A stretch of 42,587 bases of DNA from Terriglobia bacterium (GTDB lineage Bacteria; Acidobacteriota; Terriglobia; Bryobacterales; Bryobacteraceae), in contig JAIQFU010000057.1 of the NCBI GenBank assembly GCA_020073115.1, positions 1-42,587 of the forward strand. Reading direction: 5' to 3'. Shown here piece after piece: positions 1-42,587 of this stretch. Positions within the stretch are counted from its first letter, which is position 1; every line of letters begins with the position of its first letter. The position numbers were made by a program, and so were the translations under genes. A model generated the notes under the pieces. That model saw only the letters and a program-made list of their open reading frames with translations. It ran no database searches and had not been told where the DNA came from.

Positions 1-8
1 ACACGCGG

Positions 9-258
9 CCTACCTGAAAGGCGCCCTGGATGAAGGGCAAGGTGGCAGCCGGCGGCGCAGATACCACGCAGTGGGATTCGTGAAAGGGGCAAACCGGGTA
101 CAGGCACGAAGTTTCGCAAAGACGGCGAAATTCGAGCCAGTCCCCGCTTTGCAGGTTGCCTACCTGAAAGGAGTCCTGGATGAAGGGCAAGGTAGTGGCC
201 TGCGGCCAAATTCCACGCAGTAGGATTCGTGAAAGGGGCCAGTGCCCGCTTTGCAGGT
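9..258. repeat. Tandem palindromic repeat, family 1 (two imperfect copies)
   Basis: Two units start with the same text (CCTACCTGAAAGG... at 9 and 159) and end with CCGCTTTGCAGGTT (142-157 and 245-258). Unit 1 carries a complete imperfect palindrome: arm GCAAACCGGGTACAGGCACG... (89-117), a short loop, and arm GCGAAATTCGAGCCAGTCCC... (125-152). The arms match at about 24 of 28 positions with one bulge. Unit 2 lacks about 50 bases covering nearly all of this core. Frame 2 stays open from base 2 to the stop at 221-223, so this could also be the tail of a gene lying off the left edge. Related copies lie at 5777-5864, 9423-9546 and, diverged, 40846-40914. Confidence 0.85.
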
Positions 259-274
259 TGTATGCTGTTAAGCG

Positions 275-1906
275 ATGAGCGTTGAAGCGGGACTGGCCCT
301 GCGCTTCCTCGCCGCAGCGTTGCTCGCGGGCATGCAGCAGCTACCTGGGGCGGACTCTGCCGCGGTGGAAGGCGTGGTCGCCAACAAAACAAGCGGCGCT
401 CCGGTGAAGAAGGCGCTGGTCACCCTGCGGTCGGCGGAGGAGAATTCCGGCTACCAGGCTCTGAGCGCCGCGGACGGGCGGTTCCGCATCGGGAACATCG
501 CCGCCGGCGAGTACGAGGTGTGGGTGGAAGCGCAGGGTTTCGTGCGGCAGGCGGGGCCATCCGCCGCGCTTTCGATCGAACTGGCCGAGGGGCAGAACCG
601 GAAGGACCTCGCCATCCGGCTGGTTCCGCTGGGCGCGATCTCCGGCCGCGTACTCGACGAAAACGGTGACCCTGTCGCCGGCGTCACGCTGGAAGCGCGC
701 CACTATTCCTATTCGCGGAGCAGCAAGATCCTCAGGAGTGGGGGACGCGGCACGACTGACTCGCGCGGGGAGTATCGGGTTTTTGACCTTCCTCCCGATC
801 GCTGGTATCTGGAGGCCAAGAAGACGCCGGCAGAGCTGACCGCCACGGGCCGCGTTCACAGCGCGCTGCCGGCGGAGGTCTATGGCGACACGTTCTTTCC
901 AAACGCCGCGCGCGCCGCGGAGACCGCGGGCATCGAGCTTGCTCCCGGGGCGGACGTAGGCCGCATCGACATTCGCCTGCGCCGGACGCGGCTGTTCACT
1001 ATCCGCGGCAAGGTGCTCGACGCACGCACAAGCGAGCCTGCCGGCGGCGCTCAACTGGACATCGGCGAATGTGCGCCCGAAGAAGATGGCGGGTACCTGG
1101 TGAACGCCCTGCGCACGGGGGCGTTCGCGATCACGGAGATGCCTCCGGGGCGCTACTGCATCGTGGCTACAGCGCCTGGCGACCCGCCGCTCTACTCCAC
1201 CCTCCGGGAAGTAGTGGTGGCCGACCGGGACGTAGATGACGTGGTACTCCGGGTCGAGCCCACCTCTACCCTGCGCGGCGTGGCGCTGATCGAGGGTGGG
1301 CCGCTGGAGAAGCTGAAATCCGGGTACGTGATCCTGGACCCGATCGGCGGAGCGGCGTCCAGCGCATCCGCGCCGATCGGAGCGGACGGCTCGTTTTTGC
1401 TGGCGAGCGTTCCGCCGCAGGCGTATCGGGTCCGGGCGAACCGGACTGCTCCCGGCGTCTACCTGAAATCCGTGCGCTTCGGGCCGCAGGACGCGTCGGA
1501 GGACGGCCTGATCGTGGTTGCGCCGGGCGGCGGCGGACTCAGCGTGGTGTTCGGGGCCGACACGGGGGCCGTGGAGGGGACGGTGGAGACCGGCGGCGCG
1601 GCCATCGGCTCCCTCCGGGTGACGCTCGCGCCGGAAGGTCGCTATGCGCGGCGGGAAGACCTGATCCAGACCGTGGAAGTGGAAAGCCCCGGTGCCCGGT
1701 TCCGCCTCGACAACGTTGCGCCGGGCGATTACAGGATCTTCGCCTGGGGGGTTCCCGACGAAGAGTTTATCGAATATCCCGGACTCCGCCAGTTGTTCGA
1801 AAGCAAAGCGGTCTCGATTACCGTGGGCGCCGGAGAGCGCAAGACCGTGCAGGCCGACTTGATTTCCGCGGATGAAATCGAGGAAGCCAGAAGGAAGCTG
1901 CGCTGA
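275..1906 (+). CDS. Secreted carboxypeptidase-regulatory-like repeat protein (paralogue 1)
   Basis: The 543-residue product starts with a probable signal peptide (hydrophobic LRFLAAALLAGM at about 9-20). It then has a series of beta-sandwich modules of the CarboxypepD_reg/SpaA type: EGVVANKTSGAPVKKALVTL near residue 32, GAISGRVLDENGDPVAG near 120, IRGKVLDARTSEPAGG near 243, and a final one ending in the recurring LDNVAPGDYRIFAW motif. Each module has the usual 'G.V.D..G.pv.ga.V' opening and 'G.f.l..v.pG.Y.v' close. No catalytic domain is visible, so an extracytoplasmic structural or binding role is an inference. Its stop shares one base with the start of the next gene (TGATG at 1904-1908), and the two products are paralogues, so they are almost certainly co-transcribed. 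The ATG sits just after the family-1 repeat, and no strong ribosome binding site is visible. Confidence 0.85.
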   Translation: MSVEAGLALRFLAAALLAGMQQLPGADSAAVEGVVANKTSGAPVKKALVTLRSAEENSGYQALSAADGRFRIGNIAAGEYEVWVEAQGFVRQAGPSAALSIELAEGQNRKDLAIRLVPLGAISGRVLDENGDPVAGVTLEARHYSYSRSSKILRSGGRGTTDSRGEYRVFDLPPDRWYLEAKKTPAELTATGRVHSALPAEVYGDTFFPNAARAAETAGIELAPGADVGRIDIRLRRTRLFTIRGKVLDARTSEPAGGAQLDIGECAPEEDGGYLVNALRTGAFAITEMPPGRYCIVATAPGDPPLYSTLREVVVADRDVDDVVLRVEPTSTLRGVALIEGGPLEKLKSGYVILDPIGGAASSASAPIGADGSFLLASVPPQAYRVRANRTAPGVYLKSVRFGPQDASEDGLIVVAPGGGGLSVVFGADTGAVEGTVETGGAAIGSLRVTLAPEGRYARREDLIQTVEVESPGARFRLDNVAPGDYRIFAWGVPDEEFIEYPGLRQLFESKAVSITVGAGERKTVQADLISADEIEEARRKLR

Positions 1907-3501
1907 TGAGGAGCTTACGGCTGGCCGCCGCCGGCGCCGTCCTGGCCCTCGCGGCTTCCGCGCAAAACGCCGGGCCGGTGGAAGGCAGGGTGGTCAGCTC
2001 CGTGGATGGATCGCCGGTGGCGGGGGCGATCGTGGTTCTGCAAGGCTTGGACCTCACGGGGAACCCTCCGCAGCCCGACAGTTACGTTGTGCAGACCGGC
2101 GCCGAAGGGCGCTTCCGCGTGGAAGAGGTCGCGCCGGGCCATTATGAAGCGCGCCCGCAGCGCGACGGCTTCTCCGCGCAACCGCCGGGCGTAGCCGCCG
2201 GCAAGGCCTACGTTCGCTTCACGGCGGAAGCCGGGCGGAGGCCGCCGGATCTCAGACTCGCACTGATCCCGCTGGGCGCATTGCTCGGCAGAGTGCTCGA
2301 CCAGGACGGCGATCCGGTTTCCGGCATCGCCGTCTCGGCGCAGCGCTACTCCTATGCGAAGGGGAAGAAGGAACTGACGCAGGCAGGGCAGGTGTTCACC
2401 AACGATCGCGGCGACTTTCGGATCGCGGACCTTCCGCCGGGGCGATATTACCTCCTGTGTTCAGATCGAGGTTTTGGTGGACGGCTGGGTTCGATGGTGC
2501 GCGTCCGCGGTTCCAAACCCGTGACCGACTTCGCCCCCACGTACTACCCGCGGACGCCCGAGGCCGCCGCGGCAACCGCGATTGACCTGCCAGCCGGCGG
2601 GGACGTGGGGGACTTGAACGTGCAACTCATCCCGGCGGAGTCTTACTCCGTCCGGGTGCGTATTGCCGGCGACCCGAACGAGGCGGTCAACCTGACGTTG
2701 CAGTTCAGCACGCCGCGGGGCCTGTCGTTCGGCCTCGGTGACGAGAAGTACGGGGCCGTGCGTTCGTTCCCGAACTCGCCCCCAGGTACATACCTGGTCC
2801 GGATCTTCGACCGGCAGCGCCGGCTCGCGGCGCAGCAGATCGTTAAAGTGGTGGATTCGAACGTGGACGTGACCCTTACGCTGAGGCCCGAGATGGCGAT
2901 CTCAGGCGTGGTGCGCTTCGAGAGCGGAGCGCGGATGCAGGCGGAAGCGATCCGCGTGAGCCTGGAAGCCGAGGAATGGCTGAACAACGCCGCGGGCGCA
3001 GTCAGGCCGGACGGAACTTTTGCGGTCGCGCCGGTTCAGCCGGTGAACTACGGCATCCGCGTGGCTCTCCCACCCGGCGGGTATCTGAAATCAATCCGGG
3101 TGGGCCAGCGCGACCTGCCTGCGCCACAGATCGACGCGGAGCGAGCGACGGAACCGCTCACCATCACCGTCGGCGGCGACGGGGGGAGACTCGACGGCGC
3201 CGTGGTGGACGCGCAAGGCGCGCCCGTGGAAGGCGCCGCCGCCGTTCTGGTCCCGCAAGGCCGGCTGGCGCATTGGCCGGACCTGGTCCGCTCCTGCGAG
3301 AGCGGGAAGGACGGCAAGTTCGATCTGCGCGATATTGCCCCGGGCGACTACAAATTGTTCGTCTGGGACAATGCCGAGCCCGGCGCCGTTTTGGACCCCG
3401 ATTTCCGCGGGCCTTTCGAAAGAGAGGCCGTAGCCGTCCACATCGAGCCGAACGGACACACCACTCTGGAGGCGAAGCCGCTCCCGGCCGCAGGGCGGTA
3501 A
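1906..3501 (+). CDS. Secreted carboxypeptidase-regulatory-like repeat protein (paralogue 2)
   Basis: The 531-residue product has a clear signal peptide (MRSLRLAAAGAVLALAASAQ). It repeats the module order of the preceding gene: VEGRVVSSVDGSPVAG near residue 27, ALLGRVLDQDGDPVSG near 125, then further modules to the final LRDIAPGDYKLFVWD near 478. The RYSYAKGKK and RYSYSRSSK stretches of the two proteins align, so they come from a tandem duplication. No enzyme domain was found. In Acidobacteriota such modules often accompany TonB-type receptors or secreted enzymes, but none is encoded next to this pair. Function remains unknown. Confidence 0.85.
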   Translation: MRSLRLAAAGAVLALAASAQNAGPVEGRVVSSVDGSPVAGAIVVLQGLDLTGNPPQPDSYVVQTGAEGRFRVEEVAPGHYEARPQRDGFSAQPPGVAAGKAYVRFTAEAGRRPPDLRLALIPLGALLGRVLDQDGDPVSGIAVSAQRYSYAKGKKELTQAGQVFTNDRGDFRIADLPPGRYYLLCSDRGFGGRLGSMVRVRGSKPVTDFAPTYYPRTPEAAAATAIDLPAGGDVGDLNVQLIPAESYSVRVRIAGDPNEAVNLTLQFSTPRGLSFGLGDEKYGAVRSFPNSPPGTYLVRIFDRQRRLAAQQIVKVVDSNVDVTLTLRPEMAISGVVRFESGARMQAEAIRVSLEAEEWLNNAAGAVRPDGTFAVAPVQPVNYGIRVALPPGGYLKSIRVGQRDLPAPQIDAERATEPLTITVGGDGGRLDGAVVDAQGAPVEGAAAVLVPQGRLAHWPDLVRSCESGKDGKFDLRDIAPGDYKLFVWDNAEPGAVLDPDFRGPFEREAVAVHIEPNGHTTLEAKPLPAAGR

Positions 3502-3514
3502 GGCCGCGCTCCCC

Positions 3515-3528
3515 GGAACGTGCGTTCC
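3515..3528. terminator. Short inverted repeat after the paralogue pair
   Basis: GGAACG-TG-CGTTCC lies 13 bases after the stop of the second repeat-protein gene. It is followed by TT but no real T-run. It may be a weak terminator stem, or an operator for the next gene. Confidence 0.3.
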
Positions 3529-3550
3529 TTCGCTTTGGCGCGGGGCGCGC

Positions 3551-3570
3551 AAGTTACCCAGGGGTAACTT
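3551..3570. promoter_or_regulatory. Perfect palindrome upstream of the DUF892 gene
   Basis: AAGTTACCCAGGGGTAACTT has 9-base perfect arms and a 2-base centre. It ends 5 bases before the ribosome binding site GGGAGG (3576-3581), which is 6 bases from the TTG start at 3588. The position suits a repressor operator or an mRNA hairpin that controls translation. No known regulator site was recognised. Confidence 0.5.
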
Positions 3571-3587
3571 AAATCGGGAGGATCGTC

Positions 3588-4115
3588 TTGATTCAAAACG
3601 AAAAACTGGAAAGCGTATACCGGGAAGAATTGCAGGACCTTTATGACGCCGAGATGCAAATCGTGAACGCCCTTCCGGGCATGGCGCAAGCCTCGTCGTC
3701 GCCGGAACTGAAAGCCGCGTTCGAGCTGCACCTGGCGGAAACGATACAGCAGGTGCGCCGCCTGGAGCAAGTATTCGCGGAGATGGGGGAGGCGCCGGGA
3801 AGCGAGACCTCCGAGGGCATGCGAGCGCTCCTCGCGGAGGGCAGGCTGCGGATCAACTCGCTGCCGTCCTCGCCGGTGCTGGATGCCGCCCTGATCGCGG
3901 CGGCGCAGAAAGTGGAGCACTACGAGATCTCCGGCTACGGAACGGCGCGCACGCTGGCCCAAATGCTGAATCACGGCGACGCGGCCCGCTTGCTTCAGAG
4001 GACGCTCGACGAAGAAAAGGAAACGGACTCTGTACTGACCGAGATCGCCGAGGCGGTAATCGTCGGCGAAGAGTTGGACGACGCGGAAACGGAGGGCGAG
4101 GAAGTCGCGTCCTAG
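3588..4115 (+). CDS. DUF892 / YciE-like ferritin-like protein
   Basis: The 175-residue, largely helical protein has the DUF892 signature: an N-terminal YREELQDLYDAE (11-22), a second helix with FELHLAETIQQVRRLEQVF, a third with KVEHYEISGYGTARTLA, and a final LDEEKETDSVLTEIAE. The repeated Glu/His pairs form the ferritin-like four-helix metal site of the family, whose members (YciE/YciF) are linked to stress responses. The start is TTG at 3588, chosen because GGGAGG lies 6 bases upstream and the family usually begins close to this first helix. The tail is very acidic (DDAETEGEE). It is a single gene with its own palindromic upstream site, convergent with glcD. Confidence 0.85.
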   Translation: MIQNEKLESVYREELQDLYDAEMQIVNALPGMAQASSSPELKAAFELHLAETIQQVRRLEQVFAEMGEAPGSETSEGMRALLAEGRLRINSLPSSPVLDAALIAAAQKVEHYEISGYGTARTLAQMLNHGDAARLLQRTLDEEKETDSVLTEIAEAVIVGEELDDAETEGEEVAS

Positions 4116-4118
4116 GCG

Positions 4119-4155
4119 TTCCGAAGGCGGGGCAGGTCCTCAGCCTGCCCCGGAA
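4119..4155. terminator. Bidirectional terminator candidate between convergent genes
   Basis: GGGGCAGG (4129-4136) and CCTGCCCC (4144-4151) form a perfect 8-base stem with a 7-base loop, flanked by TTCCG and CGGAA. It fills the gap between the DUF892 stop and the glcD stop. There is no long T-run, so the class is uncertain. Confidence 0.5.
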
Positions 4156-4157
4156 GT

Positions 4158-5591
4158 TCAATACGCCGGTTCGCCCGCGGTGAGCGCCGGCTGGCGGATC
4201 TCCAGGCACCCGCGGCCCGTCGGCAGCACCTTGCCGGGGTTCAGCCGCCCGTCCGGGTCGAACAGCAGTTTGAGGCGGCGAATCATATCCAGCGTTTCCG
4301 GCGTGAACAATTTGGCCATCAGCTCGTTTTTCTCCATCCCTACGCCGTGCTCGCCGGTGATGGTCCCACCCGCCTCGATGCAGTACGTCAGGATCTCTTC
4401 GCCCGCCGCCCTGGCCTTCTGGAGATCGCCGGGTTTCCGCGCATTGAAGAGGATGATGGGGTGCATGTTGCCGTCGCCCGCGTGGAAGATGTTGCTGATG
4501 ACGAGCCCGTGTCTCCGCGCCACCTCGTTGATGAAGCGGAGGGTCGGGGCAATTTTGGTGCGCGGCACCACGCCGTCCTGCACGTAGTAGGTGGGGCTGA
4601 CCCGTCCCACGGCGCCGAAGGCGTTCTTGCGGCCCTTCCACAGCAGGTCGCGTTCCTGCGGCGTGCGCGCCAGGCGGAACTCGCGCGCGCCGCAGACCAT
4701 ACAGGCTTCGCGCACCTGCTCCACCTGCTCGTCGATATTTTCGGGCAGCCCCTCCAGTTCAATGAGCAGCACCGCCGCCGCGTCCAGGGGATACCCGGCG
4801 TGGGTGGCCTCCTCCACCATCCGCAGCATTACGCCGTCGAGCATTTCCACCGCCACGGGGGTGATGCCGCGGGCGGTGATCTCGGTGACGGTTCTGCCGG
4901 CGTCCTCGTTCGATTCGTAGATGGCCAGCCCGGTCTTGACCGCTTCGGGTTTGCGCATCAGCCGCACGGTTACTTTCGTCACCAGGGCCATAATGCCTTC
5001 CGAGCCGGTGAGCAGGCCCGTAAGATCGTAGCCGGGGAGGTCGGGTTCCTTGCCGCCGGTTTCGACCACGCTCCCGTCGGGCAGCACGAGTTCCAGACCG
5101 AGCACGTGGTTCGTGGTGACGCCGTAAGCCAGCGTGTGCGGCCCGCCCGCATTTTCGGCCACGTTCCCGCCGATGGTGCAGGCGCGCTGGCTGGAAGGGT
5201 CGGGTGCGAAGAAATAGCCGTTCTTCTCGACGGCCAGGGTGATGTCCAGGTTGACGACTCCCGGCTGAACCACGGCGCGCTCGTTTTCCAGGTCGATTTC
5301 CATGATCCGGTTCATGCGCGCGAAGGCGATCATCACGCCGCCTTCGCGGGGAATGGCGCCCCCGGAAAGCCCCGTCCCGGCGCCGCGGCCCACAAAGGGG
5401 ACGTGGAACTGCGCGGCCAGCCTGACGATCGCCGCCACATGTCCGGTGCTCAGGGGAAAGACGACGATATCCGGCCGCCCCTTCTCCACGCTGCCGTCGT
5501 ACTCGTACAGCGCGAGATCCTCCGGACGGTCGAGATACCCTCGGGGACCCAGGAGAGCGGCGATTCGCTCCTTCAATCCGGGCGGCAACAT
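4158..5591 (-). CDS. glcD: Glycolate oxidase FAD subunit GlcD
   Basis: The 477-residue FAD-linked oxidase matches the GlcD family in length and motifs. The PCMH-type FAD domain (about 35-215) has VPFVGRGAGTGLSGGA, VVQPGVVN and IGGNVAENAGG; the last two contact FAD in this family. The C-terminal cap domain has NIFHAGDGNMHP, TGEHGVGMEK and DGRLNPGKV. GlcD oxidises glycolate (and often D-lactate) to the 2-oxoacid, normally with GlcE and the iron-sulfur subunit GlcF, which passes electrons to quinone. Neither partner is in the window, so they may lie elsewhere or this may act as a stand-alone D-2-hydroxyacid dehydrogenase. The ATG at 5591 gives the expected N-terminus (MLPPGLKERIAALLG). Confidence 0.9.
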   Translation of the reverse strand: MLPPGLKERIAALLGPRGYLDRPEDLALYEYDGSVEKGRPDIVVFPLSTGHVAAIVRLAAQFHVPFVGRGAGTGLSGGAIPREGGVMIAFARMNRIMEIDLENERAVVQPGVVNLDITLAVEKNGYFFAPDPSSQRACTIGGNVAENAGGPHTLAYGVTTNHVLGLELVLPDGSVVETGGKEPDLPGYDLTGLLTGSEGIMALVTKVTVRLMRKPEAVKTGLAIYESNEDAGRTVTEITARGITPVAVEMLDGVMLRMVEEATHAGYPLDAAAVLLIELEGLPENIDEQVEQVREACMVCGAREFRLARTPQERDLLWKGRKNAFGAVGRVSPTYYVQDGVVPRTKIAPTLRFINEVARRHGLVISNIFHAGDGNMHPIILFNARKPGDLQKARAAGEEILTYCIEAGGTITGEHGVGMEKNELMAKLFTPETLDMIRRLKLLFDPDGRLNPGKVLPTGRGCLEIRQPALTAGEPAY

Positions 5592-5657
5592 GTCTTAAGT
5601 GTAAGGCAAGTCGCCAGTCGTTAGTCGCTCGTGGCCTGAGGCGCAAATAAGACAGTT

Positions 5658-5729
5658 GGCCACGGATGAACACGGATAACAACCAATTCTTTTCTTATCC
5701 GTGTTTATCCGTGTTCAATCCGTGGCTAA
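5658..5729. repeat. Inverted repeat, family 3 (CACGGATGAA type), copy 1
   Basis: The left arm GGCCACGGATGAACACGGAT... (5658-5679) pairs with a right arm ending in ATCCGTGGC (about 5695-5726). The right arm holds three ATCCGTG units and the left two. The loop contains AACCAATTC-TTTTC, shared with the copy at 36785-36862. It lies in the 309-base gap between glcD and galU, which otherwise holds only the family-1 copy at 5777-5864 and a short run of GTCG-type words near 5610-5632. Confidence 0.85.
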
Positions 5730-5776
5730 ATCATTATTCCCGGAAGCTGCTAAGGCAGAAGAGCGGTCGCCGGACT

Positions 5777-5864
5777 AGCACGCAGTATGATTCGGGAAAG
5801 GGCAAACCGGTACCGGCACGAAGTTCCGCAAGGACGGCGAAATTCGAACCAGTCCCCGCTTTGC
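5777..5864. repeat. Palindromic repeat, family 1, intergenic copy
   Basis: A leader CACGCAGTATGATTCGGGAAA (about 5779-5799) resembles the leader at 64-85. The arms are GCAAACCGGTACCGGCACGA... (5802-5829) and GCGAAATTCGAACCAGTCCC... (5837-5864). It lies 36 bases past the galU stop. Confidence 0.85.
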
Positions 5865-5900
5865 CGCCTGTTCCGGGCCTCCGAGTGCTGACAGCTTTCG

Positions 5901-6788
5901 CTACAGTTTCAACCCCTTCAAATACTCCCGGAACGGGCCGCCGAGGTCGTGGCGGCGCAGGGCGAACTCCACCGTGGCTTTCAGGAAGCCCAGTTTGTCG
6001 CCGGCGTCGTAGCGCGTCCCTTCGAAGCGGTACGCGTAGATCGGCCGGGTGCGCAGCAGGAGCCTGAGGCCGTCGGTAAGCTGCAACTCGCCTCCGGAGC
6101 CGGGATCGATGGTCTGAAGGGAATCGAAAATCTCCGGCGTCAGCACGTAGCGGCCGATGATCGCCAGGTTGGAGGGCGCCTCGGAGGGCTTGGGCTTCTC
6201 TACGAGATCGCGGATGCGGTAGACCCGGTCGGGGCTGCCGTTATGGTGCACCGGCTCGGCGTCGATGGCGCCGTAGGACGAGATGGCGCCGGGGGGCATC
6301 TCTATCACGGCCAGCACCGGGGCGAGAAAGACGCTGTGCACATCCAGCAATTGGCGCAGACACGGCGTCTCGGCGACGATGAGGTCATCGGCCAGCACCA
6401 CGGCGAACGGCTCCTCGCCCACCAACTCCATGGCGCGGAGCACGGCGTGGCCCAAGCCGAGCGCCTCTTTCTGACGCACGTAGGAGACGTTGATCATGTC
6501 CGAGATGCCGCGAACGATGGCCAGCAGATCCTTCTTGCCGCGCGTCTCCAGCAGGTTCTCCAGCTCGAAGCTCACGTCGAAGTGGTCTTCGATGGCGGAC
6601 TTCCCGCGGCCCGTGACGATGATGATGTTCTGAATGCCCGATTGCAGCGCCTCCTCCACGCCGTACTGGATGATGGGCTTATCAACGATCGGAAGCATCT
6701 CCTTCGGCTGGGCCTTCGTGGCGGGAAGGAAGCGGGTTCCCAGGCCGGCGGCGGGGAACACGGCTTTTCGGACTCTATCAGGCATCAT
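5901..6788 (-). CDS. galU: UTP--glucose-1-phosphate uridylyltransferase
   Basis: The 295-residue cytoplasmic nucleotidyltransferase makes UDP-glucose from UTP and glucose-1-phosphate for envelope polysaccharides. The GalU signature is complete: FPAAGLGTRFLPATKAQPKEM at the N-terminus (nucleotide loop and catalytic Lys), VDKPIIQYGVEEA, VRQKEALGLGHAV, the metal-binding LADDLI, and LVEKPKPSEAPSNLAIIGRY. Length is typical for bacterial GalU. The start at 6788 gives MMPDRVRKAVFPAAG; the second Met is equally possible. It is monocistronic by layout, with a repeat-filled gap to glcD, and divergent from the ferredoxin gene across about 94 bases. Confidence 0.95.
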   Translation of the reverse strand: MMPDRVRKAVFPAAGLGTRFLPATKAQPKEMLPIVDKPIIQYGVEEALQSGIQNIIIVTGRGKSAIEDHFDVSFELENLLETRGKKDLLAIVRGISDMINVSYVRQKEALGLGHAVLRAMELVGEEPFAVVLADDLIVAETPCLRQLLDVHSVFLAPVLAVIEMPPGAISSYGAIDAEPVHHNGSPDRVYRIRDLVEKPKPSEAPSNLAIIGRYVLTPEIFDSLQTIDPGSGGELQLTDGLRLLLRTRPIYAYRFEGTRYDAGDKLGFLKATVEFALRRHDLGGPFREYLKGLKL

Positions 6789-6882
6789 TCTCAGTTTTGT
6801 TCGACTGCGCGCGTTTTGGCAACCGGCGAATTGTGTCCCTGGTCCCCTCTATGATATGTATTGGTCCTGGGAAATCACGGAA

Positions 6883-7143
6883 ATGGCATACGTTATCGCT
6901 GAACCCTGCATCGGGACCAAGGACACGGCCTGCGTGGACGCCTGCCCGGTGGATTGCATTCATCCCAAAAAAGACGAAGCCGCCTTCGCCGACTCCGAAA
7001 TGCTGTACATCGACCCCGTGGAGTGCATCGACTGCGGCGCCTGCGTCCCGGTCTGCCCCGTTTCGGCCATCTTCGCCCTCGACGACCTGCCCGAAAAATG
7101 GGCCGAATTCACGGCCAAGAACGCCGTATATTACGGAAGGTAG
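6883..7143 (+). CDS. Small 7Fe/8Fe ferredoxin
   Basis: The 86-residue protein begins MAYVIAEPCIGTKDTACVDA and continues with CPVDCIHP. The long C-x7-C spacing in the first cluster is typical of seven-iron ferredoxins ([3Fe-4S] plus [4Fe-4S]). The second site is the ordinary CIDCGACVPVCPVSAIF motif near residue 46. The C-terminal DLPEKWAEF tail is also family-typical. It is a soluble low-potential electron carrier and a plausible partner of the 2-oxoacid:ferredoxin oxidoreductase at 10445-13299, which is inference. The ATG at 6883 was preferred to longer in-frame starts because family members begin exactly here. Confidence 0.93.
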   Translation: MAYVIAEPCIGTKDTACVDACPVDCIHPKKDEAAFADSEMLYIDPVECIDCGACVPVCPVSAIFALDDLPEKWAEFTAKNAVYYGR

Positions 7144-7145
7144 TG

Positions 7146-7205
7146 GTACCGCCGGGCCCAGAGAGGCCCCAATCACCGGTGGCAAAAACCGACCACAGGC
7201 GGTAC
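7146..7205. terminator. Inverted repeat between convergent ferredoxin and queD
   Basis: GTACCGCC (7146-7153) and GGCGGTAC (7198-7205) are perfect complements. Nested inside is GGGCC...GGCCC (7154-7169). The pair spans the whole gap between the two converging stops, so it may act as a shared terminator; no T-run is seen. Confidence 0.4.
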
Positions 7206-7208
7206 TCT

Positions 7209-7580
7209 TCACGGACGGTACACCGCGCTGGCGGTGTCCGTTTCCCACAACCGCACCGAGCCCACCTGGACCCCGTCCCGGCTCTTCAGCCCGGCGCTGA
7301 CCTCGTCATAGATGTACTTGGCCATGTTCTCGGCCGAAGGGTTAAGGGAATCGAAGGGCGGAAAGTCGTTGAGCCACTGGTGGTCCATGCGGTCGAGCAC
7401 CTCGTGCACCACTCTCTTGAGCTCCACGAAATCCACCAGCAGGCCGATGGCGTCCAGCCGCTCCCCCTGGAGCGTCACCTGGCAGCGATAATTGTGGCCA
7501 TGCACGTTCTCGCACTTGCCGTGGTAATTCCGCAGGGCATGTCCGGCGGCGAACGTCTCTTCAATTGTCACTTCAAACAT
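7209..7580 (-). CDS. queD: 6-pyruvoyl-tetrahydropterin synthase / QueD
   Basis: The 123-residue T-fold enzyme most likely makes 6-carboxy-5,6,7,8-tetrahydropterin for queuosine/7-deazaguanine synthesis. Zinc ligands are visible at H14, H27 and H29 (AAGHAL, NVHGHNY). The catalytic Cys is C23 in HGKCEN, and the family motifs VDFVELK and MDHQWLND follow. The Cys spacing (CxxxHGH) fits the QueD/PTPS-I class. The start ATG at 7580 overlaps the helicase stop by 8 bases, which implies translational coupling. Other queuosine genes are not in the window. Confidence 0.9.
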   Translation of the reverse strand: MFEVTIEETFAAGHALRNYHGKCENVHGHNYRCQVTLQGERLDAIGLLVDFVELKRVVHEVLDRMDHQWLNDFPPFDSLNPSAENMAKYIYDEVSAGLKSRDGVQVGSVRLWETDTASAVYRP

Positions 7581-9627
7581 CGAAAAACTTCTCCACCTCC
7601 TCCAGCCTGTTGGTGAGCCGATAAGGGGGCAGGCTGTCGAGGAACACCTGACCGTAGCGCTGCTTCGTGACGCGGTTGTCCAGCAGGACCAGGACGCCGC
7701 GGTCGGACTTGCTGCGGATGAGGCGCCCGAAACCCTGCTTGAGCGCAATGGCGGCCTGCGGAACCTGGTAGTCGTAAAACGGGTTGCCGCCCGCCGCGCG
7801 GATGTTTTCGATGCGCGCGTTCACCACGGGATCGTTGGGTACCGCGAAAGGCAGTTTATCTATAATAACGCAGCTGAGCTGCTCGCCCGGCACATCCACG
7901 CCCTGCCAGAACGACGAGGTGGCGAAGAGCACGCAGTTGGGCGTGGAGCGGAACTCCCCGAGCAGCGCGCTACGGGGCCCCGTGCCCTGCATGAGCGTGG
8001 GGTATTCGATCTCGAACGAGACGGCGTCGTAGACCGAGCGCATCTGCTGGTAACTGGTGAACAGCACGAAGGCGCGCCCGCGGCTGTGCCGCAGGATTTG
8101 GATCACTTCCTCGGCCGCCGCCTTCGGGAAGGCCGGGCTGCGCGGTTCGGGCAGGTGCGGCGGGACATACAGCAGGGCCTGGCTGGCGTAATCGAAATGG
8201 CCGGGCACGATGAGCGTGCGGGCGCGCCCGGCCCCCAGCCGCTTCTGCACGTAATCGAATCCGCCCGCCACGGCGAGGGTGGCGGAAGTGAGCACGATCG
8301 TGTCTACCTTCGAGAAAAGGCGTTCGGAGAGCATTCCGGAGACGTCGATGGGGGTGGCCTGGAGGAAGCAACCGCGGCCGCGCTTCTCCATCCAGTAAAC
8401 GTACTCTTCATCGTCCTCCTCCATGATGAAGCGGAGTCCCATGGAAAGCTCACCCACGCGCCGGAACAGCGGGATCACCTCGTCGGGGGGGTTCTGCATC
8501 AGCTTGAGATGCGAACCGATCAGGTCCAAGGCCGCCAGCAGGTTGACGTAGATCTCCTCGTTCTCCTCGCGGAAGGCATCGCGGCCCTGGAATGCCAGGC
8601 GCCGGTCGCCTTCGCCGAAAAGGCCGAAGAACTGGACGGTGAGTTCGTCCAAGCGCTGCAGGATCCGGTCCAACTCCGGCGCGCCGAATTTCTTGGCCCG
8701 GGCCACGGAAGCCACATCGCGGCGCAGTTCCTGAAAGCGGTAATTGCTGATGGAGACGCCGAAGTACTGGCCCGCGACGTCTTCGATTTCGTGCGCCTCG
8801 TCGAACACCACCGCGTGGTAATCGGGCAGGATGCCGCCTTCGTAGTTGTCGTCGCGCAGGGAGAGATCGGCGAAGAACAGGTGGTGGTTGACGATGATGA
8901 CGTCGCTCTCGGCGGCGCGCTGGTGCATCAGCGTGAGAAAGCAGCGTTCGAAGTCGGGGCACTTCTGGCCGGCGCAGAGGTCGCTGCGCGCGTCGAGCTT
9001 GGACCACGCCGTGCTGGACTCCGGCAGGTTCTGGATTTCGGCGCGGTCGCCGAACTCCGTGGTCTTCTCCCACTCCCGGATAATCTGGAAGTCGGCGACC
9101 TCTTCCAGGCCCGCCAGCACCGGCTCCTTTTCGGCATCGTAGATCTTGCGGCGGCAGGCGTAGTTGTTGCGCCCCTTCATATAGCAGACCCGCAGCGGCC
9201 GGGAGAAATGTTGCTGGAGAAAGGGAACGTCCTTGAAGAAGAGCTGTTCCTGAAGGTTTTTGGTCCCGGTGGAGATGATGATGCGCTTGCCCGAGAGCAG
9301 CGCGGGAACCAGGTAGGCCAGGGTCTTCCCCGTCCCGGTGCCCGCCTCGACGATGAGATGCCGTTTCCCGGCGAGCGCCTCCTCCACGGCCTCCGCCATT
9401 TCGCCCTGGCCAGGGCGAGGCGGCGAAATTCGAGCCAGTCCCCGCTTTGCGGGCAATACCAGGCAGTAGGATTCGCGAAAGGGCAAACCGGGTACAGGCA
9501 CGAAGTTTCGCAAAGGCGGCGAAATTCGAGCCAGTCCCCGCTTTGCGGGCTGTGGCGCGGCGAATTCCGCTAAAGGAATTCGGCCGCGCGCGTAATACTG
9601 ATTCGAGGGACAACAGCGTATGAACAA
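7573..9627 (-). CDS. DinG/XPD-family ATP-dependent helicase with repeat-derived N-terminus
   Basis: The core is a superfamily 2 Fe-S helicase. It has a Q-like RPGQ (71-74), Walker A AGTGTGKT (95-102), four Fe-S cysteines (NNYAC, then DLCAGQKCPDFERC), Walker B VVFDEAH, and C-terminal helicase motifs (SATLAVAGGF, ATSSFWQGVDVPG, QGFGRLIRSKSDRG). Such enzymes unwind DNA or R-loops in repair. The first 70 residues are not family-like: residues about 27-70 are translated from the family-1 palindromic repeat at 9423-9546, and PAKRGLARISPP occurs twice 32 residues apart. Normally a 20-30 residue N-terminus runs directly into the RPGQ motif. The TTG start at 9627 is uncertain, and no good ATG exists before the Q motif. 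The gene is divergent from the membrane-protein remnant at 9620. Confidence 0.88.
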   Translation of the reverse strand: MFIRCCPSNQYYARGRIPLAEFAAPQPAKRGLARISPPLRNFVPVPGLPFRESYCLVLPAKRGLARISPPRPGQGEMAEAVEEALAGKRHLIVEAGTGTGKTLAYLVPALLSGKRIIISTGTKNLQEQLFFKDVPFLQQHFSRPLRVCYMKGRNNYACRRKIYDAEKEPVLAGLEEVADFQIIREWEKTTEFGDRAEIQNLPESSTAWSKLDARSDLCAGQKCPDFERCFLTLMHQRAAESDVIIVNHHLFFADLSLRDDNYEGGILPDYHAVVFDEAHEIEDVAGQYFGVSISNYRFQELRRDVASVARAKKFGAPELDRILQRLDELTVQFFGLFGEGDRRLAFQGRDAFREENEEIYVNLLAALDLIGSHLKLMQNPPDEVIPLFRRVGELSMGLRFIMEEDDEEYVYWMEKRGRGCFLQATPIDVSGMLSERLFSKVDTIVLTSATLAVAGGFDYVQKRLGAGRARTLIVPGHFDYASQALLYVPPHLPEPRSPAFPKAAAEEVIQILRHSRGRAFVLFTSYQQMRSVYDAVSFEIEYPTLMQGTGPRSALLGEFRSTPNCVLFATSSFWQGVDVPGEQLSCVIIDKLPFAVPNDPVVNARIENIRAAGGNPFYDYQVPQAAIALKQGFGRLIRSKSDRGVLVLLDNRVTKQRYGQVFLDSLPPYRLTNRLEEVEKFFDV
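9423..9546. repeat. Palindromic repeat, family 1, inside the helicase reading frame
   Basis: The right arm GCGAAATTCGAGCCAGTCCC... occurs at 9423-9450 and again at 9519-9546, 96 bases apart (32 codons). Between them are the leader (CCAGGCAGTAGGATTCGCG) and the left arm GCAAACCGGGTACAGGCACG... (9483-9511). All of it is open in the helicase frame on the minus strand. Confidence 0.85.
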
Positions 9628-9990
9628 ACCACTGGCCGGGGCGCTCCTGGGGACCGCCCTCGGCTTTTGCGACGGAGCCTCCGCCTGGTTCTATCCGTCC
9701 TCCCATGGCATGATGACGGGCATCATGGTGGCTCATCGGTCAAGGGCCTGATCGTCGGCGTCCTCAGCGGCCTGTTCGCGCGCAAGGTGCGCTCCGTGCG
9801 GGCGGGCATCGGGCTGCTTTTCGCTTTCCTGGTCGCCATGATGCCCGAGCCCAACGGGCAGCATTACTACCTGGAGATCATGGCCCCCGGGTTCGTCGTC
9901 GGCGCCATAATCGGATTTCTGACGCAGCGGGTGGGACGGCCCGCAGCCATAACGGAAGGAGAATCCCATGCCAAGACCAGTTCACTTTGA
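9620..9990 (+). pseudogene. Small membrane protein, frameshifted
   Basis: Reading from ATG 9620 (GAGGGA upstream at 9605-9610) gives MNKPLAGALLGTALGFCDG and so on to GIMVAH, then a stop at 9750-9752. The frame one base over continues as SSVKGLIVGVLSGLFARK, then two hydrophobic segments, to a stop at 9990. One extra G near 9730 (GTGG-CTC to GTGGGCTC) would join them as ...GIMVGSSVKGLIVGV..., a natural membrane-protein sequence. So a single-base deletion best explains the break. The joined product would be about 123 residues with about three membrane segments. Function is unknown. Its end overlaps the VOC gene start by 23 bases. Confidence 0.7.
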
Positions 9991-10333
9991 GATACCCGTG
10001 GACAATCCCGAACGCGCCGCCGCGTTCTACCGGAACGTGTTCGGCTGGAAAATCGAGAAATGGGAGGGTCCGATCGAGTATTGGAATGTCACCACCGGCG
10101 AGGCGGGCCCCGGTATCAACGGGGGGATCATGCGCCGGCAGCATCCTCAGCAGCCGTGCGTTAACACTATCGGCGTGGACAGCCTGGAGGAGACCGTGGC
10201 CACCGTGGAAAAAAACGGCGGGCAGATCGCGGTTCCGAAAATGGCGATCCCCGGAGTCGGCTGGCTGGCCTACTGCAAGGACCTCGATGGCCACATTTTC
10301 GGCGTCCTGCAACCCGACTCCTCAGCCCGGTAG
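9968..10333 (+). CDS. VOC (glyoxalase/bleomycin-resistance-like) family protein
   Basis: The 121-residue single VOC domain begins MPRPVHFEIPVDNPERAAAF. It has the family's FYRNVFGWKIEKW motif, a GGIMRR strand in the middle, a second half starting NTIGVDSLEETVATVEKNGG, and the closing KDLDGHIFGVLQP. The last motif supplies a metal-ligand position in active family members, though DGHIF rather than DPxGN...E leaves enzymatic activity uncertain. A ribosome binding site (GGAAGGAG at about 9954-9961) precedes the ATG. Substrate is unknown. Confidence 0.88.
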   Translation: MPRPVHFEIPVDNPERAAAFYRNVFGWKIEKWEGPIEYWNVTTGEAGPGINGGIMRRQHPQQPCVNTIGVDSLEETVATVEKNGGQIAVPKMAIPGVGWLAYCKDLDGHIFGVLQPDSSAR

Positions 10334-10341
10334 TATGGAGC

Positions 10342-10371
10342 CGCAGCCGGCGTGGTTCTCTGCCGGCTGCG
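10342..10371. terminator. GC-rich hairpin after the VOC gene
   Basis: CGCAGCCGGC (10342-10351) and GCCGGCTGCG (10362-10371) are perfect 10-base arms around a 10-base loop, 8 bases after the VOC stop. There is no T-run, so this is either a factor-dependent terminator or a boundary stem. Confidence 0.45.
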
Positions 10372-10444
10372 ACGAAAAAAGCCCGGTGTAATACTTGGCC
10401 CTCCGCGTGCAGTTCCATACACCGATTCCTCACGTGGAGATCTC

Positions 10445-10663
10445 ATGGCCAAAGGTTTTGTTGCCATTACGGCGGAACTCTGTAAGGGGTGTGGATTTTG
10501 TGTCGAGTTTTGCCCCACCCGCGTTCTGGCGCTTTCTTCTGCTTTCAATTCAAAGGGTTACCATCCGCCCCACGTCGTAGCTGCCGAAAAATGCAGCGGC
10601 TGCGATCTGTGCGGCATGTACTGCCCGGACTTCGCCATCTTTGGAGCGCGTTATGCACGCTGA
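10445..10663 (+). CDS. korD: 2-oxoacid:ferredoxin oxidoreductase, ferredoxin-like delta subunit
   Basis: The 72-residue protein has two [4Fe-4S] motifs, CKGCGFCVEFCPTRVL near residue 13 and CSGCDLCGMYCPDFAI near 50, the standard delta-subunit (PorD/KorD) arrangement. It carries electrons from the catalytic subunits to free ferredoxin. The ATG at 10445 gives MAKGFVAITAELCKGCGFC; longer in-frame starts add unrelated sequence. It is the first gene of the operon, and its stop overlaps the alpha-subunit start by 11 bases. Confidence 0.92.
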   Translation: MAKGFVAITAELCKGCGFCVEFCPTRVLALSSAFNSKGYHPPHVVAAEKCSGCDLCGMYCPDFAIFGARYAR

Positions 10664-11810
10664 TCCTAAAGGCGTTCTCACGGGTGTCCATTTTCTCGAC
10701 GGTGACCACGCCTGCTGTGAGGGAACCCTCGCAGCGGGTGCGCGATTTGCCGCAGGTTATCCGATTACACCCTCGACCGAAGTGGTGGAGAGGTTCGCGG
10801 CACGCATCCCCACGGTGGGCGGCGTGTTCATTCAGATGGAGGACGAACTGGCCGCTTCGATCGCCATTCAGGGCGCGGTCTGGGGCGGCGCAAAAGCCTT
10901 CACGGTCACCTCGGGGCCGGGCTATTCGCTGATGATGGAGCACATCGGCCTCGCCGCCATGACGGAAGCGCCGTGCGTCTTCGTCAACGTGCAGCGCGGC
11001 GGGCCGTCCACTGGTCTCCCCACCTTGCCGGCGCAGGCCGACATGATGCAGGCCCGCTGGGGCTCGCACGGCGACTACGGCATTATCGCCTTATGCCCCA
11101 ATTCGCCCCAGGAGTGCTTCGACCTCACCATCGAGGGTTTCAACCTCGCTGAGGAATTTCGCGTCCCCGTGATGATGATGCTCGACGAGTGCGTGGGCCA
11201 CATGACCGAAAAGGTGGTCATCCCCCCGGCGGACCAGATCGAGGTCACGCCGCGGCGTTTCACGAAGAAACCGCCGGCGGAATACCGGCCGTACCAGCCG
11301 GCGGCGGACCTCGTCCCCGACATGGTGAAAGCGGGGGACGGCTACCGCTTCCACATCACCGGCCTGACCCACGACGAGCGCGGCTACCCCAGCATGAACG
11401 TGGAAACGCAAGACCGGTTGGTCCGGCGCCTCCAGGATAAGCTCAAGCCCCTGGCCGACGGACGCTCGCTGTGCGAGACGGCCGATCTGGACGACGCCGA
11501 AGTGGTGGTGGTCTCCTACGGCATCACGTCGCGCGTGGCGCAGCGGGCGCTGCAACAGGCGCGCAAGCAGGGGATTCGCGCCGGCAAATTCCGCATCATC
11601 AGCGCATGGCCTTTCCCCGCCGGACGGATCCGCGAGCTCGCCGGGCGCGTGAAGGCGTTCGTCGTGCCGGAGCTGAACATGGGCCAGATGGTCCTGGAGG
11701 TGGAGCGCGCCGCGGCCGGGAAGGCCAACGTGATTTCCATTCCGCACGCGGGCGGCACGGTGCACAACCCCGACGTGATCCTGAAGGCCATTGTGGAGGC
11801 GGCCCGATGA
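10653..11810 (+). CDS. korA: 2-oxoacid:acceptor oxidoreductase, alpha subunit
   Basis: The 385-residue subunit has the pyrimidine-binding domain of the family: AGYPITPSTEVVERFA, ITSGPGYSLMMEH-type text (TVTSGPGYSLMMEHIGLA) and NVQRGGPSTGLPT. A C-terminal domain follows, with VVVSYGITSRVAQRAL and VPELNMGQMVLEVER. It forms the catalytic heart with the beta subunit, converting a 2-oxoacid, CoA and oxidised ferredoxin to acyl-CoA, CO2 and reduced ferredoxin, or the reverse. The motifs fit 2-oxoglutarate-type (Kor) enzymes best, but branched-chain oxoacids cannot be excluded. ATG 10653 was chosen because GGAG (10642-10645) is well placed; a TTG at 10641 is possible. Confidence 0.9.
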   Translation: MHADPKGVLTGVHFLDGDHACCEGTLAAGARFAAGYPITPSTEVVERFAARIPTVGGVFIQMEDELAASIAIQGAVWGGAKAFTVTSGPGYSLMMEHIGLAAMTEAPCVFVNVQRGGPSTGLPTLPAQADMMQARWGSHGDYGIIALCPNSPQECFDLTIEGFNLAEEFRVPVMMMLDECVGHMTEKVVIPPADQIEVTPRRFTKKPPAEYRPYQPAADLVPDMVKAGDGYRFHITGLTHDERGYPSMNVETQDRLVRRLQDKLKPLADGRSLCETADLDDAEVVVVSYGITSRVAQRALQQARKQGIRAGKFRIISAWPFPAGRIRELAGRVKAFVVPELNMGQMVLEVERAAAGKANVISIPHAGGTVHNPDVILKAIVEAAR

Positions 11811-12709
11811 ACGAAACGACTCTCGAGATTCCCTACGAAATACCCGAAGACGCGCATAACCCGGTGGAGCCATTCCTGCGGATGGAGCGCATGCCGCACA
11901 TCTGGTGCCCCGGATGCGGCATCGGCACCACGGTCAACTGCTTCACCCGCGCGCTGCTCGATTCGAAGGCGAACCTGGACAAGGTGGCCATCGTATCGGG
12001 CATCGGCTGCACCGGCCGCGTGGCCGGATACGCGCGCCTGGATTCGTTCCACACCACGCACGGCCGCGCCATCCCCTTCGCCACCGGGCTGAAGCTTGCC
12101 AACCCCGAGTTGCAGGTGGTGGTTTACTCCGGGGACGGCGACCTGTTCGCCATCGGCGGGAACCACTTCATCCACGCCGCCCGCCGCAACATGGATATCA
12201 AAGTGGTCTGCGTCAACAACATGATCTACGCCATGACGGGCGGCCAGACGGCGCCGACCACGCCGGCCACGTCCATCAGTTCCACCGCGCCTTACGGCGT
12301 GGCCGAGCCCACGTTCAACCTGGCGCAGTTGGCGGAAGCCGCGGGCGCGTCCTACGTGGCGCGCTGGACCACCTACCACGTCAAGCAGCTTGCCCGCTCC
12401 ATGCAGGAGGTGCTCAACAAGAAGGGCTTCTGCTTCATCGAAGTGCTCTCTCCCTGCCCCACCCTCTACCAGCGGCGCAACAAGATGGGCGACGGGCTGG
12501 ACGCCATGAAGTATTACAAGCAGGCGAGCAAGGTCCGCAATGGCGCGCCCACGGGCGAATGCACGTTGTCGAAGACCGGCGAGATCGTGGTGGGCAAGTT
12601 CGTGGACCGCGAACGGCCCGACTACTTCGAGTTGCAGCGCGCGCAATTCGTGCAGACGCTGGGCGAGCGCTACGCCGAACCGGAGGTTTCATGTTGCAGC
12701 GAGTGTTAA
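11807..12709 (+). CDS. korB: 2-oxoacid:acceptor oxidoreductase, beta (TPP) subunit
   Basis: The 300-residue subunit has the thiamine-diphosphate site: HIWCPGCGIGTTVNCF near residue 32, VSGIGCTGRVAGY, then YSGDGDLFAIGGNHFIHAA and NNMIYAMTGGQTAPTTP, the GDG...N pattern that holds Mg-TPP. Cysteines of the WCPGCG motif bind the proximal [4Fe-4S] cluster. The start overlaps the alpha-subunit stop (ATGA at 11807-11810) and the tail ends in CCSEC. Confidence 0.93.
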   Translation: MNETTLEIPYEIPEDAHNPVEPFLRMERMPHIWCPGCGIGTTVNCFTRALLDSKANLDKVAIVSGIGCTGRVAGYARLDSFHTTHGRAIPFATGLKLANPELQVVVYSGDGDLFAIGGNHFIHAARRNMDIKVVCVNNMIYAMTGGQTAPTTPATSISSTAPYGVAEPTFNLAQLAEAAGASYVARWTTYHVKQLARSMQEVLNKKGFCFIEVLSPCPTLYQRRNKMGDGLDAMKYYKQASKVRNGAPTGECTLSKTGEIVVGKFVDRERPDYFELQRAQFVQTLGERYAEPEVSCCSEC

Positions 12710-13299
12710 CCGAGATTCGTATCGCCGGGTTCGGCGGGCAGGGCGTGATCCTGGCCGCGGCCGTAATCGGCAAGGCGGCCGCCATCTTCCAGGGCGGATA
12801 CGCCACCATGACCCAGAGCTTCGGCCCGGAAGCGCGGGGCGGCTCGTCCAGCGCCCAGGTGATCCTCTCCACCGAGCCGATCCTCTACCCGTACGTGACC
12901 CAGCCGGACATCCTGGTGGTGATGTCACAGGAGGCCTATACGCGGTTCGCGCCGCAGTTGAAGCCGGGCGGCGTCCTCATCATGGAGCAGGACCTGGTGC
13001 GCGTGGACAAGATTCCGAACGGCGTGCGCGCCTTCGGCGTCCCCGCCACGCGCCTGGCCGAGCAACTGGGGCGCAAGGTGGTGCTGAACATCGTGATGAC
13101 GGGGTTCTTCACCGCCGTGACGAACCTCCTGGACGCCGACGCCGTACGCCAGGCCGTGGACGATTCGGTCCCGCCGGCCATGAAAAAGCTGAACCTGCAA
13201 GCCTTCGACAAGGGCCTGGAATACGGCTCCATGCTGATGACCCGGCTCGCCGAAAACGGCGACAGCGAGGGCGTCCTGACCCTCGAAGTGGAAGCGTAG
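12691..13299 (+). CDS. korC: 2-oxoacid:acceptor oxidoreductase, gamma subunit
   Basis: The 202-residue subunit shows the family's N-terminal CoA-binding fold: IRIAGFGGQGVILAAAVIG, ATMTQSFGPEARGGSSSAQV and DILVVMSQEAYTRF. ATG 12691 has a strong ribosome binding site (GGAGG at 12682-12686) and overlaps the beta-subunit stop by 19 bases. It is the last gene of the four-gene operon. Together with the ferredoxin at 6883, this gives the cell a ferredoxin-linked step at the 2-oxoglutarate level. Confidence 0.92.
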   Translation: MLQRVLTEIRIAGFGGQGVILAAAVIGKAAAIFQGGYATMTQSFGPEARGGSSSAQVILSTEPILYPYVTQPDILVVMSQEAYTRFAPQLKPGGVLIMEQDLVRVDKIPNGVRAFGVPATRLAEQLGRKVVLNIVMTGFFTAVTNLLDADAVRQAVDDSVPPAMKKLNLQAFDKGLEYGSMLMTRLAENGDSEGVLTLEVEA

Positions 13300-13391
13300 C
13301 GCGTCAAGGCGGGAGAAGCGGTTCCGCCTGTTCCGCCCACCGCGCCACGTGCGATAATCGGACGCTGAGATCTGCTTTGGAGGCGCGTATC

Positions 13392-14322
13392 ATGTCCATT
13401 AGAGTTTTGGCAGTCGTGCTGGCGGCCTTTCTGCTGCCGGCCGCCGCATTCAGCCAACGGGGAGGGCGCGGAGGCGGCAGCAGCGCAAGTTCCTCGGCGA
13501 AGTTCGACTTCTACGGCAAGGTGGCCCTGGAAGACGGAACTGTCCCATCTTTCAAGGTGATGATCGAGAGCATCTGCAACGGCGTTGCGTACCAGGAGAT
13601 GCAGATCGGCAAGGACGGCAAGTTCCGCTTCACGCTCTCCAACAGCAACGCGACGGTGGACGCCAGCGTGAAAAGCCTCAGCGACTCCCCCGTGCTGCCG
13701 GAGTGCAACATCCGCGCGTCGGCCCCCGGATACAAGTCGGACAGCATCAACCTCTACGAGCGCAATTATTCGAATGAGCGCGCCGTCGCCCAGAACCCGG
13801 ACCTGGGAACGATCGTGCTGCGCAAGCCCACGGGCGCAGAGGCGGCGTCCGTTAGCGCCACGTCGCAGAAAGCCTCGAAGGACGCCAAAAAGGCTTTCGA
13901 CAAGGGCGTGAGCGGCGCCAAGGACAAGAAGTGGGACGAGGCGGCCAAGAACTATCAGAAGGCCGTGGAACTGTATCCGGAGTACGCCGAGGCGTGGTTC
14001 CGGCTGGGCGAGGCGCAGCAGGGGCAGAACCAGGCGGACGCAGCGCGCAAGTCATTCGAAACGGCCATCAAAATCGATGCGAATTATCTCCCGCCCTACG
14101 CGCCGCTGGTCAACATGGAGGCCCAGGCGCAGAACTGGAAGAACGTGGCGGAGATGACCGACCGGATGATTAAACTCGCGCCGGGGATGCCGCGCATCTA
14201 CCTGCTCCGAGTTCAACCAGTATCTGGAGAAAGCGCCCTTCGCCAACGACGCGGCCACGGTACGGCAGCAGGTGGAGCAACTAAAAGCCCGCGCGGCCAC
14301 ACCCCCTCCCGCGAAAAAGTAG
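13392..14322 (+). pseudogene. Exported TPR protein with internal deletion/frameshift
   Basis: From ATG 13392 a signal peptide (MSIRVLAVVLAAFLLPAAAF) leads to a Gly/Arg/Ser-rich spacer and a beta-rich carboxypeptidase-regulatory-like module (FYGKVALEDGTVPSFKVMIE). TPR units follow (AKNYQKAVELYPEYAEAWFRLGEA, then SFETAIKIDANYLPPYAPL). After MIKLAPGMPRIYL (about 14205) the frame leaves TPR sequence. One frame over, EFNQYLEKAPFANDAATVRQ and an Ala/Pro/Lys tail run to a stop at 14320-14322, a natural TPR ending. At least one helix pair seems to be missing at the join, so this is a deletion rather than a one-base slip. Uninterrupted reading past 14322 in the first frame has no TPR character. Confidence 0.7.
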
Positions 14323-14333
14323 CGTTCTCATGC

Positions 14334-14419
14334 GGAGTGGGCCTCCGGCGTGCCATGCGGGCATCATGCCCGCACGAAGCGGGCATGGCAGGCCAGAGGC
14401 CAGGCCAGAGGCCCACTCC
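14334..14419. repeat. Inverted repeat, family 2, between convergent genes
   Basis: The perfect 12-base outer arms are GGAGTGGGCCTC (14334-14345) and GAGGCCCACTCC (14408-14419), with inner arms TGCCATGC (14351-14358) and GCATGGCA (14383-14390). It fills the space between the TPR gene and coxD and may terminate both. The words GGCATGGCAGGC and CCCACTCCAC recur at 21485-21511 in actE. Confidence 0.8.
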
Positions 14420-14423
14420 ACCC

Positions 14424-14732
14424 CTATTTCCCCGGTACCCCGATCCAACCCCGCGTGATGAAATCCGCCATGCTGAGGGTGATCAGGATTCCCAGCCACA
14501 TCAACCCCCCCATCACCACCAGGCGTGTGAGCTTCGTGCTGTGCCGGACGTGCATGAAGAACAGCGCCACCAGCAGCATCTTGAGGACGGCGATCGCCAG
14601 CGCCACCACCACGCTGAACGGGCCGAGATCGATGAACGCCACCGCGCTGGTGACCGCCGTGGCGATCAGCAGCGAGACCCAGACGATGGTGTAAGTGGCT
14701 ACGGAATCGACGTGCTCTGTTCGTTCGCTCAT
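14424..14732 (-). CDS. coxD: Cytochrome c oxidase subunit IV
   Basis: The 102-residue membrane protein has three hydrophobic segments (about 12-33, 38-62 and 72-92). It also has the FFMHVRHSTKL motif that marks prokaryotic cytochrome oxidase subunit IV (CyoD/CtaF-like). It stabilises the oxidase and has no cofactor. Start ATG 14732 overlaps the coxC stop by ATGA. It is the last gene of the respiratory cluster. Confidence 0.88.
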   Translation of the reverse strand: MSERTEHVDSVATYTIVWVSLLIATAVTSAVAFIDLGPFSVVVALAIAVLKMLLVALFFMHVRHSTKLTRLVVMGGLMWLGILITLSMADFITRGWIGVPGK

Positions 14733-15400
14733 GGCTTCGGTCCGTGTCGGTCGATGAGGTACAGCAGGGGGAAAAGGTAGATCCAGATGATATCGACGAA
14801 GTGCCAGTACAGCCCCCCGACGTCGATGGGGGTATAGTATTCCGCCGTGTATTTGCCGACGTAGGTCTGGTACAGCAGGTAGGACATGATCCCCACCCCC
14901 ACCACCATGTGCAGGGCGTGCAAGCCGGTCATGGCGAAGTACAGGGAAAAGAACAACTGCGCCTGTCCCTGAAGCGGCGTGCCCTCCAGATGGAACGAAG
15001 CTCCGGGGACGTGGTGCTCCTCGAATTTCTCCCACCACTCATACCCTTTGATGCCGAGGAAAACGAAACCCAGGATGATGGTGAGGACGAGAAACAGCAT
15101 GATGGTCTTACGGCGTCCGAGTTGGCCCGCGCGCACGGCCAGCACCATGGTGTAGCTGCTGCACAGCAGGACGGCGGTGTTGATTGCTCCGATGGTTGCG
15201 TTCAGCGTGCGGCTGGCCGCCCCGAAGACGTTCGGATACCACGACCGGTAGGCCGTGTACGCGAGGAACATGCCGCCGAAGAACATGATCTCGGTGATGA
15301 GGAAGACCCACATTCCGAGGGTCGAGGCGTTCTTTTGCTGCGATGCGGTATCGAACTGCTCGCGCACCGCGAGCGTTTCGACATGGACTTCGCTAGCCAA
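14729..15400 (-). CDS. coxC: Cytochrome c oxidase subunit III
   Basis: The 223-residue subunit has about five membrane segments. Family motifs are present: [21 protein letters not shown] near residue 28, [19 protein letters not shown], and the terminal [20 protein letters not shown]. It is the short form, lacking the first two helices of mitochondrial subunit III, as is common for caa3 oxidases. It overlaps the coxA stop by 8 bases. Confidence 0.93.
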
Positions 15401-17018
15401 CTTCGATCACCTCCCCCACGGTCGTGCTGTAGTCGTAGGCGTCGTGCGTTACCACCGGAGTCTCTTCAAAGTTGTGGGGCGGGGGCGGCGACGGGGTCTG
15501 CCACTCCAGCCCCGTGGCCTTCCACGGATTCGCTCCCGCCACCTGGCCGTAGCGCAACGACCAGACGAAGTAGATCGCGGGAAGCAGGTACCCCACCGCC
15601 AGCACCGAAGCGCCCGCGGTGGAAAGCACGTGCAGCACCTGGAATTCGTCCGAATACGCGTGATACCGGCGCGGCATTCCCAGGTACCCCAGGATGAACT
15701 GCGGGAAAAACGTGAGGTTGAAGCCGAGGAAGATGATCAGCGCCGAAAGCTTCGCCCATCCTTCCGGGTACATGCGGCCCGTTATCTTCGGCCACCAGTA
15801 ATGGAGGCCGCCGAGGTATGCCATGAGGGTCCCGCCCACCATGATGTAGTGGAAATGGGCGATGACGAAGTACGTGTCGGTAACGTGCACGTCGATTCCC
15901 AGCGCGGCCACGAACAGACCGGTGAGGCCGCCGATGGTGAACAGCCCGATGAAGCCGAAGGCGTAGAGCATCGGGGTGGCGAACGAGATCGACCCCTTGT
16001 ACAGCGTCGCCGTCCAGTTGAAAACCTTGATGGCCGAGGGAATGGCCACGAAGTAGCTCAGGAAGGAGAAGACCATCCCGGCGTAGAGCGACTGGCCGCT
16101 CACAAAAAGGTGATGGCCCCAAACCAGGAAGCCCAGGACCGCGATGGCCACGCTCGAAAACGCCACGAAGCCGTAGCCGAACACGGCCTTGCGGGAATAC
16201 ACCGAAATCAGCTCGCTGATCACCCCCATCCCGGGCAGCACCATGATGTAGACCGCGGGATGGGAATAGAACCAGAACAGGTGCTGGAACAAAACCGGAT
16301 CGCCGCCCAGCGCGGGGTCGAAGATGCCGATGTGAAACGTGCGCTCGCAGAAGACCAGCACCATGGTGATGGCCAGCACCGGCGTCCCCAGCACCTGGAT
16401 GAGGGAGGTGGCGTAGTTGGACCAGACCATCAGCGGCAGGCGGAACCACGTCATGCCCGGCGCGCGCATGGTGTGCACGGTCACAATGAAGTTCAGGCCG
16501 GTCAGAATGGAGGAAAAGCCCGCGATGAAGATCCCCAGCGCCGTGGCGATCACCCAGGTGTTCGAGTACGACGTGCTGTACGGCGTATAGAAGGTCCAAC
16601 CGGTATCGACGCCGCCGGCGACCATGGCGAAGATGGCGAACAGACCCCCGATCACCAGCAGGTACCAGCTCAGCAGGTTGATCCGGGGGAAGGCCAGGTC
16701 GCGCGCGCCGATCATCATCGGGATAAAGAAGTTGCCGAGCGTCGCCGGGATGGAGGGGATCAGGAAGAAGAACACCATGATCACCCCGTGCATGGTGAAC
16801 AGCTTGTTGTAGGTGTCCGACGAGACCAGGTCGCCTTTCGGGGTGAGCAGTTCGATGCGGATCAGGGTGGCGAAAATGCCGCCGATGAAAAAGAAGAACG
16901 TGATGGTGGCCAGGTACAGGAGCGCGATGCGCTTGTGGTCTTTCGTGAACAACCACGACTTGATGCCGTAGCTGGCGTTCAAATAGGTTTCCCGTTCTTG
17001 TACGGCTGGGGCAGTCAT
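15393..17018 (-). CDS. coxA: Cytochrome c oxidase subunit I, A2-type
   Basis: The 541-residue catalytic subunit reduces O2 and pumps protons, with about 12 membrane helices. The low-spin heme a ligands are H77 (TMHGV) and H390. The heme a3 ligand is H388 in IAHFHY. CuB ligands are H253, H302 and H303, and the cross-linked Tyr is Y257. The K-channel Lys is K331 (SAIKVFNW). Helix VI reads [10 protein letters not shown]: the D-channel Glu of HPEVY enzymes is absent and the YS pair is present, the mark of A2 heme-copper oxidases such as Rhodothermus caa3. ATG 17018 ([13 protein letters not shown]) was chosen; the open frame runs further upstream but only through repeat sequence. Confidence 0.95.
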
Positions 17019-17059
17019 AGGCTTTGGTTTAGTTCCAGATGCAGCGCGGCGCCGCCGGG

Positions 17060-17117
17060 CCGGGCATGCCCGGTCCCAACCCGCCTGCGTGTTGTAGGGG
17101 CGAGGCACGCCTCGCCC
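17060..17117. repeat. Two palindromes in the coxB-coxA gap
   Basis: CCGGGCATGCCCGG (17060-17073) is a perfect 14-base palindrome. GGGCGAGGC-AC-GCCTCGCCC (17098-17117) is a perfect hairpin. They fill the 133-base gap between coxB and coxA, the widest gap in this otherwise tight cluster. They may be dispersed repeats, mRNA processing stems or attenuators. Confidence 0.65.
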
Positions 17118-17151
17118 GCAGCGGTTCCCAATAAATCGATTCTCTCCATCG

Positions 17152-18183
<1,032 letters not shown>

Positions 18184-18189
18184 GGCGGA

Positions 18190-19068
18190 TTAGTTGACCC
18201 TCCGGGGTTCGAGACCGCTCTTATCCCGCCTCCAGTCGCGGCGGAACACGATGAACAGGAACGCGCCGCAGATGAGGACGAAAGCGCCGCCTCCCAAGCG
18301 CACCATGTTCATGGCGATGGCGCCGTACTTTCCGGTGGCGGGGTCGTAGTGATAGCAGAACAGCAGGACCTGGTCCACCGGGTTGCCAATCCGGTTGGCG
18401 GATGCCTCCACCAGCCCGAGGCGAAGGTCGCGAGGCGCATATTCGACGCCGTAGAAGTATTTGGAAAGATGCCCATCCGGCGTGATGATCATGACGCCGC
18501 TGGCGTGGGCGTACTGGTCGGTGCTGGGATCGTACTTATAGTGGAAGCCGACGGCGTCCATGAGCGCCTTGATCTGGGTGGGGTCGCCGGTGAGGAAATG
18601 CCAGCCGTTGGCGGTCTCGGGACGGCCGTAGCGGCGCACGTACATCTGTTTCTTGGAGGCGGCCAACTCGGGCGTATCCTTGGGATCGAAGCTGAACGCT
18701 ACCACTTCGAAATCACGGCCGGGGGTGAGGGAAACCGCCTTCAGCGCGCTCGCCACGCCGTTGAGGATCTGGGTGCACAGCATGGGGCAGCGGTAATAAA
18801 CCGGAGCGAGGAGCACGGGCCTGCCGCTATGGAAATACGTGGAAAGAGGAACGGTGCGGCCAAACTCATCGCGAAACGCCACGTCGAGCGGGACCTGGGT
18901 ATCGAGTTTCTGGTCGATGCCCACGCCCTGCAGCGCGCCCGGAAGCGCGGGCTTCAGGTTGGAGTCCTGCATGCTGTAACTGGGCTGCGCCGGAGCCGGT
19001 TGCCCCGGTTGGGCGTAGGCGGCAAGGGCCGCGAACGCAGTAGTAGCTAATATCTTGTACACAGACAT
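18190..19068 (-). CDS. SCO1/SenC-family copper chaperone
   Basis: The 292-residue protein has a signal peptide (MSVYKILATTAFAALAAYAQ), a Pro/Gln linker and a thioredoxin-like SCO domain. The copper-binding CPMLC is at 94-98, and the conserved His lies in QYAHASGVMIIT. A C-terminal membrane helix (GGGAFVLICGAFLFIVF) is followed by a positively charged tail. SCO proteins deliver copper to the CuA site of CoxB, the next gene. ATG 19068 was preferred over an upstream in-frame start because GGGGG precedes it closely and a signal peptide begins there. Confidence 0.92.
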   Translation of the reverse strand: MSVYKILATTAFAALAAYAQPGQPAPAQPSYSMQDSNLKPALPGALQGVGIDQKLDTQVPLDVAFRDEFGRTVPLSTYFHSGRPVLLAPVYYRCPMLCTQILNGVASALKAVSLTPGRDFEVVAFSFDPKDTPELAASKKQMYVRRYGRPETANGWHFLTGDPTQIKALMDAVGFHYKYDPSTDQYAHASGVMIITPDGHLSKYFYGVEYAPRDLRLGLVEASANRIGNPVDQVLLFCYHYDPATGKYGAIAMNMVRLGGGAFVLICGAFLFIVFRRDWRRDKSGLEPRRVN

Positions 19069-19087
19069 ATCCCCCAAAAACCCTACC

Positions 19088-19163
19088 GTGGGGCGGGGCT
19101 TTCGCCCGGCGGAGCCCATCGGCCGGGCAGAAGCCCGGCTGCGGGGCAGAAGCCCCGCCCCAC
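19088..19163. repeat. Long GC-rich inverted repeat between ACIII and oxidase genes
   Basis: The perfect 14-base arms are GTGGGGCGGGGCTT (19088-19101) and AAGCCCCGCCCCAC (19150-19163), with nested GCCCGGC/GCCGGGC stems inside. The right arm starts in the stop codon of the small membrane protein gene. It separates the act genes from sco-cox, so it may set different mRNA levels for the two halves. Confidence 0.75.
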
Positions 19164-19693
19164 TACTTCAGCCCGCTCGAACTCAGCGGTCCTCCCGGCG
19201 GCATCATCTTCGGACCCAGGCCGCTTTCGGTTGGCACGCTCACATCCGCCGCGGCGCTCTGCGGCCCCGCTTGCGGGCGCGCAGGAAGGCCGCGCTGCGC
19301 GAGCAGATCGATGGCGCGATCGATCGGAATCCGCACGATCCCACCCTGCCGATCGACCCAGCCGTAACTACCCAGTATTTGATCCTCGGCGTCGCGCATT
19401 TGTTTCAAATCCAGAATCGGCGCGTCCTGCAAGCGCGGCGAGGGCGGCAGGCGGCGCGCATCGACGTTGACTCCCCCGCGCGGCGGCGGCTGCAAGGCCG
19501 CTTCGCGCGCCTGGAAATAGCGGAACAGGCCAAAGAGAAGGAACAGCGCCGCGATGCAGATCAGCACCAGGGCGATGGCGAACTTCCCCACGGCCCATAC
19601 GTTGACGTCCTTCTCTTCGTGGTGGACCCCCGGCCGTTCGATCTCCGGCAGTTCCACCTCGCGTTCGTCGTGGGTGTCTCTATTCTCGGCCAT
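19163..19693 (-). CDS. Single-span membrane protein of the ACIII cluster, unknown
   Basis: The 176-residue protein has an acidic, charged N-terminus (MAENRDTHDEREVELPEIER), one membrane helix (about 33-57) and a Pro-rich exported region. That region has a short conserved-looking block: RLQDAPILDLKQMRDAEDQ followed by LGSYGWVDRQGG and IPIDRAIDLLAQRGLPARP. The last block, an Arg/Gly-flanked helix near the C-terminus, resembles segments in small proteins found next to cytochrome oxidase operons. It overlaps actF by 14 bases, so it is part of the unit. It occupies the place where some clusters have actG, but no sequence match to ActG is claimed. It may be an accessory subunit or assembly factor. 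Confidence 0.75.
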   Translation of the reverse strand: MAENRDTHDEREVELPEIERPGVHHEEKDVNVWAVGKFAIALVLICIAALFLLFGLFRYFQAREAALQPPPRGGVNVDARRLPPSPRLQDAPILDLKQMRDAEDQILGSYGWVDRQGGIVRIPIDRAIDLLAQRGLPARPQAGPQSAAADVSVPTESGLGPKMMPPGGPLSSSGLK

Positions 19694-20876
19694 GTTCCAG
19701 GGCCTCCTCCAGGTGAACGTCGTGGAGCGGCATCAGCGGACGTTTTTCGAGCTGCATGAGAAAATACGCCAGCCAGATGCCGCCCAGGCCGATGGGGGCG
19801 GCGAAATCCATCCAGCTCATCCCAAACGCGCCCTTGCGAAAGCTGGGCGCCACCAGCCAGAAGATGTCCACGTAACGCATGAACAGAATGAAAATCGCGA
19901 TCCCGGCGAGGAACTTGAAATTCCGCTTCAGGTCGCGCGAAAGCAGGAGCGCGAACGGCACGGCGAAGTGCAGGAAGATCAGCGCCAGTCCGATGAACTG
20001 CCAGCCGCCGCGCAGCCGTTCCAGGTACCACGGGATTTCGTGGGGCAGGTTGCCGGCCCAGATGATCAGGAGTTGCGAGAAGGAGAAGTAGGCCCAGACC
20101 ATGACGTTCGCCAGCAGCAATTTCCCGAGGTCGTGGAGGTGGCGCGGCGTGAGGATCTCCGACATGGGCGGCACGTAGGAGAGCAGCACCATGAGGGTGA
20201 TGAGAAACGCCATCGACGACAGCCCCTGCCCCGCCATGAACAGCATGCCGAACATGGTGGAGAACCAGTGGGGCTCGATCGACAGCACCCAGTCGATCGC
20301 CATGAACGTGATGCTGAAGCCCCAGAAGACCAGCCCCGGCGCGCTGAGGCGCGCCATGCGCTTGTGGGGCCAGTCGGTATCGCCGCGGTCCTCTTTGGCC
20401 GACCAGTAGTTCAGCAGCCACTCGAAGATAATCCAACCTGCGAAGTAGGCCGCCGTACGGATCAGGAAGAATGGCGTGTTGAGATAAACCTGCTTGTGCC
20501 GGAGGATCTCGTCCTTCGCCACCGCGTCCGGGTGATGCCAGAGGTAGAGCGCGGAGAGCCCGAACGCAATCGGCACGAAGAGGACGGCGAGCAGCGGGAT
20601 GGTGCGCGCGGCGGCTTCGCAGGGCCGGCGGACCACCACGCCCCAGGCGCCGCCGCTCAGATATTGGGTCATCAGCCACGCCAGGCATCCCACGGCCACG
20701 CCGACATAGAAGACGTACGCCCAGAGGTAGGAGCGGAAGAACTGGTGCGGCTCGAAGAAGGCGCCCACGATCAAGGCCACGAGCGCGATGATCCCGACAA
20801 TGCCGGAGCGCGTGCGCCAGGAACGCATGCGGCTGCGCAGGTCCGCGGTGATGCCAAAGTCGACGGCGGCTGTCAT
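19680..20876 (-). CDS. actF: Alternative Complex III subunit ActF
   Basis: The 398-residue protein has about ten membrane helices and an overall NrfD-related layout, shared with ActC. Recognisable blocks include YLNTPFFLIRTAAYFAGW, SAPGLVFWGFSITFMAIDWVLSIEPHWFSTMFG and WAYFSFSQLLIIWAGNLPHEIPWY, all typical of ActF. With ActC it forms the membrane core of the quinol-oxidising complex. ATG 20876 overlaps the actE stop (ATGA). Confidence 0.93.
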   Translation of the reverse strand: MTAAVDFGITADLRSRMRSWRTRSGIVGIIALVALIVGAFFEPHQFFRSYLWAYVFYVGVAVGCLAWLMTQYLSGGAWGVVVRRPCEAAARTIPLLAVLFVPIAFGLSALYLWHHPDAVAKDEILRHKQVYLNTPFFLIRTAAYFAGWIIFEWLLNYWSAKEDRGDTDWPHKRMARLSAPGLVFWGFSITFMAIDWVLSIEPHWFSTMFGMLFMAGQGLSSMAFLITLMVLLSYVPPMSEILTPRHLHDLGKLLLANVMVWAYFSFSQLLIIWAGNLPHEIPWYLERLRGGWQFIGLALIFLHFAVPFALLLSRDLKRNFKFLAGIAIFILFMRYVDIFWLVAPSFRKGAFGMSWMDFAAPIGLGGIWLAYFLMQLEKRPLMPLHDVHLEEALEHGRE

Positions 20877-21529
20877 TTCCGGCCTCCGGAGGGAGAGAGC
20901 AATTGCGGCGTGGGAATCTCCTGTCCCGGGGGAACGTCCTTCATGGTCGCGTTTTGGCTCAACTGAAGCGCGCGCACGTAAGCCACGATAGCCCAGCGGT
21001 CGGCGGGCTGGATCTGCGCGGCATAATCCGGCATGGCGCCGAAGCCGTTGGTGATCACGTCGTAGATGTATCCGTTGGGCACGGTCCGCAGCCGGTCGAT
21101 GTGGTACGAGGGCGGATGCCGGTAGCCCCGCCGGACGATCATGCCGGCGCCGTTGCCCACCCGGTCGTGGCACGGGGCGCAATAGATGTTGAACCGGCTC
21201 TGCCCGCGCAGGATGACGTCCTTGGTGACGGGGAACGGGAACGTGTCTACCGGCTTGCCGTCGGGGCCTTTGCCGGCGTAGAAGGCATCGTCGTCATCCA
21301 GGTTGCCGCGCGCAACGGCGCCCTCGACCAGGGGCCGCTCGGAGCGGTGGTCGGGGAAGAATCCGCTGGGACGCAAGGGGATGTACTTGGGCTGGTCGTG
21401 CATGTCCTGGCGGCAGGCGGAGGAGAAGAGGACGGCGAGAAGGACAAACAGAATGGAGGGCTTCCGATGCCGCCAGGGAAGGCGGCATGGCAGGCTGAAA
21501 GCCCACTCCACCATGGACCTAGTGCGCAA
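20873..21529 (-). CDS. actE: ACIII monoheme cytochrome c lipoprotein ActE, repeat-modified signal peptide
   Basis: The 218-residue lipoprotein has lipobox LFSSAC (Cys39) and one heme site CAPCH (117-121), with a likely Met ligand in GFGAMPDYA. It has family text RQDMHDQPKYIPLRPSGFF and RPLVEGAVARG. It should pass electrons from the complex toward the oxidase. Residues about 6-21 (MVEWAFSLPCRLPWRH) come from a family-2 repeat (21467-21514), making the signal peptide n-region unusually long, with an extra Cys15 and two Trp. Start 21529 overlaps actD by 11 bases; ATG 21514 is an alternative. Confidence 0.9.
   Translation of the reverse strand: MRTRSMVEWAFSLPCRLPWRHRKPSILFVLLAVLFSSACRQDMHDQPKYIPLRPSGFFPDHRSERPLVEGAVARGNLDDDDAFYAGKGPDGKPVDTFPFPVTKDVILRGQSRFNIYCAPCHDRVGNGAGMIVRRGYRHPPSYHIDRLRTVPNGYIYDVITNGFGAMPDYAAQIQPADRWAIVAYVRALQLSQNATMKDVPPGQEIPTPQLLSPSGGRK
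21467..21514. repeat. Palindromic repeat, family 2, inside the actE signal-peptide code
   Basis: ATGCCGCC (21467-21474) and GGCGGCAT (21481-21488) are perfect arms around AGGGAA. The adjoining GGCATGGCAGGCTGAAAGCC and CCACTCCAC match words of the repeat at 14334-14419. The whole element is open in the actE frame. Confidence 0.7.
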
Positions 21530-22052
21530 CTTCGGTTACCTCCTTCGGTTCCAGGGTCTGGAGGAACGCGGTGGTCGCCTTGAGGTCGAACAACGGATCG
21601 GTGGATTCGATGCACAGGAAGAAGCGGTTGCGCGAGGCCAGGGCGAAGCGCGGGACGTTGAACACCGGGTGGTACGGCATGGGCAGGCCGCAAAGGGCCA
21701 ACAGACCGAAGGTGGCCGCGAAGGCGGCGAAGAGGATTGTCATCTCGAACGAGATCACGATGTAAGCCGGCCAGCTATGCAAAGGCCGTCCTCCCACGTT
21801 GATAGGGAAATACCAGACGGTGATGTAATACTGCATCAGGTATCCCGTGAGCAGGCCGCACACGCCGCCGATCAAAACGATCAGCGGCAGTTTGTTCTTG
21901 TGGAGGTGGAGCGCGGCGCTGAGGTCCTCGATGGGAAACGGCGAATAGGCGTCGAGCTTGCGGTATCCCTTCTCGCGCACCGCGCGCGCCGCCTGCACCA
22001 GCCCCGTGGGCGTCTCGAATTCCGCCATCAGGCCATGGACCGGCTGTCTCAT
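21519..22052 (-). CDS. actD: Alternative Complex III subunit ActD (DUF3341)
   Basis: The 177-residue protein starts MRQPVHGLMAEFETPTGLVQ. It has the DUF3341 text RKLDAYSPFPIEDLSAAL, two membrane helices (about 53-76 and 92-118), and RPLHSWPAYIVISFEMTILF between. It is a cofactor-free membrane subunit that packs against ActC. It overlaps actC by ATGA at 22049-22052. Confidence 0.93.
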   Translation of the reverse strand: MRQPVHGLMAEFETPTGLVQAARAVREKGYRKLDAYSPFPIEDLSAALHLHKNKLPLIVLIGGVCGLLTGYLMQYYITVWYFPINVGGRPLHSWPAYIVISFEMTILFAAFAATFGLLALCGLPMPYHPVFNVPRFALASRNRFFLCIESTDPLFDLKATTAFLQTLEPKEVTEVAH

Positions 22053-23431
22053 GACTTCTCTCCCGCCACCTTGGCCTGGGGCAGCAGCGTGCGGACTTCA
22101 AAAATCGAAATCATGGGCAGCAGCCGGATGAACAGGAAGAACAGGAACATGAACAACCCGATGGTCCCAATGTAAGTAGCCCAGTCCCATCGCGTGGCGT
22201 GGAACATGTCCCACGACGAGGTGAGGAAGTCCTGCGCCAGGCTGGTGACGATGATGACGTATCTCTCCAGCCACATGCCGACGAGCACGATGATCGAAAT
22301 GAGGAACAGCGTCACCGGATTGCTCCGGATTTTCTTGAACCACAGCGCCTGGGGCAGAATGATGTTGCAGGTAATGAGCGCCCAGTAGGTAATGGCGTAC
22401 GGTCCGAACATGCGATGCCAGAAAGCGGCTTGCTCGAACACGTCGCCGCTGTACCAGGCGGTGAAGGTTTCCATGAAGTAGGCATAGGCGACAATCTCGC
22501 CGGTGGCCAGCATCAGCTTGCCGGAGTTCTCGAGGTGGCGGTCCGTGATGAGGCCCTGAAGGCCGTAGACGGCGCGCAGGGGGATGGCCAGAGCCAGCAC
22601 CATGGCGAAGCCGGAATAGATGGCGCCCGCCACGAAGTAAGGCGGGAAGAAGGTGCTGTGCCATCCGGGCACGATGGCGATGGTGAAGTCGAAGCTCACC
22701 ACGGTGTGGACCGAAAGCACCAGGGGCGTCGCCAGGCCGGCCAGCAACAACGAAGCGGTCTCGTGCACGCTCCAGTGCCGCGCCGAGCCGCGCCAGCCCA
22801 TGGCCATGACGCCGTAGAGGTACCGGACGATGGGGTTCCGCGCGCGGTCGCGCAGGGTGGCCAGATCGGGCATCAGGCCCACGTACCAGAACAGCAGCGA
22901 CACCGTCCCGTAGGTCGATACCGCGAACACATCCCACACCAGCGGGCTGCGGAACTGCGGCTGAACGCCCATGGCGTTGGGATAGGGGAAGAGCCAGTAG
23001 AACAGCCACGGACGTCCCAGGTGGAGCAGGGGGAACATGCCGGCGCAGGCCACGGCGAAGAGGGTCATGGCCTCCGCGAAGCGGTTGATGGAATTCCGCC
23101 ATTTCTGATTGAGCAGCAGAAGAATGGCGGAGATCAGGGTGCCGGCGTGGCCGATTCCGATCCACCACACGAAGTTCGTGATGGCGAAGCCCCACATCAC
23201 CGGCGTGCGAATGCCCCACACGCCCACGCCCTTGGCGAGGATGAGCGCCACAGACCACAAAAAGAGCAGGAGCAGGGCCACGCCCAGCCCGAAGCAGGCC
23301 ATCCAAAAAAGCGGCGTGCGCCGCGTGAGGACGACGGCCGCGATCTGGTCCGTCACCGTCCCGAAGGTATAGCCGGGGGCGATGACGTCCTGCAAGCGTT
23401 CCTGTTCGACGACGTTGGGGTTATCGGGCAT
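22049..23431 (-). CDS. actC: Alternative Complex III quinol-binding subunit ActC (NrfD-like)
   Basis: The 460-residue NrfD/PsrC-family protein has about ten helices. Typical ActC text includes TNFVWWIGIGHAGTLISAILLL, LGRPWLFYWLFPYPNAMGVQPQ, WHSTFFPPYFVAGAIYSGFAMV and YFMETFTAWYSGD. It carries the quinol site of the complex near the periplasmic face. The start is 3 bases after the actB stop. Confidence 0.95.
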   Translation of the reverse strand: MPDNPNVVEQERLQDVIAPGYTFGTVTDQIAAVVLTRRTPLFWMACFGLGVALLLLFLWSVALILAKGVGVWGIRTPVMWGFAITNFVWWIGIGHAGTLISAILLLLNQKWRNSINRFAEAMTLFAVACAGMFPLLHLGRPWLFYWLFPYPNAMGVQPQFRSPLVWDVFAVSTYGTVSLLFWYVGLMPDLATLRDRARNPIVRYLYGVMAMGWRGSARHWSVHETASLLLAGLATPLVLSVHTVVSFDFTIAIVPGWHSTFFPPYFVAGAIYSGFAMVLALAIPLRAVYGLQGLITDRHLENSGKLMLATGEIVAYAYFMETFTAWYSGDVFEQAAFWHRMFGPYAITYWALITCNIILPQALWFKKIRSNPVTLFLISIIVLVGMWLERYVIIVTSLAQDFLTSSWDMFHATRWDWATYIGTIGLFMFLFFLFIRLLPMISIFEVRTLLPQAKVAGEKS

Positions 23432-23434
23432 GGG

Positions 23435-26400
23435 TTACCCTTCGATCTCCGGGTTCGGGTTGCGCAACTGGGCCAGATACGTGGTCCGCGGGCGCGTGTT
23501 CAGGTCGGCCAGCAGCGCGTAATTCGATTTCTCGGCTTTCATTTTCGAGACGAGGCTGTTCGGATCGTTCAGGTCGCCGAAGACGATCGCTTCGGTGGGG
23601 CAGGTGGCCTGGCAGGCCGTCTGGATCTCGCCGTCCCGCACCTTGCGGTTCTGCTTTTCCGACTCGATCTTGGCGGCGTTGATCCGCTGCACGCAGTAGG
23701 TGCATTTTTCCATGACGCCGCGGCTGCGCACCGTCACGTCGGGGTTGCGCAGCAGCTTCAGGCTGGGGGTCTCCCAATCCGAAAACAGGTAGAAGTTGAA
23801 CCGCCGCACTTTGTAGGGGCAGTTGTTGGAGCAGTAGCGCGTGCCCACGCAGCGGTTGTAGACCATGTCGTTGAGACCTTCGCTGGAGTGGTTGGTGGCC
23901 TGCACGGGGCAGACCAGCTCGCAGGGCGCGTCTTCGCACTGCATGCAAGGGAGCGGCTGGTTGAAGATCTCGGGGTTATTGACGTCGCCGTGATAGTAAT
24001 CGTCCACGCGGATCCAGTGCATGGCGCGGCCGCGGCGCACCTGGTCCTTCCCGACCACGGCGATGTTGTTCTCCGCCTGACAGGCCACCACGCACGCGCT
24101 GCACCCGGTGCAGGCGGTGAGATCGATGGCCATGCCCCAGGCGTAGCCCTCGTATTTCCACTCGGGGTACAGGGTGAGGGTGCGCGGTGGCACCTCGGCG
24201 CCGTGGTGAATGATGTGGCGGCGGGTGTCCAGTTCGCGACCTTCGGGGATGTAGTTGTTCAAGTTGGTGGCGAAGGCGTGGGTCGCCCCCGTCTTTTTGG
24301 CCTCCAGGCCGTTGTCGTGCCACAGGGCATTCGAGGCGCGGAGGCCATAGGGGTTAAAGCCCATCCCGTTTCCGGCGCGCCCCCCGCGGGTGCGCCCGTA
24401 GCCGAGGTGCAGGGTAATGGCGCCGTTCACATGGCCGGGCTGGACCCAGGCAGGCGCCTGCAGCGTCCGGCCCCGGTAGGTCAACTGGAGCACGACGCCC
24501 GTCTCCACGCCCAAGCGGTGCGCGGTGGCGGGGCTGAGGAACGCCGCATTATCCCAGGTCAGCTTGGTGATCGGCTTGGGCAGTTCCTGCAGCCAGGCGT
24601 TGTTGGCGAAGCGGCCGTCGTAGATGGTGGGGTCGGGCCGGAAGATTACTTCCAGCTTGCCGCCCAGGTGCGGCTCCGCGGCGTTGGCGCGGATGTTCTG
24701 GCCCTGAACCGCGGGGGTCTTCGCGGGCAGGGCGGAGTTGGCGACCAGTCCGTCGTGAACGCTGCGGCGCCACCACGATTCGAAATCGCCGGTGGGAGCC
24801 GTGGGGGCGCCCCCGGGCGGCCCGGAAACGGGGCTGATGACCGACCGCCCCGGCGCCGCCGCCTGGCCGGTAGCCGGAACCGGCTGGCCGCCTGTCCTTC
24901 CGCCGCCGCGCTGGCTGGACCAGTACTCCCGCAGGATGTCGTACCCCCGCAGTTCCGGCTGGTCGGTGAACATTTGCAGTACTTCCATCGCCGAGCGGCC
25001 TTCGTACAGCGGCTGGATCAGCGGCTGCTGGAGCGTCACCGTGCCGTCGAAGGCGCGCGCGTCGCCCCACGCTTCCAGGTAATGCGCTTCCGGCAGCGAC
25101 CACTGGCATACCTCCGAGGTTTCGTCCTCGTACAGCCCCAGGCGGATGCGCATCCCGGCTTTTTGCAGGCGGTCGCGCAGCCCGAGATCGACGGGCGCGT
25201 TGAAGACGGGGTTGCCGCCCAGGATCAGCAGCATGTCCACGGCGCCGGAATCGAGGTCGTTCACCAGGTTCTGGAGCGATGCCAACTGGTCCACCTGGCG
25301 GGCTTCGATGGGGTCGGTATAGAACACCGTCTTGCCCACGTTGCCCAGGGTGGCGTTCATGGCGTGCGCCAGGGCGTGCACCGAAGGCGGCTGGCACTCG
25401 CCGGCGATCACCAGGCTGGCGCCCTTGTTGTTCAGGAGGTCGCGCGCGATGGCTCCGATCCATTTGTAGATTTCGTGATTCTCGCCTTCCTGCGGCCCCC
25501 GGCCGACGCCGACCGCAGTGGCGAGCGCTCCGGCGAAGAGCTCGATTTCGGCGGCGCGCAGCGGCAGGCGGTGATCGGCCTTGGAACCGGTGGGCGTAGG
25601 CATCGGTTCCACCACGTACAGCCGGTTCATCGAAGGCTGGCTCCCACGGACCCGGCGCCCGGCCGAGAACTGGCGAGCGTACCGGAGGCTGGCCGTGCCC
25701 GACGCGAGGAAATCGGAATCGAGGGACACGATGGCTTTGGCGTTGGTGAGATCGTAGTAGGTGTTCACCGGCTGGCCGAAGGCCATGGTGGCGCCGGCGC
25801 GCGCGCTGTGCGGCCCGGCGGGCTCCCACTGATGCCACTTCATGGCCGGAAACGCCTGCTGGATCCGCCGCAGCTGGTCCGCCATGGTGGGAGAGGTGAT
25901 GGTTTCGGTGAGGATGCGAAGGCCCGCGCCGTTTTTGGTCCTCTGCTCCTCGAGCATCTGGCGCACCGCGCCCAGGACTTCGCCCCACGAGCGGATCTCG
26001 CCCTCATAGCCGGCGGTCTGCATGCGGTCGGGATCGTAAAGCTGCAAAACCGAGGCTTGGCCGAAGGCGTCGCACGCGCCCAGGCTGGCGGGGTGCTCGG
26101 GATTGCCCTCGATCTTAGTGGGCCGGCCTTCGTGGCTTTCCGCGAGCACGCCGTTGGCGACGCCGTTCAGCGTCGTGGCGGTGGCGAAGAACAGCGGCTT
26201 GCCGGGGATGAGCTCTTCCGGCTGCCGGATGTAGGGCATGATGAACTCGGTGGGCTGGCGCGTGCAGGCCGACAGGCCGGCCAGCGCGAGCGAGGCGCCC
26301 ATGAGCTTCAGGAAATTGCGCCGCCCCTCGACGGGGTCCTCATCCTCGCTCCAGCCGATGGCCTGACGAGGAAACTCGCGCTCGATCATCTCGCGGAATT

Positions 26401-26509
26401 CCGGCTGCGCCGCGAGGTCTTCCAGACTCCGCCAATATTCGCGCCCGCTTTTCTGGTGGAGCCTCGCCCTGGCGCCGGCGAGGTCAACTTTCTTCTGTGG
26501 TTCGCTCAT
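23435..26509 (-). CDS. actB: Alternative Complex III subunit ActB (molybdopterin-like domain fused to Fe-S domain)
   Basis: The 1024-residue fusion begins MSEPQKKVDLAGARARLHQK. A Tat-like segment with lipobox follows (RRNFLKLMGASLALAGLSAC, about 83-102). Residues about 110-780 resemble the molybdopterin oxidoreductase fold, which in ActB is known to lack the cofactor. The C-terminal part (from about 797) has ferredoxin-type clusters: CTGCSACVVACQAE, CMQCEDAPCELVCP, CVGTRYCSNNCPY, and CTYC paired with CQATCPTE, suiting up to four Fe-S centres. A Gly/Pro/Thr-rich stretch at about 535-571 looks like an inserted linker. The start overlaps the actA stop (ATGA at 26506-26509). Confidence 0.95.
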   Translation of the reverse strand: MSEPQKKVDLAGARARLHQKSGREYWRSLEDLAAQPEFREMIEREFPRQAIGWSEDEDPVEGRRNFLKLMGASLALAGLSACTRQPTEFIMPYIRQPEELIPGKPLFFATATTLNGVANGVLAESHEGRPTKIEGNPEHPASLGACDAFGQASVLQLYDPDRMQTAGYEGEIRSWGEVLGAVRQMLEEQRTKNGAGLRILTETITSPTMADQLRRIQQAFPAMKWHQWEPAGPHSARAGATMAFGQPVNTYYDLTNAKAIVSLDSDFLASGTASLRYARQFSAGRRVRGSQPSMNRLYVVEPMPTPTGSKADHRLPLRAAEIELFAGALATAVGVGRGPQEGENHEIYKWIGAIARDLLNNKGASLVIAGECQPPSVHALAHAMNATLGNVGKTVFYTDPIEARQVDQLASLQNLVNDLDSGAVDMLLILGGNPVFNAPVDLGLRDRLQKAGMRIRLGLYEDETSEVCQWSLPEAHYLEAWGDARAFDGTVTLQQPLIQPLYEGRSAMEVLQMFTDQPELRGYDILREYWSSQRGGGRTGGQPVPATGQAAAPGRSVISPVSGPPGGAPTAPTGDFESWWRRSVHDGLVANSALPAKTPAVQGQNIRANAAEPHLGGKLEVIFRPDPTIYDGRFANNAWLQELPKPITKLTWDNAAFLSPATAHRLGVETGVVLQLTYRGRTLQAPAWVQPGHVNGAITLHLGYGRTRGGRAGNGMGFNPYGLRASNALWHDNGLEAKKTGATHAFATNLNNYIPEGRELDTRRHIIHHGAEVPPRTLTLYPEWKYEGYAWGMAIDLTACTGCSACVVACQAENNIAVVGKDQVRRGRAMHWIRVDDYYHGDVNNPEIFNQPLPCMQCEDAPCELVCPVQATNHSSEGLNDMVYNRCVGTRYCSNNCPYKVRRFNFYLFSDWETPSLKLLRNPDVTVRSRGVMEKCTYCVQRINAAKIESEKQNRKVRDGEIQTACQATCPTEAIVFGDLNDPNSLVSKMKAEKSNYALLADLNTRPRTTYLAQLRNPNPEIEG

Positions 26510-27165
26510 CGATGACACGTACTGCAACTCGTCAAAACGCGGGGATCCTGGATGTGATACTCCTGCACGAGGCGGCGGCCGATCGCTTCCTGGTCGCCGG
26601 CAGGGTGATACCCCATGGTGGTTACGGCTTCCCGGGGCCTGACGTACTGATCGGGGTGGCGGTGGCAATTGATGCACCAGTCCATCTGGAGGTTGTTCTC
26701 CTGCCAGGTGAGCGACATGCGGTCCACCCGGCCATGGCAGGTCTCGCAGCCCACCCCCTTGTTGATGTGAATGCTGTGATTGAAATACACGAAATCCGGC
26801 AGGTCGTTCACGCGCGTCCACTGAATCGAATTGCCGGTGCGGAAACTGGCGCGAACCGGCTCGAGCGTGGGGCTCGTGCTCCAGATCTGCGAATGACAGT
26901 TCATGCAGGTCTTGGTGGGCGGGATGTTGGCGAAGCTCGACGTCTCCACCGTGGTGTGGCAATAACGGCAGTCGAGCCCCAGGCCGCCCACGTGGTGCGC
27001 GTGGCTGAACGGAACGGGCTGCTCGCGGATCTGGCTGGCGCGCGTGGACCATGCCCCGCGGAAAAATTCCTCGGCGACCCAAGCGGTGAACGCCAGGATA
27101 AACACCGCGCCAAAAATGGTGATCCGGGCAAGAGTATTGGAGCTGTGATGAAAGATCTGGGACAT
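26506..27165 (-). CDS. actA: Alternative Complex III pentaheme cytochrome c ActA
   Basis: The 219-residue protein has one N-terminal membrane anchor (about 13-32) and five CxxCH heme sites: C66-H70, C87-H91, C140-H144, C164-H168 and C214-H218. It also has His-rich stretches (SHAHHVGG, FNHSIHINKG) that supply second heme ligands. It relays electrons through the exported part of ACIII. It is the first gene of the respiratory cluster, so the promoter should lie in 27166-27429. Confidence 0.95.
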   Translation of the reverse strand: MSQIFHHSSNTLARITIFGAVFILAFTAWVAEEFFRGAWSTRASQIREQPVPFSHAHHVGGLGLDCRYCHTTVETSSFANIPPTKTCMNCHSQIWSTSPTLEPVRASFRTGNSIQWTRVNDLPDFVYFNHSIHINKGVGCETCHGRVDRMSLTWQENNLQMDWCINCHRHPDQYVRPREAVTTMGYHPAGDQEAIGRRLVQEYHIQDPRVLTSCSTCHR

Positions 27166-27306
27166 TCAGTTCAGTCCCGATCCGAACCCTGAAAATCCGT
27201 TGTGGCGCATCGCACAGGCAGTGCTAACTCCCCCACCTTTCCGCAAAACATATTTCCCAGTTTCCCGCGAATTTGTCTCAGCTAACGGATGCACCACGAG
27301 TCAATT

Positions 27307-27349
27307 TGTTTCATTTGAAACACATGAGTAAGGAAAATCACGTGATTTT
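27307..27349. promoter_or_regulatory. Two palindromes upstream of the ACIII-oxidase cluster
   Basis: TGTTTC-ATTT-GAAACA (27307-27322) and AAAATCACGTGATTTT (27334-27349, perfect 16 bp) lie 142-184 bases upstream of actA. The region is clearly more AT-rich than its surroundings, as expected for a promoter. Both fit dimeric regulator sites; no regulator family was assigned. The 264-base gap holds no gene. Confidence 0.5.
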
Positions 27350-27429
27350 GTGAGGGGATGAACGCGGTACGACCGGCCTTGGGCCGGCAGCGACGCCTCC
27401 AGGCTGCCGCCGCCGCCCGGAGGACGGCC

Positions 27430-28526
27430 CTACTTCCGTTCGTTGAGGTAGACGCAGGATTCGTGGCGGGCCGGCTGATCGCCGGTGCAAACGGCGAACT
27501 GGGCTTTGCTCCAGAGCGACGCGGCGGCGTACCGGCCGTCCTTGCGGAGGGCGTAGAACTGCAGGTCGATGGCGGCGAGGCGTTTCAAATCATCGTTGAA
27601 ATTGCGCGAAACGCGCTTCAGGGCGTCGAGGCAGGCGTCTTTGGGCGTCATGCCATGGCGCATGTTCTCGACGACGGTGGCGGCGCCGCAGACCCTGAGG
27701 TTCTCCTCGCCGCGCCCGGTGGAACCGGCGCCGCCGACGTCCTGGTCCAGCCAGAGGCCGCCGCCGAGGATGGGTGAATCGCCGCAGCGGCCGGGAATCT
27801 TCCAGGCCATGCCGCTGGTGGTGGTGATGGCGGACATCTCGCCCCTGGCGTTCAGCGCGATACAGTTGATGGTGCCGTGCGGCGGGTGGATGGCGTTTTC
27901 CCATGCCTCCGCCAGAAGGTCGTCGCCGGCCTTGGGGAATAATTCCTTGATCTCGCGCAGCACTTCGGCCTTTCGGCCGCCGGGGGGCGCGTCCACGTCC
28001 GAGTTCCAGTTGGTGTGGCCGCCGGGGTCGCGGAGGGATTTCTTCCAGGTGAGCCACTGGAGGCGAGGTCCTCTTCCTTGAAGCCCATGGCCTTGGCGAA
28101 GCGGAGGGCGCCTTCGCCCACGAGCATCATGTGATCGGTCTCCATCATGACCGCTTTGGCCACTTTGGATGGGGTTTTGATATTGCGGAGCGCGCCCACC
28201 GCGCCGCCGCGGCGGCTGGGTCCGTGGATGCAACTGCAATCGAGCTCCACCACGCCGTCTTCGTTGGGCAGCCCGCCGTAACCCACGCTGGTATCGCGGG
28301 GGTCGAGTTCGACGATGTTGACGCCGGCAATGACGGCATCGAGCGTGTCGGCCCCGCCCCGCATCATCTCCATGGCCCTGGCGCAGCAGTTCACGCCGCC
28401 GTTGTTGCGGTTGGCGCTGGAGATCACGACGGCGCCGGGCCGGGACTGCCCCGCGGCTTTACGGATCGCCGGAAGCGCGGCGGCGCACAGCAGCGCGGCC
28501 CGCCGGCTGAAGGTCGGGTGTTCCAT
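27430..28526 (-). pseudogene. N4-(beta-N-acetylglucosaminyl)-L-asparaginase family, frameshifted
   Basis: The N-terminal part (from ATG 28526) has a twin-arginine signal (FSRRAALLCAAALP) and Ntn-hydrolase text (NGGVNCCARAMEMMRGG, VGYGGLPNEDGVVELD, VMMETDHMMLVGEGALRFA). It runs to KEEDLAS near 28065. The rest lies one frame over: WLTWKKSLRDP, then HGTINCIALNARGEM with the candidate catalytic Thr, KIPGRCGDSPILGGG, and the normal end at 27430. Homologues usually have about ten residues between these parts (a LLT...R...W segment), so a short deletion with frame change is likely. Intact, it would be an exported self-cleaving hydrolase of Asn-linked sugars or isoaspartyl-type substrates. Confidence 0.8.
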
Positions 28527-28812
28527 GAGGACTCGATTATTTCATATCGCGCGAGGCAAGATGCCTCACCGTGGAGGCGCGGAGGAAGAACGGAGTTCAC
28601 CCGAGCGAGAGGAAACGGAACAGAACCTCCGAGAAGCGATCGAGAGGCGCCTGCGGATCCTGGTAGAGTTCGGCGAACGGGTCCCGCAGCCCACGAGTCC
28701 AGCGAAAGGAATCGAGATTTCACCTGCCGCTTAGAGCGGCTGAGATGTAACCTAACGCCGTCTGCGCCGCAACCGACCAAAACCCCCGTTGACCCAGGCA
28801 TCTGTGCGTCCT

Positions 28813-29217
28813 ATGATTCAGAACGTGGTCCTGCCACGACGGAAACGATTGACGTTCTGGACCTTAGGTGCTGTAGTTGCGCTTGCTGCGTCAGCACTGG
28901 CTTTGGAGGGGTCTATCCGGCTGGAAGCGCGTGCCCTCGGCAACCGCGCCGCCGTGCGTTTTGGAGGTGACCGCATAACAGGCCTGACACGGCTCGTCAA
29001 TTGCGACGGGTGTGATTTGCATGAGCGCGATATGGCGGTATGGGCACTTGGCGAACTGCGGGACCGACGCGCTTTGCCAGTCCTTGATGCCCACTTTACC
29101 GGGGCAACGTGTGACCACAACCGTTACCTTTGCCAATACGAACTGCGTAAGGCGATCATGAAGATCGAGGGCACGTGGGGTTTGTTTGGCAGCAAACCGG
29201 CGCAGCGCCAACGATAG
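28813..29217 (+). CDS. Membrane-anchored HEAT-like small protein, unknown
   Basis: The 134-residue protein has an N-terminal hydrophobic anchor (about 14-31, FWTLGAVVALAASALALEG) and a soluble part. That part has HEAT/PBS-lyase-like text (ERDMAVWALGELRDRRALPVL), a CDGC pair and two more Cys (ATCDHNRYLC). ATG 28813 was chosen; a TTG 24 bases upstream also stays open. It stands alone and its base composition is closer to the following island than to the respiratory cluster. Function is unknown. Confidence 0.65.
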   Translation: MIQNVVLPRRKRLTFWTLGAVVALAASALALEGSIRLEARALGNRAAVRFGGDRITGLTRLVNCDGCDLHERDMAVWALGELRDRRALPVLDAHFTGATCDHNRYLCQYELRKAIMKIEGTWGLFGSKPAQRQR

Positions 29218-29493
29218 GCCATGTGTTAGCGCACTTTCCCCAAACCCCGTTTTTGAACCGGAACCCGCCACTTCTCAGCAACGGCGACAAACCGTCAACT
29301 TGGATTTGTAGACGCTGCGACGTCGGGTTATCCTGCAATAGGCTACTTCGCATCCTCGAGCGTTCAATCTCAAAGCGGCGGTTGTACCGGCGTCGGCGAC
29401 CGAAAGCCGGCATGTCTCTCTATGGAGGGCGGCGCTGGCACCAGTAATATGTCACCAGCACCGCACCATAGGAACACGCGATCTATCCGCGAT

Positions 29494-30618
29494 TCACTCG
29501 CAGGAGAGGCTCGATCGTCGATCGAGAGGTGGGTAATCGATATAGCCGCGCTCATCTCCCCCGTAGAAGCTATCCCGATCCGGAGGGTTGAGCGGTGCAT
29601 TATTTTCGAGTCGAAACGGCAGATCGGGATTCGCGATAAACAATTTCCCAAACGAAACGAAGTCAACGCCCCTCGCGATTGCGACATCTGCCCGGGTGCG
29701 GTCGTAATTCTCGTTCGCTATGTATGCCGATTTCCAGATCTGCCTAAGCATTCCAATTTCAAAGCGAGGACCTGCAGCCGGCGCGTCATCGCGTTCGACG
29801 ACGTGCAGATACGCGAGCCTGAGGTCATTTAGAGCGGCCACAACCGTGGCGAATGTGACTTCAGGAGCGGAATCGGACATATCGTTAAATGCGTGCAGCG
29901 GGGAGAGCCTAACGCCGGTGCAGTCCGATCCCACCACAGACGCAACAACTCGCGCGATTTCCAGAACAAGCCTCGCCCTGTTCTCCGCAGAACCGCCGTA
30001 TTCGTCCTCCCGATGATTGGTGCCATTTCGAAGGAACTGGTCCAGTAAATAGCCGTTCGCGGCATGAACCTCGACGCCGTCGAAACCTGCGGCGATTGCG
30101 AGAACCGCCGCATTCCTGAATTCGCCAACGATGCGATGGATCTCCGCTCTGTTCAGTGCGCGCGGTGTTTCGCAGGGCACATTCCCTTCGGGGGTAAAGA
30201 CGTGGCCTTTGGGTCGAATTGCCGACGGCGCAACGGGGAGAGATCTTCCAGGCTGCAACGATGAATGAGAAATGCGGCCCGCGTGAAATAGCTGCAAAAA
30301 AATACGTCCCCCACGTTGGTGAACGGCTGAGGTGATCCTCATCCACCCTTCGAGTTGCTCGGCGTTATAGAGTCCCGGTGCATTCAGGTACCCGATGCCC
30401 TGCGCCGACACGGTGGTCGCCTCAGAAACAATCAGCGCGGCAGTCGATCTTTGCGAATAGTACGTCACCATCATCTCGGACGGAACGCCATTTCTGTGGG
30501 CGCGCATGCGTGTCATGGGCGCCATGATCACCCGTGTCGGCAATTCATATCGGCCGAGTTTGCCCCGCTCAAACAAGTTGGCTGGAGCACTGAGTATTGG
30601 ATGGTTGGTGGCTGTCAT
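29494..30618 (-). CDS. Old Yellow Enzyme-type NADH:flavin oxidoreductase / alkene reductase
   Basis: The 374-residue FMN-binding TIM barrel reduces activated C=C bonds or nitro groups with NAD(P)H. Classical OYE motifs are LPTRVIMAPMTRMRA at the N-terminus, VHQRGGRIFLQLFHAGR, the substrate-anion pair in VEVHAANGYLLDQFLR (His and Asn), NHREDEYGGSAENRARL, and VDFVSFGKLFIANPDLP. It is close in type to NemA/xenobiotic reductases. Twenty bases downstream of the DUF4242 gene and divergent from a TetR regulator, it is a likely TetR-controlled unit. Its codon use appears less GC-biased than its neighbours. Confidence 0.92.
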   Translation of the reverse strand: MTATNHPILSAPANLFERGKLGRYELPTRVIMAPMTRMRAHRNGVPSEMMVTYYSQRSTAALIVSEATTVSAQGIGYLNAPGLYNAEQLEGWMRITSAVHQRGGRIFLQLFHAGRISHSSLQPGRSLPVAPSAIRPKGHVFTPEGNVPCETPRALNRAEIHRIVGEFRNAAVLAIAAGFDGVEVHAANGYLLDQFLRNGTNHREDEYGGSAENRARLVLEIARVVASVVGSDCTGVRLSPLHAFNDMSDSAPEVTFATVVAALNDLRLAYLHVVERDDAPAAGPRFEIGMLRQIWKSAYIANENYDRTRADVAIARGVDFVSFGKLFIANPDLPFRLENNAPLNPPDRDSFYGGDERGYIDYPPLDRRSSLSCE

Positions 30619-30637
30619 TGTGTGTCCTCCTGAGGCC

Positions 30638-30943
30638 TCATTCCTTAGCCTTTACCGGTTTCGGCCGCAGGTCGACTCCGGTCACCCGCCTCACCTCCGT
30701 GATCGAATCGAACGGGAATCCGAGCTTATCGTGGGCGCGCCGGATCGCCTCCGCATCGGGCCCTTTAGTGAAGCAGAATGCCTTGCCGCCCGCGACGTTG
30801 ACATGAGCGCCCAGATCCGCGCCGCCTTCGTCTTCGCACGCCTTTTCAAACCCCGAGTAGATGTCGATAAACTCGGCTTCACTAACCTCTCGCCGGGGCC
30901 AACTGCCTTTCGTTCGGTCGTGTGTGTCGATAAAGTACTTCAT
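30638..30943 (-). CDS. DUF4242 family protein
   Basis: The 101-residue protein has the DUF4242 pattern: MKYFIDTHDRTKGSWPRREV, LGAHVNVAGGKAFCFTKGPD and GFPFDSITEVRRVTGVDL. Members are small ferredoxin-fold proteins, some reported to bind nickel; the role here is unknown. ATG 30943 was chosen over an upstream start because AAGGAGA (30948-30954) is correctly placed and the family begins MKYF. It likely shares an mRNA with the OYE gene. Confidence 0.88.
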   Translation of the reverse strand: MKYFIDTHDRTKGSWPRREVSEAEFIDIYSGFEKACEDEGGADLGAHVNVAGGKAFCFTKGPDAEAIRRAHDKLGFPFDSITEVRRVTGVDLRPKPVKAKE

Positions 30944-31105
30944 TTCGTCTCCTTCAAGAACTTGAATCATGTGGGCATCGGGGCGCGTGTCCTCTCTGCC
31001 CAGTCCTTTCGATGCGGCCCTCGAAGTAGAACGATTCATCTACCTGCGGGGTCCGTAAACGGACGCGGTTTGAACCAAATCCGAATCGGCTAGGTAGAAT
31101 AAGCA

Positions 31106-31128
31106 GTATACTTCCCATATGGGTATAC
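31106..31128. promoter_or_regulatory. Candidate TetR operator over its own start codon
   Basis: GTATAC (31106-31111) and GTATAC (31123-31128) flank CCCATATGGG (31114-31123), giving two overlapping palindromes centred on the TetR start codon (ATG 31119). TetR repressors usually bind such sites next to their own gene. Confidence 0.5.
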
Positions 31129-31799
31129 GGAAGCGCGATCATCTCCTCGCAGTCGCGCAACGGATGTTCTGCGCGACGGGTTTTCACGCGGTCAGTGTCG
31201 ACGACATCATCGAAGAAGCGGGTGTCGCGCGCATGACTCTCTACAAGAATTTCGGATCGAAGGAGGACCTGATCGTCGCTACCCTGCGCCGGGAAGATAA
31301 GCTTTTTCGGCAATGGCTCAGCGGTTCGATTGAAGCACTCTCGACGATACCTGCAGACCGGATTAAGGCCCTATTTATGGCCCTTCATGAACGTTTTGCG
31401 TCTGAGGGCTATTACGGTTGCGCGTTCATCCGGGCAAGTATCGAGTTCCCTGACCGCGAACATCCGGTGCATCGGGCGGCAGTGGAACACAGAGAGATGA
31501 TTCGCTCCTATCTTCGAGGGCTGGCCGAGGAGGTGGGTGCGGTGCAACCACTGGTCCTCGCCGAGCAGCTTTATCTATTGTTCGAGGGTGCGATCACAGC
31601 ATCGCAACTTCACGGGGAGCCATGGCCGGCTGACTATGCGCGGCAAGCTGCCGAGCATCTGGTTGCAGTGGCCCGCCGACAACAGGATCAGTCCTCAGAT
31701 CAACGCGGCCCAGTTGCAGCCGAGTGCGCCGTTTCGAATACCGGAGTCGTAGTCTCGGTCGGACTCTCGCGTGGATTCCGGGCGATAAATCCTCCCTAG
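31119..31799 (+). CDS. TetR family transcriptional regulator
   Basis: The 226-residue protein has an N-terminal TetR helix-turn-helix (MGIRKRDHLLAVAQRMFCAT, then SVDDIIEEAGVARMTLYKNF and SKEDLIVATL). The ligand domain includes HERFASEGYYGCAFIRASIEF, typical of a common bacterial TetR subgroup. The last 40 residues are unusual for the family and may be a drifted tail. Divergent from the DUF4242-OYE pair across about 175 bases, it probably represses both itself and that pair in response to an electrophilic compound; the ligand is inference. Confidence 0.9.
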   Translation: MGIRKRDHLLAVAQRMFCATGFHAVSVDDIIEEAGVARMTLYKNFGSKEDLIVATLRREDKLFRQWLSGSIEALSTIPADRIKALFMALHERFASEGYYGCAFIRASIEFPDREHPVHRAAVEHREMIRSYLRGLAEEVGAVQPLVLAEQLYLLFEGAITASQLHGEPWPADYARQAAEHLVAVARRQQDQSSDQRGPVAAECAVSNTGVVVSVGLSRGFRAINPP

Positions 31800-32022
31800 C
31801 CAGCAAGCGTTTAGTAACGGTTCGCCGGACCACATGGACGGAAAACGCCCTACTCGTGGATTGGCGGCGCAAACGGCAAGGGAGCGATATGTAGCGTTTT
31901 ATTCCTTTCACAGTTGTCGAAATATCGGGGTACCCTGCCGCCCCGTCCGGACGTCGGTCAATCTACGACAACCCCGTCTTTCACCCATCCTCGCGGGGAT
32001 GGCGGTTTGCTAACCTTAGCCT

Positions 32023-32799
32023 GTGAATCGCCGGTTATCCGCCGCGATCTGCGCTCTGGTATCGAGCGCATGGCTCGCCCCCGCACAGACGGAGAAGACA
32101 TATCTACTTCCCTCGCCCGTCAGACTATCCGGGGTAGTAACGGATGCTGGCGGCCAACCGCTTCCTGAGGTCTGGATCGACCATACCGAACTCAGCCTCG
32201 CCGAGTCCAAAACGGATTCGCACGGACGGTTTGACATTGAAACCCGCGCACCTGCGGTTGTTCTTCGTAGGGGCGGTTTCCAAAGCAAGTATCTGCGGAC
32301 CGACAACGCCCATGAGAACCCTCTAGCGATCATTCTCGCTGGTCCGGCACCTCAAATGAGGCCCTGCCGGGTGCCCGGTTGCGTTTTCCTCAAATACTTC
32401 GGTAATGCGTTTTGCCTGCCCAAAGTACGCGGCGTGCATGTCAGCAAGCAGGGAAACGACGTGGATTACGGCTATCGATCATTCTGGATCGCAACGCCGG
32501 AAGGCAAGGTCGGAGTACAGCACGGTTCTGGCCCGTTGTGGGGTTCCGGATTTCCGTTCGATCAAGATGTATGGTCTGCTGCCGCGTATAGGGAGACTTC
32601 ATACCAGGACCGCGAGGGCTTTCTGATCACGGATGCACGCGGCGAGACAACAGACGGCAAGCACTGGCGCGTGTTGGGCCATGCTTTCGAAACTGTGTCT
32701 TACAGGGGTGTGTCAGCCCAAGACGCCGCCGTGCTTGACCGCGTGATCGATGGTGCATGCATTAAGCCGGTGCCGTTCGGACTTGATCGGCACAAATGA
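32023..32799 (+). CDS. Secreted protein with carboxypeptidase-regulatory-like domain
   Basis: The 258-residue protein starts at GTG 32023 with a signal peptide (NRRLSAAICALVSSAWLAPAQ). One beta-sandwich module follows (VRLSGVVTDAGGQPLPEVWI through DSHGRFDIETRAP), then an unrecognised region of about 150 residues with FWIATPEGKVGVQHGSGPLW and ITDARGETTDGKHWRVLGHA. Unlike the pair at 275-3501 it has a single module and four Cys in two CxxxxC-like pairs. Function is unknown. The 222-base gap upstream holds nothing recognisable. Confidence 0.7.
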   Translation: MNRRLSAAICALVSSAWLAPAQTEKTYLLPSPVRLSGVVTDAGGQPLPEVWIDHTELSLAESKTDSHGRFDIETRAPAVVLRRGGFQSKYLRTDNAHENPLAIILAGPAPQMRPCRVPGCVFLKYFGNAFCLPKVRGVHVSKQGNDVDYGYRSFWIATPEGKVGVQHGSGPLWGSGFPFDQDVWSAAAYRETSYQDREGFLITDARGETTDGKHWRVLGHAFETVSYRGVSAQDAAVLDRVIDGACIKPVPFGLDRHK

Positions 32800-32981
32800 G
32801 CCGCAAGCGCATTGTTGTCGAAAAGTAGCGATTTCCGGAAAGTAGGGGTTCGGGGCGGATCAGGGGGCGCCAAGGGGGTCGAAGGAGATGAAGGCGGGAG
32901 GTAACCGGCCGCTACATTTTCCAGACATAGTTTTTGCGGCCGGGTGACACCCCGGGGGGCGGACGGGCGCAGGATGGATGC

Positions 32982-33479
32982 ATGACACGGATATTCGCAG
33001 CGGTCCTGCTCTCGACCGGAATCGCGCTGGCCGGGCAACCCGGGCAGGAACAACTCAAATGGGGCGAACTGCAGGCGCGCATCGCCGGCAAGAAGGTGGC
33101 GCTGGTGCTGCCGGATGGAACGCGGATCGAGGGCAAGGCGCGGCAGGTCGAAGCGGACGGGTTGCGGCTCAAGATCAGCAAGACCTCGGACAAGAAGGCG
33201 CAGCCCAAAGGCGTGCGCCTGATCCCGCGGGAATCGGTTTCGGTGGTGCGGGTGACGGAGCGCCGCGGGTTCGGCAGGCTTCTCTGCACGATCGGCGCTA
33301 TCGGCGCGGCGGCAGCGATCGCCGGCGCCCAGCAGATCGACATCTACGAGGGAGTGGGGGTGATCGCCGTGCCGGCTGCTGTGACGGCGGGCGTGGCCGG
33401 GGCCGGCATCGGCGGCTATTACGTGGGGAAACGGCTGGACAAGAGGGTGGTGGACATCCGCGTCGCAAAGCAGGATTGA
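32982..33479 (+). CDS. Exported small protein with Gly/Ala-rich membrane segments, unknown
   Basis: The 165-residue protein has a signal peptide (MTRIFAAVLLSTGIALAGQ) and an SH3/Sm-like beta patch (KVALVLPDGTRIEGKARQVEADG). It also has two Gly/Ala-rich hydrophobic segments (TIGAIGAAAAIAGA, AVPAAVTAGVAGAGIGGYYVG), then VDIRV at the end. ATG 32982 follows AGGATGGA. No family was recognised; neighbours suggest an envelope protein. Confidence 0.7.
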   Translation: MTRIFAAVLLSTGIALAGQPGQEQLKWGELQARIAGKKVALVLPDGTRIEGKARQVEADGLRLKISKTSDKKAQPKGVRLIPRESVSVVRVTERRGFGRLLCTIGAIGAAAAIAGAQQIDIYEGVGVIAVPAAVTAGVAGAGIGGYYVGKRLDKRVVDIRVAKQD

Positions 33480-33501
33480 ATTCCGCTACACTTAGCGGAC
33501 A

Positions 33502-33891
33502 ATGAAGTTCATGTTGATCGCCCTCGGGATCCTGTGTCTGTGCGCGTCCGGGGCGGACAAGAAGAAAAAACCGCCAGACGTCCAGATCCTGGATGTCAAG
33601 GTGCGCAGGGAAGTGGACCGGGTGACGGTGGACGTGCTCGTGCGCGCCATCGGCGAGAAGCCGATCCACGACCTGGTCCTGGCGTTCGATTTCATGGCTT
33701 CGGGGAAATCGGTGATGGCCACCAAGCAGGCGGGCGTGGATGAAGAGACGTTGAAACCCGGCGACGAGGCGTCGATTCACGCCCAGACCGAATACCCCAC
33801 GCGATCCATCGAGTACAAAGTGCGGGCGTTCCAGCAGGGGGATCGGGAGTTGGTCGTGGCCAACCCGGGGCCGTACCCGATTCTGGATTGA
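33502..33891 (+). CDS. Exported small beta-rich protein, unknown
   Basis: The 129-residue protein has a short signal peptide (MKFMLIALGILCLCASG), possibly a lipoprotein signal because CLCAS resembles a weak lipobox. It continues with Lys-rich DKKKKPP and a beta-sandwich-like domain (VDRVTVDVLVRAIGEKPIHDLVLAFDF ... TEYPTRSIEYKVRAF), the pattern of FxLYD-type domains. The start is 22 bases after the previous gene's stop. Function is unknown. Confidence 0.7.
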   Translation: MKFMLIALGILCLCASGADKKKKPPDVQILDVKVRREVDRVTVDVLVRAIGEKPIHDLVLAFDFMASGKSVMATKQAGVDEETLKPGDEASIHAQTEYPTRSIEYKVRAFQQGDRELVVANPGPYPILD

Positions 33892-33894
33892 ACA

Positions 33895-33943
33895 GGGGCC
33901 GGATGTGGGCATGAATGTTCAACCGGCGGGCATGAATGGCCCC
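33895..33943. promoter_or_regulatory. Repeat pair upstream of gcvT
   Basis: The word GGGCATGAATG occurs at 33907-33917 and 33928-33938, exactly 21 bases apart (two helix turns). It is enclosed by GGGGCC (33895-33900) and GGCCCC (33938-33943). It may be an activator site for the gcv genes or part of a dispersed hairpin. It does not resemble a glycine riboswitch. Confidence 0.3.
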
Positions 33944-33969
33944 GCCACGTCGTGTTAGCCTGAAAATTC

Positions 33970-35070
33970 ATGCTAGGTTCAGCGCTTCGGGTCACCCCGC
34001 TGAACTCCGTCCATCGCGGCTTGGGAGCCAAAATGGTGGATTTCGGCGGGTGGGACATGCCTGTGCAGTACTCCGGGATCATCGACGAACACCAGACGGT
34101 GCGGACCGCCGTGGGCGTCTTCGATGTGAGCCACATGGGCGAGATCGAGATCCGCGGGCCGGAAGCCGCGAAGCTCGCCAACTTCGCCACCACGAATAAC
34201 ACGGAGAAGCTGAAGGCCGGGCAGGCCCATTACTCCGGGCTGCTCTACGAGCACGGCGGTTTCGTGGACGACATCCTGGTGCACAAGGTGGCGGACCACC
34301 ATTTCTTTCTGTGCGTCAACGCCTCGAACCAGGAGAAGGATTTCGAGCACATCCGCTCCGTCAACCGCTTCGACGCCGCGGTGGAATTCGCCAGCGAACG
34401 GTACGCGCAGATCGCCATTCAGGGGCCGAAAGCGCAGGCGACGCTGCAGAAACTGACGCCGGCCGAGTTGGGCAAGATCCGCTACTACTGGTTCGCCGAC
34501 GGCGAAGTCTGCGGCGTTCGGGCGCGTATCGCGCACACCGGCTACACCGGTGAAGACGGCTTCGAGATCTACATCGCGCCCGCCGAGGCGGAGCGCGTCT
34601 GGGGCGAAGTGATGAAGGCCGGCGCGGAGTTCGGCGCGAAGCCTTGCGGCCTGGGCGCGCGGAACACGCTGCGCCTCGAAGCCAAGATGGCGCTCTACGG
34701 CCACGAGATCGACGCCTCGATTTCGCCGCTCGAAGCCGACCTCGGCTGGATCGTGAAATTCGATAAGGGCGAGTTCGTGGGCCGCGAGGCGCTGCTGAAG
34801 CAGAAGGAAGCGGGCATCCGGCGCAAGCTCGTGGGATTTGAAATGCGCGGCCGCGGCATCGCCCGCGAGGGCTACGAGGTGCGGCTCGACGGCGCGCCGG
34901 CGGGATGGGTCACCAGCGGTTCGCCTTCGCCCACGCTCAACCGGAATATCGGGCTCTGCTATCTGCCGGTGGAGCACGCCATCCCGGGCAAAGCTGTTCA
35001 GGTGGTGGTTCGCAACCAGCCGGTGGATGCGGTCACCGTGGAAACTCCGTTCTACAAACGAGCGAAATAA
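33970..35070 (+). CDS. gcvT: Glycine cleavage system T protein (aminomethyltransferase)
   Basis: The 366-residue protein takes the aminomethyl group from lipoyl-GcvH and forms methylene-tetrahydrofolate and ammonia. Family motifs are VTPLNSVHRGLGAKMVDFGG, VGVFDVSHMGEIEIRG, HYSGLLYEHGGFVDDI, GYTGEDGFEIYI, GLGARNTLRLEAKMALYGHE and VTSGSPSPTLNRNIGL. The Asp in DVSHMGE is the catalytic position. It starts the order gcvT-H-PA-PB. Confidence 0.96.
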   Translation: MLGSALRVTPLNSVHRGLGAKMVDFGGWDMPVQYSGIIDEHQTVRTAVGVFDVSHMGEIEIRGPEAAKLANFATTNNTEKLKAGQAHYSGLLYEHGGFVDDILVHKVADHHFFLCVNASNQEKDFEHIRSVNRFDAAVEFASERYAQIAIQGPKAQATLQKLTPAELGKIRYYWFADGEVCGVRARIAHTGYTGEDGFEIYIAPAEAERVWGEVMKAGAEFGAKPCGLGARNTLRLEAKMALYGHEIDASISPLEADLGWIVKFDKGEFVGREALLKQKEAGIRRKLVGFEMRGRGIAREGYEVRLDGAPAGWVTSGSPSPTLNRNIGLCYLPVEHAIPGKAVQVVVRNQPVDAVTVETPFYKRAK

Positions 35071-35074
35071 GCCA

Positions 35075-35458
35075 ATGTATCCAGAAAATTTCCGATACAC
35101 GAAGGAACACGAATGGGTCCTCGTGGAAGGGGACACAGGAACGGTCGGGATCACCGATCACGCGCAGGAAGAGCTTGGCGATATCGTTTACGTGGATCTG
35201 CCCAAGGTGGGAGCCCACGTGGAGCAGGGCAAGTCGCTCGGCTCGGTGGAGTCGGTGAAGGCCGTCTCGGACGTCTACTCACCGGTCAGCGGCGAGGTGA
35301 CGGAAGCCAACCAGGCGCTGGCCGACGCGCCGGAGACCTTGAACAGCGACCCGCACGGCGCGGGCTGGCTGGTGAAGATCAGGTTGAGCAACGCGGGGGA
35401 AGCGGAGAGCCTCATGTCCGCCGCGGATTACGAAAAATACGTAGGAGCCGAGAAGTAG
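35075..35458 (+). CDS. gcvH: Glycine cleavage system H protein
   Basis: The 127-residue lipoyl carrier begins MYPENFRYTKEHEWV. The lipoylated Lys lies in SVESVKAVSDVYSP, with GITDHAQEELGDIVYVDLP before it and the usual tail LMSAADYEKYV. It shuttles the aminomethyl group between P and T proteins. It starts 4 bases after the gcvT stop. Confidence 0.97.
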   Translation: MYPENFRYTKEHEWVLVEGDTGTVGITDHAQEELGDIVYVDLPKVGAHVEQGKSLGSVESVKAVSDVYSPVSGEVTEANQALADAPETLNSDPHGAGWLVKIRLSNAGEAESLMSAADYEKYVGAEK

Positions 35459-36772
35459 TTGCGTTACCTTCCGAAATCCGATTCCGAACGCCGCGCGATG
35501 ATGGACGCGTGCGGCATCGATTCCCCCGAGGCCCTGTTCGCGCACCTGCCCGAGGCGGCGCGGATGAAGCGCCCGCTGGACCTCGCGCCGGGAATCTCCG
35601 AATACGAGATCGTGGATTACTTCCGGCAGCGGGCGGAGCGGAACGCCAACGGCTACGCTTCGTTCCTGGGCGCCGGGGCGTACAACCACTTCCGGCCCGT
35701 GCTGGTGGACACGGTGGTCTCGCGGGGCGAGTTTCTGACGTCGTACACGCCGTACCAGGCGGAGATCTCGCAGGGCATTCTGACGACGATCTTCGAGTTC
35801 CAGACGATGATGTGCCAGCTCACCGGCATGGATGTGGCCAACGCCTCGATGTACGACGGGTCCACCGCCATGGCGGAGGCCGTTCTGATGGCCGTGCGGG
35901 CCACCGGCAAAGGCCGGGCGCTGGTGGCGCGTTCGGTGCATCCCGAATACCGCGAGGTGTTGCGCACGTACGCGCGCTACCAGGGAATGCCGGTGGAGGA
36001 GTTCGGCTATGTGCCGGAGGCCGGGACCATCGACCTGGAGGATCTCGACCGCAAGCTCGACGGGCTGACGGCGGCGGTGGTGGTGCAGTCGCCCAATTTC
36101 TTCGGCGTGGTGGACCAGGTGAAGACGGCGGCGGAGATCGCCCACCGGCGCGGCGCGCTGCTGGTTGTGGTGTTCACCGAGGCGGTTTCGCTGGGAGTTC
36201 TGGAGCCGCCCGCCGAGGCCGATATCGTAGCGGGCGAGTTGCAGTCGTTCGCCATATCGCCCAGCTACGGCGGACCGTACGCGGGGATCATCGCCGCGCG
36301 CGAGAGACACATGCGGCAGATGCCGGGCCGGCTGGTGGGCCAGACCACGGATTCGCGCGGGAACCGGGCGTTCTGCCTGACGCTTTCGACGCGCGAGCAG
36401 CACATCCGCCGCGAGAAGGCCACCTCCAATATCTGCACCAACCAGGCGCTCATCGCGCTGATGGCGTCGGTCTTCATGACGGTCTACGGGAAACAGGGCC
36501 TTAGGGAACTGGCGGAGCAGAACCTGGCGAAAGCGCACTACCTCGCGGGCAAGCTGAAGCCGCGCTTCTGCGGACGGTTCTTCAACGAGTTCGCCGTCCG
36601 GGTGGAGGGCAGGACTCCCGACGAAGTGAACAAGGCGCTGCTGAAGAAGAAGATCATCGGGGGGCTGCCGTTGTGGCGGTTCTACCCGGAACTGGCGGAT
36701 TGCATCCTCCTTTGCGCGACGGAGATGTCGGGGCGGGCTGCGATGGACAGCGTCGCCGAGGCGTTGGCATGA
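35459..36772 (+). CDS. gcvPA: Glycine dehydrogenase (decarboxylating) subunit 1
   Basis: The 437-residue subunit is the N-terminal half of the split P protein. It has [59 protein letters not shown] and [16 protein letters not shown], and near the end KIIGGLPL. The TTG start at 35459 directly follows the gcvH stop with no gap, and the N-terminus matches the family, so translation is probably coupled. It forms a heterotetramer with GcvPB, which carries the PLP Lys. Confidence 0.95.
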
Positions 36773-36784
36773 GAAAACCAAATG

Positions 36785-36862
36785 GGCCACGGATGAACAC
36801 GGATGAACACGGATAAAACCAATCTTTTTCTTATCCGTGTTCATCCGTGTTCATCCGTGGCC
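36785..36862. repeat. Perfect inverted repeat, family 3, inside the gcv operon
   Basis: The 32-base perfect arms begin GGCCACGGATGAACACGGAT (36785-36816) and end at 36862 (36831-36862), with a 14-base loop AACCAATCTTTTTC. Each arm holds three near-identical CACGGAT units. It sits in the 102-base gap between gcvPA and gcvPB and would form a very stable hairpin 12 bases before the gcvPB start. Confidence 0.9.
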
Positions 36863-36874
36863 AAATAATTCTAC

Positions 36875-38350
36875 GTGATCACCAAAGTCAGAAATCACAT
36901 ATCGCAAAACGAGCCGCTGCTGTTCGAGCGGAGCTCGCCGGGGAAGAAGGCTTACCAGCTTCCGGAGTTGGACGTGCCGGGGGTGGATGCGGGGGAGGCG
37001 CTGGGGGCGGAGAACGTGCGCCCGGAAATCGAGGGCTTTCCCGAGGTGAGCGAGGTGGAGGCCATCCGGCATTACACGCGGCTCTCCACCTGGAACTACG
37101 CCATTGACTACGGCATGTATCCGCTGGGCTCCTGCACCATGAAGTACAACCCGCGGATCAACGAGCTGGTGGCGCGGATCGAAGGGTTGGCCTGGGCGCA
37201 TCCCTACCAGCCGGAGGCGCTGGCGCAGGGTTCCATGGAAGTGATGGCGCGGCTGGAAGCGGCGCTGGCGGAGATCACCGGGATGGACGCGCTGACTCTG
37301 CAGCCCGCCGCCGGCGCGCACGGCGAACTCACAGGCATTCTGCTCATTCGGGCGCTGCTGGAAAAGCGCGGCAACCCGCGCAAGAAGATTCTCATCCCCG
37401 ATTCGGCGCACGGCACGAACCCGGCTTCGGCCGCCATCGCCGGGTACGCGGTGGAGAACGTCAAGTCCACCGAAACCGGCTTGCTGGACGTGTCCGCGCT
37501 GGAACGCATCGTGGATGAGGATGTGGCCGCGCTGATGGTGACCAATCCGAACACCCTGGGGGTCTTCGAAGAGAACATCATCCCGGTGGCGGAAATCCTG
37601 CACGCCAAAGGCGCGCTGCTCTACATGGACGGGGCCAACATGAACGCGCTGGTGGGGATCGCGCGGCCGGGCGATTTCGGCGTGGACGTGCTGCACCTGA
37701 ACCTGCATAAGACGTTTTCGACGCCCCACGGGGGCGGCGGGCCCGGCGCCGGACCGGTGGCGGTCAAGAAGGTCCTGGAGCCGTTCCTCCCGATTCCCCG
37801 CCTGAAACGCTCCGGGAAGAAGCTGACGTTCGACTACAAGCGCAAGGACTCCATCGGGCGCGTGCGCGCGTTCTACGGCAATTTCGGCGTGCTGGTGCGG
37901 GCGCTGGCGTACATCCTGGCGCACGGCGGGCCGGGACTGCGTAATGCCACCGTCGACGCCGTGCTGAACGCCGTGTACATTCGCAAGCAACTCGAGCCGT
38001 ACTTCGACCTCCCGTATGGTTCGCCCAATATGCACGAGGTGGTGTTCAGCGATGAGCGGCAGGCGAAGAACGGCGTGCGCACGGGCGACATCGCCAAGCG
38101 GCTGATCGATTACGGGTTTCACCCGTACACGGTCAGCTTCCCGCTGATCGTGCACGGCGCCCTGATGATCGAACCGACCGAAACCGAAGGCAAGCGCGAA
38201 CTCGACCAGTTCATCGAGGCGATGATCTCGATCGCGAAGGAAGCGGAGTCCGACCCGCAGCTGGTCAAGACCGCGCCGCACAACGCCCGCACCAGCCGCG
38301 TGGACGAAGTGGGCGCCGCGCGCAAGCCGGTCGTACGATGGAAGCCCTAG
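36875..38350 (+). CDS. gcvPB: Glycine dehydrogenase (decarboxylating) subunit 2
   Basis: The 491-residue PLP half of the split P protein decarboxylates glycine and loads the aminomethyl group onto GcvH. Key text: SEVEAIRHYTRLSTWNYAID, YPLGSCTMKYNPRINE, DSAHGTNPASAAIAGY and the Schiff-base Lys in LHLNLHKTFSTPHGGGGPG. The GTG start at 36875 has no clear ribosome binding site and lies just past the long hairpin, so its expression may depend on that structure. It overlaps the next gene by 13 bases. Confidence 0.95.
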   Translation: MITKVRNHISQNEPLLFERSSPGKKAYQLPELDVPGVDAGEALGAENVRPEIEGFPEVSEVEAIRHYTRLSTWNYAIDYGMYPLGSCTMKYNPRINELVARIEGLAWAHPYQPEALAQGSMEVMARLEAALAEITGMDALTLQPAAGAHGELTGILLIRALLEKRGNPRKKILIPDSAHGTNPASAAIAGYAVENVKSTETGLLDVSALERIVDEDVAALMVTNPNTLGVFEENIIPVAEILHAKGALLYMDGANMNALVGIARPGDFGVDVLHLNLHKTFSTPHGGGGPGAGPVAVKKVLEPFLPIPRLKRSGKKLTFDYKRKDSIGRVRAFYGNFGVLVRALAYILAHGGPGLRNATVDAVLNAVYIRKQLEPYFDLPYGSPNMHEVVFSDERQAKNGVRTGDIAKRLIDYGFHPYTVSFPLIVHGALMIEPTETEGKRELDQFIEAMISIAKEAESDPQLVKTAPHNARTSRVDEVGAARKPVVRWKP

Positions 38351-40146
38351 AAGGGGGCCGGGGGCCGGAGGCCGGGGGCCGGGGCAGGGGACTGCTGCTG
38401 GCGCTCGGGGTTGTGCTGCTGATTCGAGTTCCGTTTCTGAATCAGCCGATTCAGGGGGACGACCACACTTACATTTCGGAGGCGGCGCACGCGTTGGTCG
38501 AACCGCTGCATCCGGGGCGCGTCCAGTATGTGTTTCAGGGCGACGTGGTGGACCTGCGCGGTCATCCGCATCCGCCGCTGAACGCCTGGGCGCTGGCCGG
38601 GCTGATCGCGGTGTTCGGGGATGTGAGGGAGATTCCGTTCCATGCGGCGTACCTGGTCTTTTCGCTGATTGCGGCGTGGGCCATGTGGAGACTGGCCTGC
38701 CGGTTTTCGCCGCGGCCGGCGTGGGCCACGCTGCTGTTCGTGGCTGTACCGGCGTTTGTGGTGAACGGGAATTCGCTCGAGGCGGATTTGCCGTTTCTGG
38801 CGTTCTGGATGGCGGGGGTGGGCGCGTTGGCAACCCGCCGCAGGCTGGCAAACTGGCCCACCGCATTGTTCCTGGCGCTCGCGGCTCTGGCGGCTTACCA
38901 GGCGGTGCTGCTCACGCCCATTCTTGGTGTGTACGTGTGGTTGTATCACCGGCGGGATTGGCGCCGGTGGGCGCTGATTCTGGTTCCCCCGGCGACAATT
39001 GCGGCGTGGCAGGGATTTGAGCGCCTCACCACGGGTGCGGTTCCGGCGGGCGTGCTGGCGGGCTACCTCTCCACCTACGGCCTGCAGGCGCTCGGCAGGA
39101 AAGCCGCCAGCGGCGCCATGCTCTTCATCCATAGCTGGTTTATCGTGTTTCCCGCGCTCGTGCCGGGAGCTTTTCTATTGGCGTGGCGCAAGCGGCGGGA
39201 ACCGGACACGCTGTTTCTGCTGGCGTGGATCGGCATCTTCTTCGCGGGGGCGCTGGCCTTCTTCTTCGCCGGGTCGGCGCGGTATCTGCTGCCCATGGCG
39301 GCGCCGGTGGCGATCCTGGCTTCGCGGCTGCGGCCGAAGTGGCTGGCGCTGGGCTTCGGCGCGCAGATGGCGCTGGGACTGGGCCTGGCAGCGGCGAATT
39401 ACCAGCATTGGGATGGCTACCGGAACTTTGCCGAATTGGTGCGCGGCCCCGCGGCTGGCCATCGCGTCTGGGTGAACGGCGAGTGGGGGCTGCGCTACTA
39501 TCTCGAAAAGGACGGCGCGCTGCCGCTGACGAAAACGCAGCCACTGCGGCCGGGCGATATCGTCGTGACCAGCGAACTGGGCCGGAGCGTGGACGTGATG
39601 GCCCCCGGCATCCCGGTGCTCAGGGCGTCGATTCGCCCGCGCATCCCGCTGCGGCTGATCGGGCTGGATTCGCACTCGGGTTATTCCACCGTGAGCCGGG
39701 GGTTCTGGCCGTTCGGCGTTTCCACCGGCATTGTCGACAACCTCTCGGCCGCGATGATCCAGGAGCGTCATCCGACGCTCGAGTACCTGACGCTGAAATC
39801 GCCGGAGGCCCGGGATCAAGTGGTGAGCGGGGTTTTCTCCGACGGCTGGATGTCGAAGAGCGCGATCCTCGCGCTGAAAAACCCCAATTCGCCCGAACAT
39901 CTGCGCGTGCAGTTCTACCTTCCCCCCCAAGCGGCGGCGCGGCATGTCAGCCTGCTGCTCGACGGGCGCGAGGTGGCCGCCCAAAGCTACCCCGGCCCGG
40001 GGTTGTACAAGCTCGATTCGGATCTGGCGTACCGTTCGATTTCGCCGTTCGCAGTGGTGCAGGTGGACGTGGACCGCACGTTCACGCCGCCGGGCGACAA
40101 GCGCCAATTGGGCGTGGTGCTGATGGGGGTGGGCTTCGCGCGTTGA
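38338..40146 (+). CDS. GT39/ArnT-like polytopic membrane glycosyltransferase
   Basis: The 602-residue protein has about 10-12 membrane helices and a C-terminal exported domain. The first loop after helix 1 reads FLNQPIQGDDHTYISEAAHA, the acidic motif that binds lipid-linked sugar donors in the GT39/GT83 (C-type) fold. Later text includes HPHPPLNAWALAGL and FVVNGNSLEADLPFLAFWM. It probably transfers a sugar from a polyprenyl-phosphate donor; the acceptor is unknown. Residues about 5-18 (EGGRGPEAGGRGRG) are translated from a G-rich repeat. The true start may be downstream, such as GTG 38412, though the overlap with gcvPB favours ATG 38338. Confidence 0.8.
   Translation: MEALEGGRGPEAGGRGRGLLLALGVVLLIRVPFLNQPIQGDDHTYISEAAHALVEPLHPGRVQYVFQGDVVDLRGHPHPPLNAWALAGLIAVFGDVREIPFHAAYLVFSLIAAWAMWRLACRFSPRPAWATLLFVAVPAFVVNGNSLEADLPFLAFWMAGVGALATRRRLANWPTALFLALAALAAYQAVLLTPILGVYVWLYHRRDWRRWALILVPPATIAAWQGFERLTTGAVPAGVLAGYLSTYGLQALGRKAASGAMLFIHSWFIVFPALVPGAFLLAWRKRREPDTLFLLAWIGIFFAGALAFFFAGSARYLLPMAAPVAILASRLRPKWLALGFGAQMALGLGLAAANYQHWDGYRNFAELVRGPAAGHRVWVNGEWGLRYYLEKDGALPLTKTQPLRPGDIVVTSELGRSVDVMAPGIPVLRASIRPRIPLRLIGLDSHSGYSTVSRGFWPFGVSTGIVDNLSAAMIQERHPTLEYLTLKSPEARDQVVSGVFSDGWMSKSAILALKNPNSPEHLRVQFYLPPQAAARHVSLLLDGREVAAQSYPGPGLYKLDSDLAYRSISPFAVVQVDVDRTFTPPGDKRQLGVVLMGVGFAR
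38350..38392. repeat. GGGGGCCGG-type short repeat at a gene start
   Basis: Three or four near-copies of GGGGGCCGG occur in tandem just after the gcvPB stop. They are read in frame as Gly/Arg-rich residues at the N-terminus of the glycosyltransferase. Confidence 0.6.
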
Positions 40147-40178
40147 GTAGTATCCTGAAATCTGAGGAGAGAGAAAAC

Positions 40179-40514
40179 ATGGGAAGCTGTGGAGGCGGCG
40201 GGTTCAATCGTATTGAAAACACCATCCCGCCGGGCGCCCGCAAAGTATTCTGCGTGAAATTTCAGCGCGAGATGGAGGGGCTGGACGAAGTGCCGTTCGA
40301 GGGGCACCCACTCGGGCAGAAGATCTACGAGAACGTTTCCAAGGAAGCGTGGAAGATGTGGGTCGAACACATGAAGATGATCATGAATGAATACCGGCTC
40401 AATCTCGGCACCAAGGAAGCGCAGGAATTTCTGATCCAGCAGATGGACAACTACTTTTTCGGCGAAGGCGCGGCGCTCCCGCCGGATTACGTTCCGCCTA
40501 GGGCGAAGGCATGA
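40179..40514 (+). CDS. Fe(2+)-trafficking / oxidative damage protection protein, YggX-like
   Basis: The 111-residue protein contains the full YggX domain from about residue 20: ARKVFCVKFQREMEGLDEVP, IYENVSKEAWKMWVEHMKMI, MNEYRLNLGTKEAQEFL and MDNYFFGEG. The Cys of VFC is the conserved one linked to iron handling and Fe-S protection. It is longer than E. coli YggX (about 90 residues) because of a Gly-rich start (MGSCGGGGFNRIE) with a second Cys. ATG 40179 follows GAGGAGAGAG. Its last 17 bases overlap the end of the opposite ATP-grasp gene. Confidence 0.9.
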   Translation: MGSCGGGGFNRIENTIPPGARKVFCVKFQREMEGLDEVPFEGHPLGQKIYENVSKEAWKMWVEHMKMIMNEYRLNLGTKEAQEFLIQQMDNYFFGEGAALPPDYVPPRAKA

Positions 40515-41796
40515 GGGTATCGAGCGCGGTCGCGATGTGGAAGCGCAGTTCGACATGCGACCGCCGCAAGGCCTGTTCCACGTCGTGCGGCGACTCGCCG
40601 CGCGCGAAGATGAAACCCAGATAACTGGAGCCTTCCGGCAGCGGGATGAGCCGCTGCCCCTGCTTGGCCGTGATGATGACGTCCTCGATGCCGGGGACGG
40701 CGGCGGCGCGGTCGAGGCCGTCCACGGATTCGTAGATTCCGCCCTTGGGGATGGGGATCATCATGACGCCGGAGGGGCCGGTGAGGCGGGCGCGGGAGAC
40801 ATCTTCGCCGAGGGCGTGGCGGAGGATGAGTTCTTCGAGTGGGATCTTCAATTCGGGGACAGGCAACGAAACCCCCAAACTGCGGGGGTTTCGAAGCCAG
40901 TCCCCGAATTGAAGGGCTTTGGCGCAGAGGCCGCCGATAGGGCGCGCGGCGGCATCCAGCATCCAGATGCCTGTGGCGTTCGCGCGCATTTCCAGGTGCG
41001 TGGGGCCGTGGCGCAGGCCGAGGGCGCGGACGGCGCGGGCGGCGGTATCGAGCAGCGCGTCCTGGATTTCGGCCGGTTCGCGCGAGGGCGTTACGTAGAT
41101 CGTCTCCTCGAAAAACGGGCCCTCCAGCGGGTCGGGCTTGTCGAAGATGGCGAGCGGCTGAAGGCGGCCGTCCGTCACCAACCCTTCCACGGCGAACTCC
41201 CGGCCTTCGATGTAGCTCTCCACCTGCACGTAGCGCTCGCGCAGGCGGCGCAGGTCGGGGTTTTTCTCCAGCAGCGCCCGGATGCGCGCGAAGGCAGCGG
41301 CGAACCCCGCTTCGTTGTCGGCGCGAATCACGCCGCGGCTGGCGGAAAGGCCCAACGGCTTCAGCACGCAGGGATAAGGGGCCCGGCGCGCGAGTTCCCT
41401 CGGATCTTCGGAGATGGCGGCGCGGAAGTAAGCGGGCACGGGCAGCCCCGCGGCCTGGTAGAGGCGCCGCGCCAGGTACTTGTCCTGGCAGGCGCGCGCG
41501 GCGGCCGGGGGGTGGAAGGGGACGCCGATCCGCTCCGCGACCTCGGCGGCCAGGATCGCGGGGCGGTCGCCCACGGCGGCGACGCCGTCGAACGGCATTC
41601 CGTCGAACGCCGCTATGGACTTCGGCATGCGCGCGTCGAACTTGACGGCGATGGAGTGGTCGCCCCAGGCGTCGTCCATGCGGTCGCAACGGTCGGAGGC
41701 GAGTTTGACGTCGATGCCCAGGCGGCGGGCGGCGCCGGCGAAGACGCGGATCTGATAGCCCGTGGTGGCGGCGAACAGGAGAAGGCGCTTGGCCAC
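40498..41796 (-). CDS. ATP-grasp ligase/carboxylase-like protein with in-frame palindromic element
   Basis: The 432-residue protein has an N-terminal Rossmann-like domain (AKRLLLFAATTGYQIRVFAG, VAAVGDRPAILAAEVAER). The ATP-grasp fold follows: CQDKYLARRLYQAAGLPVPA, PCVLKPLGLSASRGVIRA, YVQVESYIEGREFAVEG, THLEMRANATGIWMLDAAARPIGG. The C-terminal part has a biotin-carboxylase-like end. The substrate is unknown; the family joins an acid to an amine or carboxylates. Residues 295-317 (LQFGDWLRN...PVPELK) are encoded by a 69-bp palindrome. Skipping them gives the usual GGLCAKAL-...-IPLEELILRHALG join. Start GTG 41796, 2 bases after the holB stop, gives the expected start. Confidence 0.85.
   Translation of the reverse strand: MAKRLLLFAATTGYQIRVFAGAARRLGIDVKLASDRCDRMDDAWGDHSIAVKFDARMPKSIAAFDGMPFDGVAAVGDRPAILAAEVAERIGVPFHPPAAARACQDKYLARRLYQAAGLPVPAYFRAAISEDPRELARRAPYPCVLKPLGLSASRGVIRADNEAGFAAAFARIRALLEKNPDLRRLRERYVQVESYIEGREFAVEGLVTDGRLQPLAIFDKPDPLEGPFFEETIYVTPSREPAEIQDALLDTAARAVRALGLRHGPTHLEMRANATGIWMLDAAARPIGGLCAKALQFGDWLRNPRSLGVSLPVPELKIPLEELILRHALGEDVSRARLTGPSGVMMIPIPKGGIYESVDGLDRAAAVPGIEDVIITAKQGQRLIPLPEGSSYLGFIFARGESPHDVEQALRRSHVELRFHIATALDTLMPSP
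40846..40914. repeat. 69-bp palindromic element inside the ATP-grasp gene, family 1 relative
   Basis: The perfect outer arms are CTTCAATTCGGGGAC (40846-40860) and GTCCCCGAATTGAAG (40900-40914). The perfect inner arms are CGAAACCCCC (40867-40876) and GGGGGTTTCG (40884-40893). The minus-strand word GGGGACTGGCTTCGAA matches the family-1 arm GGGGACTGGCTCGAA. The length is exactly 23 codons, and both ends fall on codon boundaries. Confidence 0.92.
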
Positions 41797-41798
41797 GG

Positions 41799-42587
41799 CT
41801 AACCCCGCAGCTCGACGATTAACGAATCCAGCGCGATCGTCTTCTGGATGTTGCGGCGAATGAGCTGCGCGATCTCGTCCACCTTCTTCACGGCCTTGCG
41901 GAGCCAGGCGAACTGCACCTTGGCGGCCAGCGCGTCGAGTTCGCGGCGGATGTCCTGGTTGCGGATTTCGCCCGCGCCCTCGTGGAGCAGTAGCAGGTCG
42001 CGCAGGAGCTCGTAGAGGGCCTTGAGGTACAGGTCGAGTTTCTCGCTGCGGCTGCGACCGATGGCTTCCGACACCGGGATCCACGAGGCGAACGGGGCGG
42101 CGCCGGCGGCCACGCTGAGCAGGGCCAGCATGGCGGCGCGGCGTTTGTCGTGGGCGGCGAGGTCGAGCGAGACCGCGACTCCCGGGCTGCCCGCGGCCAG
42201 GGCCACGCGGCGCTCCGGCTGTTCGAGGGCCCGCGCACGCGCGAACTCGCGCATCTCCGCGGCGGAGAGCGGTGCGAAGTAGAACGGCACGGCGCGGGAG
42301 CGGATGGTGGGCAGCAGGTCGTAGGCGTTTTCCGCCGTCATGATGAGCACCAGGTGATCGGGCGGCTCTTCCAGCGTCTTCAGGAGCGAGTTGGCGGCTT
42401 GTTCGTTGGCGCGGTCCACGTGGTCGATCAGGAAAATGCGTCTGTCCCCTTTATTCGGGAGGTATTGGGCGCTCTCCTTAATGAGGCGGGTTTGCGGGAT
42501 GGTGATCTGGCGCAGGGGGCCGTCGGGGGCGAAGGTGACGAAGTCGGGGTGCGTGGAGAACAGGAGCGGGTCGTCGTTGCGCTTGTC
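41799..42587 (-). CDS. holB: DNA polymerase III delta' subunit, partial (N-terminus beyond window)
   Basis: At least 262 residues are visible, cut by the window end. The clamp-loader AAA+ core shows HPDFVTFAP, RLIKESAQYLPNKGDRRIFL, DHVDRANEQAANSLLKTLEEPP (Walker B and sensor region) and LLPTIRSRAVPFYFAPL. A helical C-terminal domain follows (LDLYLKALYELLRDLLLLHE). The SRC motif is present as SRA. HolB helps load the beta clamp. The gene is followed after 2 bases by the ATP-grasp gene. Confidence 0.92.
   Translation of the reverse strand, partial: DKRNDDPLLFSTHPDFVTFAPDGPLRQITIPQTRLIKESAQYLPNKGDRRIFLIDHVDRANEQAANSLLKTLEEPPDHLVLIMTAENAYDLLPTIRSRAVPFYFAPLSAAEMREFARARALEQPERRVALAAGSPGVAVSLDLAAHDKRRAAMLALLSVAAGAAPFASWIPVSEAIGRSRSEKLDLYLKALYELLRDLLLLHEGAGEIRNQDIRRELDALAAKVQFAWLRKAVKKVDEIAQLIRRNIQKTIALDSLIVELRG

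Follow-up and report, generated by a model that had tools for sequence, protein, structure and literature searches.

The 42,587-nt stretch of Terriglobia DNA analyzed here (hereafter the window) opens with two units of a high-copy hairpin repeat, family 1, the second of which has lost most of its hairpin. Family 1 forms a paired stem and recurs in the genome as dispersed copies and tandem arrays. Its sister family, family 2, matches the inverted repeats of Y1_Tnp (IS200-like) genes in the same genome, and a second unit lacking its core is found on another contig. Judged from its letters, family 1 appears to be an element of the known REPIN/TIR-dimer kind, because its arms share the GGGGACAGGC head of that kind and because family 2 nearly matches the inverted repeats at contig C428. 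Loss of the core is most likely a palindrome-stimulated deletion. The findings add a high-copy, tandem-forming acidobacterial hairpin family to the TIR-dimer/REPIN kind, with a sister family tied to transposase genes in the same genome.

A tandem pair at the start of the contig

The window is contig C634 of a draft genome of 7.19 Mb in 683 contigs, and its first 260 bases, at the very start of the contig, consist of the two units. The original prediction of two direct-repeat copies was borne out: the units share three blocks, of 49, 33, and 23 nt, at 88%, 91%, and 96% identity, respectively, and stand at a spacing of 150 nt (149 after a 1-nt indel). The copy limits, given there as 9–258, are corrected in Table 1. 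The pair is not a chance likeness, because this core is present in up to 103 near-intact copies in fetched stretches of the genome.

Table 1. Positions of family 1 and family 2 features in the window
Feature	Position	Strand	Basis
Tandem unit 1, hairpin core intact	8..158	+	Repeat finding; alignment with other genome copies
Family 1 hairpin core, 68 nt; stem 89-93 with 148-152 inward to a 7-nt loop	87..154	+	DNA fold, pair counts
Tandem unit 2, core-less	158..260	+	Repeat finding; frame/junction inspection
Deletion junction GGGGC/CAGTGCCC, break between 237 and 240, GC overlap, C>G change	235..247	+	Junction inspection, break enumeration
Near-full family 1 core	5800..5866	+	Row of core alignment
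Half core, 3′ arm only, begins at loop, full unit directly after	9418..9452	+	Locus scan, profile search
Full family 1 core	9481..9548	+	Genome copy listing
Sister dimer family 2, inner stem ACGAAACCCCC, arms nearly match C428 Y1_Tnp inverted repeats	40855..40905	+	Locus scan, 22-mer search

Relative to unit 1, unit 2 lacks 47 nt, in keeping with the roughly 50 missing bases first noticed, and the junction reads as had been stated, with a 2-nt GC overlap. Because this GC is shared at the junction, the loss has three equivalent placements, at window 89–135, 90–136, or 91–137. The folded hairpin corresponds to window 89–152 (a 64-nt imperfect hairpin), and the deletion removes its tip together with almost all or all of the 5′ arm, depending on the placement. 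The earlier claim that exactly the hairpin was lost is therefore wrong, as most but not all of the 64-nt hairpin is gone and part of the 3′ arm remains, reading CAGT(C>G)CCCGCTTTGC. The right half of the basal stem is kept as CAGTGCCCGCTTTGC, with a single C>G change that sits 4–5 nt from the junction and is absent from every other right arm among the 100 listed of 103 matches. Likewise, CAGTGCCC occurs only at the window junction among the 100 right-arm sites listed of 103 (≤2 mismatches), and a coreless query, for which 40 of 91 candidates were scored, gave a contiguous match across the junction at the window's own copy only. The removed 47-nt piece is itself able to fold (z −2.8), and 2 of 200 shuffles did as well.

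Frame 2 had been described as open over both copies; it contains stops at 221 and 230, ahead of the junction, which rule out a protein-coding reading of this frame, and a third at 269. On the minus strand, frames 1 and 3 stay open over window 1–274 and might allow a coding reading, and a long open frame starts at 275, into which unit 2 runs on. At another array, on contig C481, the repeats are covered by a long minus-strand frame; the plus strand facing it has a long frame of its own, which to the eye resembles a CoA-dehydratase activator. No Rfam family reached its gathering score anywhere in the window. Elsewhere in the window, short tandem repeats of CACGGATGAA and, 45 bases on, of ATCCGTGTTC (36788–36859) are near reverse complements of each other, and a GGGGGCC tandem repeat occupies 38353–38390.

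Family 1 is a dispersed and tandem hairpin with a paired stem

A 41-nt stretch of the core has 87 genome sites at ≤3 mismatches. A profile search of fetched stretches, some of them picked from long contigs and known copy-bearing contigs and so no random sample, returned 109 places, of which 103, in 84 loci, cover at least 56 model positions. A few places (C159, C126, and C475) have a different inner stem, and some of these may count among the 103; at C126 and C475 (L211 and L213) the inner stem is a third variant, of the CCAATTCC type, with a similar basal stem. Within the up to 103 near-intact copies, 37 copies at 18 loci stand in tandem arrays with periods of 87–183 nt. Flanking DNA is repeated together with the core at C393, and at C131 a single core has the flank sequence to its left and to its right. 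Judged by eye, conservation is much stronger in the core than in the flanks.

Related cores were found in at least 13 of the 151 genomes searched, own included, with at most six candidates scored per genome. The exact core 20-mer occurs in 26 named stretches, which by label comprise 14 Bryobacterales, 1 Bryobacteraceae, 8 Acidobacteriia, 2 Acidobacteriales, and 1 Myxococcales. The window's genome is itself probably of the Bryobacterales. Most of the 18 related copies inspected with their surroundings lie in unrelated flanks, and at least three of the 18 (L125, L139, and L141) retain the outer right end known from the window's genome. The outer ends of the element, CTAGTGGTCTGCGGCGCAAATA ... 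TATTTTCGCCGCACTACACTAG, are palindrome-like by eye, and the core often lies inside a longer palindrome-like element with ends CTAGTG...CACTAG, for example in L038 around 390–545. On comparison with MITEs, outer ends of this CTAGTG.../...CACTAG form were seen in several copies and no target duplication was recognized by eye. A full-text literature search with one string, GGGGACAGGCAC, gave an unrelated match only; family 1, ordinary in kind, is on this single string searched in print provisionally regarded as new in sequence.

The core, in a folded sequence identical to the window core, folds at −19.1 kcal/mol (z −5.1), and 0 of 200 shuffles were as good. The core alignment lists 77 of the 91 distinct cores; the 14 omitted were left out by choice, not blind, and include L136, which has the most divergent inner stem, copies with replaced ends, and near-duplicates. 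Among the 77 distinct aligned cores, both-side changes occur in 9 of the 27 pairs and amount to 33 cells, compared with a shuffled mean of 10.5, and 0 of 500 shuffles were as high on either measure. When the partner was shifted by one to three columns, the paired cells fell from 87% to at most 50%. The compensatory changes thus support a real stem, unevenly so, because two basal pairs, at columns 8/63 and 9/62, account for 22 of the 33 cells and because the structure was drawn from one of the aligned sequences. The stem also contains conserved mismatches: columns 21/51 are unpaired in 73 of the 77 cores and columns 13/58 in 60, and the alignment places an A opposite an A between column pairs 15/56 and 17/54. 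Family 1 shows a trait of REPINs here, namely two conserved ends in inverted orientation that pair with each other to form a single hairpin.

Relationship to Y1_Tnp inverted repeats

The genome has 10 Y1_Tnp matches, 9 of them over the cut-off, and Y1_Tnp genes are present in seven of the eight relatives tested. The motif GGGGACAG[A/G]C occurs in 11 of 40 fetched Y1_Tnp loci, some of which overlap each other, and the gene lies between inverted copies of it at L151, L153, L159, L166, and C428. Two Y1_Tnp genes are found at C428, one over and one below the Pfam cut-off; both carry ATTTCGGGGACAGGCTACGAAACCCCC on one side and, on the opposite side, a variant that ends TACTCAACCCCC. One of these variants is further diverged. 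The 235-aa product tested matches Y1_Tnp over the cut-off and scores 71 bits against the NCBIfam model for REP-associated tyrosine transposases, below the cut-off of 80. The two C428 genes are adjacent (C428:1018–2698, L217), each lying between inverted GGGGACAGGC-type repeats, of which one is diverged. The 22-mer ATTTCGGGGACAGGCTACGAAACCCCC, which the family 2 arms also carry, has 69 genome sites at ≤3 mismatches, 28 of them exact, and many are dimers, the C428 ends being included in the count. For family 2, C428 does have Y1_Tnp genes between such inverted ends; in one of the genes, one end has diverged.

The arms of family 1 carry the GGGGACAGGC head, as in the terminal inverted repeats of Y1_Tnp (REP-type) genes. 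In a test for GGGGWSAS, 17 of the 77 aligned rows have a G pairing with C at position 13 (the GGGGACAG type). Most of the remaining rows have GGGTACAG, and the 3′ arm has GGGGACTG; each departs from GGGGWSAS by one base. None of the 48 Y1_Tnp loci, which cover 10 own and 30 related places, had a match to the family 1 core, and the own loci gave weak 3-mismatch arm matches only. Conversely, a transposase query that matched 36 of the 48 Y1 loci as a positive control gave no transposase-like match in the 26 core-bearing named stretches, the own element loci, or the window. No Y1 gene flanked by family 1 ends in inverted orientation was found in the 48 Y1_Tnp loci and the copies examined, and because no transposase with family 1 ends was found, family 1 is not assigned to a cognate enzyme. 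Dispersed dimers and tandem clusters that include flanking DNA are both present (up to 103 copies and 18 arrays). Family 1 looks like a gene-less relative of a known transposon system. Inverted repeats of the kind that flank the C428 genes were also seen as a pair at C425:1721–1937 (L222), where a spacing of about 200 bases leaves no room for a whole transposase gene; this pair is perhaps a gene-deleted step between a full element and a dimer.

Y1 transposases flanked by TIRs with GGGGWSAS ends have been described along with TIR dimers, clusters, and an acidobacterial group (Di Nocera et al. 2013, PMC3733652), and TIR dimers and TIRYT have been placed mostly in subclass 2.1 of TnpA-REP (Quentin et al. 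2018, PMC6006769). Family 1 shares with TIRYT/TIRtron dimers the inverted arms (of the GGGGACAG type in 17 of the 77 aligned rows), the dimers, the clusters, and occurrence in Acidobacteria, and the near match of family 2 to the ends of the two C428 genes is a further likeness. Family 1 differs in that a transposase gene with its own ends was not found and in that most copies read GGGTACAG. It also forms a single uninterrupted imperfect hairpin that has conserved mismatches and a loop of 7 nt, a comparison made from the published text. With the REPINs of Pseudomonas fluorescens (Bertels and Rainey 2011, PMC3116915), family 1 has in common inverted ends that form a hairpin, high copy number, tandem clusters including flanks, several groups per genome, and lopsided hairpin loss. 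In contrast to those REPINs, the losses described here lie in assembled contigs, not reads, their endpoints vary, and a GTAG-type tag was not seen: inspected by eye for GTAG or CGTC, the hairpin foot has the consensus GTGAAAGGGCAAACC / GCTTTGCAGCCTG, with neither tag. Mobilization by a cognate RAYT, a further REPIN trait, is for family 1 a prediction from sequence. Solibacter usitatus is described as having about 600 copies of class 3 TnpA-Y1 structures (PMC6006769). These, too, are hairpins that reach high copy number in an acidobacterium and are linked to Y1 transposases; those structures have a CnGA foot, and family 1 was compared with them by description only. The BIME/REP of enterobacteria are also inverted palindromic units, isolated or clustered (PMC6006769). 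To our knowledge, there is no sequence likeness between BIME/REP of enterobacteria and family 1.

Loss of the hairpin core

A second core-less form, unit 2 of the array on contig C455, was found by scanning fetched loci and is present also in the right-arm scan. Its junction, GGGCAAACCG/TCCCCGCTTTGC, removes 44 nt with a 1-nt overlap. The exact pattern GAAAGGGN{0,30}CCCCGCTTTGC for core-less forms had no match, both core-less units being a single mismatch away from it. As to whether core-less forms recur with the same junction, recurrence was seen and a shared junction was not, with 47 nt removed in one case and 44 in the other and endpoints at model positions 3–5/49–51 in the window and 10–11/53–54 in C455. 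Among 342 enumerated junctions of this kind, the overlap is 1 nt in 32.5% and 2 nt in 8.5%, so that those at the two junctions are unremarkable. Each core-less unit is also the final one seen in its array, and in both the left arm loses more than the right.

Other copies are broken differently. C606 unit 2 has internal losses, C91 retains the right arm only, and three truncated copies, at C424 (L103), C39 (L094), and C80 (L054), retain the left arm only and end at ACAGGC, with a 1-nt ambiguity at C39. The tandem units of C424 and C39 also restart at ACAGGC. Solo arms numbered 45 in one scan, and those with further core or flank sequence were kept; most solo-arm rows of an earlier scan were dropped by eye as opposite-strand palindrome or as cores beyond the spacing or mismatch limits, a few others of the 45 are intact cores with a variant arm, and the rest look like chance. 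Arrays in which intact, truncated, and core-less units stand together form a natural record of hairpin loss, and a wider genome survey could separate excision from slippage.

The best explanation of these data would begin with a Y1 tyrosine transposase element with terminal inverted repeats, from which a dimer of two inverted transposase recognition ends (a TIR dimer, REPIN-like) may have arisen. The dimer would then have been amplified to about 100 copies, with tandem duplication, often together with flanking DNA. Unit 158–260 would first have held the same hairpin, and DNA synthesis would have skipped it, with loss of 47 nt and rejoining at the GC common to GGGC and GAGC. Taken as a whole, this course of TIR-dimer origin, amplification, and slippage loss is somewhat probable, and within it we infer that family 1 is or was moved by a Y1-type transposase and that the hairpin was lost by replication slippage. 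Polymerases are reported to slip across hairpins with short direct repeats in vitro (PMC4134008). The two sets of endpoints, the folding of the removed piece, and the C>G change near the junction all favor slippage. Random deletion endpoints among copies had been named in advance as what would refute the original reading; across the two copies the endpoints do vary, and the two differing junctions argue against one precise excision, which would leave the same junction in independent core-less copies, and for palindrome-stimulated slippage. Of the original suggestion that the loss reflects excision or slippage in a mobile-type repeat, the loss of most of the hairpin stands, with slippage and excision as the two candidate mechanisms.

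The main rival, which we judge unlikely, is that a Y1 (TIRYT/RAYT) enzyme cut out the folded single strand with a tail and left a scar. Three REPIN excisions described in SBW25 reads are lopsided, starting from the left invariant end and leaving about the last 6 bp of the right end, so that what is cut out is a hairpin carrying a 5′ tail (PMC3116915). The removed pieces here can be drawn in the same way, with tails of 13 nt in the window (in one folded placement) and 4–5 nt in C455, but the 5′ tail depends on the strand chosen, since the hairpin is near-symmetric. The genome does have its 10 Y1_Tnp matches, nine over the cut-off, and a Y1_Tnp gene lies about 7 kb from the core-less unit on C455; however, none of the 48 loci or the copies examined has a transposase with family 1 ends, and the two junctions differ at both ends, unlike the constant REPIN geometry. 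With n = 2, the lopsided losses and the last-unit position fit a site-guided process as well as they fit slippage. A related, improbable version holds that the core-less units are TIRYT-type Y1 excision scars made by flexible cutting, the enzyme driving both loss and array growth; a preferred nick just after ACAGGC is proposed because C424, C39, and C80 end there and two of them restart there. If true, an ACAGGC-nicking enzyme would cause both hairpin loss and tandem growth. That the core-less form is instead ancestral, an empty site into which the hairpin was later inserted, is highly improbable. The palindrome-like outer ends could by eye be a target, and REP dimers inside palindromes are reported (PMC3733652), but the core-less units keep different parts of the hairpin arms and so cannot both be the pre-insertion site, and near-intact copies outnumber core-less ones by about 100 to 2.

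An assembly or library artifact, in which a polymerase or the assembler skipped the hairpin near a contig end, is also improbable. Both core-less units do lie within 260 bases of contig ends, at 158–260 in the window and at about 7683–7713 of 7809 in C455. Moreover, window 1–131 equals C481 351–221 exactly before the two diverge, and the next unit of C481 has its core; this split suggests that the assembly graph branches here. Skipping of the hairpin alone is nevertheless insufficient: unit 2 of the window has differences of its own (TGCGGCCAAATTCC, TAGG, and CAGTG) and runs into the long open frame from 275, and unit 2 of C455 has its own differences and its own right flank. Because the shared stretch extends over seven bases outside the unit, C481 and the window may represent alternative forms of a single locus in a mixed population or else a branch of the assembly graph. 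A similar case is found at C138 and C643 (L065 and L108), which have 128 exact bases in common at the array and the same right flank, with differing left flanks, another sign of mixed versions or assembly branches.
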